A DNA stretch of 46,789 bases from an uncultured Porphyromonadaceae bacterium (GCA_947174305.1 CAMWIH010000002.1:1-46789), one strand, 5' to 3'. Counted from the first letter of the stretch, positions 1 through 46,789 are shown. Made by a program: numbers and translations. The notes: a model not told the origin generated them from the letters alone.

Positions 1-28
1 GTCGCTTAATAGCGACCGCTTTTTTATT
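1..28 (+). terminator. Rho-independent terminator of an upstream gene outside the window
   Basis: GTCGCT-TAAT-AGCGAC stem-loop followed by CGCTTTTTTATT. Confidence 0.7.
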
Positions 29-227
29 GCCATAGAAATGCTTAAAAGTTTGTCTTCGGGTGTCAGAAGTTAGCATGAATTAACTCTTATCATTAATTTT
101 AAAATAAAAAGTGTATTCCTAAACCTTTTACGCCATATATCGTTCTAACTATAGAACGGTTTGAAAAAGCCGAGTAATTATCGCGGATGCTATATCCCAT
201 AAATCTTAAATTAATACTTATAAAAAC

Positions 228-1193
228 ATGGACAAGACAATTACTAAAGCCCAGATCAAGGCTGCCGTTGAAGAGGCGTATGCCGAATGTAAGGATATTC
301 AGGGTGGTCATAATGCCGATTATATCCCCTTCCTTGCCAACATCGATCCAAATCTATTCGGTATCAGCGTCACTCTTCTCGATGGCACAGTAATCAATGT
401 GGGCGATACCGACTATAAATTCGGTGTGGAATCGATCTCGAAAGTGCTCACTGCAATCCTTATCCTGAAACAGCATGGCGCCAAGGCCGTCCTCGATCAG
501 ATTGGAGCCGACGCCACAGGTCTTCCCTTCAATTCCATTTTCGCAATCCTCCTTGAAAACGATCATCCCTCCACTCCGCTGGTGAATGCCGGTGCTATCA
601 CGGCATGTTCTATGGTTGAGCCCAAGGGCGATTCCTGGGGCAAATGGGAAGCTATCATCAACAACTTCACAGCCCTTTGCGGTTCTGAATCCCAGGTGCT
701 CGACGAGCTTTACCGCTCAGAATCGGAAACCAATTTCAACAACCGTTCCATCGCATGGCTTCTCAAGGACTACAATAGAATCTACGACGATGTGCCCATG
801 AGTCTTGACCTTTACACCCGTCAATGCTCGGTTGGTGTCACGAGCGAACAGCTTGCCGTATGCGCCGGAACAATTGCCAACGGCGGCCTTAACCCCGTGA
901 CCAAAGAACAGGTGTTCGACAAAGACCTCGCTCCCAAGATCACCAGTCTTATCTCCACAGTAGGGTTCTATCAGCACACCGGCGACTGGCTCTATACCTC
1001 AGGCATACCCGCAAAGAGCGGTGTCGGAGGTGGTGTACTCGGAGTCATGCCGGGAGTAATGGGTATCGCTGCATTCGCACCCCCATTGGATGTGGCAGGA
1101 AACTCAGTCAAGGCTCAGGCAGCAGTGAAAGCCATTATGAACAAGTTAGGTCTCGGTGTCTTCAATGGAGACCGTGTAACAGTGACAGATTAA
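228..1193 (+). CDS. glsA: Glutaminase A
   Basis: 321 aa; beta-lactamase-like glutaminase motifs (FGVESISKV, NAGAI, KSGVGGG). Confidence 0.93.
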   Translation: MDKTITKAQIKAAVEEAYAECKDIQGGHNADYIPFLANIDPNLFGISVTLLDGTVINVGDTDYKFGVESISKVLTAILILKQHGAKAVLDQIGADATGLPFNSIFAILLENDHPSTPLVNAGAITACSMVEPKGDSWGKWEAIINNFTALCGSESQVLDELYRSESETNFNNRSIAWLLKDYNRIYDDVPMSLDLYTRQCSVGVTSEQLAVCAGTIANGGLNPVTKEQVFDKDLAPKITSLISTVGFYQHTGDWLYTSGIPAKSGVGGGVLGVMPGVMGIAAFAPPLDVAGNSVKAQAAVKAIMNKLGLGVFNGDRVTVTD

Positions 1194-1260
1194 TCAAATT
1201 CAGGATTCCATAATTTTTATTTGAATTAAAGGATTCCACAATTATTAAAAACAGTTTATT

Positions 1261-2610
1261 ATGCAAGTAAAAACAGGAAAAGGCACCATCTCGATGATGG
1301 TGGTGCTCGCTATATGGTCACTTTCGCTTGCCGTGGATCTTCCGGGCTTGGCGGTGACACCGATCGAAGGAAGCTTGCGTCATATATTCACCGACGCAAC
1401 CGACCTTAAAATCCAGATGCTAACAGTGCTCCCCAACCTGGTCATCATCCCCTTTGTGCTCCTTTCGGGTAAGCTCTCCGAAACCAAGCATAAGGTGTTG
1501 GTGATCACCCTCGGCACCATCCTCTACATTGTGGCAGGTGCATTGTCATTATTCACAAATTCACTTACGGCCCTTATCTGGCTCAGCTGTCTGTTAGGCG
1601 CAGGTTGCGGTCTTATCCTCCCATTCTCAACAGGTCTTATCGCTGATGTCTTTACCGGTAAATACCGTATGAAACAGATGGGTATCATCTCGGCTATCGG
1701 TAATGTGGCTCTCGTGCTTGCAACATTTGCAGTAGGATTCCTCGTAGCAGGCGACCTCGAACACACATGGCACCGTGCATTCTTCGTTTACCTGATTCCG
1801 TTGCTCTCTCTCGTTCTTATCCCATTCCTGAATAAGATTCCGAAATCAGATTACCAGGATGCTCCCGCCACAACTGACGCTTCCTCATCAACTACCGCTG
1901 ATCAGAAAGCTGCGACCGCTACGGCCCCTGCCAAAGATGCCAAAGCTACCACTACAGCTGCAACTGCTCCTGCAATACCCGCTGTCGATGCCGACGGATT
2001 CTCCACAAAGGGTCAGGTGGTAAAGGGTGGATTCTATATCGGAAGGACAATCTGGTTGCTTCTCGCCTATTTCTTCTTCGTGTTCGCAACCTGTATCCCG
2101 TCGTATTATCTTCCTAATTTCGACTGGATCTCTTCCGAACAGGCCTCGACAATGACCTCGACATTCTATTTTGCAATGTTCGTTGTTGGTATCGCCCTTA
2201 CGCCGGTAATGAAATTCTTCCGTAAAGGCACCTTTATCGCCGCCGCAGCAATGCTTCTTTTAAGCTTCGTGCTCTTCATATTCGTTCAGAAGTCGGTGGC
2301 AGTATATATCATCGCCGCAGCCCTCTGTGGTCTCGGTAACGGTATTGCCCAGCCTATCTTCTATACAAAGGCAACCGAGGTTGTGACTTCTGATAAGAAA
2401 TCAACCCTCTCCCTCGCTTACCTTCAGGTGGCAAACTATGTGGCAATCTCTCTCGTGCCTGTAATCATCAGCGCAGGCCAGAAGATTTTCCACACAACCT
2501 CTACACTCTTCCCGTTCGTATTTGTCGGCATCGCTACTGCAATCGTATTCCTCTTTGTAATCATCCGTAGCCGTCACTTCGTATTCGGTATGTCAAAGAA
2601 TTATTATTAA
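1261..2610 (+). CDS. MFS transporter with an Ala/Thr-rich central loop
   Basis: 449 aa, about 12 hydrophobic helices; low-complexity loop between the two halves. Confidence 0.85.
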   Translation: MQVKTGKGTISMMVVLAIWSLSLAVDLPGLAVTPIEGSLRHIFTDATDLKIQMLTVLPNLVIIPFVLLSGKLSETKHKVLVITLGTILYIVAGALSLFTNSLTALIWLSCLLGAGCGLILPFSTGLIADVFTGKYRMKQMGIISAIGNVALVLATFAVGFLVAGDLEHTWHRAFFVYLIPLLSLVLIPFLNKIPKSDYQDAPATTDASSSTTADQKAATATAPAKDAKATTTAATAPAIPAVDADGFSTKGQVVKGGFYIGRTIWLLLAYFFFVFATCIPSYYLPNFDWISSEQASTMTSTFYFAMFVVGIALTPVMKFFRKGTFIAAAAMLLLSFVLFIFVQKSVAVYIIAAALCGLGNGIAQPIFYTKATEVVTSDKKSTLSLAYLQVANYVAISLVPVIISAGQKIFHTTSTLFPFVFVGIATAIVFLFVIIRSRHFVFGMSKNYY

Positions 2611-2666
2611 TTAACTCACAAAAATCTTAATCCGATAATTACTCATCAGAGCATTATCACAACTTT

Positions 2667-3713
2667 ATGAAAAACATGGAAACAACACAGAAACCAAGAA
2701 TCAGAATCATATACACCGGTGGCACAATCGGTATGGTAGAAACACCCAACGGCCTTCAGCCTTTTGATTTCTCTCACCTGATGGACAATGTGCCCAAGAT
2801 CGGTCAGTTAGGATATGATATCGAGAGTGTTCAGTTCCCTCAGCCTATCGATTCATCCAACATGAATCCTCAATATTGGGGACAGATTGTAAAGGATATC
2901 GCCGATAATTATGATAATTTCGACGGATTCGTGGTTCTTCACGGAACAGACACTATGGCCTACACAGCCTCAGCCCTTTCATTCATGCTTCGCAATCTGC
3001 GCAAGCCTGTGGTGATTACAGGTTCACAGCTCCCTATAGGCGACACCCGCGAGGATGGCACAGAAAACCTTATCTCTGCCGTAGAGGTTGCCGCAGCCAA
3101 GGATGAGAATGGCGATCCGATGATTCAGGAGGTGGTTATCTCATTCCAGGATTATATCGTCCGCGGATGCCGTTCAACCAAGTTCACATCAACAGGGTTC
3201 GATGCATTCAAGAGTTTCAACTATCCCGCTCTCGGAACCATCGACCTCCACATCGAGTATGCAAAACCATACCTGATGCGTCACGACACTGAACTTCCCC
3301 TCGATCCCTTCTATGCTATGGATCCGAATCTTCTCGTGCTTTGGCTCTATCCGGGCATAACAGAGGATGTGGTTAAGGCGCAGCTTGCCACTCCCGGAAT
3401 CAAGGCCGTTGTGCTCCGCACCTTCGGTGCCGGTAATGCACCAACAGAGAAATGGTTCCTCGATGCCCTTACAGATGCCGTGTCAAGAGGTCTGATCATC
3501 TTCAACGTGACCCAGTGTCTCAACGGAGGTGACGAGCAGAAACGTTATTATACCGGCGACATGCTTGCCAAAGCAGGTGTAATCTCAGGATTTGACATCA
3601 CCGCAGAGGCAGCCATCACCAAGCTCATGTATCTTCTTGGCTCCGGCCTATCCACAGATCAGATCAAGCAATATCTCACCACTCCGATCGTCGGTGAGAT
3701 GACAGTAAATTGA
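2667..3713 (+). CDS. ansA: Type I L-asparaginase
   Basis: IIYTGGTIGM and VLHGTDTMAYTASALSFML are asparaginase active-site motifs. Confidence 0.92.
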   Translation: MKNMETTQKPRIRIIYTGGTIGMVETPNGLQPFDFSHLMDNVPKIGQLGYDIESVQFPQPIDSSNMNPQYWGQIVKDIADNYDNFDGFVVLHGTDTMAYTASALSFMLRNLRKPVVITGSQLPIGDTREDGTENLISAVEVAAAKDENGDPMIQEVVISFQDYIVRGCRSTKFTSTGFDAFKSFNYPALGTIDLHIEYAKPYLMRHDTELPLDPFYAMDPNLLVLWLYPGITEDVVKAQLATPGIKAVVLRTFGAGNAPTEKWFLDALTDAVSRGLIIFNVTQCLNGGDEQKRYYTGDMLAKAGVISGFDITAEAAITKLMYLLGSGLSTDQIKQYLTTPIVGEMTVN

Positions 3714-3728
3714 TCACAGAAAACCTAA

Positions 3729-3780
3729 GATAAGAAAAAGCCTCCGGAAGTTGATCAACTTCCGGAGGCTTTTTCTTATC
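3729..3780. terminator. Bidirectional terminator (perfect 52-bp palindrome)
   Basis: gataagaaaaagcctccggaagttga / tcaacttccggaggctttttcttatc are exact reverse complements, between convergent genes. Confidence 0.9.
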
Positions 3781-3833
3781 AAGGACATCTCCTTATCAGA
3801 TTAGAGAAATCGTCTCTCCATCCGACATTCCAT

Positions 3834-5159
3834 TTATCTGACTATTCTCTTTTTACCATTGACAATGTAAATGCCCGGAGCCAGTGAATGGAGTTCTGAA
3901 TCACTTACATCCATACGCATTCCAAAAATATTATAGACCGCGCCATCCTTTTCAGTCTCTCTAAGGTTCTTTACTCCCGTTCCCAGGTCAAGCAAATAAG
4001 ATGCATCTGTCACGAGCTTCAATTGGTTATAGTAGTCTGCATTCAGATATACTTTGAACACATTGGGATCATCTTCATCAGGCTGTGCGGTCTCCTCTCC
4101 ATTAACCGTGATGAGGTGAGGCTTACCATTGTCAGCGAATGTTATGGTGAAATAAGGACTGGAAGATTCAAGTATGTTAAGTCCTGCGGTGAGCGGAATT
4201 TCCCTGTCCTGAGCTCCTGTTGTAATTTTCACTTCATGAGGATTATCGGCAATAGCGTTAATCTTATCCTCCTCAGCGATTATGTCGGTGGTTATCTCAA
4301 CTGTGCTTCCACTAAGGACTGTCACCTCTACCGCATCATTCTCGATTACAACTGGTTCGCCATCAAGAGTGAGGGATGGATTCACATCAGGCATAAAATT
4401 CACTTTCAAAAGAGCCTTGTCCTCCCCGACAAGTTTAATCACCCTTTCCCCTTCTCTCAAACTTGTCTGGAGCTGATAATCCACGAAAAGGGTTCGGATC
4501 CCCAGTACACCGGTGATATTCATCTCAGCAGGCTTAATCATATTTTCCGTAGCCTCAATTCTGAGGGTGCCGCTTTCAGTAAAGCTGACTTCACAAGTAA
4601 AGGTGTCCCATACATTGTACTCAACATCCTGAGGCTCATCATTCACCCAGACCTTAACATCCGCATCTCCACTGAACGTAAACGAGAATTTCACCTTATC
4701 TGAAGTGAAATCGTAAGTTGAAATTCCTTCCGACACTTTGTATCGGTCTTCATCATTGATATAACATCTCTCGATAAACTCAGCACCCGTGACATCAAGG
4801 GTGACAGTGCGTGTAATCAATTCGCGGGTAGTAACTTTTATGATCACACCGGCAAAATCTTCAGTAAGAGTTTCTGTCCAGGATCCTCCAATAATCGACT
4901 GCTGACGTCCGTTCACAAGAACCTTTTCAATAGCATATCCTTTTGAGGCGGCAATGTCGAGCACGGGATATCGGTCATCTTGAAAAGTTATAATGTTTTC
5001 TCCGTCATGCAATCCTTCCAGTGTGGAATAGTTCATAGATACCACAACGTGGCTCGCATCGTCAAGATTGAGGGAGAGAGTAGCAGTTGCCCCAAAGGCA
5101 GTCTGTGAATATATTGCCAGCATGGCAATCAGTGTCGCAATAAGGTGTAGATGTTTCAT
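3834..5159 (-). CDS. Secreted hypothetical protein with T9SS-like C-terminal signal
   Basis: N-terminal signal peptide; C-term GAVYNIFGMRMD...LAPGIYIVNGKKRIVR. Confidence 0.75.
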   Translation of the reverse strand: MKHLHLIATLIAMLAIYSQTAFGATATLSLNLDDASHVVVSMNYSTLEGLHDGENIITFQDDRYPVLDIAASKGYAIEKVLVNGRQQSIIGGSWTETLTEDFAGVIIKVTTRELITRTVTLDVTGAEFIERCYINDEDRYKVSEGISTYDFTSDKVKFSFTFSGDADVKVWVNDEPQDVEYNVWDTFTCEVSFTESGTLRIEATENMIKPAEMNITGVLGIRTLFVDYQLQTSLREGERVIKLVGEDKALLKVNFMPDVNPSLTLDGEPVVIENDAVEVTVLSGSTVEITTDIIAEEDKINAIADNPHEVKITTGAQDREIPLTAGLNILESSSPYFTITFADNGKPHLITVNGEETAQPDEDDPNVFKVYLNADYYNQLKLVTDASYLLDLGTGVKNLRETEKDGAVYNIFGMRMDVSDSELHSLAPGIYIVNGKKRIVR

Positions 5160-5257
5160 ATAATTTATAGTTTAGGGTGTTTAAACTCAATCCCCGGCCA
5201 CGGTCACCTTTAATTAGACCGTCATCAGGAATCGATAAAATTTATTTAATCGGGGGT

Positions 5258-5299
5258 GTTTTCGATATCAGCCTTCTGAATACGGCTGATATCGAAAAC
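5258..5299. repeat. 16-bp perfect inverted repeat (hairpin)
   Basis: gttttcgatatcagcc - ttctgaatac - ggctgatatcgaaaac. Confidence 0.85.
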
Positions 5300-5308
5300 T
5301 GAGAAATA

Positions 5309-8300
5309 TTATTTCTTTATGGCTTTGATGATAATCTCCTTGCCATCTTTCAAGATCAGACGGATTATGCAGAAACCCTTGGGAAGATCCGTCGTGTCAA
5401 CAGTGAGGGAAGGATTGTCAATCCGTTTGAGCAATGCTCCGGAAAGGTTAAGGAAGGCTATTTGTGCCACTTCATCCACTCCGGTTATCCTGACATAATC
5501 GCCAAACGGGTTCGGAGAAACCGTCACTCCTTCACCGGCACTAACTTCTACAGTTCCGCTATGGTTTATTCTGACGCTTTCAGAATATTCCGGCCGTCCC
5601 TCTTCTCCGTTATCATAGACTGAGATAACACCATATTTATAATTTCCATCCGGAAGATCCTTAACCGATTCATCAGTAATATTCAGGGTGGATGTCTCCC
5701 CTACAAGAGTCCATTCTGCATCATCGTTGTCAGCATCAATACGGAAAACCTTATAGGAAACGTCAGGTTTCGATACTGAAATCTCATCATTTCTGACCTC
5801 CTCACATGATGCCCTCAGCATCAGATGACACTCCTCGTATGTTGCCATCTCACTGATTCGGTAGTTATAACTGTCACCGGCATAGAAACATGTGCCGAGC
5901 TCGAAAGGATATTCTTCAGTAGGCTTAGTTATACCTATGCTCATAAAACCATCGCAACTTACAGCTATCATGAACCCATCTGCCTCAACAGGATTTTTGA
6001 GTTTATGGCTTGACCATGCATCATCCACATAAGGCACATTGTCAGCCTCATACAGGATCTTTTTAGGATCCGGATTCCCCTGCTGATCAAGTCCAAAGAT
6101 GAATACATTGAAATTGCTGTGCGTTTCTCCGGAGGCCACATACCAGCTTATCTCCTTAATGACAGCTTTCTTTTTAAAGGATGTTCCGAAGATTATCTCC
6201 TTCCATCCTCCGGGATAACCGATAACCGAGTAGCGTTTACCCGAATCATGACGGAATTCCGGCACCGGTTCCTGCCAAGAGATCTCAGCGGAAGACTCAC
6301 TTGTCGCAAGCTTTACATCGAAAGCCTTTACCGGTTCAGCCGATAGACTGAAGTCGTAGGTCAGATCCTTATCTCCGACCGAAAGGGTATGGATGAAAGG
6401 CTTGTATAGCCCGGATGTTGCGCGTAGAGTATAAACCTGATCAATCTGTTTTACCCCCGGAATCTCATAATGACCCGCCTGATCAGTGGTTGTATGGAAT
6501 TCATCATAACCAACCAACGTGATATCAATGCCCCCTATTGGAGAACCCGATATTTCATCCACGACCGTACCGCTTAATGTACGGGGAGGAATAGCGGAAA
6601 TCATTACATCGACCTCCGTATTTTTACCTTCGGCCACCATAAATGATTCTGAATCTATACGGTTATAATCATGATGGGTCACTGTGAGAATGTGTTCACC
6701 TGCCGTGACACGAGGAAGAGAATAAATACCTTTCTTATCTGTCAAGGCATAGAGATTAGTGCCTCCTACGGCTACTTTTGCATCCGTAATCAATTTTCCG
6801 CTACCATCGGTCACCTTACCTGACACCGAGCCTGTAGCCGGCGACACCATATTGATACGCAGGTCAGGATATGTGTCCGAAGCAATCACTGCCGAGCTTT
6901 CAAGACCGCCCGGTTCATCAGAAGACTTGGAGAGAGAGCGAACCGCCGTCTTGTCGGAATGATTCACGAAAAGCTTGTCATATATAAATTCTTTGCTTTT
7001 CTTTACTGAACATACAACTAAATTTCCACCTTTATATTCATAGGGTGTAAAGAATGGAACAACAAAGTCGTTTCTCCCTTCCGGGAAATACATTCCTCCT
7101 TCGAACACTTTAGTAAGCGTGGAAAGCTCTACCATTTCATTGTCATCAAAATTCTCTTTATCAGTCTCACCCACATAGATTTCGAAAGAATCGCTTATGA
7201 AGGGAGAATTCATGATGGTTTTATAGACAAAACTACTTATCAGACCTGCGTCAATCCCTATTTCATTCGCCTTGTAGATAGTCTGGCCCATGGTCTCCGC
7301 ACTATAGAAGTCAACAGGGAACGCAAAGCTCTTTTTGCCATCACCATCCTGAATGGCATGCACCTCATTCCCCTCTTTGAGAACTTCCACAAATATCGGA
7401 TTGCTCTCATTATTTGCCGGTGTGGCATCTCCTTCGAGCTTCACCACCGAATGAAATGAATATGCACCTGCCGTCTGTGGCATCCATTCATTTATCACGT
7501 AGGTCTTTTCCCCAGCTTCCAAAGTCTTTCCGCTTACTGTATTTACAACCGACCCCGTGGCATTATCAACAAGATCTACTGTCCAGGATGCAACAGCCGA
7601 CGCTCCTCGATTCTCAACCTCAGTGCGGAATTCACACTTTTCTCCAACCTCAGTCATGGTTGTTCCCTGCAATGAAAGAACCTCAAGCTCAGTCTCGGGC
7701 ATCGTACCGATTATTACGTTATCTACGGCTGCATCGTAGGGATCCGACATGGCTTCTTCAAAATCACCCGAGGCATGGGAGAAACCAATCTTGAAGCAAC
7801 AAGTCTTGTCCTTATATTCCGGTAGCGGAATCTCTATTTTCCGATATTTGGTTGTTGCCACGTGTTCATGCTCCCCACCGGGTTCTATAGTGTAAATGGT
7901 TTTATAGTTCACTCCGTAATCATCACTTGCCTGAACCACTATGCGTGGCACTTCAGGTGAGATGGGGTGATTCTGCTCATCCTTGACGTTAAGCTTGTAG
8001 CAGAAGGAGAATATCGGGTTTTCTCCCATCTCTACATAGTGAGTGGTAAAGCCAATGGCCCTATCTTCCATAAATATGGAATAGAATGAACTACCCCACC
8101 AGGAGCGTCCTGAATCCATACCATAATTGGGCACATTTCCCGTCGTCTCAGAGAAAGTCCATTCAGCGGGTCCGCCATGTTCAAAATCTTCATAAGTAAA
8201 CCCTGTGATTCTCGGTTCATGTATATCGGCAAATACCATGATATGAGGTTCGCGGTTTGTAGGATCATTGGTGGTTAATACAATCTCCCCCACATATTCC

Positions 8301-9208
8301 CCCGGGTCTGTAACATTCAGTGTGAGCGGGAACTCCAGAAGTTCATCAGGTTCAATTGTGGCCGGGAAACCGGTGACTGTGAGTCCGGGCGAACATTCCT
8401 TGAGATCCACAATAAGGTCTGCATTGCCGGGATTGTAAATCTCAAGCATGGTTGTTTGAACAGGCTGGAGAATATTCACTTCCCCGAAATCTATACCCTG
8501 GTAAGCTGTGAAGGCAGGATAATTACCACTCCATACCTTAAGGTTATCAACCACCGTGCCTCCTCCATCAACAGGAGAAACACTGTGCAACCCTATATTG
8601 TAAAGCCCGCTCTTTTCAGGCGTGAACTTACCTCTCACCTGACTCCACTGTTGATAATCACCTGAGATGTTACCCACATTTATGGTCATTACTTCAGCAG
8701 TGGCTCCCATGCCGGCCTTGACTTCAAGTATATCCTTAACGTTTCCATTTGCAGGCATCATTACATATAACTCTATGTTATATTCCTTACCACCTTCCAG
8801 ATTCACTGCCGGACTAAAGGTCCAGGCATCGTGAGACTTTCCGGAAGCAGGGAAGATATAGGCATACTTATAACCACTTACACCCCGCAGGATTTCACCA
8901 TTTACAGATAAGGTTCCGCTTCTCCATACATCATCTTCATCTCCGGGAGTGGCAATTGTAGCCCATCCCTCTGGCATGGGGAAAGGATCCTTGCCAATCG
9001 CGCTTTCAAAATCTTCGTATAGAAAATCCTTTTCCGACACAATTCGTGCCATGGTCTTTCTTTTCACTGCATTTTTAGAACGTCCCTGTTCCACCGTAAC
9101 GGGGTAATCAATTTGTTTGAGATGTGGGGACTCAGGCACTCGCGCTCCGGCCAGCAAGCCGACAATGAGGATGCCAAGAATCAATGGAAGTGTTAAGTAC
9201 TTTTTCAT
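5309..9208 (-). CDS. Large secreted multidomain protein (choice-of-anchor J-like, carboxypeptidase-regulatory-like domains, T9SS type A sorting domain)
   Basis: 1299 aa; signal peptide; YEDFESAIGKDPFPMPEGW; repeated SGKVTDGSGK / SGTVVDEISG modules; C-term VSPNPFGDYVRI...LPKGFCIIRLILKDGKEIIIKAIKK. Confidence 0.82.
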   Translation of the reverse strand: MKKYLTLPLILGILIVGLLAGARVPESPHLKQIDYPVTVEQGRSKNAVKRKTMARIVSEKDFLYEDFESAIGKDPFPMPEGWATIATPGDEDDVWRSGTLSVNGEILRGVSGYKYAYIFPASGKSHDAWTFSPAVNLEGGKEYNIELYVMMPANGNVKDILEVKAGMGATAEVMTINVGNISGDYQQWSQVRGKFTPEKSGLYNIGLHSVSPVDGGGTVVDNLKVWSGNYPAFTAYQGIDFGEVNILQPVQTTMLEIYNPGNADLIVDLKECSPGLTVTGFPATIEPDELLEFPLTLNVTDPGEYVGEIVLTTNDPTNREPHIMVFADIHEPRITGFTYEDFEHGGPAEWTFSETTGNVPNYGMDSGRSWWGSSFYSIFMEDRAIGFTTHYVEMGENPIFSFCYKLNVKDEQNHPISPEVPRIVVQASDDYGVNYKTIYTIEPGGEHEHVATTKYRKIEIPLPEYKDKTCCFKIGFSHASGDFEEAMSDPYDAAVDNVIIGTMPETELEVLSLQGTTMTEVGEKCEFRTEVENRGASAVASWTVDLVDNATGSVVNTVSGKTLEAGEKTYVINEWMPQTAGAYSFHSVVKLEGDATPANNESNPIFVEVLKEGNEVHAIQDGDGKKSFAFPVDFYSAETMGQTIYKANEIGIDAGLISSFVYKTIMNSPFISDSFEIYVGETDKENFDDNEMVELSTLTKVFEGGMYFPEGRNDFVVPFFTPYEYKGGNLVVCSVKKSKEFIYDKLFVNHSDKTAVRSLSKSSDEPGGLESSAVIASDTYPDLRINMVSPATGSVSGKVTDGSGKLITDAKVAVGGTNLYALTDKKGIYSLPRVTAGEHILTVTHHDYNRIDSESFMVAEGKNTEVDVMISAIPPRTLSGTVVDEISGSPIGGIDITLVGYDEFHTTTDQAGHYEIPGVKQIDQVYTLRATSGLYKPFIHTLSVGDKDLTYDFSLSAEPVKAFDVKLATSESSAEISWQEPVPEFRHDSGKRYSVIGYPGGWKEIIFGTSFKKKAVIKEISWYVASGETHSNFNVFIFGLDQQGNPDPKKILYEADNVPYVDDAWSSHKLKNPVEADGFMIAVSCDGFMSIGITKPTEEYPFELGTCFYAGDSYNYRISEMATYEECHLMLRASCEEVRNDEISVSKPDVSYKVFRIDADNDDAEWTLVGETSTLNITDESVKDLPDGNYKYGVISVYDNGEEGRPEYSESVRINHSGTVEVSAGEGVTVSPNPFGDYVRITGVDEVAQIAFLNLSGALLKRIDNPSLTVDTTDLPKGFCIIRLILKDGKEIIIKAIKK

Positions 9209-9433
9209 TACATGGAAATTTTAATTACATGTTAATTTTGTTTCTGCCACAAAGATAGGGTAATTTCATCCTGTTTTGCAAGAAATCTTTCCTAACAAGT
9301 GAGTCAATTCTGGAAATGACTCATAAATTGAATACAAATTGCCACAATATCAGCATTAAATCATCGTTTTAACTTTTAACCTTACAGTTTTAATTTCTTC
9401 GAGGAAGTTATAAAAACAAGCTTCTGACACAAT

Positions 9434-11098
9434 ATGAATCCTACCCGAAAAAGATATTTCCTTACATTGATGTTACTTTCTCTCTTTACGGTTTGTGCGT
9501 GGCCAACCACAATCTCGAAAGAGTTAAGGATATACCCTTATCAAGATCCTCAGGAACTGATGGACAAAGCCGAAGAGTACCTCACAAAAAATATTACCGA
9601 CAGCGCCTTGATGTGTTACACAGCCGTTATCGGCCAATTCCCCGATAAGATTCCTGATGAATATCGTTCAACCGTCATTACCGCACTCAACGGCATCGGA
9701 CTCATCCATTACCTCAATGGCCACAATAGCGAGGCTTATTCCAACTTTGCTCAGTCCATTGATCTTGATGAGAGAGCCGATTCCCCGGGATACATTAACA
9801 TTGCCGGTCTGTTGCATTATTATGGAGACGAGGAAAAGAGCATTGAATATCTGAAAAAAGGATTTGACGCTGCCGTAAATAAAGGAAACCAGTATTATCT
9901 CTGCCTCTCTTTTATCAATCTTGTAAACTCTGCTTTCACCACCGGCGACACCTCTCACCTGAAAGATTTGACCTCCCGTTTCCGTGCCTCTCTTAAAGAC
10001 AAGGACACTCCCGAAAGTCGATATGCCTTACAGTTGGCCTATGCTATCGAATCAGCTGAAGCCGGCAACTATCAAATGGCTGTGGAGCATCTGAAGAAAG
10101 TGCCTTCTGTGCTTGATGGATTCTTCCTGCGCGACAGAGCCATTTTCGACACCAATGCCAATATCGCCAGAATGTTTCAGAAGGCAAACATGGCTGACTC
10201 TGCCATGCATTATATGAAGAAAGCGGAAATCTTTGCCTCCTCACAACGGCAATCCGATATGATTATCGAAATAACAAAAGAGCTTTCTTCATTATGCGCC
10301 TTAAACGGGGATAGTGCCGGCTGGAGAAAATACAGATACAGATGGCTCGAACTTCAGGACTCACTCTTCGACATTAAAGGGATGAGGGAAGTTCATAATC
10401 TTGAAATGAGCTATGAGGCACAACGCTTTGGAAAGAAGATAGAACACCTCACAATAGAGAAAAATTTCAGGATGAAATTGATTATCCTGTCTGTTATTGG
10501 AATTGTCATCTTGACCGTCATGCTTATTATCGTATTGAGATACAATAAGAAGCTGGTGGATAAGAACCACAATCTGTTTCAAAAGAATCTTGATATTTTA
10601 GCCTTGAAGAAATCAGGTTCCGATAGTCATCCCCTCCCCGATGAAACTATTCAGGAGAGCACCATCCCTGCAGATCAAGAGGAGGATAAGAATACCTACA
10701 TTCTATCTGAAAGTGATATGGATTCTCTTTGGAACCGCATCAAGACAGTGATGGAAGATGAAAGTGCTTTCTGCGACCAGGACTTTTCTATGCAAAAACT
10801 TGCAGAACTCGTCAATAGCAACACTAAATACATATCCCAGACAATAAACCATAAGACCGGTCAGAAGTTTACTTCATACCTTAGTGAAAAAAGGATTGAT
10901 GTGGCATGCCAAAGATTCATTGACAATGAAACTTACGGACACGTGACCCTCGAAGCTATCATAGCAGATGTTGGTTACAAATCAAGAAGCTCCTTTATCA
11001 AGGCTTTTAAACGATATACCGGACTGACCCCATCTGAATATCGTAAAATCGCTCTTGAAAAAGCCACAGAAGCCTCTCGGAAGAGTCCCTTGGCCTAA
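9434..11098 (+). CDS. TPR-containing transmembrane AraC-family regulator
   Basis: Signal/TPR region, TM segment LIILSVIGIVILTVMLIIVL, C-terminal AraC HTH (DVGYKSRSSFIKAFKRYTGLTPSEYRK). Confidence 0.88.
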   Translation: MNPTRKRYFLTLMLLSLFTVCAWPTTISKELRIYPYQDPQELMDKAEEYLTKNITDSALMCYTAVIGQFPDKIPDEYRSTVITALNGIGLIHYLNGHNSEAYSNFAQSIDLDERADSPGYINIAGLLHYYGDEEKSIEYLKKGFDAAVNKGNQYYLCLSFINLVNSAFTTGDTSHLKDLTSRFRASLKDKDTPESRYALQLAYAIESAEAGNYQMAVEHLKKVPSVLDGFFLRDRAIFDTNANIARMFQKANMADSAMHYMKKAEIFASSQRQSDMIIEITKELSSLCALNGDSAGWRKYRYRWLELQDSLFDIKGMREVHNLEMSYEAQRFGKKIEHLTIEKNFRMKLIILSVIGIVILTVMLIIVLRYNKKLVDKNHNLFQKNLDILALKKSGSDSHPLPDETIQESTIPADQEEDKNTYILSESDMDSLWNRIKTVMEDESAFCDQDFSMQKLAELVNSNTKYISQTINHKTGQKFTSYLSEKRIDVACQRFIDNETYGHVTLEAIIADVGYKSRSSFIKAFKRYTGLTPSEYRKIALEKATEASRKSPLA

Positions 11099-11151
11099 AC
11101 CATACTCCTTATTCTCTTGTTAAAATAGAAAAGTAAAATCCATTATAGACT

Positions 11152-11550
11152 ATGAAAACTAAACTTCAGAAAGCAATAGAGAAAAAAGATATAGAGGGCG
11201 CCCGGGCGCTTGTCATAGAACTCATAGAAAAGCATCCCGATAAAAGGTCGTCGCTTGATGCCGTGACAATGTTAGTCAGGAACTTCCCCGAAGTATTTGA
11301 GGAGGATGAAAACGATATGCGCGATATCGAGCGCAAAGACTATTCCCAAGCCATCAAGTCTCGTCTCACCGACCGCCTCAAAGAGAATTTCTCACGCGAA
11401 AAGCTTTCCATTTTTGTGGATATGGCCGTTTCAATGGCGCGTCATCCAAATGAAAAAGCCCTCCCGCTAAATGAAGATATAGTGGGAGAACTTATAGCCG
11501 ACGAATTTTCAGTTCCTACAGTCGGAAGCCCCGAAGGATCCGAAAAATAA
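11152..11550 (+). CDS. Hypothetical protein next to the phage-like cassette
   Basis: 132 aa intact ORF, charged helical composition; no family recognised. Confidence 0.6.
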   Translation: MKTKLQKAIEKKDIEGARALVIELIEKHPDKRSSLDAVTMLVRNFPEVFEEDENDMRDIERKDYSQAIKSRLTDRLKENFSREKLSIFVDMAVSMARHPNEKALPLNEDIVGELIADEFSVPTVGSPEGSEK

Positions 11551-11636
11551 ATAGCGAAGCTGTTCCGTTCCGGAGCTTTGCGCCGGTAAGCCTCTTCACT
11601 CTCGCGAAGCTGTTTCCGCCGGCGGCTGTGCCGCTG

Positions 11637-12035
11637 TCATAATTCGGAAATTTCGAAGCAGGGGCAAGCCTTGGCTGCAAATTCCTTGTGCCCATGCAAA
11701 GTGGCTTCCGGAAATTCCTTCCTGAGCTTCGCCACCAGCTCCCTGAGAGCCCGCTTCTGCGCATCGGTGCGCGTATCCTTTGGAAGAAGATGTCGCGCAT
11801 CAAGTCCCCCCACATAACACACCCCGATGGAATTTTTGTTCTGACCAAGGCAATGCGCCCCAACCTCCTCAACCGGGCGACCAGCGTGAACACTGCCGTC
11901 GAGATAAACCACATAATGATATCCGATCGTGCGGAAACCGCGTTGCCGGTGCCACGACCGGATATCATCTACTGTTACCTCCCTCCCTTCAGGAGTGGCG
12001 CTACAATGCAGAATTATCTTATCTATCTTTCTCAT
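11637..12035 (-). CDS. N-acetylmuramoyl-L-alanine amidase (Amidase_2 type, endolysin-like)
   Basis: IILHCSATPEG...GYHYVVYLDG...LHGHKEFAAKACPCF. Confidence 0.88.
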   Translation of the reverse strand: MRKIDKIILHCSATPEGREVTVDDIRSWHRQRGFRTIGYHYVVYLDGSVHAGRPVEEVGAHCLGQNKNSIGVCYVGGLDARHLLPKDTRTDAQKRALRELVAKLRKEFPEATLHGHKEFAAKACPCFEISEL

Positions 12036-12288
12036 CTTCTTTTATTTTTAAATCATCCCTAACTATAATCTTCCTGCGGAAATCACCGCGCAAAGCATTC
12101 ACGTGTACCGAGATTCCCAATATCGAGCCCACGAAGAGTGAAATCTCCCCGAAAGCATAAAGCACCGAGGAATTGATCTCCCCCTCGGGCGGTGACACGA
12201 AACTCATAAAAAGCAATACAAGCCCGCACACCATAGTGCCTACGGCCAAGCCGTATGAAATCTTCTCTTTCGTTGTCAATGTCTTCAT
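12019..12288 (-). CDS. Small two-TM protein, holin-like
   Basis: Two hydrophobic segments; overlaps the amidase ORF as in holin/endolysin pairs. Confidence 0.55.
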   Translation of the reverse strand: MKTLTTKEKISYGLAVGTMVCGLVLLFMSFVSPPEGEINSSVLYAFGEISLFVGSILGISVHVNALRGDFRRKIIVRDDLKIKEDEKDR

Positions 12289-12322
12289 CTCCTCTTATAT
12301 ATTGCCATTCTTTTGAAATTCT

Positions 12323-12886
12323 TCATCCTCTTATATTCTTTATTATCTCCACTATCTTATCAAGAAGCCTCCCTTTCAGGGATGGAGGGAAAAGCAGCAT
12401 CCCCTCCTCAAATCGCGGACGCGGAATATACCCTCCCTCCGCAACTTTGCTCCCCGCGCCGCTACCGAAAATCTCCAAGGCACGTTTCCCATCTTTATGG
12501 GTCAGAGCCACCGCCGGAGAGGAATGGTTTGCGCCGCCTCTTCGCAGCCAGTGCCGCCGAAGGCTAACAGCCACATCGCCGGATTCAGCCACGTGCGTCA
12601 CGCCCTCCGGCCAGTCGCTCATCCTGATATACACCAGACGCATAAAATCATCTGGCAACAGGAAGAGAGACCCGGAGGTCGCTCCTCCAATCGGAAGCCC
12701 CTCTCCGAAATCACGTGCCTCTGCCGATAATATCACTCTCTCCGCGGCATCAACCATCACCCCCTTTATCAGGGAGCGAAGGTCGAACCAAGGGGAGCCA
12801 TACTCAACGGCATCATCAAGCACTGCAGGCGATTCATCAAGCCGAATCAGCACTGCCTCAACTATTTCATCTATCGAAATTCTCAT
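12323..12886 (-). CDS. Hypothetical phage-like protein, possible head-completion/adaptor
   Basis: 187 aa; position between capsid and lysis genes on the same strand. Confidence 0.5.
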   Translation of the reverse strand: MRISIDEIVEAVLIRLDESPAVLDDAVEYGSPWFDLRSLIKGVMVDAAERVILSAEARDFGEGLPIGGATSGSLFLLPDDFMRLVYIRMSDWPEGVTHVAESGDVAVSLRRHWLRRGGANHSSPAVALTHKDGKRALEIFGSGAGSKVAEGGYIPRPRFEEGMLLFPPSLKGRLLDKIVEIIKNIRG

Positions 12887-12919
12887 CTCTTCTTCACCCT
12901 GAAATCAAGCTTCTAAGAA

Positions 12920-13189
12920 TTATCTCTTCTCTTTCTTAAAGGCAACCATTCCGATTTGTGGAGAAACTTCTTCCTCCTCCGTCTCGATAAGCCGAATCTT
13001 CTTGCTCTTGAAATAGTGGCTATTCTCTATCATCTTCATCACAACAGGATTGCTGGTGGTGAAAGTGGCGGGAGTCACGCCATAGCCCGACAGGCTCCCG
13101 CCACTGAACCGCACCCTTACTATGTTGTGACCCGTAGGAATCAGGGCTATCCACTCCATCATCCCCATCACTCCGTAAGTTGCTTTCAT
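12920..13189 (-). CDS. Small hypothetical protein, phage cassette
   Basis: 89 aa, same strand, just downstream of the capsid gene. Confidence 0.5.
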   Translation of the reverse strand: MKATYGVMGMMEWIALIPTGHNIVRVRFSGGSLSGYGVTPATFTTSNPVVMKMIENSHYFKSKKIRLIETEEEEVSPQIGMVAFKKEKR

Positions 13190-13237
13190 CGCTTCTCAAT
13201 TTTTAAGTAATTAGTGAAATAAAATAATGTTTCCTAA

Positions 13238-14743
13238 TCATTCCGCTGTAATCTCCCCGGTGAAGAGACTCCACGTTTTGACCATGTCTCCATCTTCACT
13301 CTCCTCTACAGTCATCTTCCACATCTGACCGCTTCTCGCTTTCGGAGAAATCCCGGGGCAGTCGCACGTGAGATAATACACATCCCCCTCTTCGGCATCT
13401 GTCGGTGCCTCCTCACTGCTCCAGAGCTTTATGCCCAATGCTGAGCCGGTGGCGTGCTCGCTGTCTCCGTCAATCCAGATATGACAGCTCCCCTTCAGGG
13501 CGAGTGCATCCCAGATAAGGATTCCGTTTCGGGTTGCCTCCTCACCCTCTACACGGTCGGAGAAGCTATGTTCCGAACTATACACGTAATGCACCAGCCT
13601 GTCTTCTCCTATCAGTGCCCCGCTGTTGTTCCATCCAAGACGGTCGAGCGTGGGTTCGCGCTTGATCTCTATGTCACCGAATACGGTGTGGAAGTTTGTC
13701 ACCGTCCAGCCCAGGGAATTGGTCTTGGTGGTGATCTGAATCTCCGGATGCTTGCTGAAATCTATGCACTGAATCTGCTCAAGAAGGTTCTTTCCCGCAA
13801 GAAGCAAGGCCGACTTTGGCACATCCTCTCCGGTGAAGAACATCTTTGCCATGGCTATCACATCCTCAACCGTCCAGCGTCCCTTGTGCATCAGCTCGCG
13901 CTTGAACTGCCAACGCAAACCCTCGGTGCAATAAACATACTGAAAACCCATCCTGGGAACCTGCAACTTAAACTTCCCTGCGCGCCCGGCCCAGAGCGTA
14001 CGGTTACCTCTCACCTTGAAGTTCGCTATCGCCTGCTCGGCTATGACCGCCTTGGAGAATGGTATGCGTTTCTTCTGCGAATCGAAGTAGTCGCTCACAA
14101 CTTGATTCATGCCCCGTTTCTGCAGATATACCCGTGTGGGCTGAGGCACAATCAGGTCGGGATCAACCTCCTTCTGGGTTTCATAGAGAGAGTTGGCAAG
14201 GATTACGATTTTAGTTCCTGCCGGGATGCGCGGAATAAGGCTGACCTCATCTTCCGGGCTGTTTTTCTTACCATTCACCGCCCTCACTATCGGACAGTTT
14301 GTGGCATTATCCCGATCCACAACAAAGAGCATCAGGCTCTGACCTACCGTGGGATACTGCCCCGTGACATCATATCCGTCAATCCCTTTCACAAGTAGCG
14401 TGCTGTAGGGTCGTGGAAGGTTCTGGTCGGAAGGGGCGAGCGGGAGGATGGTCTGTGTGGCCGACTGCAACTCAATATCCTCGCTGACAGTGATCATGCT
14501 CCTCGGCTCATCAATCATGTAATGCTCCACTTCCGGACTGTTCACCTTCACCCTCTTCGCTTTCAGCATGAGGTTCATCAGAGGGGTGTCGTCGGAATTG
14601 AACCTGAATAGCTCCTCATCTATGTCGCTCTCTATGAAAGCTCCGGGATTGATACCTCCTGATGCCTCCGAAGCGCCTGTAACGGTTACTGCCTGGCCGG
14701 GAAGATGGTCGGATACTCCTGCATTTCCAATTGTTCTTTTCAT
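13238..14743 (-). CDS. Probable phage major capsid protein
   Basis: 501 aa; N-term GAFIESDIDEELFRFNSDDTPLMNLMLKAKR resembles Bacteroidales phage capsid-type proteins; downstream of an acidic scaffold-like ORF and next to terminase genes. Confidence 0.65.
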   Translation of the reverse strand: MKRTIGNAGVSDHLPGQAVTVTGASEASGGINPGAFIESDIDEELFRFNSDDTPLMNLMLKAKRVKVNSPEVEHYMIDEPRSMITVSEDIELQSATQTILPLAPSDQNLPRPYSTLLVKGIDGYDVTGQYPTVGQSLMLFVVDRDNATNCPIVRAVNGKKNSPEDEVSLIPRIPAGTKIVILANSLYETQKEVDPDLIVPQPTRVYLQKRGMNQVVSDYFDSQKKRIPFSKAVIAEQAIANFKVRGNRTLWAGRAGKFKLQVPRMGFQYVYCTEGLRWQFKRELMHKGRWTVEDVIAMAKMFFTGEDVPKSALLLAGKNLLEQIQCIDFSKHPEIQITTKTNSLGWTVTNFHTVFGDIEIKREPTLDRLGWNNSGALIGEDRLVHYVYSSEHSFSDRVEGEEATRNGILIWDALALKGSCHIWIDGDSEHATGSALGIKLWSSEEAPTDAEEGDVYYLTCDCPGISPKARSGQMWKMTVEESEDGDMVKTWSLFTGEITAE

Positions 14744-14838
14744 CTCTTTTAAGTTTTAGTGATTGTTATTAGTGATTATTTTTGCTGTTTTAATTAATGA
14801 TTATCAACCTTTATCGTCTGTTTTGAGAGGTTAAGGGA

Positions 14839-15411
14839 TTATCTTCTCGCACTTTCCGCCAAGGAGAATATTCCACGGTTCCTCTTCTCCGAGCTTCCTC
14901 CACGACTTTCAAGGTGAGGCACCCCGTCGCTCGCCCCGACGCTTCGCATCTTTGCCTCGATATTGGCATTGCGACCCCTCAGCTCAGCTTCCCGAACCTC
15001 CTCGGCCAGACGGCGGTCATAACCCTGACCCTTCATCAGCACCTCCACCATATCGAGTGTGGGCTTCCCATTGCGGCATGCGTTCCCGATGTTGAAAAGC
15101 ATCAGGAGCGAGGAATCTATCTCTTCAGCCGATACGCCGCTCCCTCTCGCATATCCCTCCAATGAGGCCATAAAGTTTTCCATCTTGTCATCAATCCGGA
15201 AATCCTTTTCATCCTTGAGCAGGGCAAAGGTCTGGGGATAGATAGCGAACAAGCGTTCTATTTCTCCCAATCTTTCCTCATCTTTGCTCTCTGTTTCCTC
15301 TTTTTTCGGCTCCTGATTCTCTGTTTCCTCATTTTTAGGCTCTTCGCTCTCTTCCATCGGATTTTGTGTTCCTTCAAACTCAAAATCATCTCTCATCTCC
15401 ATTTTTTCCAT
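14839..15411 (-). CDS. Acidic scaffold-like protein (start trimmed to Met-13 of the ORF)
   Basis: E/K-rich N-terminal half, directly upstream of the capsid gene. The called ORF start at 15447 lies next to a -7-like element (15444-15452). Confidence 0.55.
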   Translation of the reverse strand: MEKMEMRDDFEFEGTQNPMEESEEPKNEETENQEPKKEETESKDEERLGEIERLFAIYPQTFALLKDEKDFRIDDKMENFMASLEGYARGSGVSAEEIDSSLLMLFNIGNACRNGKPTLDMVEVLMKGQGYDRRLAEEVREAELRGRNANIEAKMRSVGASDGVPHLESRGGSSEKRNRGIFSLAESARR

Positions 15412-15505
15412 ATCTGTATTCTTGTTTCGTTTTTGATTACGTTGCAAAATTACAACCGGATTTTGCAGCAGAATCCTTAAATCTTTACAAATGCTAAAAA
15501 TATTA

Positions 15506-15537
15506 TTTGCATTGTTAAATATTTATATTAACTTTGC
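15506..15537 (+). promoter_or_regulatory. Bacteroidetes-type promoter for the terminase operon
   Basis: TTTG (15506-15509), 19-nt spacer, TAACTTTGC (15529-15537). Confidence 0.7.
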
Positions 15538-15575
15538 ATCCGATAACGATATTTTCACTATTACTTATTTTATTT

Positions 15576-15983
15576 ATGAGAAAGATTGGAGCAGTATCCG
15601 AATTCGGATCAAAAAGAGACGCGGAGCTTTGGCAAGCCTACCGCCGCGCAATCGCCACATCGGGCGTGGTTTCAACAGAGGCCCTTTACGAGATGACGGC
15701 CTGTTCGCCGGCTTCCCGTTTCTGGGTGAGCGAAAGGCGCGCATCGGAGGTGATGGGGGCGATAATAAGGGGCGTGTCGATCAGCTTTATGAGCCCCACA
15801 CGGCAAGAGATGTTTCGTGAAATATTCAACCGTTTCATCCGATACAGGAGCAAGTTCCCCAAATCATCCATCTATGAGGCAACTTTCCATGCAGTCAACA
15901 CCCCGGCCCCGAAATTCTATCTCACTCCCAAAACAGTAAAAATCATCCTCTGCCGTTTAAGGCGTCAAAGACTTGGAAAATGA
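15576..15983 (+). CDS. Small terminase subunit-like protein
   Basis: Basic, helical, about 135 aa, immediately upstream of the large terminase. Start trimmed to MRKIGAVSEFG, because the called start lies within the -7 element. Confidence 0.55.
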   Translation: MRKIGAVSEFGSKRDAELWQAYRRAIATSGVVSTEALYEMTACSPASRFWVSERRASEVMGAIIRGVSISFMSPTRQEMFREIFNRFIRYRSKFPKSSIYEATFHAVNTPAPKFYLTPKTVKIILCRLRRQRLGK

Positions 15984-17992
15984 ATGCAGAAGCTATAATA
16001 ATTGAGAATGAACGGCGTAAAGCCCGTAATTCAGCACCCTTTGATCCCATCTCGGGGCGTGGCTCAGTGGGTCCGCGTTTAAAGATTACGAGGAATGGCG
16101 CGGAATTGTGGGTGCCTGAGACCATGCGGCAAATACCCGGGCTCGAAACTCTTTCCGACACAATCTTTGAGCGCAAACGCATTCTTCACGATTTCCCTTA
16201 CTGGGCCGCAAAATATGCCTACATAAAGTCGAAAGGTGGTGGGGATGACCGTTTGTTTGTGCTGAACCGCCCCCAACGAAAGCTTGTGGAACAGCTCGAA
16301 AGCGTGCGCAGGGCCGGAAAACCTATACGTCTCCTTTTGTTGAAGGCAAGACAATGGGGTGGCTCCACTTGCGTGCAGCTATATATGATATGGTTGCAAC
16401 TGGTCCACGAAAAGGGTTTGAATTCACTCATAATCGCTCATCAGGCTTCGGCCACCGATGAGATCAAGGATATGTTCGACCGCCTTATGCTCTCCTATCC
16501 CCTCGAGTTGCTATATGATGAGGATGAGGAACACGGAGAAAAGGAGCCAAAGACTGTCGGAGTGGGGAAATCAAGGACTATAACGCGCGTGCCTCAGCGT
16601 AAATGTAAAATCAAGGTGGGTTCTGCCGAACGTCCCGATTCCTGCCGCGGGGGAGACTATAATCTCGTTCACTGCTCTGAGGTGGGTATATGGAAAGCCA
16701 CGGCGGGAAAGTCGCCCGAGAGGATTGCCCGCGCCGCCTGTGCCGGAATACTCCTCTCCCCTTTGACCATGATTGTGTATGAATCAACAGCAAATGGCAC
16801 AGGCAATTTCTTCCATCGTGAATATGAGGCGGCCAAGAGTGGATCATCTCAATTTGACCCTCTCTTCATCTCTTGGTTTGACATTGATCAGTATGCTCTC
16901 GAACTCAAGGATCCGCGCGGATTCGCCGAGCGATTGCTGGTCAATAAAGACTCTGAAGGGGCTGTCTCCGACCGTCAGCAACCCGGTTCCTATCTATGGT
17001 GGCTTTGGGAAAAGGGTGCCACGCTCGAAGCCATTGCCTGGTATGTGGCCGAACGCTCCAAATATTCCGATCACGCGTTGATGGCCGCCGAATACCCTTC
17101 TGACGATGTGGAGGCTTTCGTGCACTCGGGGGCAAGCGTTTTTGACAAGTATAAGGTGGAGGATCTTCGGAAAGGGTGTCGCACACCTCGCTTCACCGGG
17201 GAGATTGATTCTCCGCTCAAGCCTCTCACCGGCCTTATCCCCGACTCCGGTTTCAGGAAACGTCAGCTTGCTGAAGTGGAGTTTTACGCAGGTGCAGGTG
17301 CCTGGAAGATTTGGGAGACTCCACAATATTCCTCCGGGTTTGAATCAAGATATGTGGCCGTGGTTGATGTCGGTGGACGCTCCGCTCAGTCTGACTGGTC
17401 GGTAATAGCGATTTTCGACCGTGAGCCGATGTTGCGTGGCGAGGGTCCCACGGTGGTGGCTCAATGGAGGGGGCATACGGATTTCGACCTCCTCGCATGG
17501 CGCGCCGCTTTGGGGGCTTCAATCTATGACGACGCACTGCTCGTGATCGAGAGCAACTCAATCGAGACACACGACCCGGCACGGAACACCGACGGCGACC
17601 AGTCGGGATTCTTTTTCAATCGTTTGCGCGACATATACCCAAACCTCTATTCCCGTCAGCGGAGCGAGGAGGATATCATGAGGAAGGCACCCCGTAAATT
17701 TGGCTTTCACACAAACCTCTCCACCAAGCCGCTAATTATCGCGACATTGGTGAAAGTGATTCGTGAGGGTCTTTACACCGAACGTGACTCTGACTGCATA
17801 GATGAATTCCTCGCCTATGAACGCAGGCAGAACGGAAGCTACGGTGCGATAGAAGGCTGTCACGACGACCTCCTGATGACACGCGCCATAGGCCTACATA
17901 TAATATTCCATGAACTTCCGGTGCCCGTGGCCCAAGCCATGAGTCATTCATCCCGGCAGAGGCCTCTCTCCTCTTCCCTATCCTCGTGGTGA
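15980..17992 (+). CDS. Phage terminase large subunit
   Basis: Walker A-like LLKARQWGGST; MIVYESTANGTGNFFHREYEAAK; RNase H-like nuclease motifs VVDVGGRSAQSDWSVI, LLVIESNSIE, CHDDLLMTRAIG. Confidence 0.88.
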   Translation: MNAEAIIIENERRKARNSAPFDPISGRGSVGPRLKITRNGAELWVPETMRQIPGLETLSDTIFERKRILHDFPYWAAKYAYIKSKGGGDDRLFVLNRPQRKLVEQLESVRRAGKPIRLLLLKARQWGGSTCVQLYMIWLQLVHEKGLNSLIIAHQASATDEIKDMFDRLMLSYPLELLYDEDEEHGEKEPKTVGVGKSRTITRVPQRKCKIKVGSAERPDSCRGGDYNLVHCSEVGIWKATAGKSPERIARAACAGILLSPLTMIVYESTANGTGNFFHREYEAAKSGSSQFDPLFISWFDIDQYALELKDPRGFAERLLVNKDSEGAVSDRQQPGSYLWWLWEKGATLEAIAWYVAERSKYSDHALMAAEYPSDDVEAFVHSGASVFDKYKVEDLRKGCRTPRFTGEIDSPLKPLTGLIPDSGFRKRQLAEVEFYAGAGAWKIWETPQYSSGFESRYVAVVDVGGRSAQSDWSVIAIFDREPMLRGEGPTVVAQWRGHTDFDLLAWRAALGASIYDDALLVIESNSIETHDPARNTDGDQSGFFFNRLRDIYPNLYSRQRSEEDIMRKAPRKFGFHTNLSTKPLIIATLVKVIREGLYTERDSDCIDEFLAYERRQNGSYGAIEGCHDDLLMTRAIGLHIIFHELPVPVAQAMSHSSRQRPLSSSLSSW

Positions 17993-18020
17993 CGGAATGA
18001 ACATAAAGATTGGCAAATGC

Positions 18021-18051
18021 TTTGCTTCAAAAGTTTTTTTTATTATCTTCG
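18021..18051 (+). promoter_or_regulatory. Likely aroB promoter
   Basis: TTTG (18021-18024), 19-nt spacer, TATCTTCG (one mismatch to TAnnTTTG). Confidence 0.5.
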
Positions 18052-18087
18052 CGAACCTCTCAAACCATTCTTCAAAAAATCATTCCT

Positions 18088-19161
18088 ATGCAAGATCAAA
18101 TAATAATCGAATCCCAAAATCTGGAAGAAGCTCTCGTAACGGCTGTCGAATCCATATCACACGACCGGCTGTTCATCCTCTCCGACAGCAATGTGGAGAG
18201 AGACGTTTTCCCTCTCATCCGGGGCTTCCTCGACAAGTATGAACCGGTCTGCATCATACTACCCTCGGGCGAGGAATACAAGAACCTCGAATCTCTCACC
18301 ATAGTGTGGGAAGCATTGGCTTCGGGAGGTGCTTCCCGGAACTCCCTCCTCATCAACCTTGGCGGGGGCGTGATAACCGACCTCGGAGGGTTCGCCGCCG
18401 CATGCTTCAAGCGCGGTATCAGTTTCATCAACCTCCCCACCACCCTGCTCGGTGCCGTCGATGCCGCCGTAGGGGGCAAGACAGGGGTGGATTTCAACGG
18501 ACTCAAAAACGAGATAGGGGCTTTCGCACCGGCATTGCAGGTAATACTCTCCACCGCCCCTTTCGCCACCCTTCCTGATTCCCAGCTCGCGTCAGGGTTC
18601 GCCGAGATAGTGAAGATGACCATGATTTCTTCCGCGGCAGAATACAACCGCATTCTCTTGGAAGCGCAAAAAAACGGACTCGACCTCCGAAGCGCATCCT
18701 TCCCTATGGAAGAATTGCTCTCCTTTGCTGTAAAAGAGAAGGCACGCATCGTGAAAGAGGATCCCCGTGAAGCAGGCCTGAGGAAAATCCTTAACTTCGG
18801 ACACACCTGCGGACACGCTTTCGAAACCCTCCTTCTCCGCCGCAACACCCCCGTTCCGCACGGAACGGCCGTGGCCCACGGAATGCTGGTGGCTCTCATC
18901 CTCAGCCATCTGCGCCTCCGCACAGACTCCATGCTGATTCATCAGTATCGAAACAAGATTCTTTCCAACCTCTTCCCTCCGCTCCCCATCAATTGTGACG
19001 ACACCGACGACCTCCTAAACCTTATGGCTCACGACAAAAAGAACACCGGCGGCAAAATCACCTTCATCCTCCTCTCAGCCATCGGCTCGCCCGTAATCGA
19101 TAGCAACGTCCCAGCCGCCGACATCCGCTCCGCCCTCGACATATACCTCGACCTCCGCTGA
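18088..19161 (+). CDS. aroB: 3-dehydroquinate synthase (start at MQDQIIIE)
   Basis: NLGGGVITDLGGFAAACFKRGISFINLPTTLLGAVDAAVGGKTGVD; NFGHTCGHAFE. Confidence 0.93.
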   Translation: MQDQIIIESQNLEEALVTAVESISHDRLFILSDSNVERDVFPLIRGFLDKYEPVCIILPSGEEYKNLESLTIVWEALASGGASRNSLLINLGGGVITDLGGFAAACFKRGISFINLPTTLLGAVDAAVGGKTGVDFNGLKNEIGAFAPALQVILSTAPFATLPDSQLASGFAEIVKMTMISSAAEYNRILLEAQKNGLDLRSASFPMEELLSFAVKEKARIVKEDPREAGLRKILNFGHTCGHAFETLLLRRNTPVPHGTAVAHGMLVALILSHLRLRTDSMLIHQYRNKILSNLFPPLPINCDDTDDLLNLMAHDKKNTGGKITFILLSAIGSPVIDSNVPAADIRSALDIYLDLR

Positions 19162-19317
19162 CCCTCTAAGAATATTTAAAAAAATTTACACATATTTAAA
19201 CCAATCATCTCCACTTGATGTTATAATAACAAAAGCTGATAATCACAGATGCTCCACAGAGCAAAATGATATAAGCGTTCTGAAAAGTTGTTATTGTTGT
19301 TTTAATTGAAGGAACTG

Positions 19318-19342
19318 GCTCGAAGGGATTCGAGCTTTTTTC
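19318..19342 (+). terminator. Rho-independent terminator
   Basis: GCTCGAA-GGGA-TTCGAGC followed by TTTTTT. Confidence 0.8.
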
Positions 19343-19360
19343 TTTTTCATCATTATTTCT

Positions 19361-19369
19361 TAATTTTGC
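19361..19369 (+). promoter_or_regulatory. -7 element of the WYL regulator promoter
   Basis: TAATTTTGC matches TAnnTTTG, 23 nt upstream of the ATG. Confidence 0.5.
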
Positions 19370-19391
19370 ATCGAACTCATAATTAGAAGTT

Positions 19392-20312
19392 ATGGCCCGC
19401 GATATAATCAGCCGCTACATCTGGCTAATCGATACTCTCACCAGATATAAGAAACTAACCCGAGCCGAGATCAATGATCTCTGGCTCCGTTCCTCAGTCA
19501 CCGACGGCAAACCAATCCCTGAAAGGACATTCTTCCACTACCGCCGCGCCGTGGAAGAGAATTTCCACATCGAGATCAAATGCAACCGGTCAGGAGAATA
19601 TTACATAGAGCGCTCCGACGACCCCCAGGACCGTCTCCTCACAAACTATCTCCTCGACTCATACGCTGTCAATTCGGCCGTTAAGGAATCACTATCCGAC
19701 ACCTCCCGGGTGGCGGTTGAGGACGTTCCCTCCGCCCGGGAATTTCTTCCCACTGTCCTTGATGCAATCGCCCATAATGAAAAATTAGAGTTCACATACG
19801 CAGGTTTTAACCGTTCGCGACACGAAAAGGAAATCATTTTCCACCCTTACTTTGTTAAAAGATATAAGCAACGCTGGTATATGGTCGGCTTGAAAGAGTC
19901 GGCAGGAAGTATCCGAACCTACGCTCTCGACCGGGTGAAGGAGATGAAGATGTTGAGCCAAGCTTTCCAAATGCCGGAAGGAGTGACGCACGCGTCTCTC
20001 TTCGACAATGTGATAGGAGTCACTTCTTCACACGCCCCGGTCAGGGTGGTGAAACTGATGACCGACACCACGCAGGCCAAGTATTTCCGAGCCCTCCCCT
20101 TTCATGCCTCGCAGACGGAGGAGATTCACGACTCTTACTCCATCTTCACCTTCAAACTCAAGCTCAACTATGAGCTTGTCCATGAGATCCTATCCTTCGG
20201 GAACTCAGTGAAGGTATTGCAGCCGCGTGAACTGGAAGTGATGGTCCGCAACGAGCTGGAAACCACCCTTGCTCTTTACGATACCGCAGGGTCAATTCCC
20301 GGACGGAAATAG
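19392..20312 (+). CDS. WYL domain-containing transcriptional regulator
   Basis: FHPYFVKRYKQRWYMVGL...TYALDRVKEMKML. Confidence 0.88.
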   Translation: MARDIISRYIWLIDTLTRYKKLTRAEINDLWLRSSVTDGKPIPERTFFHYRRAVEENFHIEIKCNRSGEYYIERSDDPQDRLLTNYLLDSYAVNSAVKESLSDTSRVAVEDVPSAREFLPTVLDAIAHNEKLEFTYAGFNRSRHEKEIIFHPYFVKRYKQRWYMVGLKESAGSIRTYALDRVKEMKMLSQAFQMPEGVTHASLFDNVIGVTSSHAPVRVVKLMTDTTQAKYFRALPFHASQTEEIHDSYSIFTFKLKLNYELVHEILSFGNSVKVLQPRELEVMVRNELETTLALYDTAGSIPGRK

Positions 20313-20392
20313 TTCCTAATCAGCGCGAAGCCGTTGGCGGCTCCGGCTCTGCCGGCAGCAGCCCAATAAAGATTAATTAAAAATCAAAAGAT

Positions 20393-21565
20393 ATGGCAGA
20401 TTCAAATTTCATAGATTATGTTAAGATCCTTTGCCGTTCAGGCAAAGGAGGCGCGGGATCGCGTCATTTTCATAGAGCGAAATATATTCCCAAAGGCGGC
20501 CCTGACGGAGGCGATGGAGGCCGTGGAGGCCATATAATCCTGCGTGGAAACCGACACATGTGGACCCTCCTCCCCCTGCGTTACACCCGCCATGTATTTG
20601 CCACCGACGGTCAAAGCGGTGGTGAAAACAAATCCACCGGCAAAGATGGTGAAGACAAGATTATCGAAGTTCCAATCGGGACAGCTGTCTTTGATGCAGA
20701 AAACGGCCAATTCCTTGCCGAAATCACTGAAGACGGTGAGGAAATAAAGCTCTTGCGCGGTGGAAAGGGGGGATTGGGAAACTGGCATTTCGCCACTGCC
20801 ACCAACCGGGCACCGCGATACGCACAACCCGGACAGCCGGCAATCGAGAAAGCTGTCATCCTTGAACTTAAGCTTCTTGGAGATGTCGGTCTGGTTGGAT
20901 TTCCCAATGCAGGGAAATCAACACTCCTTTCATCATTATCATCGGCTAAGCCAAAGATTGCAGACTATCCTTTCACAACTATGGAGCCGAGTCTTGGCAT
21001 CGTTCAGTATCGCGGCGACAAATCTTTCGTGATGGCCGACATTCCCGGAATTATCGAAGGGGCGAGTGAAGGGAAGGGTCTCGGATTGCGATTCCTGCGA
21101 CACATTGAGCGCAATGCTGTGCTACTTTTCATGGTGCCGGCTGATTCCGACGATATAAAGAAGGATTATGAAGTGTTGTTGAAGGAGGTAAGGGAGTTTA
21201 ACCCGGAGTTGGCCGATAAGAGCCGCGTGTTGGCAATCACCAAATCCGACCTTCTTGACGACGAACTCAGAGAGGGCCTTATGGAGGAGCTTCCCGAAGG
21301 GATCCCGACGGTATTCATTTCTGCCGTAACCGGCCAGGGGCTCACCGAGCTAAAGGATCTCCTCTGGCGCGAGATAAATTCGGAAGAGAACCAGAACAAC
21401 TACACCATCACACACCGCAACCTCGACGTGCGTCATCGTGTAGAGGAAGAAGACAACTTCATCTTCGAGCAGGAAGACACCGACGAAGATGACTTCTCCA
21501 ACTACACCGACGAAGACTGGGAAGACGAATTCTGGGATGAAGAGACAACCGTCAATCCGGATTGA
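20393..21565 (+). CDS. obgE: GTPase Obg
   Basis: Glycine-rich Obg fold ([13 protein letters not shown]); G1 [12 protein letters not shown]3 DIPGIIEGA. Confidence 0.95.
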
Positions 21566-21566
21566 T

Positions 21567-22373
21567 ATGAAAGAGCTTCTTCAGATAAACCTTAAAGAGA
21601 TTGTAAAAGCCCGGGGAATGAAGGTCCCCGGGGCTATGGTGTCGTTGATAGAGAAGATTATACATCAGGAGGAATTGAACGAAATCCTGCGCGTCACCTT
21701 CCCTCGGGAGGGATCAGAATTTGCCGACAAGGTTTATGGTCATCTTAATCTTACCCTCGATGTGAAGGGCTGGGAGAATGTGCCGGAGAAGGGGCGCTTT
21801 GTCTTTGCTTCCAACCATCCCCTCGGCGGTCTTGACGGAATCGGATTGGTGAAGGTTCTGGGGCGTAAATATGGAGATGATAATATCCGCGTATTGGTAA
21901 ACGATATGCTGATGAATGTGGAGCCGTTGCGTAAGGTGTTCCTCCCGGTGAATAAGTTCGGGGCGCAGGGGCGCGAGGCCACTAAGGCCATAAATGAGGC
22001 ATACGCTTCCGACAAGCAGATAGTGATGTTTCCGGCAGGATTGGTTTCAAGGCTGCATCCCGACGGCGAGATACGCGACCTTGACTGGCAGAAATCTTTC
22101 GTGGCTAAGGCCATTGAATCGGGTCGCCAGATCATCCCCATCCGTTTCGAAGGCCTCAACCGCCGCCGGTTCTACCGGCTTGCCAAATGGAGGCAGAAGT
22201 TAGGGATAAAATTCAACATCGAGCAGATCTTTCTCCCGGCAGAGGTCTGCGCCTCACGCGGAAAAAATTTCGCTCTAACCTTCCTCCCCCCCGTCGATCC
22301 CGCCGATCTGAAAGCTGAAGGGAAATCCCTCCCGGAGATTGCAAAGGAAATAAAAGGAATGATCTATCTCTAA
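21567..22373 (+). CDS. 1-acyl-sn-glycerol-3-phosphate acyltransferase family protein
   Basis: PlsC-type NHPLGGLDG and FPAGLVSR motifs; start trimmed to MKELLQINLK. Confidence 0.85.
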   Translation: MKELLQINLKEIVKARGMKVPGAMVSLIEKIIHQEELNEILRVTFPREGSEFADKVYGHLNLTLDVKGWENVPEKGRFVFASNHPLGGLDGIGLVKVLGRKYGDDNIRVLVNDMLMNVEPLRKVFLPVNKFGAQGREATKAINEAYASDKQIVMFPAGLVSRLHPDGEIRDLDWQKSFVAKAIESGRQIIPIRFEGLNRRRFYRLAKWRQKLGIKFNIEQIFLPAEVCASRGKNFALTFLPPVDPADLKAEGKSLPEIAKEIKGMIYL

Positions 22374-24116
<1,743 letters not shown>

Positions 24117-24128
24117 CAACTTTTCAAA

Positions 24129-26222
24129 ATGGATAAAAACACCCTAAACGGCCTACTGCTGATGGCCGCCGTGTTCCTCCTCTTCATGTGGCTCTCCCCG
24201 AAAGGGACGCAGGAAACAAAGGATGCGGAAACCACGACTAAAACCGAACAGACCGCTTCCGTGAATGTCGAACCATTCTCCGATACCGAAACGGAGTGGC
24301 TCGTTAACAACATATCCAACAACGGCAGTGTCACAATCCTCCCCGATTCAACCCGTGTCACCCGCCTGTCGCAGGCCGGCGTTGACCTCTCGCTAAAAGG
24401 AGATTCCGTGTTTGGAACGGTCACTGTCAACGGTCGCCCCCTCGACTGGAATGAAGTGCGTCGTGGCGATCTTTCAAAGATGTCGGCCAACGAACAGCGC
24501 CAGGCTCTCGAAATCGTCCGAAACCTCTCCAACAATATGGGACGATATGGCAAGTTTGCCAAGTTCACTACCGGTGAGGACAAGACCGTGCGCCTTGAAA
24601 ATGATGTGCTTGCCCTCAACCTTAGCTCAAAGTCCGGCTCCATAACCCGTGCCGAACTCAAGAAATATGACACCGAATATAGTGCCGACGAATCAAAGAA
24701 GGTTAAGAACAAGGTGGTCATCTTTGAGGGAGACCATAACAAGTTCAACTTCCAGATCCCTCTCCCCCAGCCGATTGAGACCGCAGATCTCTACTTCACT
24801 CCTCAGCAGCTCAACGACTCCACAGTGAGGATGACCCTTGAACTCTCTGCTGATGCCTGGTGGGGAATTGAATACACCCTCCCCAAAGGAGATAGCTACG
24901 TGATTAAGGTGAACATCGTTCAGCATAATATGGCCAACACCGTTATGTCTAACAATCGCAACCTCGGTTTCACATGGATGCAGGATGTTCACCGTCAGGA
25001 ACAGGGACGTATGTTCGAGGAACGCAACTCCGGCCTTTACTATAAGTTTGCCGGGGGCGATGTGGAGCATCTTTCAGAATCCAAGAACGACACCGAAGAC
25101 CGTCAGACCAAAATCAAATGGATCGGTTTCAAGAACCAGTTCTTCTCTTCGGTAATGATTGCCGACAAGAATTTCCATTCAGCCGATTTCCAGTCGGAGG
25201 TGCTCAAAGGTTCCGACTATCTAAAGAAACTCATTGCCGAAGCCATAGTGAACGATTATGACTGGAGCGCAGAGCGCCCTGCCGGATTCTCACTCTATAT
25301 CGGCCCCAACCTATATCCGCTCCTCTCTCATCTCGACAAGAGCATCGACAAGGAGGAGAATCTCCATCTCACGCGCCTTATTCCGCTCGGCTGGAGCCTA
25401 TTCCGCTGGATCAACACCATCATCGTTATCCCGGTGTTCACCTTCCTCGGCGGTTTCATCTCTAACTATGGCATAATAATCCTCCTGCTCACCATCTTCA
25501 TCAAGCTTATCCTCTTCCCGCTCACCTACAAGAGCTACAAGAGTCAGGCCGTGATGCGTGTGCTCGCACCCGAAATCAAGGCTATCAACGACAAATATCC
25601 CGGCACAGAGAATGCAATGGTGCGCCAGCAGAAAACAATGGCTCTCTATTCAAAGGCCGGGGCAAACCCGATGTCGGGATGCCTGCCGCTCCTTCTCCAG
25701 ATGCCTATCCTATTCGCGATGTTTGCCTTCTTCCCCTCCTGCATCGAGCTTCGCGGACAAAGCTTCCTTTGGGCGCACGACCTCTCCGCACCTGATGCGA
25801 TCATATCCTGGAGCGGCAACATCCCCTTCATCACTGAATATTTCGGCAACCACATCTCCCTCTTCTGCTTGCTGATGACGATAACCAACATCGCATACAC
25901 CTACATCAATATGCAGAACCAGGCATCTTCCGGCATGCCGGGCATGAAATGGATGATGTATCTGATGCCGATAATGTTCCTCGTGTTCTTCAATAACTAC
26001 GCCGCCGGCCTTTCTTACTACTATTTCCTCTCGCTTCTCATCACCATCATGCAGACCTATGCTTTCCGCTTCGTGATCAAAGAGGAGACCGTAAGGAAAA
26101 AGATGGCTGAGAACGCCAAGAAACCTAAAAAGAAATCAGGCTTCATGGCTCGCCTCGAGGAGATGCAGCGCCAGCAGCAGGCAATGCTTCGCGAACAGCA
26201 GAAGAAGCAAGGGAAGAAATGA
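24129..26222 (+). CDS. yidC: Membrane protein insertase YidC
   Basis: Periplasmic domain plus C-terminal insertase core (NPMSGCLPLLLQMPILFAMFAFFP). Confidence 0.95.
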   Translation: MDKNTLNGLLLMAAVFLLFMWLSPKGTQETKDAETTTKTEQTASVNVEPFSDTETEWLVNNISNNGSVTILPDSTRVTRLSQAGVDLSLKGDSVFGTVTVNGRPLDWNEVRRGDLSKMSANEQRQALEIVRNLSNNMGRYGKFAKFTTGEDKTVRLENDVLALNLSSKSGSITRAELKKYDTEYSADESKKVKNKVVIFEGDHNKFNFQIPLPQPIETADLYFTPQQLNDSTVRMTLELSADAWWGIEYTLPKGDSYVIKVNIVQHNMANTVMSNNRNLGFTWMQDVHRQEQGRMFEERNSGLYYKFAGGDVEHLSESKNDTEDRQTKIKWIGFKNQFFSSVMIADKNFHSADFQSEVLKGSDYLKKLIAEAIVNDYDWSAERPAGFSLYIGPNLYPLLSHLDKSIDKEENLHLTRLIPLGWSLFRWINTIIVIPVFTFLGGFISNYGIIILLLTIFIKLILFPLTYKSYKSQAVMRVLAPEIKAINDKYPGTENAMVRQQKTMALYSKAGANPMSGCLPLLLQMPILFAMFAFFPSCIELRGQSFLWAHDLSAPDAIISWSGNIPFITEYFGNHISLFCLLMTITNIAYTYINMQNQASSGMPGMKWMMYLMPIMFLVFFNNYAAGLSYYYFLSLLITIMQTYAFRFVIKEETVRKKMAENAKKPKKKSGFMARLEEMQRQQQAMLREQQKKQGKK

Positions 26223-26228
26223 TTTTAT

Positions 26229-26268
26229 CATGATGCAACATGAGTCATCATGACTCAACATGATTTAA
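26229..26268. repeat. 10-bp tandem array (4 units)
   Basis: catgatgcaa|catgagtcat|catgactcaa|catgatttaa. Confidence 0.8.
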
Positions 26269-26271
26269 TTT

Positions 26272-27090
26272 ATGCGACAGATCCGTGTTTTCAGAATTTT
26301 CCTGGCCATTATGTTCTTCGTGGCTTCCGTGGCTTATCTTTGCATTGGCCCGGGGGTGCATCCTATGGCTGTGATTTCTGAAAAGACACAGATCGTCCTT
26401 TCGAGTATAACAGTAACGATAGGAGCCACAATCGTGTGGCTCCTTATCACTTTCCTCTTCGGCCGCATCTATTGTGCCACCGTCTGTCCCATCGGGTCCA
26501 TCACCGATTTCTTTGCACGGCTCGGACGCAAGCTCCCCCGCAGGAGGAAAACTTTCTCCTACCGTCGCCGCAACCACATTGGGCTGATGGTACTGATTGC
26601 TTACATCCTCTCGCTTCTGCTCGGGATCTACACCGTGGCCTTCATCTTCGGACCCTGGAATGCAATGCGAAACATAGCATCAATCGTGAATCCCAACGCT
26701 GTCAAAGTGACCTGGATGGCACTCGGCATCGGAGCCGGCACCGGCATTGCTGTCGGTATCCTCACCTTGCTCCTGCTCATTGTCTGGTCAATGATATCGG
26801 GACGGGATTTTTGCAACACGGTATGCCCCATAGGGTATGCACTCGGTTCGGTGTGCTACAACACGCTTATGCATATCGAGATTGATCCCGACCGTTGCAC
26901 CTACTGCGGCAAATGCGAGGACGTCTGTTCCGCACATTGCATAAAGGTGACGGATCGCTACGTGGATGATTCCCGATGCCTGCGCTGTTTTGATTGCCTT
27001 GCCGTCTGCGACGACGACGCAATCCATTTCCAGATAAACCGCAATATCCCCCTCACCCCCCTCTTCCGAAAAAGAAGCCAAGCTAGATGA
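26272..27090 (+). CDS. NapH/NosR-like membrane 4Fe-4S polyferredoxin
   Basis: Two CxxxCP motifs ([16 protein letters not shown]) and [11 protein letters not shown] / [11 protein letters not shown]; several TM helices. Confidence 0.85.
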
Positions 27091-27881
27091 ATCAATATTT
27101 AAATCTCCTGAAAAAAATCCTTGCCGACGGTCATCGCAAAGAGGACCGTACCGGCACAGGCACAGTATCAATCTTCGGCCATCAGATGCGTTTCGACCTC
27201 TCCGAGGGCTTTCCCCTTCTCACCACAAAGAAAGTGCATCTCAAAAGCATAATATACGAATTGCTGTGGTTCCTCAAAGGAGACACTAATGTTCGCTATC
27301 TTCAGGAACATGGAGTGAGGATATGGAATGAATGGGCAGACCCGGATGGCTCCCTCGGCCACATATATGGCTATCAATGGCGTTCCTGGCCTGACTATGA
27401 CGGAGGATTCATAGATCAGATTTCGCAAGCCGTGGAGGATATACAGCACAACCCCGACTCGCGACGCATAATTGTCAGTTCATGGAATGTGGCCGACCTG
27501 AAGAATATGAACCTTCCCCCGTGCCACGCCTTCTTCCAATTCTATGTGGCCGACGGAAAGCTATCGTTACAGCTCTATCAGCGTTCGGCCGACTGCTTCC
27601 TCGGAGTGCCCTTCAATATCGCTTCCTACGCTCTCCTGTGCATGATGATGGCGCAGGTATGCGGCCTTACACCCGGAGAATTCATACACACCACAGGCGA
27701 CACCCACATCTATCTCAACCATCTCGATCAAGTGAAAGAGCAGCTCTCGCGCACTCCGCGAAAACTGCCCCGTATGGTCATCAATCCTGATGTAAAGAAT
27801 ATCTTTGATTTCAAATTCGAAGATTTCACCCTCGAAGATTATGATCCGTGGCCCCCCATCAAAGGAGTTGTAAGTGTATAA
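27087..27881 (+). CDS. thyA: Thymidylate synthase
   Basis: [46 protein letters not shown]. Confidence 0.96.
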
Positions 27882-27922
27882 GAGATATTTTTAAAGGTAC
27901 TGTAAGTGTATAAGAGATATTT
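27869..27922. repeat. 22-bp direct repeat spanning the thyA stop codon
   Basis: tgtaagtgtataagagatattt at 27869-27890 and 27901-27922. Confidence 0.9.
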
Positions 27923-27969
27923 GTTTCCTGTGTTCGAGCCTTGGCTCGAAGGCTCCGCCCTGCGGCGCC

Positions 27970-28824
27970 TCACCGCGTGACAGTGACGTGGAAGCAACCC
28001 GTTTTTCTCTCGAATTTCACAAGGCATCGCCCCTCCTTGCGCAGGTCGTAAAGCACCTCCGCCAACACATTCTTCAAGGCCTCCTGACTGAGTTCATATC
28101 GCGAGTCGAGGCAATGGAAACGATGATAGGAGATATCGAAGGTTGTCCCGAACTGATGCGTGGAGGAATCCGTGGCGTTAATGTTAACCCTGCGGAGCTT
28201 TTTCACGGTTGCCGGAGTGCGCAGAAGGGAGGTGACACGTATCTTGTAGCGCGCATTCCCCTTCCTCTTCAGCGAATCCTGAAAATTTCTCCCGATTGCG
28301 CTCAAAAGGCTCGAAGCTTCCGGCACAAGATAAGGCAATGAATGCGTAAGCGTGTCAACATAATAATCTGCATTGCTCTGAATCTTCAACATCGGCCTGC
28401 GCGTGTGATAGGCCTTTGAAAGGTCGGTGATCGGGGCTATACCCAATTTCTCAGCATAGGCATACTGACGGTAGTTCGAATCGTTGAACACATCAGCGAG
28501 CCGTCCCAAAGCCTTAACCCTGACAGTCCCTTTTGTCACCATCCGGACCTCAGTTTCTTCTTCGGCTGAGCTCTCCCCCTCCGTCACTTCCTCACTCCCG
28601 GAACTGTCGGTGCCTTTATCCACCTCGGCAACGTTTTGCGTGGCCAAAGCCAGATCCACCTCCTGTTCAAGTTCAGGATTCCTTTCAAGTTCATTTTCGT
28701 AGGCGTAGCCCTCGATCAGGCTGTCGATATCATATCTTGCTTTACGCTGACCACACGAACAAGCGAGCATCCCCAAAATGAGAATGCTCGCCTGCAAGTG
28801 CTTTATATTTTGCAATGTAGGCAT
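27970..28824 (-). CDS. DUF5715-like lipoprotein with M15-peptidase-like motif
   Basis: Lipobox-like LACSCG; STHQFGTTFDISY resembles SxHxxGxAxD. Confidence 0.7.
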   Translation of the reverse strand: MPTLQNIKHLQASILILGMLACSCGQRKARYDIDSLIEGYAYENELERNPELEQEVDLALATQNVAEVDKGTDSSGSEEVTEGESSAEEETEVRMVTKGTVRVKALGRLADVFNDSNYRQYAYAEKLGIAPITDLSKAYHTRRPMLKIQSNADYYVDTLTHSLPYLVPEASSLLSAIGRNFQDSLKRKGNARYKIRVTSLLRTPATVKKLRRVNINATDSSTHQFGTTFDISYHRFHCLDSRYELSQEALKNVLAEVLYDLRKEGRCLVKFERKTGCFHVTVTR

Positions 28825-28897
28825 TTCGTTTCCTTTTTACGAAGCTGATGACACAGCTTCTCATTTATACCTACAAAGTTAATCAATAATCTTCAAT

Positions 28898-31108
28898 TCA
28901 AAAAATTATCTTATTGGCCTTTCCACCGCAAACACGGATATAGACTCCTCCGCGTTTTGGTTCGGCCACACGAACACCCTGAAGAGTGTAATAAACCGGT
29001 GTCACATCGCCCTGTTCAATCTCGCTTATCAAACTCGGAGAGGCAGTCTTCAAGCCGATGGTCTTATTCTTCCAATGCACCTCTACCCTATATTTGCCGG
29101 GCATCACCTTATAAGCTTTCGCTTCTGAAGGAGCTGCGCTCTCCTCGAGTTTCACGGTGGCGCCGTCAGGAATCAATTCCTTATCGGCTGCCGGGGCGAA
29201 GCGGTTGCCCGAAACATTCAGGTCGTCCCATGTTTTGCCAAGGCTCTTGGCAAACGAGAAGTAGGCATAAGGATCGGAAGCCGCTTTTGCGGCGGGAGCC
29301 GGCGGGATGGGAGCGAAATCAACGGTAGCCACAAACATATTGCCATCCATCTCCATCTCAACACCTGTGTCGCAACCCCAGTCGTTACCGTTGGCGTGGC
29401 CGAGGATATAGAAGTGAGCCGGCATCGGGTCGGTGTCGATTGCGCCTCCGGTTCCGATAGAGAGGGTCATATTGGAGAAATCGGCAGTGATGGTATATGT
29501 GCCGGGAAGGATGAGCCACGATGTGGTGTTCCACGCATCACCACCCTCTTTGGCAAATTTCTTTATCTTAGCTGAGGAGTTGTCACCCACAACAACATCG
29601 GCCTCTATGCTTCCATATCGATCCGAACCATTGACAACCTCCCAGTTGGCGGCACGGGTTGTGATAAAATTGAAAAGGCAGTAAGTATTATTCTCGGAAG
29701 GTTTGAATGTTGCGGTGATGCTGAATTTGTCTCCATCCTTCTTCATTTCAGGAGCTGTGGCTGTATTCCAGTGCTCTCCACCTACATCTCCTATAAGATA
29801 GAGGTGAGCAGGAGTCTCAGGTTCCGGTTCAACGGGCGTTACTCCCGTCTTTGTCCATACACAATAACCGTTGCCGGCCGCCTTGATATCGGAATCGGAA
29901 TATCCTGAGGGTGAAACCATCGCGCCACCCACTTTAACAACTGCCTTACCTTTCGAGCCGGTCACCTCTGCCATATAGCAGTCGTTCGACGACTGAAGCA
30001 CCCTGACAGGAGATTCATTATGAATACCCACGGCATTGCGGATATTGATCAATTGCTGAATCTCTGCCTTGTAATCTTGATAATGAGGGAGGAAGACGCA
30101 AGGTGTTCCGGGACTCATGAGTATGAAGGCGTTGGCCGCCACCACATTCCCTGTGAACTTAGAGCCGTCGCGATATGTGTCGTGATTATCAACGAATGTA
30201 ACGGAATAACGCTGATACCAGTGGTGGATCATACCTGCTGGCTGATCGGTGGTGCCATTCTCTTTCCACACCAATTTTGTCATATCATTTGAAGAGAAGG
30301 CCTCGTTTAGGGCATATTTGCAGGGGAAGTCGAAAGCTGCCGAGGTCTTGCCGGTGGCTTCGATCCATCCTGCAACAGCATCATAGTTGGAATCCCAGTA
30401 TTCTCCTACTGAATATTCCACATCGGCGTAGGTGTTATAAATCTTGTTATACTGGCCGCCATATCCCTTCACCATGTCGTAACGCGCTCCGACATAGCCA
30501 TACTTCTCTTTGAGACATTTGAGATAGTTCTTGCAGTTGTTCTGCACATTGGCGTTGGTATGGTCGAGGTCGCGGCAACCGTCGAAGTTATCGCCGGTGT
30601 CGGGATTTCCGGTCGGTTTCGGCTGACCGGCCGCGTAAGCCATCTCATCATTGCTGCAGATTCCCTCCAGACCTATCTTCCAGGTCTGGCCGTTCCACTG
30701 CTCCACAGGGAAGTCATACCAGTTGGTCACACCGTTGCGGTGATTGATAACGACATCCTCTATGAAACCTGTACCTTTTGCCTTGTAGGTGGCAATCATG
30801 GAAAGAAGCTCCTCCTCTGTGCCGAAAGCGGAATTATGGTTGGTGAACCAATACTGTGGCATATAGCCCATATAGGAGCATTTACCGGAGTTTGGCACCC
30901 AGATTAGTTTGAAATACTGTGAAAGTTCGTCAGCCTGAGCTTCGAGATTGGTCCATTTGGAATCCTTATATGAATCCCAGTAGAAACCCTGAAGCATCAC
31001 ACCCTCATATTTGGAAGGCCAGCCCAAGGCATAGCCATCTGCAACAGTGCCGGCCATTGCGGCTCCGAAAAGTCCGAGAGCCATCGCCCTCGAGAGAAAT
31101 TTGTTCAT
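28898..31108 (-). CDS. Secreted GH13 alpha-amylase with C-terminal accessory modules and T9SS-like tail
   Basis: GARYDMVKG, VGEYWD and FVDNHDTYRDG catalytic regions; two HxYxIGxxxGxxW modules; C-term YTLQGVRVAEPKRGGVYIRVCGGKANKIIF. Confidence 0.9.
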   Translation of the reverse strand: MNKFLSRAMALGLFGAAMAGTVADGYALGWPSKYEGVMLQGFYWDSYKDSKWTNLEAQADELSQYFKLIWVPNSGKCSYMGYMPQYWFTNHNSAFGTEEELLSMIATYKAKGTGFIEDVVINHRNGVTNWYDFPVEQWNGQTWKIGLEGICSNDEMAYAAGQPKPTGNPDTGDNFDGCRDLDHTNANVQNNCKNYLKCLKEKYGYVGARYDMVKGYGGQYNKIYNTYADVEYSVGEYWDSNYDAVAGWIEATGKTSAAFDFPCKYALNEAFSSNDMTKLVWKENGTTDQPAGMIHHWYQRYSVTFVDNHDTYRDGSKFTGNVVAANAFILMSPGTPCVFLPHYQDYKAEIQQLINIRNAVGIHNESPVRVLQSSNDCYMAEVTGSKGKAVVKVGGAMVSPSGYSDSDIKAAGNGYCVWTKTGVTPVEPEPETPAHLYLIGDVGGEHWNTATAPEMKKDGDKFSITATFKPSENNTYCLFNFITTRAANWEVVNGSDRYGSIEADVVVGDNSSAKIKKFAKEGGDAWNTTSWLILPGTYTITADFSNMTLSIGTGGAIDTDPMPAHFYILGHANGNDWGCDTGVEMEMDGNMFVATVDFAPIPPAPAAKAASDPYAYFSFAKSLGKTWDDLNVSGNRFAPAADKELIPDGATVKLEESAAPSEAKAYKVMPGKYRVEVHWKNKTIGLKTASPSLISEIEQGDVTPVYYTLQGVRVAEPKRGGVYIRVCGGKANKIIF

Positions 31109-31243
31109 ATTGATCCTAAGGTTATTTAGTTATAAAGCCTAATTTTTAAAGCATACAAAATTAACAATTATCGCTTTAACTTCCAACCTGAAAGGGATAA
31201 AGTTATGGGAGACAGGAAAATTTTTTGACAAGAGAATGTTTTT

Positions 31244-31302
31244 GACAGGAGAACAGGGGTAACAGGAGGTCATTATTCTCCTGTTTCCCCTGTTCTCCTG
31301 TC
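31244..31302. repeat. 25-bp near-perfect inverted repeat (hairpin), T-tract on the + side
   Basis: gacaggagaacaggggtaacaggag - gtcattatt - ctcctgtttcccctgttctcctgtc, then tttttt; one mismatch. Confidence 0.85.
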
Positions 31303-31344
31303 TTTTTTCTAAATATTATTGTCCCCCCTGTCTTGTCTGCTTAC

Positions 31345-32169
31345 TCAAAAATACTTTATCTCTTCCGGCCGGAACACTATCTCTTTGGCTGTGACGGGCG
31401 CGGCAAGGAAATAGCCGAGGCAGAAATCGCCTTCGAACATCCGCGGTCCGTTGCTATTGCCCACACTCAGGGCCTCAAGATAATCGTGCATCGCCCGGCT
31501 CACAGGCACCACAGTGGCCTTTATCACATCTCCATCCTCGAGCTTATCCCCCTCATCTTCCTCATCAAGATCCATCCGGGTGGTCATCATCACCTCATTT
31601 ATGATGCCGTTAGCCGAAAGCATATCGTTTATCTCAGCCCATTTATAGGCCTCTCCGTTGCGATATACGCGCAACCAATAGCAATCCTCATTCGAAACAG
31701 GATCATCGGTAAAAGAGACCTGAAGCACGGCCACATAATCGTATGGCATCTTTATCCAGTTAAATTCCATTCCGGTGATATCTACCGCCGCACCCATGGT
31801 GCATTCGGATGTATAAACCACCTCTCCCCTTTTGACAGTAAGGCGATAGTTATGCCCTTCAATCCCCGGGACATCGGAAATGAACAGCCCCTCTGAATCA
31901 GGTGTCAGAGTGATCTCCTCACCTGTGGTGAGATCCGCAATCACCACCTCCGCATCAGTGAGATGTTCCAGATTCATCGGTTCATCCATCGGAGTGGTGA
32001 ACGTGAGCGAAACTTCTGCCCCATCCTGCGTAAGAGAACCTTCAATCACAAGAATCGGCTCTATATCGTGATATTTGAAGTCGAGTTCCTTTTCGCATCC
32101 CGCCAAAAGAACCCCGATGAATAAAAATGCTATCCTAAATAATCCTTGAAAAATTACCTTCATAATCAA
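31345..32169 (-). CDS. DUF4249 domain-containing lipoprotein
   Basis: Lipobox LLAGCEKELD; follows a TonB-dependent receptor, as is usual for this family. Confidence 0.8.
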   Translation of the reverse strand: MIMKVIFQGLFRIAFLFIGVLLAGCEKELDFKYHDIEPILVIEGSLTQDGAEVSLTFTTPMDEPMNLEHLTDAEVVIADLTTGEEITLTPDSEGLFISDVPGIEGHNYRLTVKRGEVVYTSECTMGAAVDITGMEFNWIKMPYDYVAVLQVSFTDDPVSNEDCYWLRVYRNGEAYKWAEINDMLSANGIINEVMMTTRMDLDEEDEGDKLEDGDVIKATVVPVSRAMHDYLEALSVGNSNGPRMFEGDFCLGYFLAAPVTAKEIVFRPEEIKYF

Positions 32170-32172
32170 ACT

Positions 32173-32244
32173 CGCCTATAATGCCTAAATTGCCTATCCC
32201 GCCTAAATCGCCTATAATGCCTACCCCGGCCCCGTCGCCTAAAA
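32173..32244. repeat. Degenerate 9-bp tandem array (8 units)
   Basis: cgcctataa|tgcctaaat|tgcctatcc|cgcctaaat|cgcctataa|tgcctaccc|cggccccgt|cgcctaaaa. Confidence 0.85.
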
Positions 32245-34299
32245 CCGCAAAGTATAACTCACCGAAGGGATCACTCCGAACATTGCCTGCAGCACAGCCC
32301 TCGAACCCGAAGGCTTAGTGGGGTCATCCTCGAAATAGACCACGTAGGGATTATAACGGCAATAGAGGTTATACACCCCGAAGCTCCATTCGTAGGTGAA
32401 TTTCTTTCCAACATGGATATATGTAGCCGAGAGGTCGAGACGATGAGTATCGGGCGTGCGGTAGCCATTCCGCTTGCTGTAATAATAGATGGTGGTTCCG
32501 CTCAGCTCATATTTATCGTCAGGAGCCGTGAGAGGGGTGCCCGAAGAGAAAATCCAGGAACCCGAAAGGCTCCAGCGGTCGTTGAACCGGTAAATTCCGA
32601 CAACCGACAGGTCGTGGCGACGGTCGTTGGTGGCGTCATACCATTGGCCGCCGTTTATGCCGGCAATCTTGGTCTGAGTCTTGGAAAGGCAATAGGAGAT
32701 CCACCCCGTGAGCTTACCAGTATTCTTTCGCACCATCACCTCCGCGCCATAGCTTCTCCCCTTTCCGCCCAGTATTATATCCTCGATATTGAGACGTGAG
32801 AACATACTCATCCCGTCGCGATAATCATACACATTATCTATATTCTTGTAATACCCCTCCAGCGACCAATCAAAGGCACCGTCGGGAGTCATCCCCACAT
32901 ATCCGGCCACATACTGCCAGGCCTTTTCAGGCCTTATTGCGGCAGAAGAGAGGGCGTAGCGGTCGAACGGAAAACTCGTGGCGCTCGAGCGGATGGAATG
33001 GAGGCTCTGGCTGGTGAGCGACACCCCGGCCTTTACATTATGGTTGTCGTTAATGCTCCATTTAAGGCTCACACGCGGTTCGGGAGTGATGTAGGTCTTT
33101 GAGGAATAATCGGGAGCGGATTCCTGAGCCGAATAGAATTTATGGAACCAACTGCCGGAAAGAGAGGTGAAAAGATTGAGCCTTACGCCTCCCGACAGGT
33201 AAAAATTACCGGCCAACAGCCCCTCATAGTTTATCCAGGCGGCATTCACCCAACCGCTCTTGAGATCGCGCACCCGGGTTCCGCTTATTGCGAAATCGGC
33301 CGACTGCACCCGGAGAAGCTCCGAACGGACTCCGAATTCAAGCGTGCGGTCATCGTCGATGGAATAGGCTATATTCTCATTTACAGATGCGTTGCGGATA
33401 TATTCCTTAAGCATCTGGTCGCTATCCATTATGCTCATCTCCATCTTTGTGGTGTAGGAGGTGTAGGCTCCTGTGGTGTTAAACCGCCACGCGTCACCAC
33501 GCCTTGCCAACCAGTTGGCCGATCCGGCTATGTTGCCCCAATACATCCCCATGATTCCGCCGATTGCCATATTGTCGTGACTGGCAATGAAGGAGAGATC
33601 AACATTGTCGTCCTGACGGGGCTTGTAGCGGAATTTTGCAGTGACATCATAGAAATTCATCACCACATGGCGATATTTCGGTATCATCTTCAGGAAAGCA
33701 TCCACGTATGATCTGCGGGCCGTGACGGCAAAAGAGAGTTTCTCTTTCACTATCGGGCCTCTCGCCATAAGTTTTGCGGCCAGGATGCCGATTGTTCCTG
33801 CCGCGTGGTAGCTATCCATATCGCCGGGCGTGAGGGCCGTCTCGAGCACTGAGGAGGAGGCTTCACCGAATGAGGCCGGGATTGGGCCTTTGTAAAGGGT
33901 GGCACGGCCGATTGCCTGGTCACTGAAGGTGGAGAAGATACCCATCACGTGGGTAGGGCTGTAAAGGGTCATGCCGTCAAGCTGTATGAGGTTCTGCCCC
34001 GAAGTGCCGCCGCGCACTTCAAAACCTCCCGCTCCGTCGCCTTCGCTATGCACGCCGGGGAGATAGGTGATCGATTTTATAATGTCGTTCTCTCCGAAAA
34101 GCACGGGCACCAAAGCCATCTTGGAAAGCTCCACATTCTCAACGCCCAAGCGTAGGGAGGATAGGCGCTGGCCGGCCGACTGACCAGTGACCACCAGTTC
34201 CTGCAACTCTTCTGTCTGCTCCTGCGCTTCCGCCACTCCCTCACACAACAGCAGTCCGGAAAGGACCAATCCGGAAATTACGATCTTTCTTATTACCAT
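32239..34299 (-). CDS. TonB-dependent receptor
   Basis: Plug domain (GGFEVRGGTSGQNLIQLDGM); outer-membrane barrel with terminal aromatic residue (SYTLRF). Confidence 0.9.
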   Translation of the reverse strand: MVIRKIVISGLVLSGLLLCEGVAEAQEQTEELQELVVTGQSAGQRLSSLRLGVENVELSKMALVPVLFGENDIIKSITYLPGVHSEGDGAGGFEVRGGTSGQNLIQLDGMTLYSPTHVMGIFSTFSDQAIGRATLYKGPIPASFGEASSSVLETALTPGDMDSYHAAGTIGILAAKLMARGPIVKEKLSFAVTARRSYVDAFLKMIPKYRHVVMNFYDVTAKFRYKPRQDDNVDLSFIASHDNMAIGGIMGMYWGNIAGSANWLARRGDAWRFNTTGAYTSYTTKMEMSIMDSDQMLKEYIRNASVNENIAYSIDDDRTLEFGVRSELLRVQSADFAISGTRVRDLKSGWVNAAWINYEGLLAGNFYLSGGVRLNLFTSLSGSWFHKFYSAQESAPDYSSKTYITPEPRVSLKWSINDNHNVKAGVSLTSQSLHSIRSSATSFPFDRYALSSAAIRPEKAWQYVAGYVGMTPDGAFDWSLEGYYKNIDNVYDYRDGMSMFSRLNIEDIILGGKGRSYGAEVMVRKNTGKLTGWISYCLSKTQTKIAGINGGQWYDATNDRRHDLSVVGIYRFNDRWSLSGSWIFSSGTPLTAPDDKYELSGTTIYYYSKRNGYRTPDTHRLDLSATYIHVGKKFTYEWSFGVYNLYCRYNPYVVYFEDDPTKPSGSRAVLQAMFGVIPSVSYTLRF

Positions 34300-34374
34300 T
34301 ACCTAATCGAAATCTTTTTCCAAAAGACTTTCCCCATTCTCCGGTCTAAATTTAAAATTTTCCATTCTAAATTA

Positions 34375-35664
34375 TCATTCCTCTACACCCATGCTCGCTT
34401 CAATCCATATCTTCTGATAGGCTTCGAGCAATGCGCCCAATTTGGGAGCCATATCGGCAAATCCGGCGAAATATTCAGCAGGGGTGTAGAGCGTATGATC
34501 GGGGAATTGGATCATCGGGGTGGCCGAATAGCCCCACATCGTGTCCCATTCCTTATATTCGGGCTGGAAAAGGAGGGTGGCCTGATCGGTCTTTGTTCCA
34601 TTATATCGCACCTGACTCTTTATGTTCTTGTTAAGGCGGTCGCAAGCTTCCTGACAAGCATTTTTCACCATATTCTTGTCGGTACTGCCCCAGCCGGCAA
34701 ATTCTCCGGCAATATCGAGAGGAAGTTTCTCGTAATAATCCATCTGGCCATAAACCTGGATCGCCCCCATAACATCCACTCCGCAATAACCCTTCTTTAC
34801 CATCTTCCCTATGAGGTTATCGAGAAGCAACGACTCGGTGTTCTTAAGCTCTTTCCATCGGACGGCATCGCAAAGGCCGGAGCCTTTGAGTGTGGCGTAT
34901 GCGGTTGACATCTTCTCGTTGCTTATGAAAAACTCCGAGCGTGATTCCACAATCTCATCCTTACCTTCTATTTCGGTCTGGGCGCGAAGGTTCATCATCC
35001 GGGCATCGACATCGGCAGAAATGGTGTGCTTTTTGGAATCGTAGGAGGAGGAAACAACACTGTTGGCAAGCTGAACACCATTGTCGGTGAGGTCAACCGT
35101 TACATTCACCCTATCTGTGCCCATTCCTTGCTGAGTCACTTTCATCACCGCAGGCTCTCCGACCCTGTTCTTGAACTGAAATTCTATATTATCAGACGAA
35201 GAGGTCTTAACCCAGGATTGGGTGGCGGCATCCGGCTGGTAAATTCCACATAGTTCTTTAAATATGGCACCGAATGAGAAATCGGTGGCACTCCGGGTCA
35301 GACTGCTGAGGTCTCCGCCAGTGGCCTCCAGGAGATGACGCAGATACTCTCCCGGTGCAGGAACGATTTCCCCTATTATTTCATAGAAATTTTCCGGCAG
35401 CTTATAAGAACCGTAAGTGGCATCATAATATGCGGCCAATTCGATAATCTCCTGCTGATCGGCCGGATTAAATTTCATAAGGAATTTTCCCGCGGTCTCC
35501 TCAATAAACGCACGGCTTTCTTCCGGGCTCAAAGCCTGCATCGTGCCGCTACCCTGCGGTCCCTCAGGATTATCAATATCGGTTCCCTTATCGCACGCCG
35601 TCAAAGCGAGCAGACACAATCCCATCCATTTAAGATTGGAAAATTTAAGATTGGAAAACTTCAT
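34375..35664 (-). CDS. Hypothetical lipoprotein (start trimmed to MKFSNLKFSNLK)
   Basis: Lipobox CLLALTACDKG. Residues before Met-53 of the called ORF largely translate an intergenic repeat array. Confidence 0.75.
   Translation of the reverse strand: MKFSNLKFSNLKWMGLCLLALTACDKGTDIDNPEGPQGSGTMQALSPEESRAFIEETAGKFLMKFNPADQQEIIELAAYYDATYGSYKLPENFYEIIGEIVPAPGEYLRHLLEATGGDLSSLTRSATDFSFGAIFKELCGIYQPDAATQSWVKTSSSDNIEFQFKNRVGEPAVMKVTQQGMGTDRVNVTVDLTDNGVQLANSVVSSSYDSKKHTISADVDARMMNLRAQTEIEGKDEIVESRSEFFISNEKMSTAYATLKGSGLCDAVRWKELKNTESLLLDNLIGKMVKKGYCGVDVMGAIQVYGQMDYYEKLPLDIAGEFAGWGSTDKNMVKNACQEACDRLNKNIKSQVRYNGTKTDQATLLFQPEYKEWDTMWGYSATPMIQFPDHTLYTPAEYFAGFADMAPKLGALLEAYQKIWIEASMGVEE
35629..35658. repeat. 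Perfect 15-bp tandem duplication in a signal-peptide region
   Basis: tttaagattggaaaa x2. Confidence 0.9.
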
Positions 35665-35688
35665 TCTCGTCAATAATTTTAATTTCTT

Positions 35689-35744
35689 ATAACCCCATAA
35701 CCTTATAACCCCGTAACCCCATAACCTTATAACCCCATAACTCA
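35689..35744. repeat. 8-bp tandem array (7 units)
   Basis: ataacccc|ataacctt|ataacccc|gtaacccc|ataacctt|ataacccc|ataactca. Confidence 0.9.
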
Positions 35745-35962
35745 ATAATAAGTTTCCTATAGGCAAAATTACTACATATTTTCCACTTGAGCAATTGGTT
35801 TTGGCCACAGAAACCATCATCCTAATGCATCCCCAAAAACAAAACTAATCCTAACTTTGAAACACCAAAACCATCCATCACTTTGCAACACCATTCTTCT
35901 GGAAGGGGTTTGTCGCAAGGTGAGTTCCCAATCCATCATTTTCTTAAAATTTTCCTTTTTTA

Positions 35963-36019
35963 TTTGCTTAACTAAAAAAATAGTTATAACTTTGGCAAGT
36001 CAACTACTTTTTTAGTTAA
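35963..36019 (+). promoter_or_regulatory. blaI-type promoter with overlapping operator dyad
   Basis: TTTG (35963-35966), 20-nt spacer, TAACTTTG (35987-35994). Inverted repeat ttaactaaaaaaatagtt (35968-35985) / aactacttttttagttaa (36002-36019), one mismatch. Confidence 0.8.
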
Positions 36020-36036
36020 ACAACTTGTGGCTTATT

Positions 36037-36450
36037 ATGAAAAGGAATGATAAAAAAGAGAAAGGCAACGAAGACAAGAACTGGACTCAAGAGGAGATTG
36101 CCATCACTGCCAAGGAGGAGGAGATCATGCGTCTTCTATGGGGGGGAGGAAAGATGAGCGTAAAAGAGATGCTCAACCGCATGCCGGAGCCCAAACCTCA
36201 CGTCAATACGGTCTCCACTTTCGTAAGGCAACTGGAGGCGAAAGGGTATGTCAGTCACGAGGAGGCAGGCATGGGATACAAGTATTTCGCTATCCTACCT
36301 AAAAAGAATTTCAGCCGTAAGACTTTGAGCGAGGTGGTGAAGAATTATTTCAACAACAATATGCTTAGCATGGTCTCGGCGCTTGTGGATGATGAAGAAC
36401 TTACCGTTGAACAACTCAAGGAACTTATCGAGATTATCGAGAAAAAATAA
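36037..36450 (+). CDS. BlaI/MecI/CopY family transcriptional regulator
   Basis: EEEIMRLLWGGGKMSVKEMLNRMP...HVNTVSTFVRQLEAKGYV. Confidence 0.92.
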   Translation: MKRNDKKEKGNEDKNWTQEEIAITAKEEEIMRLLWGGGKMSVKEMLNRMPEPKPHVNTVSTFVRQLEAKGYVSHEEAGMGYKYFAILPKKNFSRKTLSEVVKNYFNNNMLSMVSALVDDEELTVEQLKELIEIIEKK

Positions 36451-36496
36451 TTTTTCAAAAATTTGAGTATTACCGGGAATAAACAGTTATTGCATT

Positions 36497-38155
36497 ATGG
36501 GATCTTTCACGGCATATATGATTGAGGCAAGCCTTTTTCTCAGTCTCCTTTTTGTGGCCTACAAACTATCTTTAGGAAGGCTCAAATGTTTCTCGCTCAT
36601 GAGAGGCGTGCTCCTGCTCATATATCCCCTCTGCCTGATTGTGCCTGCCCTAATCAAGCTCTCAATCAAAGAGCCATCCGTGGCTACGGTTCCGGGGTTT
36701 TCAGGCCTCACCACCATTAGTCACATTGAAACTGCTGTGCCCACCAATCGCTTCACTGCCGGTGAAATCATTGTGATGATTACAATCGGAGGAATGATAG
36801 TCACCGGCTTAATAACAGCCGTCGGTCTTATTCGTCTGATACGGTTATGCAGAAGCGCCCGTAAGAGTGAAATCGATGGTTACCGCGTCTATCTGCTTTC
36901 CGATACAATGATCTCCCCTTTCAGTTTCGTCACAAGGATTTACGTTAACAGCCGGGATGTAGAAGAGAGCAATAGTATGCTTCTGACCCATGAAATGGCC
37001 CATATCCGTATGATGCATTGGGCGGATCTCGCTTTGTCGCGGTCGATGTGCATACTGCAGTGGTGGAATCCTTTCGCGTGGCTGATGGATAAGGAGCTTC
37101 ACGCCATCCACGAGTTTCAAGCCGACCAAGCCGTTGTGGGTGAAGGCTATGACATGAAGGAATATCAATATTTTTTAATAAGAAAGGCTACCGGCACGCG
37201 TTTGCAGACCCTTGCCGACAGCCTTAATCACAGCAAACTTAAAACACGTTTAACTATGATGAAAAAAGAAAATTCAAGTGTGAAAAGCCGTATGGCGGGA
37301 ATGATGATGATTCCGGCTGTGGCAATCGGTGTAGCTTTGCTTTCGCTGCCGGCAGTGGCGCGACTGACAGGCGAAATCAGAAATGTGGCAATCACTTTCC
37401 CTCACCATTCCGAATCTGAGGGCAAAGTTAATGAAAAGATTCCTAACGTGGAAATCGGCAAGGGGATATCTTCCGGGCATACCCTCCATTCCTCACCCGG
37501 AATCATGCAGGAACAGGTAATGGCCCAGAATGAATCGTCCAATGATGGAGACAAGACCAATAAGGGCGACGAAGAGTTGATGACCGGAAGTGACGGGAGC
37601 CACTCGGGAAAAACAGCAGGGAATGAAACGGTTGAGGGGAAACCTCGCTATGAGATTGACGGTGTGGTGGTTGCCGAGGATTATGACATTAACAGCGTCA
37701 ATCCTTCATCAATAAAGTCGATGACGATAGTGAAGAACAATCCCGCTTTCCCGAATGGGCTTATTAAAATCGAATTGCAAAAGAATGACGAAGCTATTAA
37801 AAGTGAGAGCAAGCCGAACACGGAGAGTAACCGTAAAGCCGACGATGCACTCCTGGTTTCGGTGAACCACATCGATAATGTAAACGGTACTCATCTTGTG
37901 TTTCATTTCCTGACCGACGAGGAGATTCACCTGAAAGATATTGTGTGGACCATCGACGGCAAGGATTATAAGCCTGAGAGTGTGAGCAGTAGTTTTTCCA
38001 AGAGTGGCAACCACGGCTATCAGACCGTCAAGATAGACTTGCCCACCACCATCAAGAAATTCAGATATGGGAAAGACAAAGTCTCCTTCACTCGCGACAA
38101 CGGTGAGCGTGAAAGCTTCATAATCTCCACCGATATGTTGACTTCTCCGAATTAA
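36497..38155 (+). CDS. M56 family (BlaR1-like) membrane metallopeptidase
   Basis: N-terminal TM helices, LLTHEMAHIRMMHWADL zinc motif, paired with the BlaI-type gene. Confidence 0.88.
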   Translation: MGSFTAYMIEASLFLSLLFVAYKLSLGRLKCFSLMRGVLLLIYPLCLIVPALIKLSIKEPSVATVPGFSGLTTISHIETAVPTNRFTAGEIIVMITIGGMIVTGLITAVGLIRLIRLCRSARKSEIDGYRVYLLSDTMISPFSFVTRIYVNSRDVEESNSMLLTHEMAHIRMMHWADLALSRSMCILQWWNPFAWLMDKELHAIHEFQADQAVVGEGYDMKEYQYFLIRKATGTRLQTLADSLNHSKLKTRLTMMKKENSSVKSRMAGMMMIPAVAIGVALLSLPAVARLTGEIRNVAITFPHHSESEGKVNEKIPNVEIGKGISSGHTLHSSPGIMQEQVMAQNESSNDGDKTNKGDEELMTGSDGSHSGKTAGNETVEGKPRYEIDGVVVAEDYDINSVNPSSIKSMTIVKNNPAFPNGLIKIELQKNDEAIKSESKPNTESNRKADDALLVSVNHIDNVNGTHLVFHFLTDEEIHLKDIVWTIDGKDYKPESVSSSFSKSGNHGYQTVKIDLPTTIKKFRYGKDKVSFTRDNGERESFIISTDMLTSPN

Positions 38156-38166
38156 ACTCCCAAACA

Positions 38167-38198
38167 TTTTGCCGTTCCTGCCATATTTTGTATATTTG
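38167..38198 (+). promoter_or_regulatory. Promoter of the esterase gene
   Basis: TTTTG (38167-38171), 19-nt spacer, TATATTTG (38191-38198). Confidence 0.65.
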
Positions 38199-38231
38199 CA
38201 ATAATACCAAGCACTTATAATTTACACTGAT

Positions 38232-39152
38232 ATGAATGCAAGATATATCCTTCTATCCTCTCTCTCTTTGATGGTTTCAGGAACGGCAACCTTGGCCTCC
38301 TCTCCGCTTCAGAAGGCAGAATGTGGAACTGTTGAACGTCTGGAAGTTGTGTCTCCCCAACTCAATGACACTATCGATGTTGATGTTTGGTTACCGGCCG
38401 ATTTCAATGCCGGGAAACGCTATCCGGTGCTTTATATGCACGACGGCCAAAACCTCTTCGATGCCTCCACCACCTGGAATCATCAGTCATGGGAGATGGA
38501 TGTCACCCCTTGCCGTATGATTAAGCAGGGCGAAATCGAGCCAATGATTATCGTCGGTATTCACAGCGATCCGGCAACCAGAGTTTCCCAGCTTATGCCC
38601 CTGCAGGCAGTGAAAGATGCCGGACTCGAAGATCTGATGACGGAAGTGAAGCTTAAAGGGGAGCCGGTCTTGGGAGATAAATATGCCGATTTCGTGATCA
38701 ATACGCTAAAGCCCCTTATCGACACCTCTTATCCCACCCTTTCTGACCGTGAACATACGTCAGTGATGGGGTCGAGTATGGGAGGGTTGATGTCGTTATA
38801 CCTTATCTGTCAGTATCCGGAAGTGTTTGGTGGCGCAGGGTGTCTCTCAACACATTGGTATGGCACTCTCGATGCAGGTGACCGTTTCGGGAATGCAATG
38901 ATAAATTATGTAGAAAACTCACTACCCGATCCTTCCAACCATCGCATCTATTTCGATCACGGCACCTCCACCATCGATTTCTACTATGGCCCGTGGGAAA
39001 CGAAAGCCCTCCTGAAAGCCCAGGAGAAAGGCTATCAGTATGGCAAGAACCTTGACAGCTACATCGACTATGGAGCGCCCCACGAAGAATCCGCCTGGGC
39101 AGCCCGCGTAGCCCGTCCCCTCCGCTTCCTTTTTGGGAAGAAGACACAATAG
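38232..39152 (+). CDS. Esterase family alpha/beta hydrolase
   Basis: YPVLYMHDGQNLFD; GSSMGGLMSLYL nucleophile elbow. Confidence 0.88.
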   Translation: MNARYILLSSLSLMVSGTATLASSPLQKAECGTVERLEVVSPQLNDTIDVDVWLPADFNAGKRYPVLYMHDGQNLFDASTTWNHQSWEMDVTPCRMIKQGEIEPMIIVGIHSDPATRVSQLMPLQAVKDAGLEDLMTEVKLKGEPVLGDKYADFVINTLKPLIDTSYPTLSDREHTSVMGSSMGGLMSLYLICQYPEVFGGAGCLSTHWYGTLDAGDRFGNAMINYVENSLPDPSNHRIYFDHGTSTIDFYYGPWETKALLKAQEKGYQYGKNLDSYIDYGAPHEESAWAARVARPLRFLFGKKTQ

Positions 39153-39211
39153 AGTCAACATTCTTTTCATTTTTGCAGAATCTTAACACTCACTTATTGA
39201 ATTAAATTTAT

Positions 39212-39262
39212 AGAAGCAACCTTTTTTGGTTGCTTCTCCCTTATGCAACCAAAAAAGGTTGC
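39212..39262. terminator. Compound hairpin between convergent genes
   Basis: gcaaccttttttggttgc and gcaaccaaaaaaggttgc are reverse complements, and each is itself an inverted repeat. Confidence 0.6.
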
Positions 39263-39266
39263 TGTC

Positions 39267-40526
39267 TTAATTTAACAATGAGGTGCATTTCTCCCGATTG
39301 GAGCGGAAGGTGTAGCCGAGGCCTAACATGAGGTTGCTCTGGCGCTGGAAGTTCTGTAGTTGGTAACCGATGTTGAGGTAAAGGGAGCGGGTGAGATACA
39401 CTTTGAGATTGGCCATCTGGTAGGTGGCCCGAGATTCTTCGGGTCCCATAAAGTTATAACCCATACCGATGTTTACGGAAAAAATGGGCATTACAAGTTC
39501 GGCGCGCGCCGCAAGGCCAACGCAGACCTGACTGAAGAAAGGTGGCCGGGAGAAACGTATATCTTCCGACGTGTCGCCACTTATGTGATAATGTCTCAGA
39601 TCGGTGCTCTGATCCCACTGGAAGTCGGCCGAGACACCGGCACGGAAATACCTCTTGATATCGCACATAGGGGCAAAACTCAATCCGGCCACGGCATAAT
39701 GTCCGTCAAGCAATACCGGGGTCTCCCCTCCCCTGTAAACGCGCTTACGCCACGCTCCGTAGCCTGTGAGGTCGTAACTCAAGAGATGATGCCGGAATGT
39801 AGAGTCTGACCTGAATGGCGTCCCTTCAACCCTTTTGCCGAATGTCCGGCTCACTCCTACCCGGAGTCCGAGAAGATTCACGCCGGGATTGGGGAAGGAG
39901 GTGTTGCCGTCGGAGAAATGAGTGAGGTCGAGACCGGCGATAAGGGAATAATCCGGCGTAAGTTTCCATTTCACACCAAGGCCGAGATTGATATATGCAT
40001 TCATTCGTGAGCCTACGATAAGATTGGAGGAAGCTGTGCAACCATCACATGGCTTCCATCCCATCGATGCGCCGAAATTCCATTCATAGTCAAGACTAAG
40101 GCGGTCATTGAAATTGACGATGGGGGCTGTCTGGAAGAGATATAATGAGACCGGGGTTCCGATTGATTTGCTATAATCGAATATATTCACTCCTGCTCCC
40201 ACCCCTTGGGCAACACCCGGATACAGGTGCCCTACCTCGGAAGCGGGAGTGAATGAGAAGCCATATTTCAGATGCAGGGATGTGCCGAAATGGGTGTAAC
40301 GTGCATCCTTCATCGAAAGCCTTTCACTCAGCACGTCGTCAAGAAAGGAGGAGAACGCATACGAGGACCTAACATCAAAGCCTACCTTCGAAACAATTTT
40401 TCTATCTATGTTTTTTAACAACGAGTCTTTGATTTCATATTTATTTGTTTGAGCGTTGACTGAAAAACAAAGAATATGAAACAAAAGAAATATAAACAGA
40501 AATCGAATTCTATATACTACCTCCAT
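39267..40526 (-). CDS. Acyloxyacyl hydrolase (PagL-like lipid A deacylase) family protein
   Basis: Signal peptide; beta-barrel pattern; GLDLTHFSDGNTSFPNPGVNLLGLRVGVS. Confidence 0.75.
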   Translation of the reverse strand: MEVVYRIRFLFIFLLFHILCFSVNAQTNKYEIKDSLLKNIDRKIVSKVGFDVRSSYAFSSFLDDVLSERLSMKDARYTHFGTSLHLKYGFSFTPASEVGHLYPGVAQGVGAGVNIFDYSKSIGTPVSLYLFQTAPIVNFNDRLSLDYEWNFGASMGWKPCDGCTASSNLIVGSRMNAYINLGLGVKWKLTPDYSLIAGLDLTHFSDGNTSFPNPGVNLLGLRVGVSRTFGKRVEGTPFRSDSTFRHHLLSYDLTGYGAWRKRVYRGGETPVLLDGHYAVAGLSFAPMCDIKRYFRAGVSADFQWDQSTDLRHYHISGDTSEDIRFSRPPFFSQVCVGLAARAELVMPIFSVNIGMGYNFMGPEESRATYQMANLKVYLTRSLYLNIGYQLQNFQRQSNLMLGLGYTFRSNREKCTSLLN

Positions 40527-40546
40527 CAGACAAAAATAAAGATATT

Positions 40547-40969
40547 CTATAATCCATTCACCAGTCTATATATCCCTTTTCTATACGGCAACGGATCTGA
40601 AAGGCGACCTAACCCAAAATCCTTTACACCAAAATTAATTAGGTACCCAAGTTTGAAATTCGTAAGTCTTAGATCGGTTAAAATTTGTCTTCCCTGCCTT
40701 TCTACAAGTTCTCCCAATGCCTTCACCTCAATTATCACCCTATGATCCACAACCAAGTCAGCACTATACTTGGAATTTATTATATGTCCCTTATAGGTTA
40801 CAGGCACAGGAAGTTCCATTTCAACCACATAACCTTTCTGTTCGAGTTCCCATTTTAAAGCGGACTGATAATATTCCTCTCTCATTCCGCGTCCTACAGT
40901 ATTCCTTACCTCAAAGGCGGCTCCGATGATATCACTGCCTATATCTATGTAATCTGGGTGAAGTGCCAT
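40547..40969 (-). CDS. GxxExxY family protein
   Basis: IIGAAFEVRNTVGRGMREEYYQSALKWELEQKGY; VDHRVIIEVKAL. Confidence 0.85.
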   Translation of the reverse strand: MALHPDYIDIGSDIIGAAFEVRNTVGRGMREEYYQSALKWELEQKGYVVEMELPVPVTYKGHIINSKYSADLVVDHRVIIEVKALGELVERQGRQILTDLRLTNFKLGYLINFGVKDFGLGRLSDPLPYRKGIYRLVNGL

Positions 40970-41137
40970 ATCTATTTTTTTCAAATATAGCACATTTAAG
41001 GAAGATACACAATTATTTCCTCTCTTAAATTTGTATTTTTCATTATAGGTGACATAAGGGGATAACTTATTAATTGTGCTGGTAATTATTAAATGGCGAA
41101 GGAGATGAAAGAGAAACCACATTTAATGTTCATGGGT

Positions 41138-41220
41138 ATGAAAAGGAATCGCTTATTTAATATCTATGAAGATGAAAAGGTATCGTTTATTTAATATCTA
41201 TGAAGATGAAAAGGTATCGC
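41138..41220. repeat. 34-bp tandem repeat (2.4 units)
   Basis: atgaaaagg(a/t)atcg(c/t)ttatttaatatctatgaag repeated with period 34. Confidence 0.9.
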
Positions 41221-41420
41221 GGATCTTTTAAGCCTGACGGCCTTCTGCGGATGGAACGCGGATTTTCTTATAACTTATCTTATTGACTATCCTAGTACTA
41301 ATATATGTATCGCTACACGATTCGCATAAATGCGAATCGTGTAGGCATATTGAAGCGGATTATCGCTGATCCGCGTTAATCCGCGCCTACAATCGCTTCG
41401 CGATTAAAAAGTTCCGCGAT
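41216..41420. repeat. Inverted-repeat-bounded intergenic element, copy A
   Basis: atcgcggatcttttaa ... ttaaaaagttccgcgat; shares the leading segment and the atccgcgcctacaatcgcttcgcgattaaaa segment with copy B. Confidence 0.65.
41313..41344. repeat. Perfect 15-bp inverted repeat with 2-nt spacer
   Basis: ctacacgattcgcat-aa-atgcgaatcgtgtag. Confidence 0.95.
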
Positions 41421-41527
41421 GCCTCTTAATTTTATTCTTTATCCAACCCTACTTTTTTTACTCAATCCAACCGGATTCCAGGAATGTTACATTTCATAAC
41501 AAGGGATATCTGAGGAGATGAAAAGGG

Positions 41528-41674
41528 AATCGCGGATCTTTTAAACCTGACGGCTCTCCGCTGATGGAGCGCGGATGTTCTTGATTCTGCAAGTCACTTA
41601 TCAGCCTTATCATCAATTTTAAATCCGCGGTAATCCGCGCCTACAATCGCTTCGCGATTAAAAGATCCGCGATT
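41528..41674. repeat. Inverted-repeat-bounded intergenic element, copy B
   Basis: Perfect 17-bp terminal inverted repeats aatcgcggatcttttaa / ttaaaagatccgcgatt. Confidence 0.75.
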
Positions 41675-41748
41675 CCATATAATTCAATTCATAATCCACT
41701 TGTAACTTTTCTAACCAATACAATAGTAACTCAGGAAGGAGGAGATGT

Positions 41749-43683
41749 CTATGGCTCTTCACCTTTCCTCAGCCTGTACTTAAAATTGGAATGGCGGGAA
41801 CCGGAGGGTGTGTTCTCCACCGCATAACGGATTGCCTCCTCTTCGCCAACAAGAATGCAGAGGTCGGTGGCCCGGCTCACGCCGGTGTATAGCAGGTTGC
41901 GATAGAGCATCGGCTTATGAGCCATAGTGACCGGGATGATGATATTCTTAGCCTCCGAACCTTGAAGCTTATGAACCGTGGTGGCGTAGGCCAACGTCAG
42001 CTCACTCAGTTCACTGCGTGCATACACCGATTTGCGCCCGTCGGAAAAGGTGACCTCCAGCGTCTGCTCCTCCGGCCTCACCTCCGTTATGCATCCAATC
42101 TCGCCATTATATACACCTCGCTCACGCGAATTAGCCGTCTGCATCACCGGGTCGCCAAGACGCATGACGGTAGCACCACGTCGCAAGGCCGGCCCCTCGG
42201 GGTTAAGGCGTTCCTGAAGATCCATATTCAGTTGCCGCGCCCCCAAACGCCCTATCTGCTGAGGGGTGACAACAAGAATATCCTTGGGCGAGATGCCACG
42301 CGATGCAGGCAATTCCTCGGCCACAAGCCGCAGGATGCGGTCGTGGATGCGTCCAACGGTGGGCTCCGGCAGAATCATAAGGTCGCGGTCCGGATCGGAC
42401 TGAGGCACCTCTCCGCTATTGATTGCCCTCGCCCCCGAAGCGATAAGGCTTCCCTCCGACTGACGGAAATTCTCATTCAGATGCGCCACCGGCACGCGTC
42501 CCGAAGCAATCAGGTCGCGCAACACATCCCCGGCTCCGATGGCCGGCAACTGGTCGGCATCACCTACCAGTATCACCCTCGTGCCGAGCTTAAGGGCTTG
42601 CAGGAGATGGTTGAATAGCACCTGCTCCATCATCGAGCTCTCATCGATTATAAGCACATCGGCATCTATCTTCTTATTGCGGTAACCCTCCCCCTGCCGA
42701 TAACCCAACAGGCTGTGTATTGTGGAAGCGTGCGTGCCGGTGAGCTGGCTTAACCGTTTTGAGGCACGTCCGGTAGGGGCAGTCAGCACCACTCGTTTCC
42801 CCTGCCGTTCCAGCATATCGATGATTCCTTTCACAACAGTGGTCTTCCCGGAGCCGGGGCCACCCGTTATGACCACCACAGGATGATCCATCGCCATCTT
42901 CATGGCTTTTAGTTGCAAGGGAGAATAGACATGGCCCAACTGCGAACGTTCCGGCAATTCCTCCTCAGGAACAGGCTCAAACTCTACCGAGGCCAATTCC
43001 GAGAGCCTTTCCGCCCCCTCCTTCTCTGCCGTATAGAACACAGGGAGATACAACCCTCCCCTGCTCTCCACAAGCCTTCCCGATTCAACCGTGCGCTTTA
43101 TTTCCTTTGCCACTTTCTCCGGGTCAACACCTGTCATTTTTGAGGCACCGGTCACGGCTTCCTCCTGAGTAGCGAAAAGATGCCCCGCCTCGGCGAAATG
43201 TTTCACGGCCGTCACCAATGCTCCTTCGATGCGTCGGGGATCATCCTGGGGAATACCTAACTTGCGCCCAATCTTATCGGCAGTGAAAAAGGAGAGTTGC
43301 CATACATCCTCCACCATCGAATAAGGGTCGGTGAGTATGACCTGCACGGCACGTTTGCGATACTTATTAAGAATCCGTTCGATAAACATATCGCTCAGAC
43401 CGCACGAGAAGAGGAAGACAAGCAACCTAATGTTCCACTTAATATTCTTCAGGCTTTCGTGGGCCTTGGCTAGGCGCGCAGCACCCAATCCGCCCACCTC
43501 CTCTGCTCTCTCCGGCTCCTCGGCGAGAACCTTGACGGCATCAGTGCCGAACCGTTCCACCAATTTCTTGGCGTAAGCCGGACCGATCCCCTCCACCCAA
43601 GGGGAGGCAAGGAATTCCTCAACGCCCTCATCGTTTATCTCTAAATCTTTTCCACCTATATTTTCATCGTGTGTGCTTTCCAT
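41749..43683 (-). CDS. recD2: RecD2-like ATP-dependent DNA helicase (start at MESTHDEN)
   Basis: N-terminal HhH (GIGPAYAKKLVERFG); Walker A TGGPGSGKTT; IIDESSMM; ATTVHKLQGSE. Confidence 0.88.
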   Translation of the reverse strand: MESTHDENIGGKDLEINDEGVEEFLASPWVEGIGPAYAKKLVERFGTDAVKVLAEEPERAEEVGGLGAARLAKAHESLKNIKWNIRLLVFLFSCGLSDMFIERILNKYRKRAVQVILTDPYSMVEDVWQLSFFTADKIGRKLGIPQDDPRRIEGALVTAVKHFAEAGHLFATQEEAVTGASKMTGVDPEKVAKEIKRTVESGRLVESRGGLYLPVFYTAEKEGAERLSELASVEFEPVPEEELPERSQLGHVYSPLQLKAMKMAMDHPVVVITGGPGSGKTTVVKGIIDMLERQGKRVVLTAPTGRASKRLSQLTGTHASTIHSLLGYRQGEGYRNKKIDADVLIIDESSMMEQVLFNHLLQALKLGTRVILVGDADQLPAIGAGDVLRDLIASGRVPVAHLNENFRQSEGSLIASGARAINSGEVPQSDPDRDLMILPEPTVGRIHDRILRLVAEELPASRGISPKDILVVTPQQIGRLGARQLNMDLQERLNPEGPALRRGATVMRLGDPVMQTANSRERGVYNGEIGCITEVRPEEQTLEVTFSDGRKSVYARSELSELTLAYATTVHKLQGSEAKNIIIPVTMAHKPMLYRNLLYTGVSRATDLCILVGEEEAIRYAVENTPSGSRHSNFKYRLRKGEEP

Positions 43684-43958
43684 AATAACGTGTAAGGGGA
43701 AGATAATCCCCTCATAGTTAAAACGTACCCCTCCCAAGATAGTTCATACGCGTCGGAAGCTAACCCGTGGCGGGAGCCTCCGAGCTTCCGCAACCCACAT
43801 TTCGGCTCGATGCCGGAATGTAGGTTAAAAACCAAATGCATCAAACCGGCGTTTTAGACAGCAAGTCAAAAATAGCTGAAACTCTCCGCCAAGAGAATAA
43901 TTTTTTAAACATAGTTGGATTGCAACTATATTAAAAATTAGTTATATTTGCATTTAAT

Positions 43959-44321
43959 ATGAATCCATCAAATATCCACTCAGAAGAATCTGACAACATA
44001 TATCCCCAGATAAAACAAGTGCTTCTGAAGGCACGCGCCCAAGTGTTGACTACTGTCAATAACGCTATGGTGCAGGCCTATTGGCACATTGGCAAACTAA
44101 TAGTTGAGGCGCAGGGAGGAGAAGAGAGAGCAACGTACGGTAATAATCTTCTAAAGTCACTCTCAGTTCGCCTTACAAAAGAATTTGGGAAAGGCTTTGA
44201 CCCATCAAATCTGAGGAACATGAGAGCATTTTATCTTACGTTTCCAAATTGTGACTCACTGAGTCACAATTTGGGAACAATAGAAATTACGCGCCAAAAA
44301 TTTAAATTAATTCACAGCTAA
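43959..44321 (+). pseudogene. Truncated DUF1016 (YhcG-like) N-terminal domain protein
   Basis: VNNAMVQAYWHIGKLIVEAQGGEERATYGNNLLKSLSVRLTKEFGKGFDPSNLRNMRAFYLTFP, then divergence and stop; the C-terminal nuclease part is missing. Confidence 0.7.
44240..44278. repeat. 19-bp inverted repeat (15 bp perfect, 1-nt spacer) at the DUF1016 break point
   Basis: gtttccaaattgtgactca-c-tgagtcacaatttgggaac. Confidence 0.9.
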
Positions 44322-44452
44322 TCCCCCTTCTTCAAACCAAGGCATAGGGTTAGATCTTTCCATAAGGAACCCTGTATAAAAACGCTTTCCAAGGGACGGT
44401 CTATGTTTTTGATTTCCTGAAAAATGAAATCGAGACAGGAAGAATTGCCTGA

Positions 44453-44683
44453 TTATATTTCCTCATACCCTATTCTCTCAATCTTTCGGGAATGACAGCG
44501 CGGACACATAACATTTGCCAACAGAGCCAGGGGAGCCGGAAAAGGCTCCAACATCCGAGGATTATTAAGATAATACACTCTCCCCATATGCTGAAGCATC
44601 GGGTACGTTCCAGACTCCAGTTCACAAGACAAACATCTGTATCTTTTCATTTTCATAGGCAATAATCTACTTATAAATCCCAA
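44453..44683 (-). CDS. Small zinc-ribbon-like hypothetical protein
   Basis: Two CxxC pairs (CLSC, CPRC). Confidence 0.5.
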   Translation of the reverse strand: MGFISRLLPMKMKRYRCLSCELESGTYPMLQHMGRVYYLNNPRMLEPFPAPLALLANVMCPRCHSRKIERIGYEEI

Positions 44684-44777
44684 TGAAAGAAGCCATTAAT
44701 ACATAATTATGAGACTCTATTTCTCCTTTCTAACTCGCTTCGACCCACATTTAGGACATGTAGGGGAAGCGAATAAA

Positions 44778-45623
44778 TCATTTTACAGGACGTCTTAATT
44801 GTCGATTCCATAGATGACCGCCAAAGCATATTAAGGTAAGCATGGAACTACATAATAGTCCTTTTTTCCAATGTTTTCTTAGGGATTTATTACAGGCTCT
44901 GCCCATTTTCTTTAATGACGGGGCATTTGATTTATCAGCTCTATATTCCATAACAGCACCCACTCCTATGCATCCTAAAAAAGCTGATATAAATCCACCC
45001 AGGAGAAGAATCTGAGAATTTTTATCTTGCAGAATATCTTTTACGTCGTTTTTTAAAGACGGAAAGCCTCGATAGAGTTGATCATATACCTCTTGATTTG
45101 ATATTGAAGGGGTACCGGCTGGATTGACAATAACATTTTCACCATTGAACCTGTCTTTGTTAGCATTAATTAATTCTCTTAATTCAGCCTCAAGTTCAGC
45201 GGTGGTAATTATATTCTGCCCCGGATATCTATAAGCTCCCGTCTCCGGATCAAAAAGATTCCTAAAAAGGGCTTGAGGAGACCTACTAATCTTAAGTTGT
45301 TGTGCTTCACCATTTACATAGAAATCCACACCATTGGGCATCTCTGAGACCTTATAGATATCTTCACCTCTCTTTTTGCATATCTGGTAATAGATATCTT
45401 CAAATGCTTGTCCGTTCCCTGTGCCATATCCTTGTTCATTTGTGCAAAGATACCTGGGAAGTCCAGTTCTTTTATCATCTTGTCCTAAATTCTGTTCCTT
45501 CAGGCTCTGATCTGCGATATAAAGGAAATAGAATCCTCCGGCGCATCCAAAATAGATTGCACCATTTTTGAAGAAATTCTCCTTTACTGTTATATCATTT
45601 TTACTGTTAGTTTTATTATTCAT
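44778..45623 (-). CDS. Hypothetical membrane protein
   Basis: 281 aa, about 3 hydrophobic segments; no family recognised. Confidence 0.65.
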   Translation of the reverse strand: MNNKTNSKNDITVKENFFKNGAIYFGCAGGFYFLYIADQSLKEQNLGQDDKRTGLPRYLCTNEQGYGTGNGQAFEDIYYQICKKRGEDIYKVSEMPNGVDFYVNGEAQQLKISRSPQALFRNLFDPETGAYRYPGQNIITTAELEAELRELINANKDRFNGENVIVNPAGTPSISNQEVYDQLYRGFPSLKNDVKDILQDKNSQILLLGGFISAFLGCIGVGAVMEYRADKSNAPSLKKMGRACNKSLRKHWKKGLLCSSMLTLICFGGHLWNRQLRRPVK

Positions 45624-45867
45624 TGTGTAGTCTTTTTTATTTGGCTACGAAGATAAGATATTTTCATTAAACGATCATATCCAATTTTTCATACTTTTTA
45701 ATTTTAATTCAAAAGCATACTTTAAGAACGATTTTTCGCTTCTTATTAATAACTTTCTATCTCCCGACTAAGGTAAGTATTAGGGATAAAGAAGTATTCT
45801 TCCCTTCAGATAGGTACAAATGAAACGGAGCATTAAACATCTACCTACTACTTCAACGGCACCCTTA

Positions 45868-46758
45868 TTAATATTTAATTCGTCCTTCTATTAAATCTCT
45901 ACTTCTTATATTGTAATATTCATTTAGACAACATTTTTGAAAATATTCCTCCATCTCTTTTGTCTGTTCCTCACCAATAAAGGCCTCTAACAATTCTACC
46001 GGGGATTCTCTTTGAAAAAATATTTTACAAGTATAAATCAATAAATCAGTAGAATATTCTCGGCCTTGGAGTTTATATCCTCCAACCAAATCATCAAAGA
46101 GATTAAGATGAGTAGGATAGATAAATCCAGTATTTTTGAAATTATTTATTGCAGGACAGTAGCCCTCTCTTAAAAATTCCTTTTTATCCCTTGCAAACCA
46201 ATGAAACATGGACGGGCAATCGATGTGACACATAGTATTAGGCATAAGGATTAGTTTCTCCTTAATTGTGGATAACATTTTAAGCGCCTCTAAAGCTCTA
46301 TTATACGGGTAATAGAGAAGTATGTTATCATAAGCGCTGAAATCTCTATGTGAGACATCAGAACATATACGTTGTACTAAACTACCCACTACCAATAGGG
46401 AAGAATCAAAATTTTTAATTCTTTGTGCGTTTACATCATTTCCAATAATAAATCCTCCTGCACCCAACCCTCGATAATACTTCATCACTCTCTCATCCAT
46501 CACAATTTTAGGACTTTGCCATAAAATTAAAAATGGCAATCCCAAATCCGATATGTAACTCAGATGACTTTCATATTCTTCTCTTGACTTCGGCATATAA
46601 CAAGACCCCTTACGACTCGTTTCAATCGAAGTACGTGTGTTGATACTATCTTCACTGTAAGGAGGAAGAAATAGATAACTGATGAACAAACGATTCTGCG
46701 AATAGAATTTAAGTAATCGTTTAGAAAAATTATAAGGAACTTCGAATTTTTTTATCAT
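45868..46758 (-). CDS. Hypothetical protein, possibly peptidase U32-like TIM barrel
   Basis: YYRGLGAGGFIIGND, LMPNTMCHIDCPSMFHW and YKLQGREYSTDLL resemble U32-family layout; weak. Confidence 0.4.
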   Translation of the reverse strand: MIKKFEVPYNFSKRLLKFYSQNRLFISYLFLPPYSEDSINTRTSIETSRKGSCYMPKSREEYESHLSYISDLGLPFLILWQSPKIVMDERVMKYYRGLGAGGFIIGNDVNAQRIKNFDSSLLVVGSLVQRICSDVSHRDFSAYDNILLYYPYNRALEALKMLSTIKEKLILMPNTMCHIDCPSMFHWFARDKKEFLREGYCPAINNFKNTGFIYPTHLNLFDDLVGGYKLQGREYSTDLLIYTCKIFFQRESPVELLEAFIGEEQTKEMEEYFQKCCLNEYYNIRSRDLIEGRIKY

Positions 46759-46789
46759 TTTTAAAATAGATAATCAGATTAGATACTGT

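Follow-up and report, generated by a model that had tools for sequence, protein, structure and literature searches.

The eight-gene cassette described here is part of a system that the Muribaculaceae have domesticated from a temperate phage of the podovirus type and that is passed on vertically, its genes being dispersed over several loci of which the cassette is one. It most likely belongs to a gene transfer agent (GTA), a reading to which we assign a probability of roughly 0.6. The DNA analyzed (the window; 46,789 nucleotides) is the entire contig C2 of a MAG (G000) that is 88% complete. The cassette, at 11637-17992, comprises eight intact genes accompanied by one flanking small ORF, nine ORFs in total (Table 1). 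From 15411 downwards the minus strand encodes an acidic scaffold-like protein, the capsid protein, p89, p187, a two-helix protein, and an amidase, while the plus strand encodes the small terminase (TerS) followed by the large terminase (TerL).

Table 1. Features of the cassette, with positions numbered from the first nucleotide of the window
Feature	Position	Strand	Evidence and remarks
N-acetylmuramoyl-L-alanine amidase (endolysin)	11637..12035	-	PF01510 (Amidase_2) 2.4e-15; phrog_822 8e-58
Two-helix membrane protein, 89 aa, holin-like by position	12019..12288	-	two predicted membrane helices
p187, head-to-tail adaptor (tail tubular A / SU10 + crAss001 barrel type)	12323..12886	-	phrog_22135 2e-11; AlphaFold; PDB matches
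p89, small conserved head-module protein	12920..13189	-	shorter than phage homologues
Major capsid protein, HK97 fold (predicted)	13238..14743	-	PF17236 (SU10_MCP) 1.2e-5; 9in6; Foldseek
Acidic scaffold-like protein	14839..15411	-	phrog_22323 2e-12; listed ORF end 15447
Bacteroidetes-type promoter TTTG-N19-TAnnTTTG, upstream of terS	15506..15536	+	consensus match only
Small terminase TerS	15576..15983	+	phrog_27246 9e-32; listed ORF 15534-15983
Large terminase TerL	15980..17992	+	phrog_2 1.6e-15; ATPase and nuclease residues intact

All of the ORFs that an earlier note on this DNA had read as intact are present, and the neighbors are those that it named: a TPR/AraC regulator, a 132-aa ORF, and aroB. 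Its identification of a capsid, a scaffold, a terminase pair, and an amidase is upheld by profile matches and, for the capsid, also by the model fold. The scaffold more likely starts at the ATG near 15411 and TerS at ATG 15576. Sites matching the promoter consensus number five in the window, where 0.53 are expected. The TPR and AraC-type regulator (window:9434-11098) adjoins the cassette and is missing from that place in the closest relative, G563, which makes a dedicated cassette regulator unlikely. Within the interval there is no portal, integrase, or replication gene, and the flanks contain only short chance-like repeats and no attachment-site pair.

The capsid protein passes the SU10_MCP cut-off, and its family profile matches the solved major capsid protein 9in6 (3e-5). 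Its AlphaFold model (pLDDT 81) folds as a predicted HK97-type capsid, for which Foldseek reveals VP1 and crAss001 capsids as matches (1e-20 to 1e-13). Phages BKO1-TP3 and BF1-TP2 encode homologues of the scaffold-like protein where a scaffold gene would be placed. TerL possesses a Walker A motif at residues 122-130, together with E234, D463, D472, E524, D629, and D630. The 89-aa two-helix protein, which is kept at the aroB locus of G563, G559, L151, and L189, is a putative holin, judging from the position of its gene; the amidase shows 99% identity to its G563 counterpart (dN/dS 0.06). AlphaFold modeling of p187 (pLDDT 90) gave a structure whose best 13 PDB matches are portal, adaptor, or tail-barrel proteins of short-tailed phages, the best of them being adaptor or tail-barrel proteins from SU10, crAss001, VP1, and GP4. 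Among its viral matches are proteins that bear the names head-to-tail adaptor and tail tubular protein A. Since p187 is an adaptor, the cassette holds a neck component and not a head alone; the structural modeling proposed in the earlier note, run on the capsid protein and p187, yields this adaptor, and no portal lies in the interval.

The portal is found elsewhere in the genome. A profile search of G000 reveals one, at C120:301-1764 (3e-204), which belongs to P22_portal (7.8e-45) and stands alone amid an aldose epimerase, a HAD hydrolase, and a tyrosine recombinase of the XerD-like type. The profile of phrog_32516, a conserved phage protein, identifies a shortened homologue of 416 aa on C90, between metG and pckA, the product of which is a putative tail or neck protein. 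In G563 this homologue adjoins pckA, with about 12 kb separating it from the cassette; L151 and L189 likewise have metG, the phrog_32516 homologue, pckA, and next the cassette and aroB, in that order. At the portal and phrog_32516 loci, examined along with the window, no adjacent integrase or replication gene was found, and a non-exhaustive search of G000 found no receptor-binding or ejection proteins. The claim that the cassette is without portal and tail genes holds for the window but not for the genome, which encodes this portal and the phrog_32516 homologue; the window itself carries the p187 neck adaptor.

These genes are nearly universal in the family. Among 297 Muribaculaceae genomes the portal is present in 283, TerL in 276, the capsid (profile A5) in 275, and phrog_32516 in 268, these family counts including some full prophages. 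The numbers for the 204 high-quality genomes are 197, 195, 193, and 190, respectively, so that all four genes occur together in at least 163, a bound computed from the single counts. Approximately one copy per genome is found in more than 90% of Muribaculaceae genomes. In a sample of other Bacteroidales families (six genera and one single genome), portal and capsid are present in 18/18 TerL-positive and 0/20 TerL-negative genomes. In all, the particle genes are common to 29-30 genera and several families. Whole genera of families f22, f28, f59, f67, f87, and f108 (L028-L043) bear a third TerL clade; their portal and capsid genes are present, usually not adjacent, and their portals are full length. 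These may represent a separate or less reduced domestication.

The particle genes adjoin housekeeping genes and are often hundreds of kilobases apart. For instance, on the single 3.34-Mb contig of G463, TerL lies at 0.94 Mb, the portal at 1.36 Mb, and the capsid at 1.89 Mb; in G235 capsid and portal are adjacent, with TerL 950 kb away. Several species of the window's genus have the capsid on a different contig from TerS-TerL. G551 and G429 possess a compact portal-TerL-TerS-scaffold-capsid-p89-p187 set immediately before rimP-nusA-infB. The gene-neighborhood comparison suggested earlier places the cassette next to aroB in one subclade only (G563, G559, L151, L189, and G472); outside it, the cassette lies beside rimP-nusA-infB or is split among several loci. 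The chromosomal place is kept across species even though their TerLs are just 63-94% identical. A chimeric MAG contig is an unlikely source of this arrangement, which is seen again in other, independent MAGs and in the genome of an isolate, Isolate-036 (Harlan) (L160, probably G472). Synteny of TerL flanks between genera carries no weight as evidence: the pairs are few, and nearly as many are estimated by chance.

Active temperate phages of Bacteroides, approximately 65 kb in size, show the ancestral layout. BKO1-TP3 (PQ571269), BS-TP4 (PQ571277), and BF1-TP2 (PQ571263) have genomes of 64-68 kb and TerL identities of at most 58%. The gene maps of BKO1-TP3 and BF1-TP2 resemble the cassette in showing homologous scaffold-capsid genes divergent from TerS-TerL, and in these maps a portal adjoins TerL; BKO1-TP3 also encodes the phrog_32516 protein. 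Unlike the window, these phages are contiguous and carry genes for replication and lysogeny, portals of full length, and giant polyvalent proteins. In public records two of the phage TerLs (L405, PQ571269.1:37872-39986; L406, PQ571263.1:40117-42144) are mislabelled "tail spike protein," and the capsid proteins of the same phages carry DUF2951/DUF5309 names. Besides its cassette, G563 contains a full related prophage (G563:C5; L244-L245), whose portal measures 648 aa and whose polyvalent protein exceeds 3,500 aa.

Phylogenetic analysis of TerL places the cassette type in a clade of 46 tips (support 0.979), apart from the full prophages beside it, and 0/46 tips have an adjacent full-length portal. 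The tree requires 14 label changes, versus 43 when labels are shuffled. The TerLs found throughout the Muribaculaceae and those from other families fall into separate clades that branch deeper, which implies at least two domestications. In 15/39 sampled genomes of the window's genus, its own included, the cassette-type TerL is the sole TerL, which reads as replacement of an older set.

Some of the proteins have become shorter. Domesticated portals measure 432-581 aa versus 644-709 aa in prophages, and the median length of p89 is 83 aa in domesticated loci versus 190 aa in phages. In ten of the species sampled from the genus of the window (G340, G376, G403, G416, G440, G449, G479, G543, G577, and G586; L415-L424) the sole TerL is an ATPase half, the nuclease half being lost or degraded; Walker A (KARQWGGST) is intact, and portal and capsid genes are still present in those genomes. 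In G440 a nuclease fragment is encoded separately, on a different contig (L426). This suggests decay or a different use in that branch. A domesticated particle with another job, such as killing or competition, phage decoy or interference, or stress-induced lysis, for which gene transfer is not the selected function, would suit the lysis genes within the cassette, the shortened portal and phrog_32516 proteins, and a nuclease-less branch that keeps capsid and portal. We consider it unlikely: the ATPase and nuclease sites kept in most lineages point to real DNA packaging and cutting, and PADLOC returned no defence-family match, which likewise removes a defence system from consideration.

The particle genes are under purifying selection. 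The dN/dS comparison advocated in the earlier note gives, against G563, values of 0.035 for TerL, 0.025 for the capsid, 0.059 for TerS, 0.055 for the portal, and 0.12 for phrog_32516; the value for aroB is 0.049. They are also co-inherited with the host in a vertical pattern, their distances correlating with those of Obg, a housekeeping GTPase (Mantel r: capsid 0.78, 10 genomes; TerL 0.75, 8; portal 0.84, 6). Between the window and G563 (window:11152-19161 against L110) there is a sharp dS mosaic: the small ORF, amidase, two-helix protein (TM2), p187, and p89 differ by a dS of 0.02-0.07, and scaffold, capsid, TerS, TerL, and aroB by 0.9-2.0. The breakpoint lies near the 3′-end of the capsid gene, and the mosaic indicates that the cassette locus recombines. 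Decaying prophage remnants, widespread in the family by coincidence, would account for the phage origin, which is certain, with active relatives and full prophages in existence, and for the degraded appearance of genus-mates with a nuclease-less TerL. Such remnants are improbable given roughly one copy in over 90% of genomes, intact ORFs, dN/dS of 0.025-0.12, a constant chromosomal place at 63-94% TerL identity, and ATPase and nuclease residues of TerL that are invariant in all 73 (46+14+13) domesticated tips; we reject them on the grounds of selection and conservation.

A capsid-forming satellite that borrows the tails of a helper phage, which the earlier note had also entertained, is very improbable. 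Satellites of the cf-PICI type encode a capsid and packaging module of their own along with an integrase and replication genes, and they spread horizontally. The cassette is likewise a compact head and packaging module, and some genomes (G563, G429, and G513) also contain full related prophages; however, it is without integrase or replication genes, its neighbors are housekeeping genes, it occupies fixed places beside aroB or rimP-nusA-infB in a vertical and not a horizontally moving pattern, and the portal and phrog_32516 protein are encoded on the chromosome away from it. A conserved non-phage capsid function is similarly disfavored. An encapsulin-like compartment does not fit the co-conservation of terminase, portal, and adaptor and is rejected, and so is a complete, contiguous prophage of 50-70 kb with portal, integrase, and replication genes, because the portal lies on another contig amid housekeeping genes and aroB directly flanks the cassette.

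The domesticated phage-derived particle or DNA-packaging system that the earlier note had listed first is thus strongly supported, and a GTA remains its most probable form. As in GTAs, there are capsid, portal, and terminase genes of Caudoviricete origin; integrase and genome-replication genes are lacking in the window and beside the portal and phrog_32516 genes of its genome; the genes are vertically co-inherited under purifying selection and lie at several chromosomal loci, a trait common to GTAs though not universal. A GTA hallmark, a TerS without its DNA-binding domain, is not seen: TerS (135 aa in the G563 orthologue) aligns full length with phage TerS, with no domain loss seen. In this reading, particles would form, carry chromosomal DNA, and transfer it. 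The host would turn on the divergent promoters; scaffold and capsid protein would assemble on the portal, whose gene lies on another contig; TerS/TerL, hydrolyzing ATP, would pump DNA into the head and cut it; p187 and the phrog_32516 protein, whose gene lies beside pckA, would close the neck; the two-helix protein and amidase would lyse a few producer cells; and the particles would bring host DNA to relatives. Together the conserved genes are those of a short-tailed particle, one that packs DNA into a head and lyses the host. With dispersed genes and no integrase or replication gene at the loci, such a particle could not take up its whole gene set in a single package, which is how a GTA works. 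The fuller history has slightly better than even odds in our view: a family-wide Bacteroidota GTA that goes back to a lineage of short-tailed temperate phages, with two or more domestications in Bacteroidales and genes scattered singly over the chromosome, the second domestication (the cassette clade) having displaced the older set in the window's genus and the terminase of a sister branch having lost its nuclease.

RcGTA is siphovirus-like. By comparison, the present set has a P22-type portal, an SU10/VP1-type capsid, and a short-tailed-phage adaptor, and no sequence kinship between the two was found. What it shares with the RcGTA-type GTAs of Alphaproteobacteria is vertically inherited, phage-derived head and packaging genes at multiple loci and the absence of replication and integration genes (PMC9662315, PMC11841831). 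The nearest demonstrated case is FpGTA of Faecalibacterium, a podovirus-like GTA of a gut anaerobe, found throughout the genus and encoded in two operons approximately 125 kb apart (PMC12946183). Both sets occur in gut anaerobes and comprise terminase, portal, scaffold, capsid, and lysis genes at separated loci (PMC12946183), whereas the present one is found in another phylum, is more scattered, extends over 29-30 genera and several families, and is known from its genes alone. No Bacteroidota GTA was found in the reviews and literature searched, a scope outside which many subscription papers and preprints lie; if the GTA reading is true, this would be the first within that literature.

Muribaculaceae are dominant in the mouse gut. 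If the system is a working GTA, nearly every species of this major gut family would encode a built-in DNA-transfer particle. Such a particle would escape contig-based searches for prophages, its genes being dispersed in groups of one to eight. The system would further represent an independent phage domestication for which active parent phages are at hand, and which could be tested in existing Muribaculaceae isolates.
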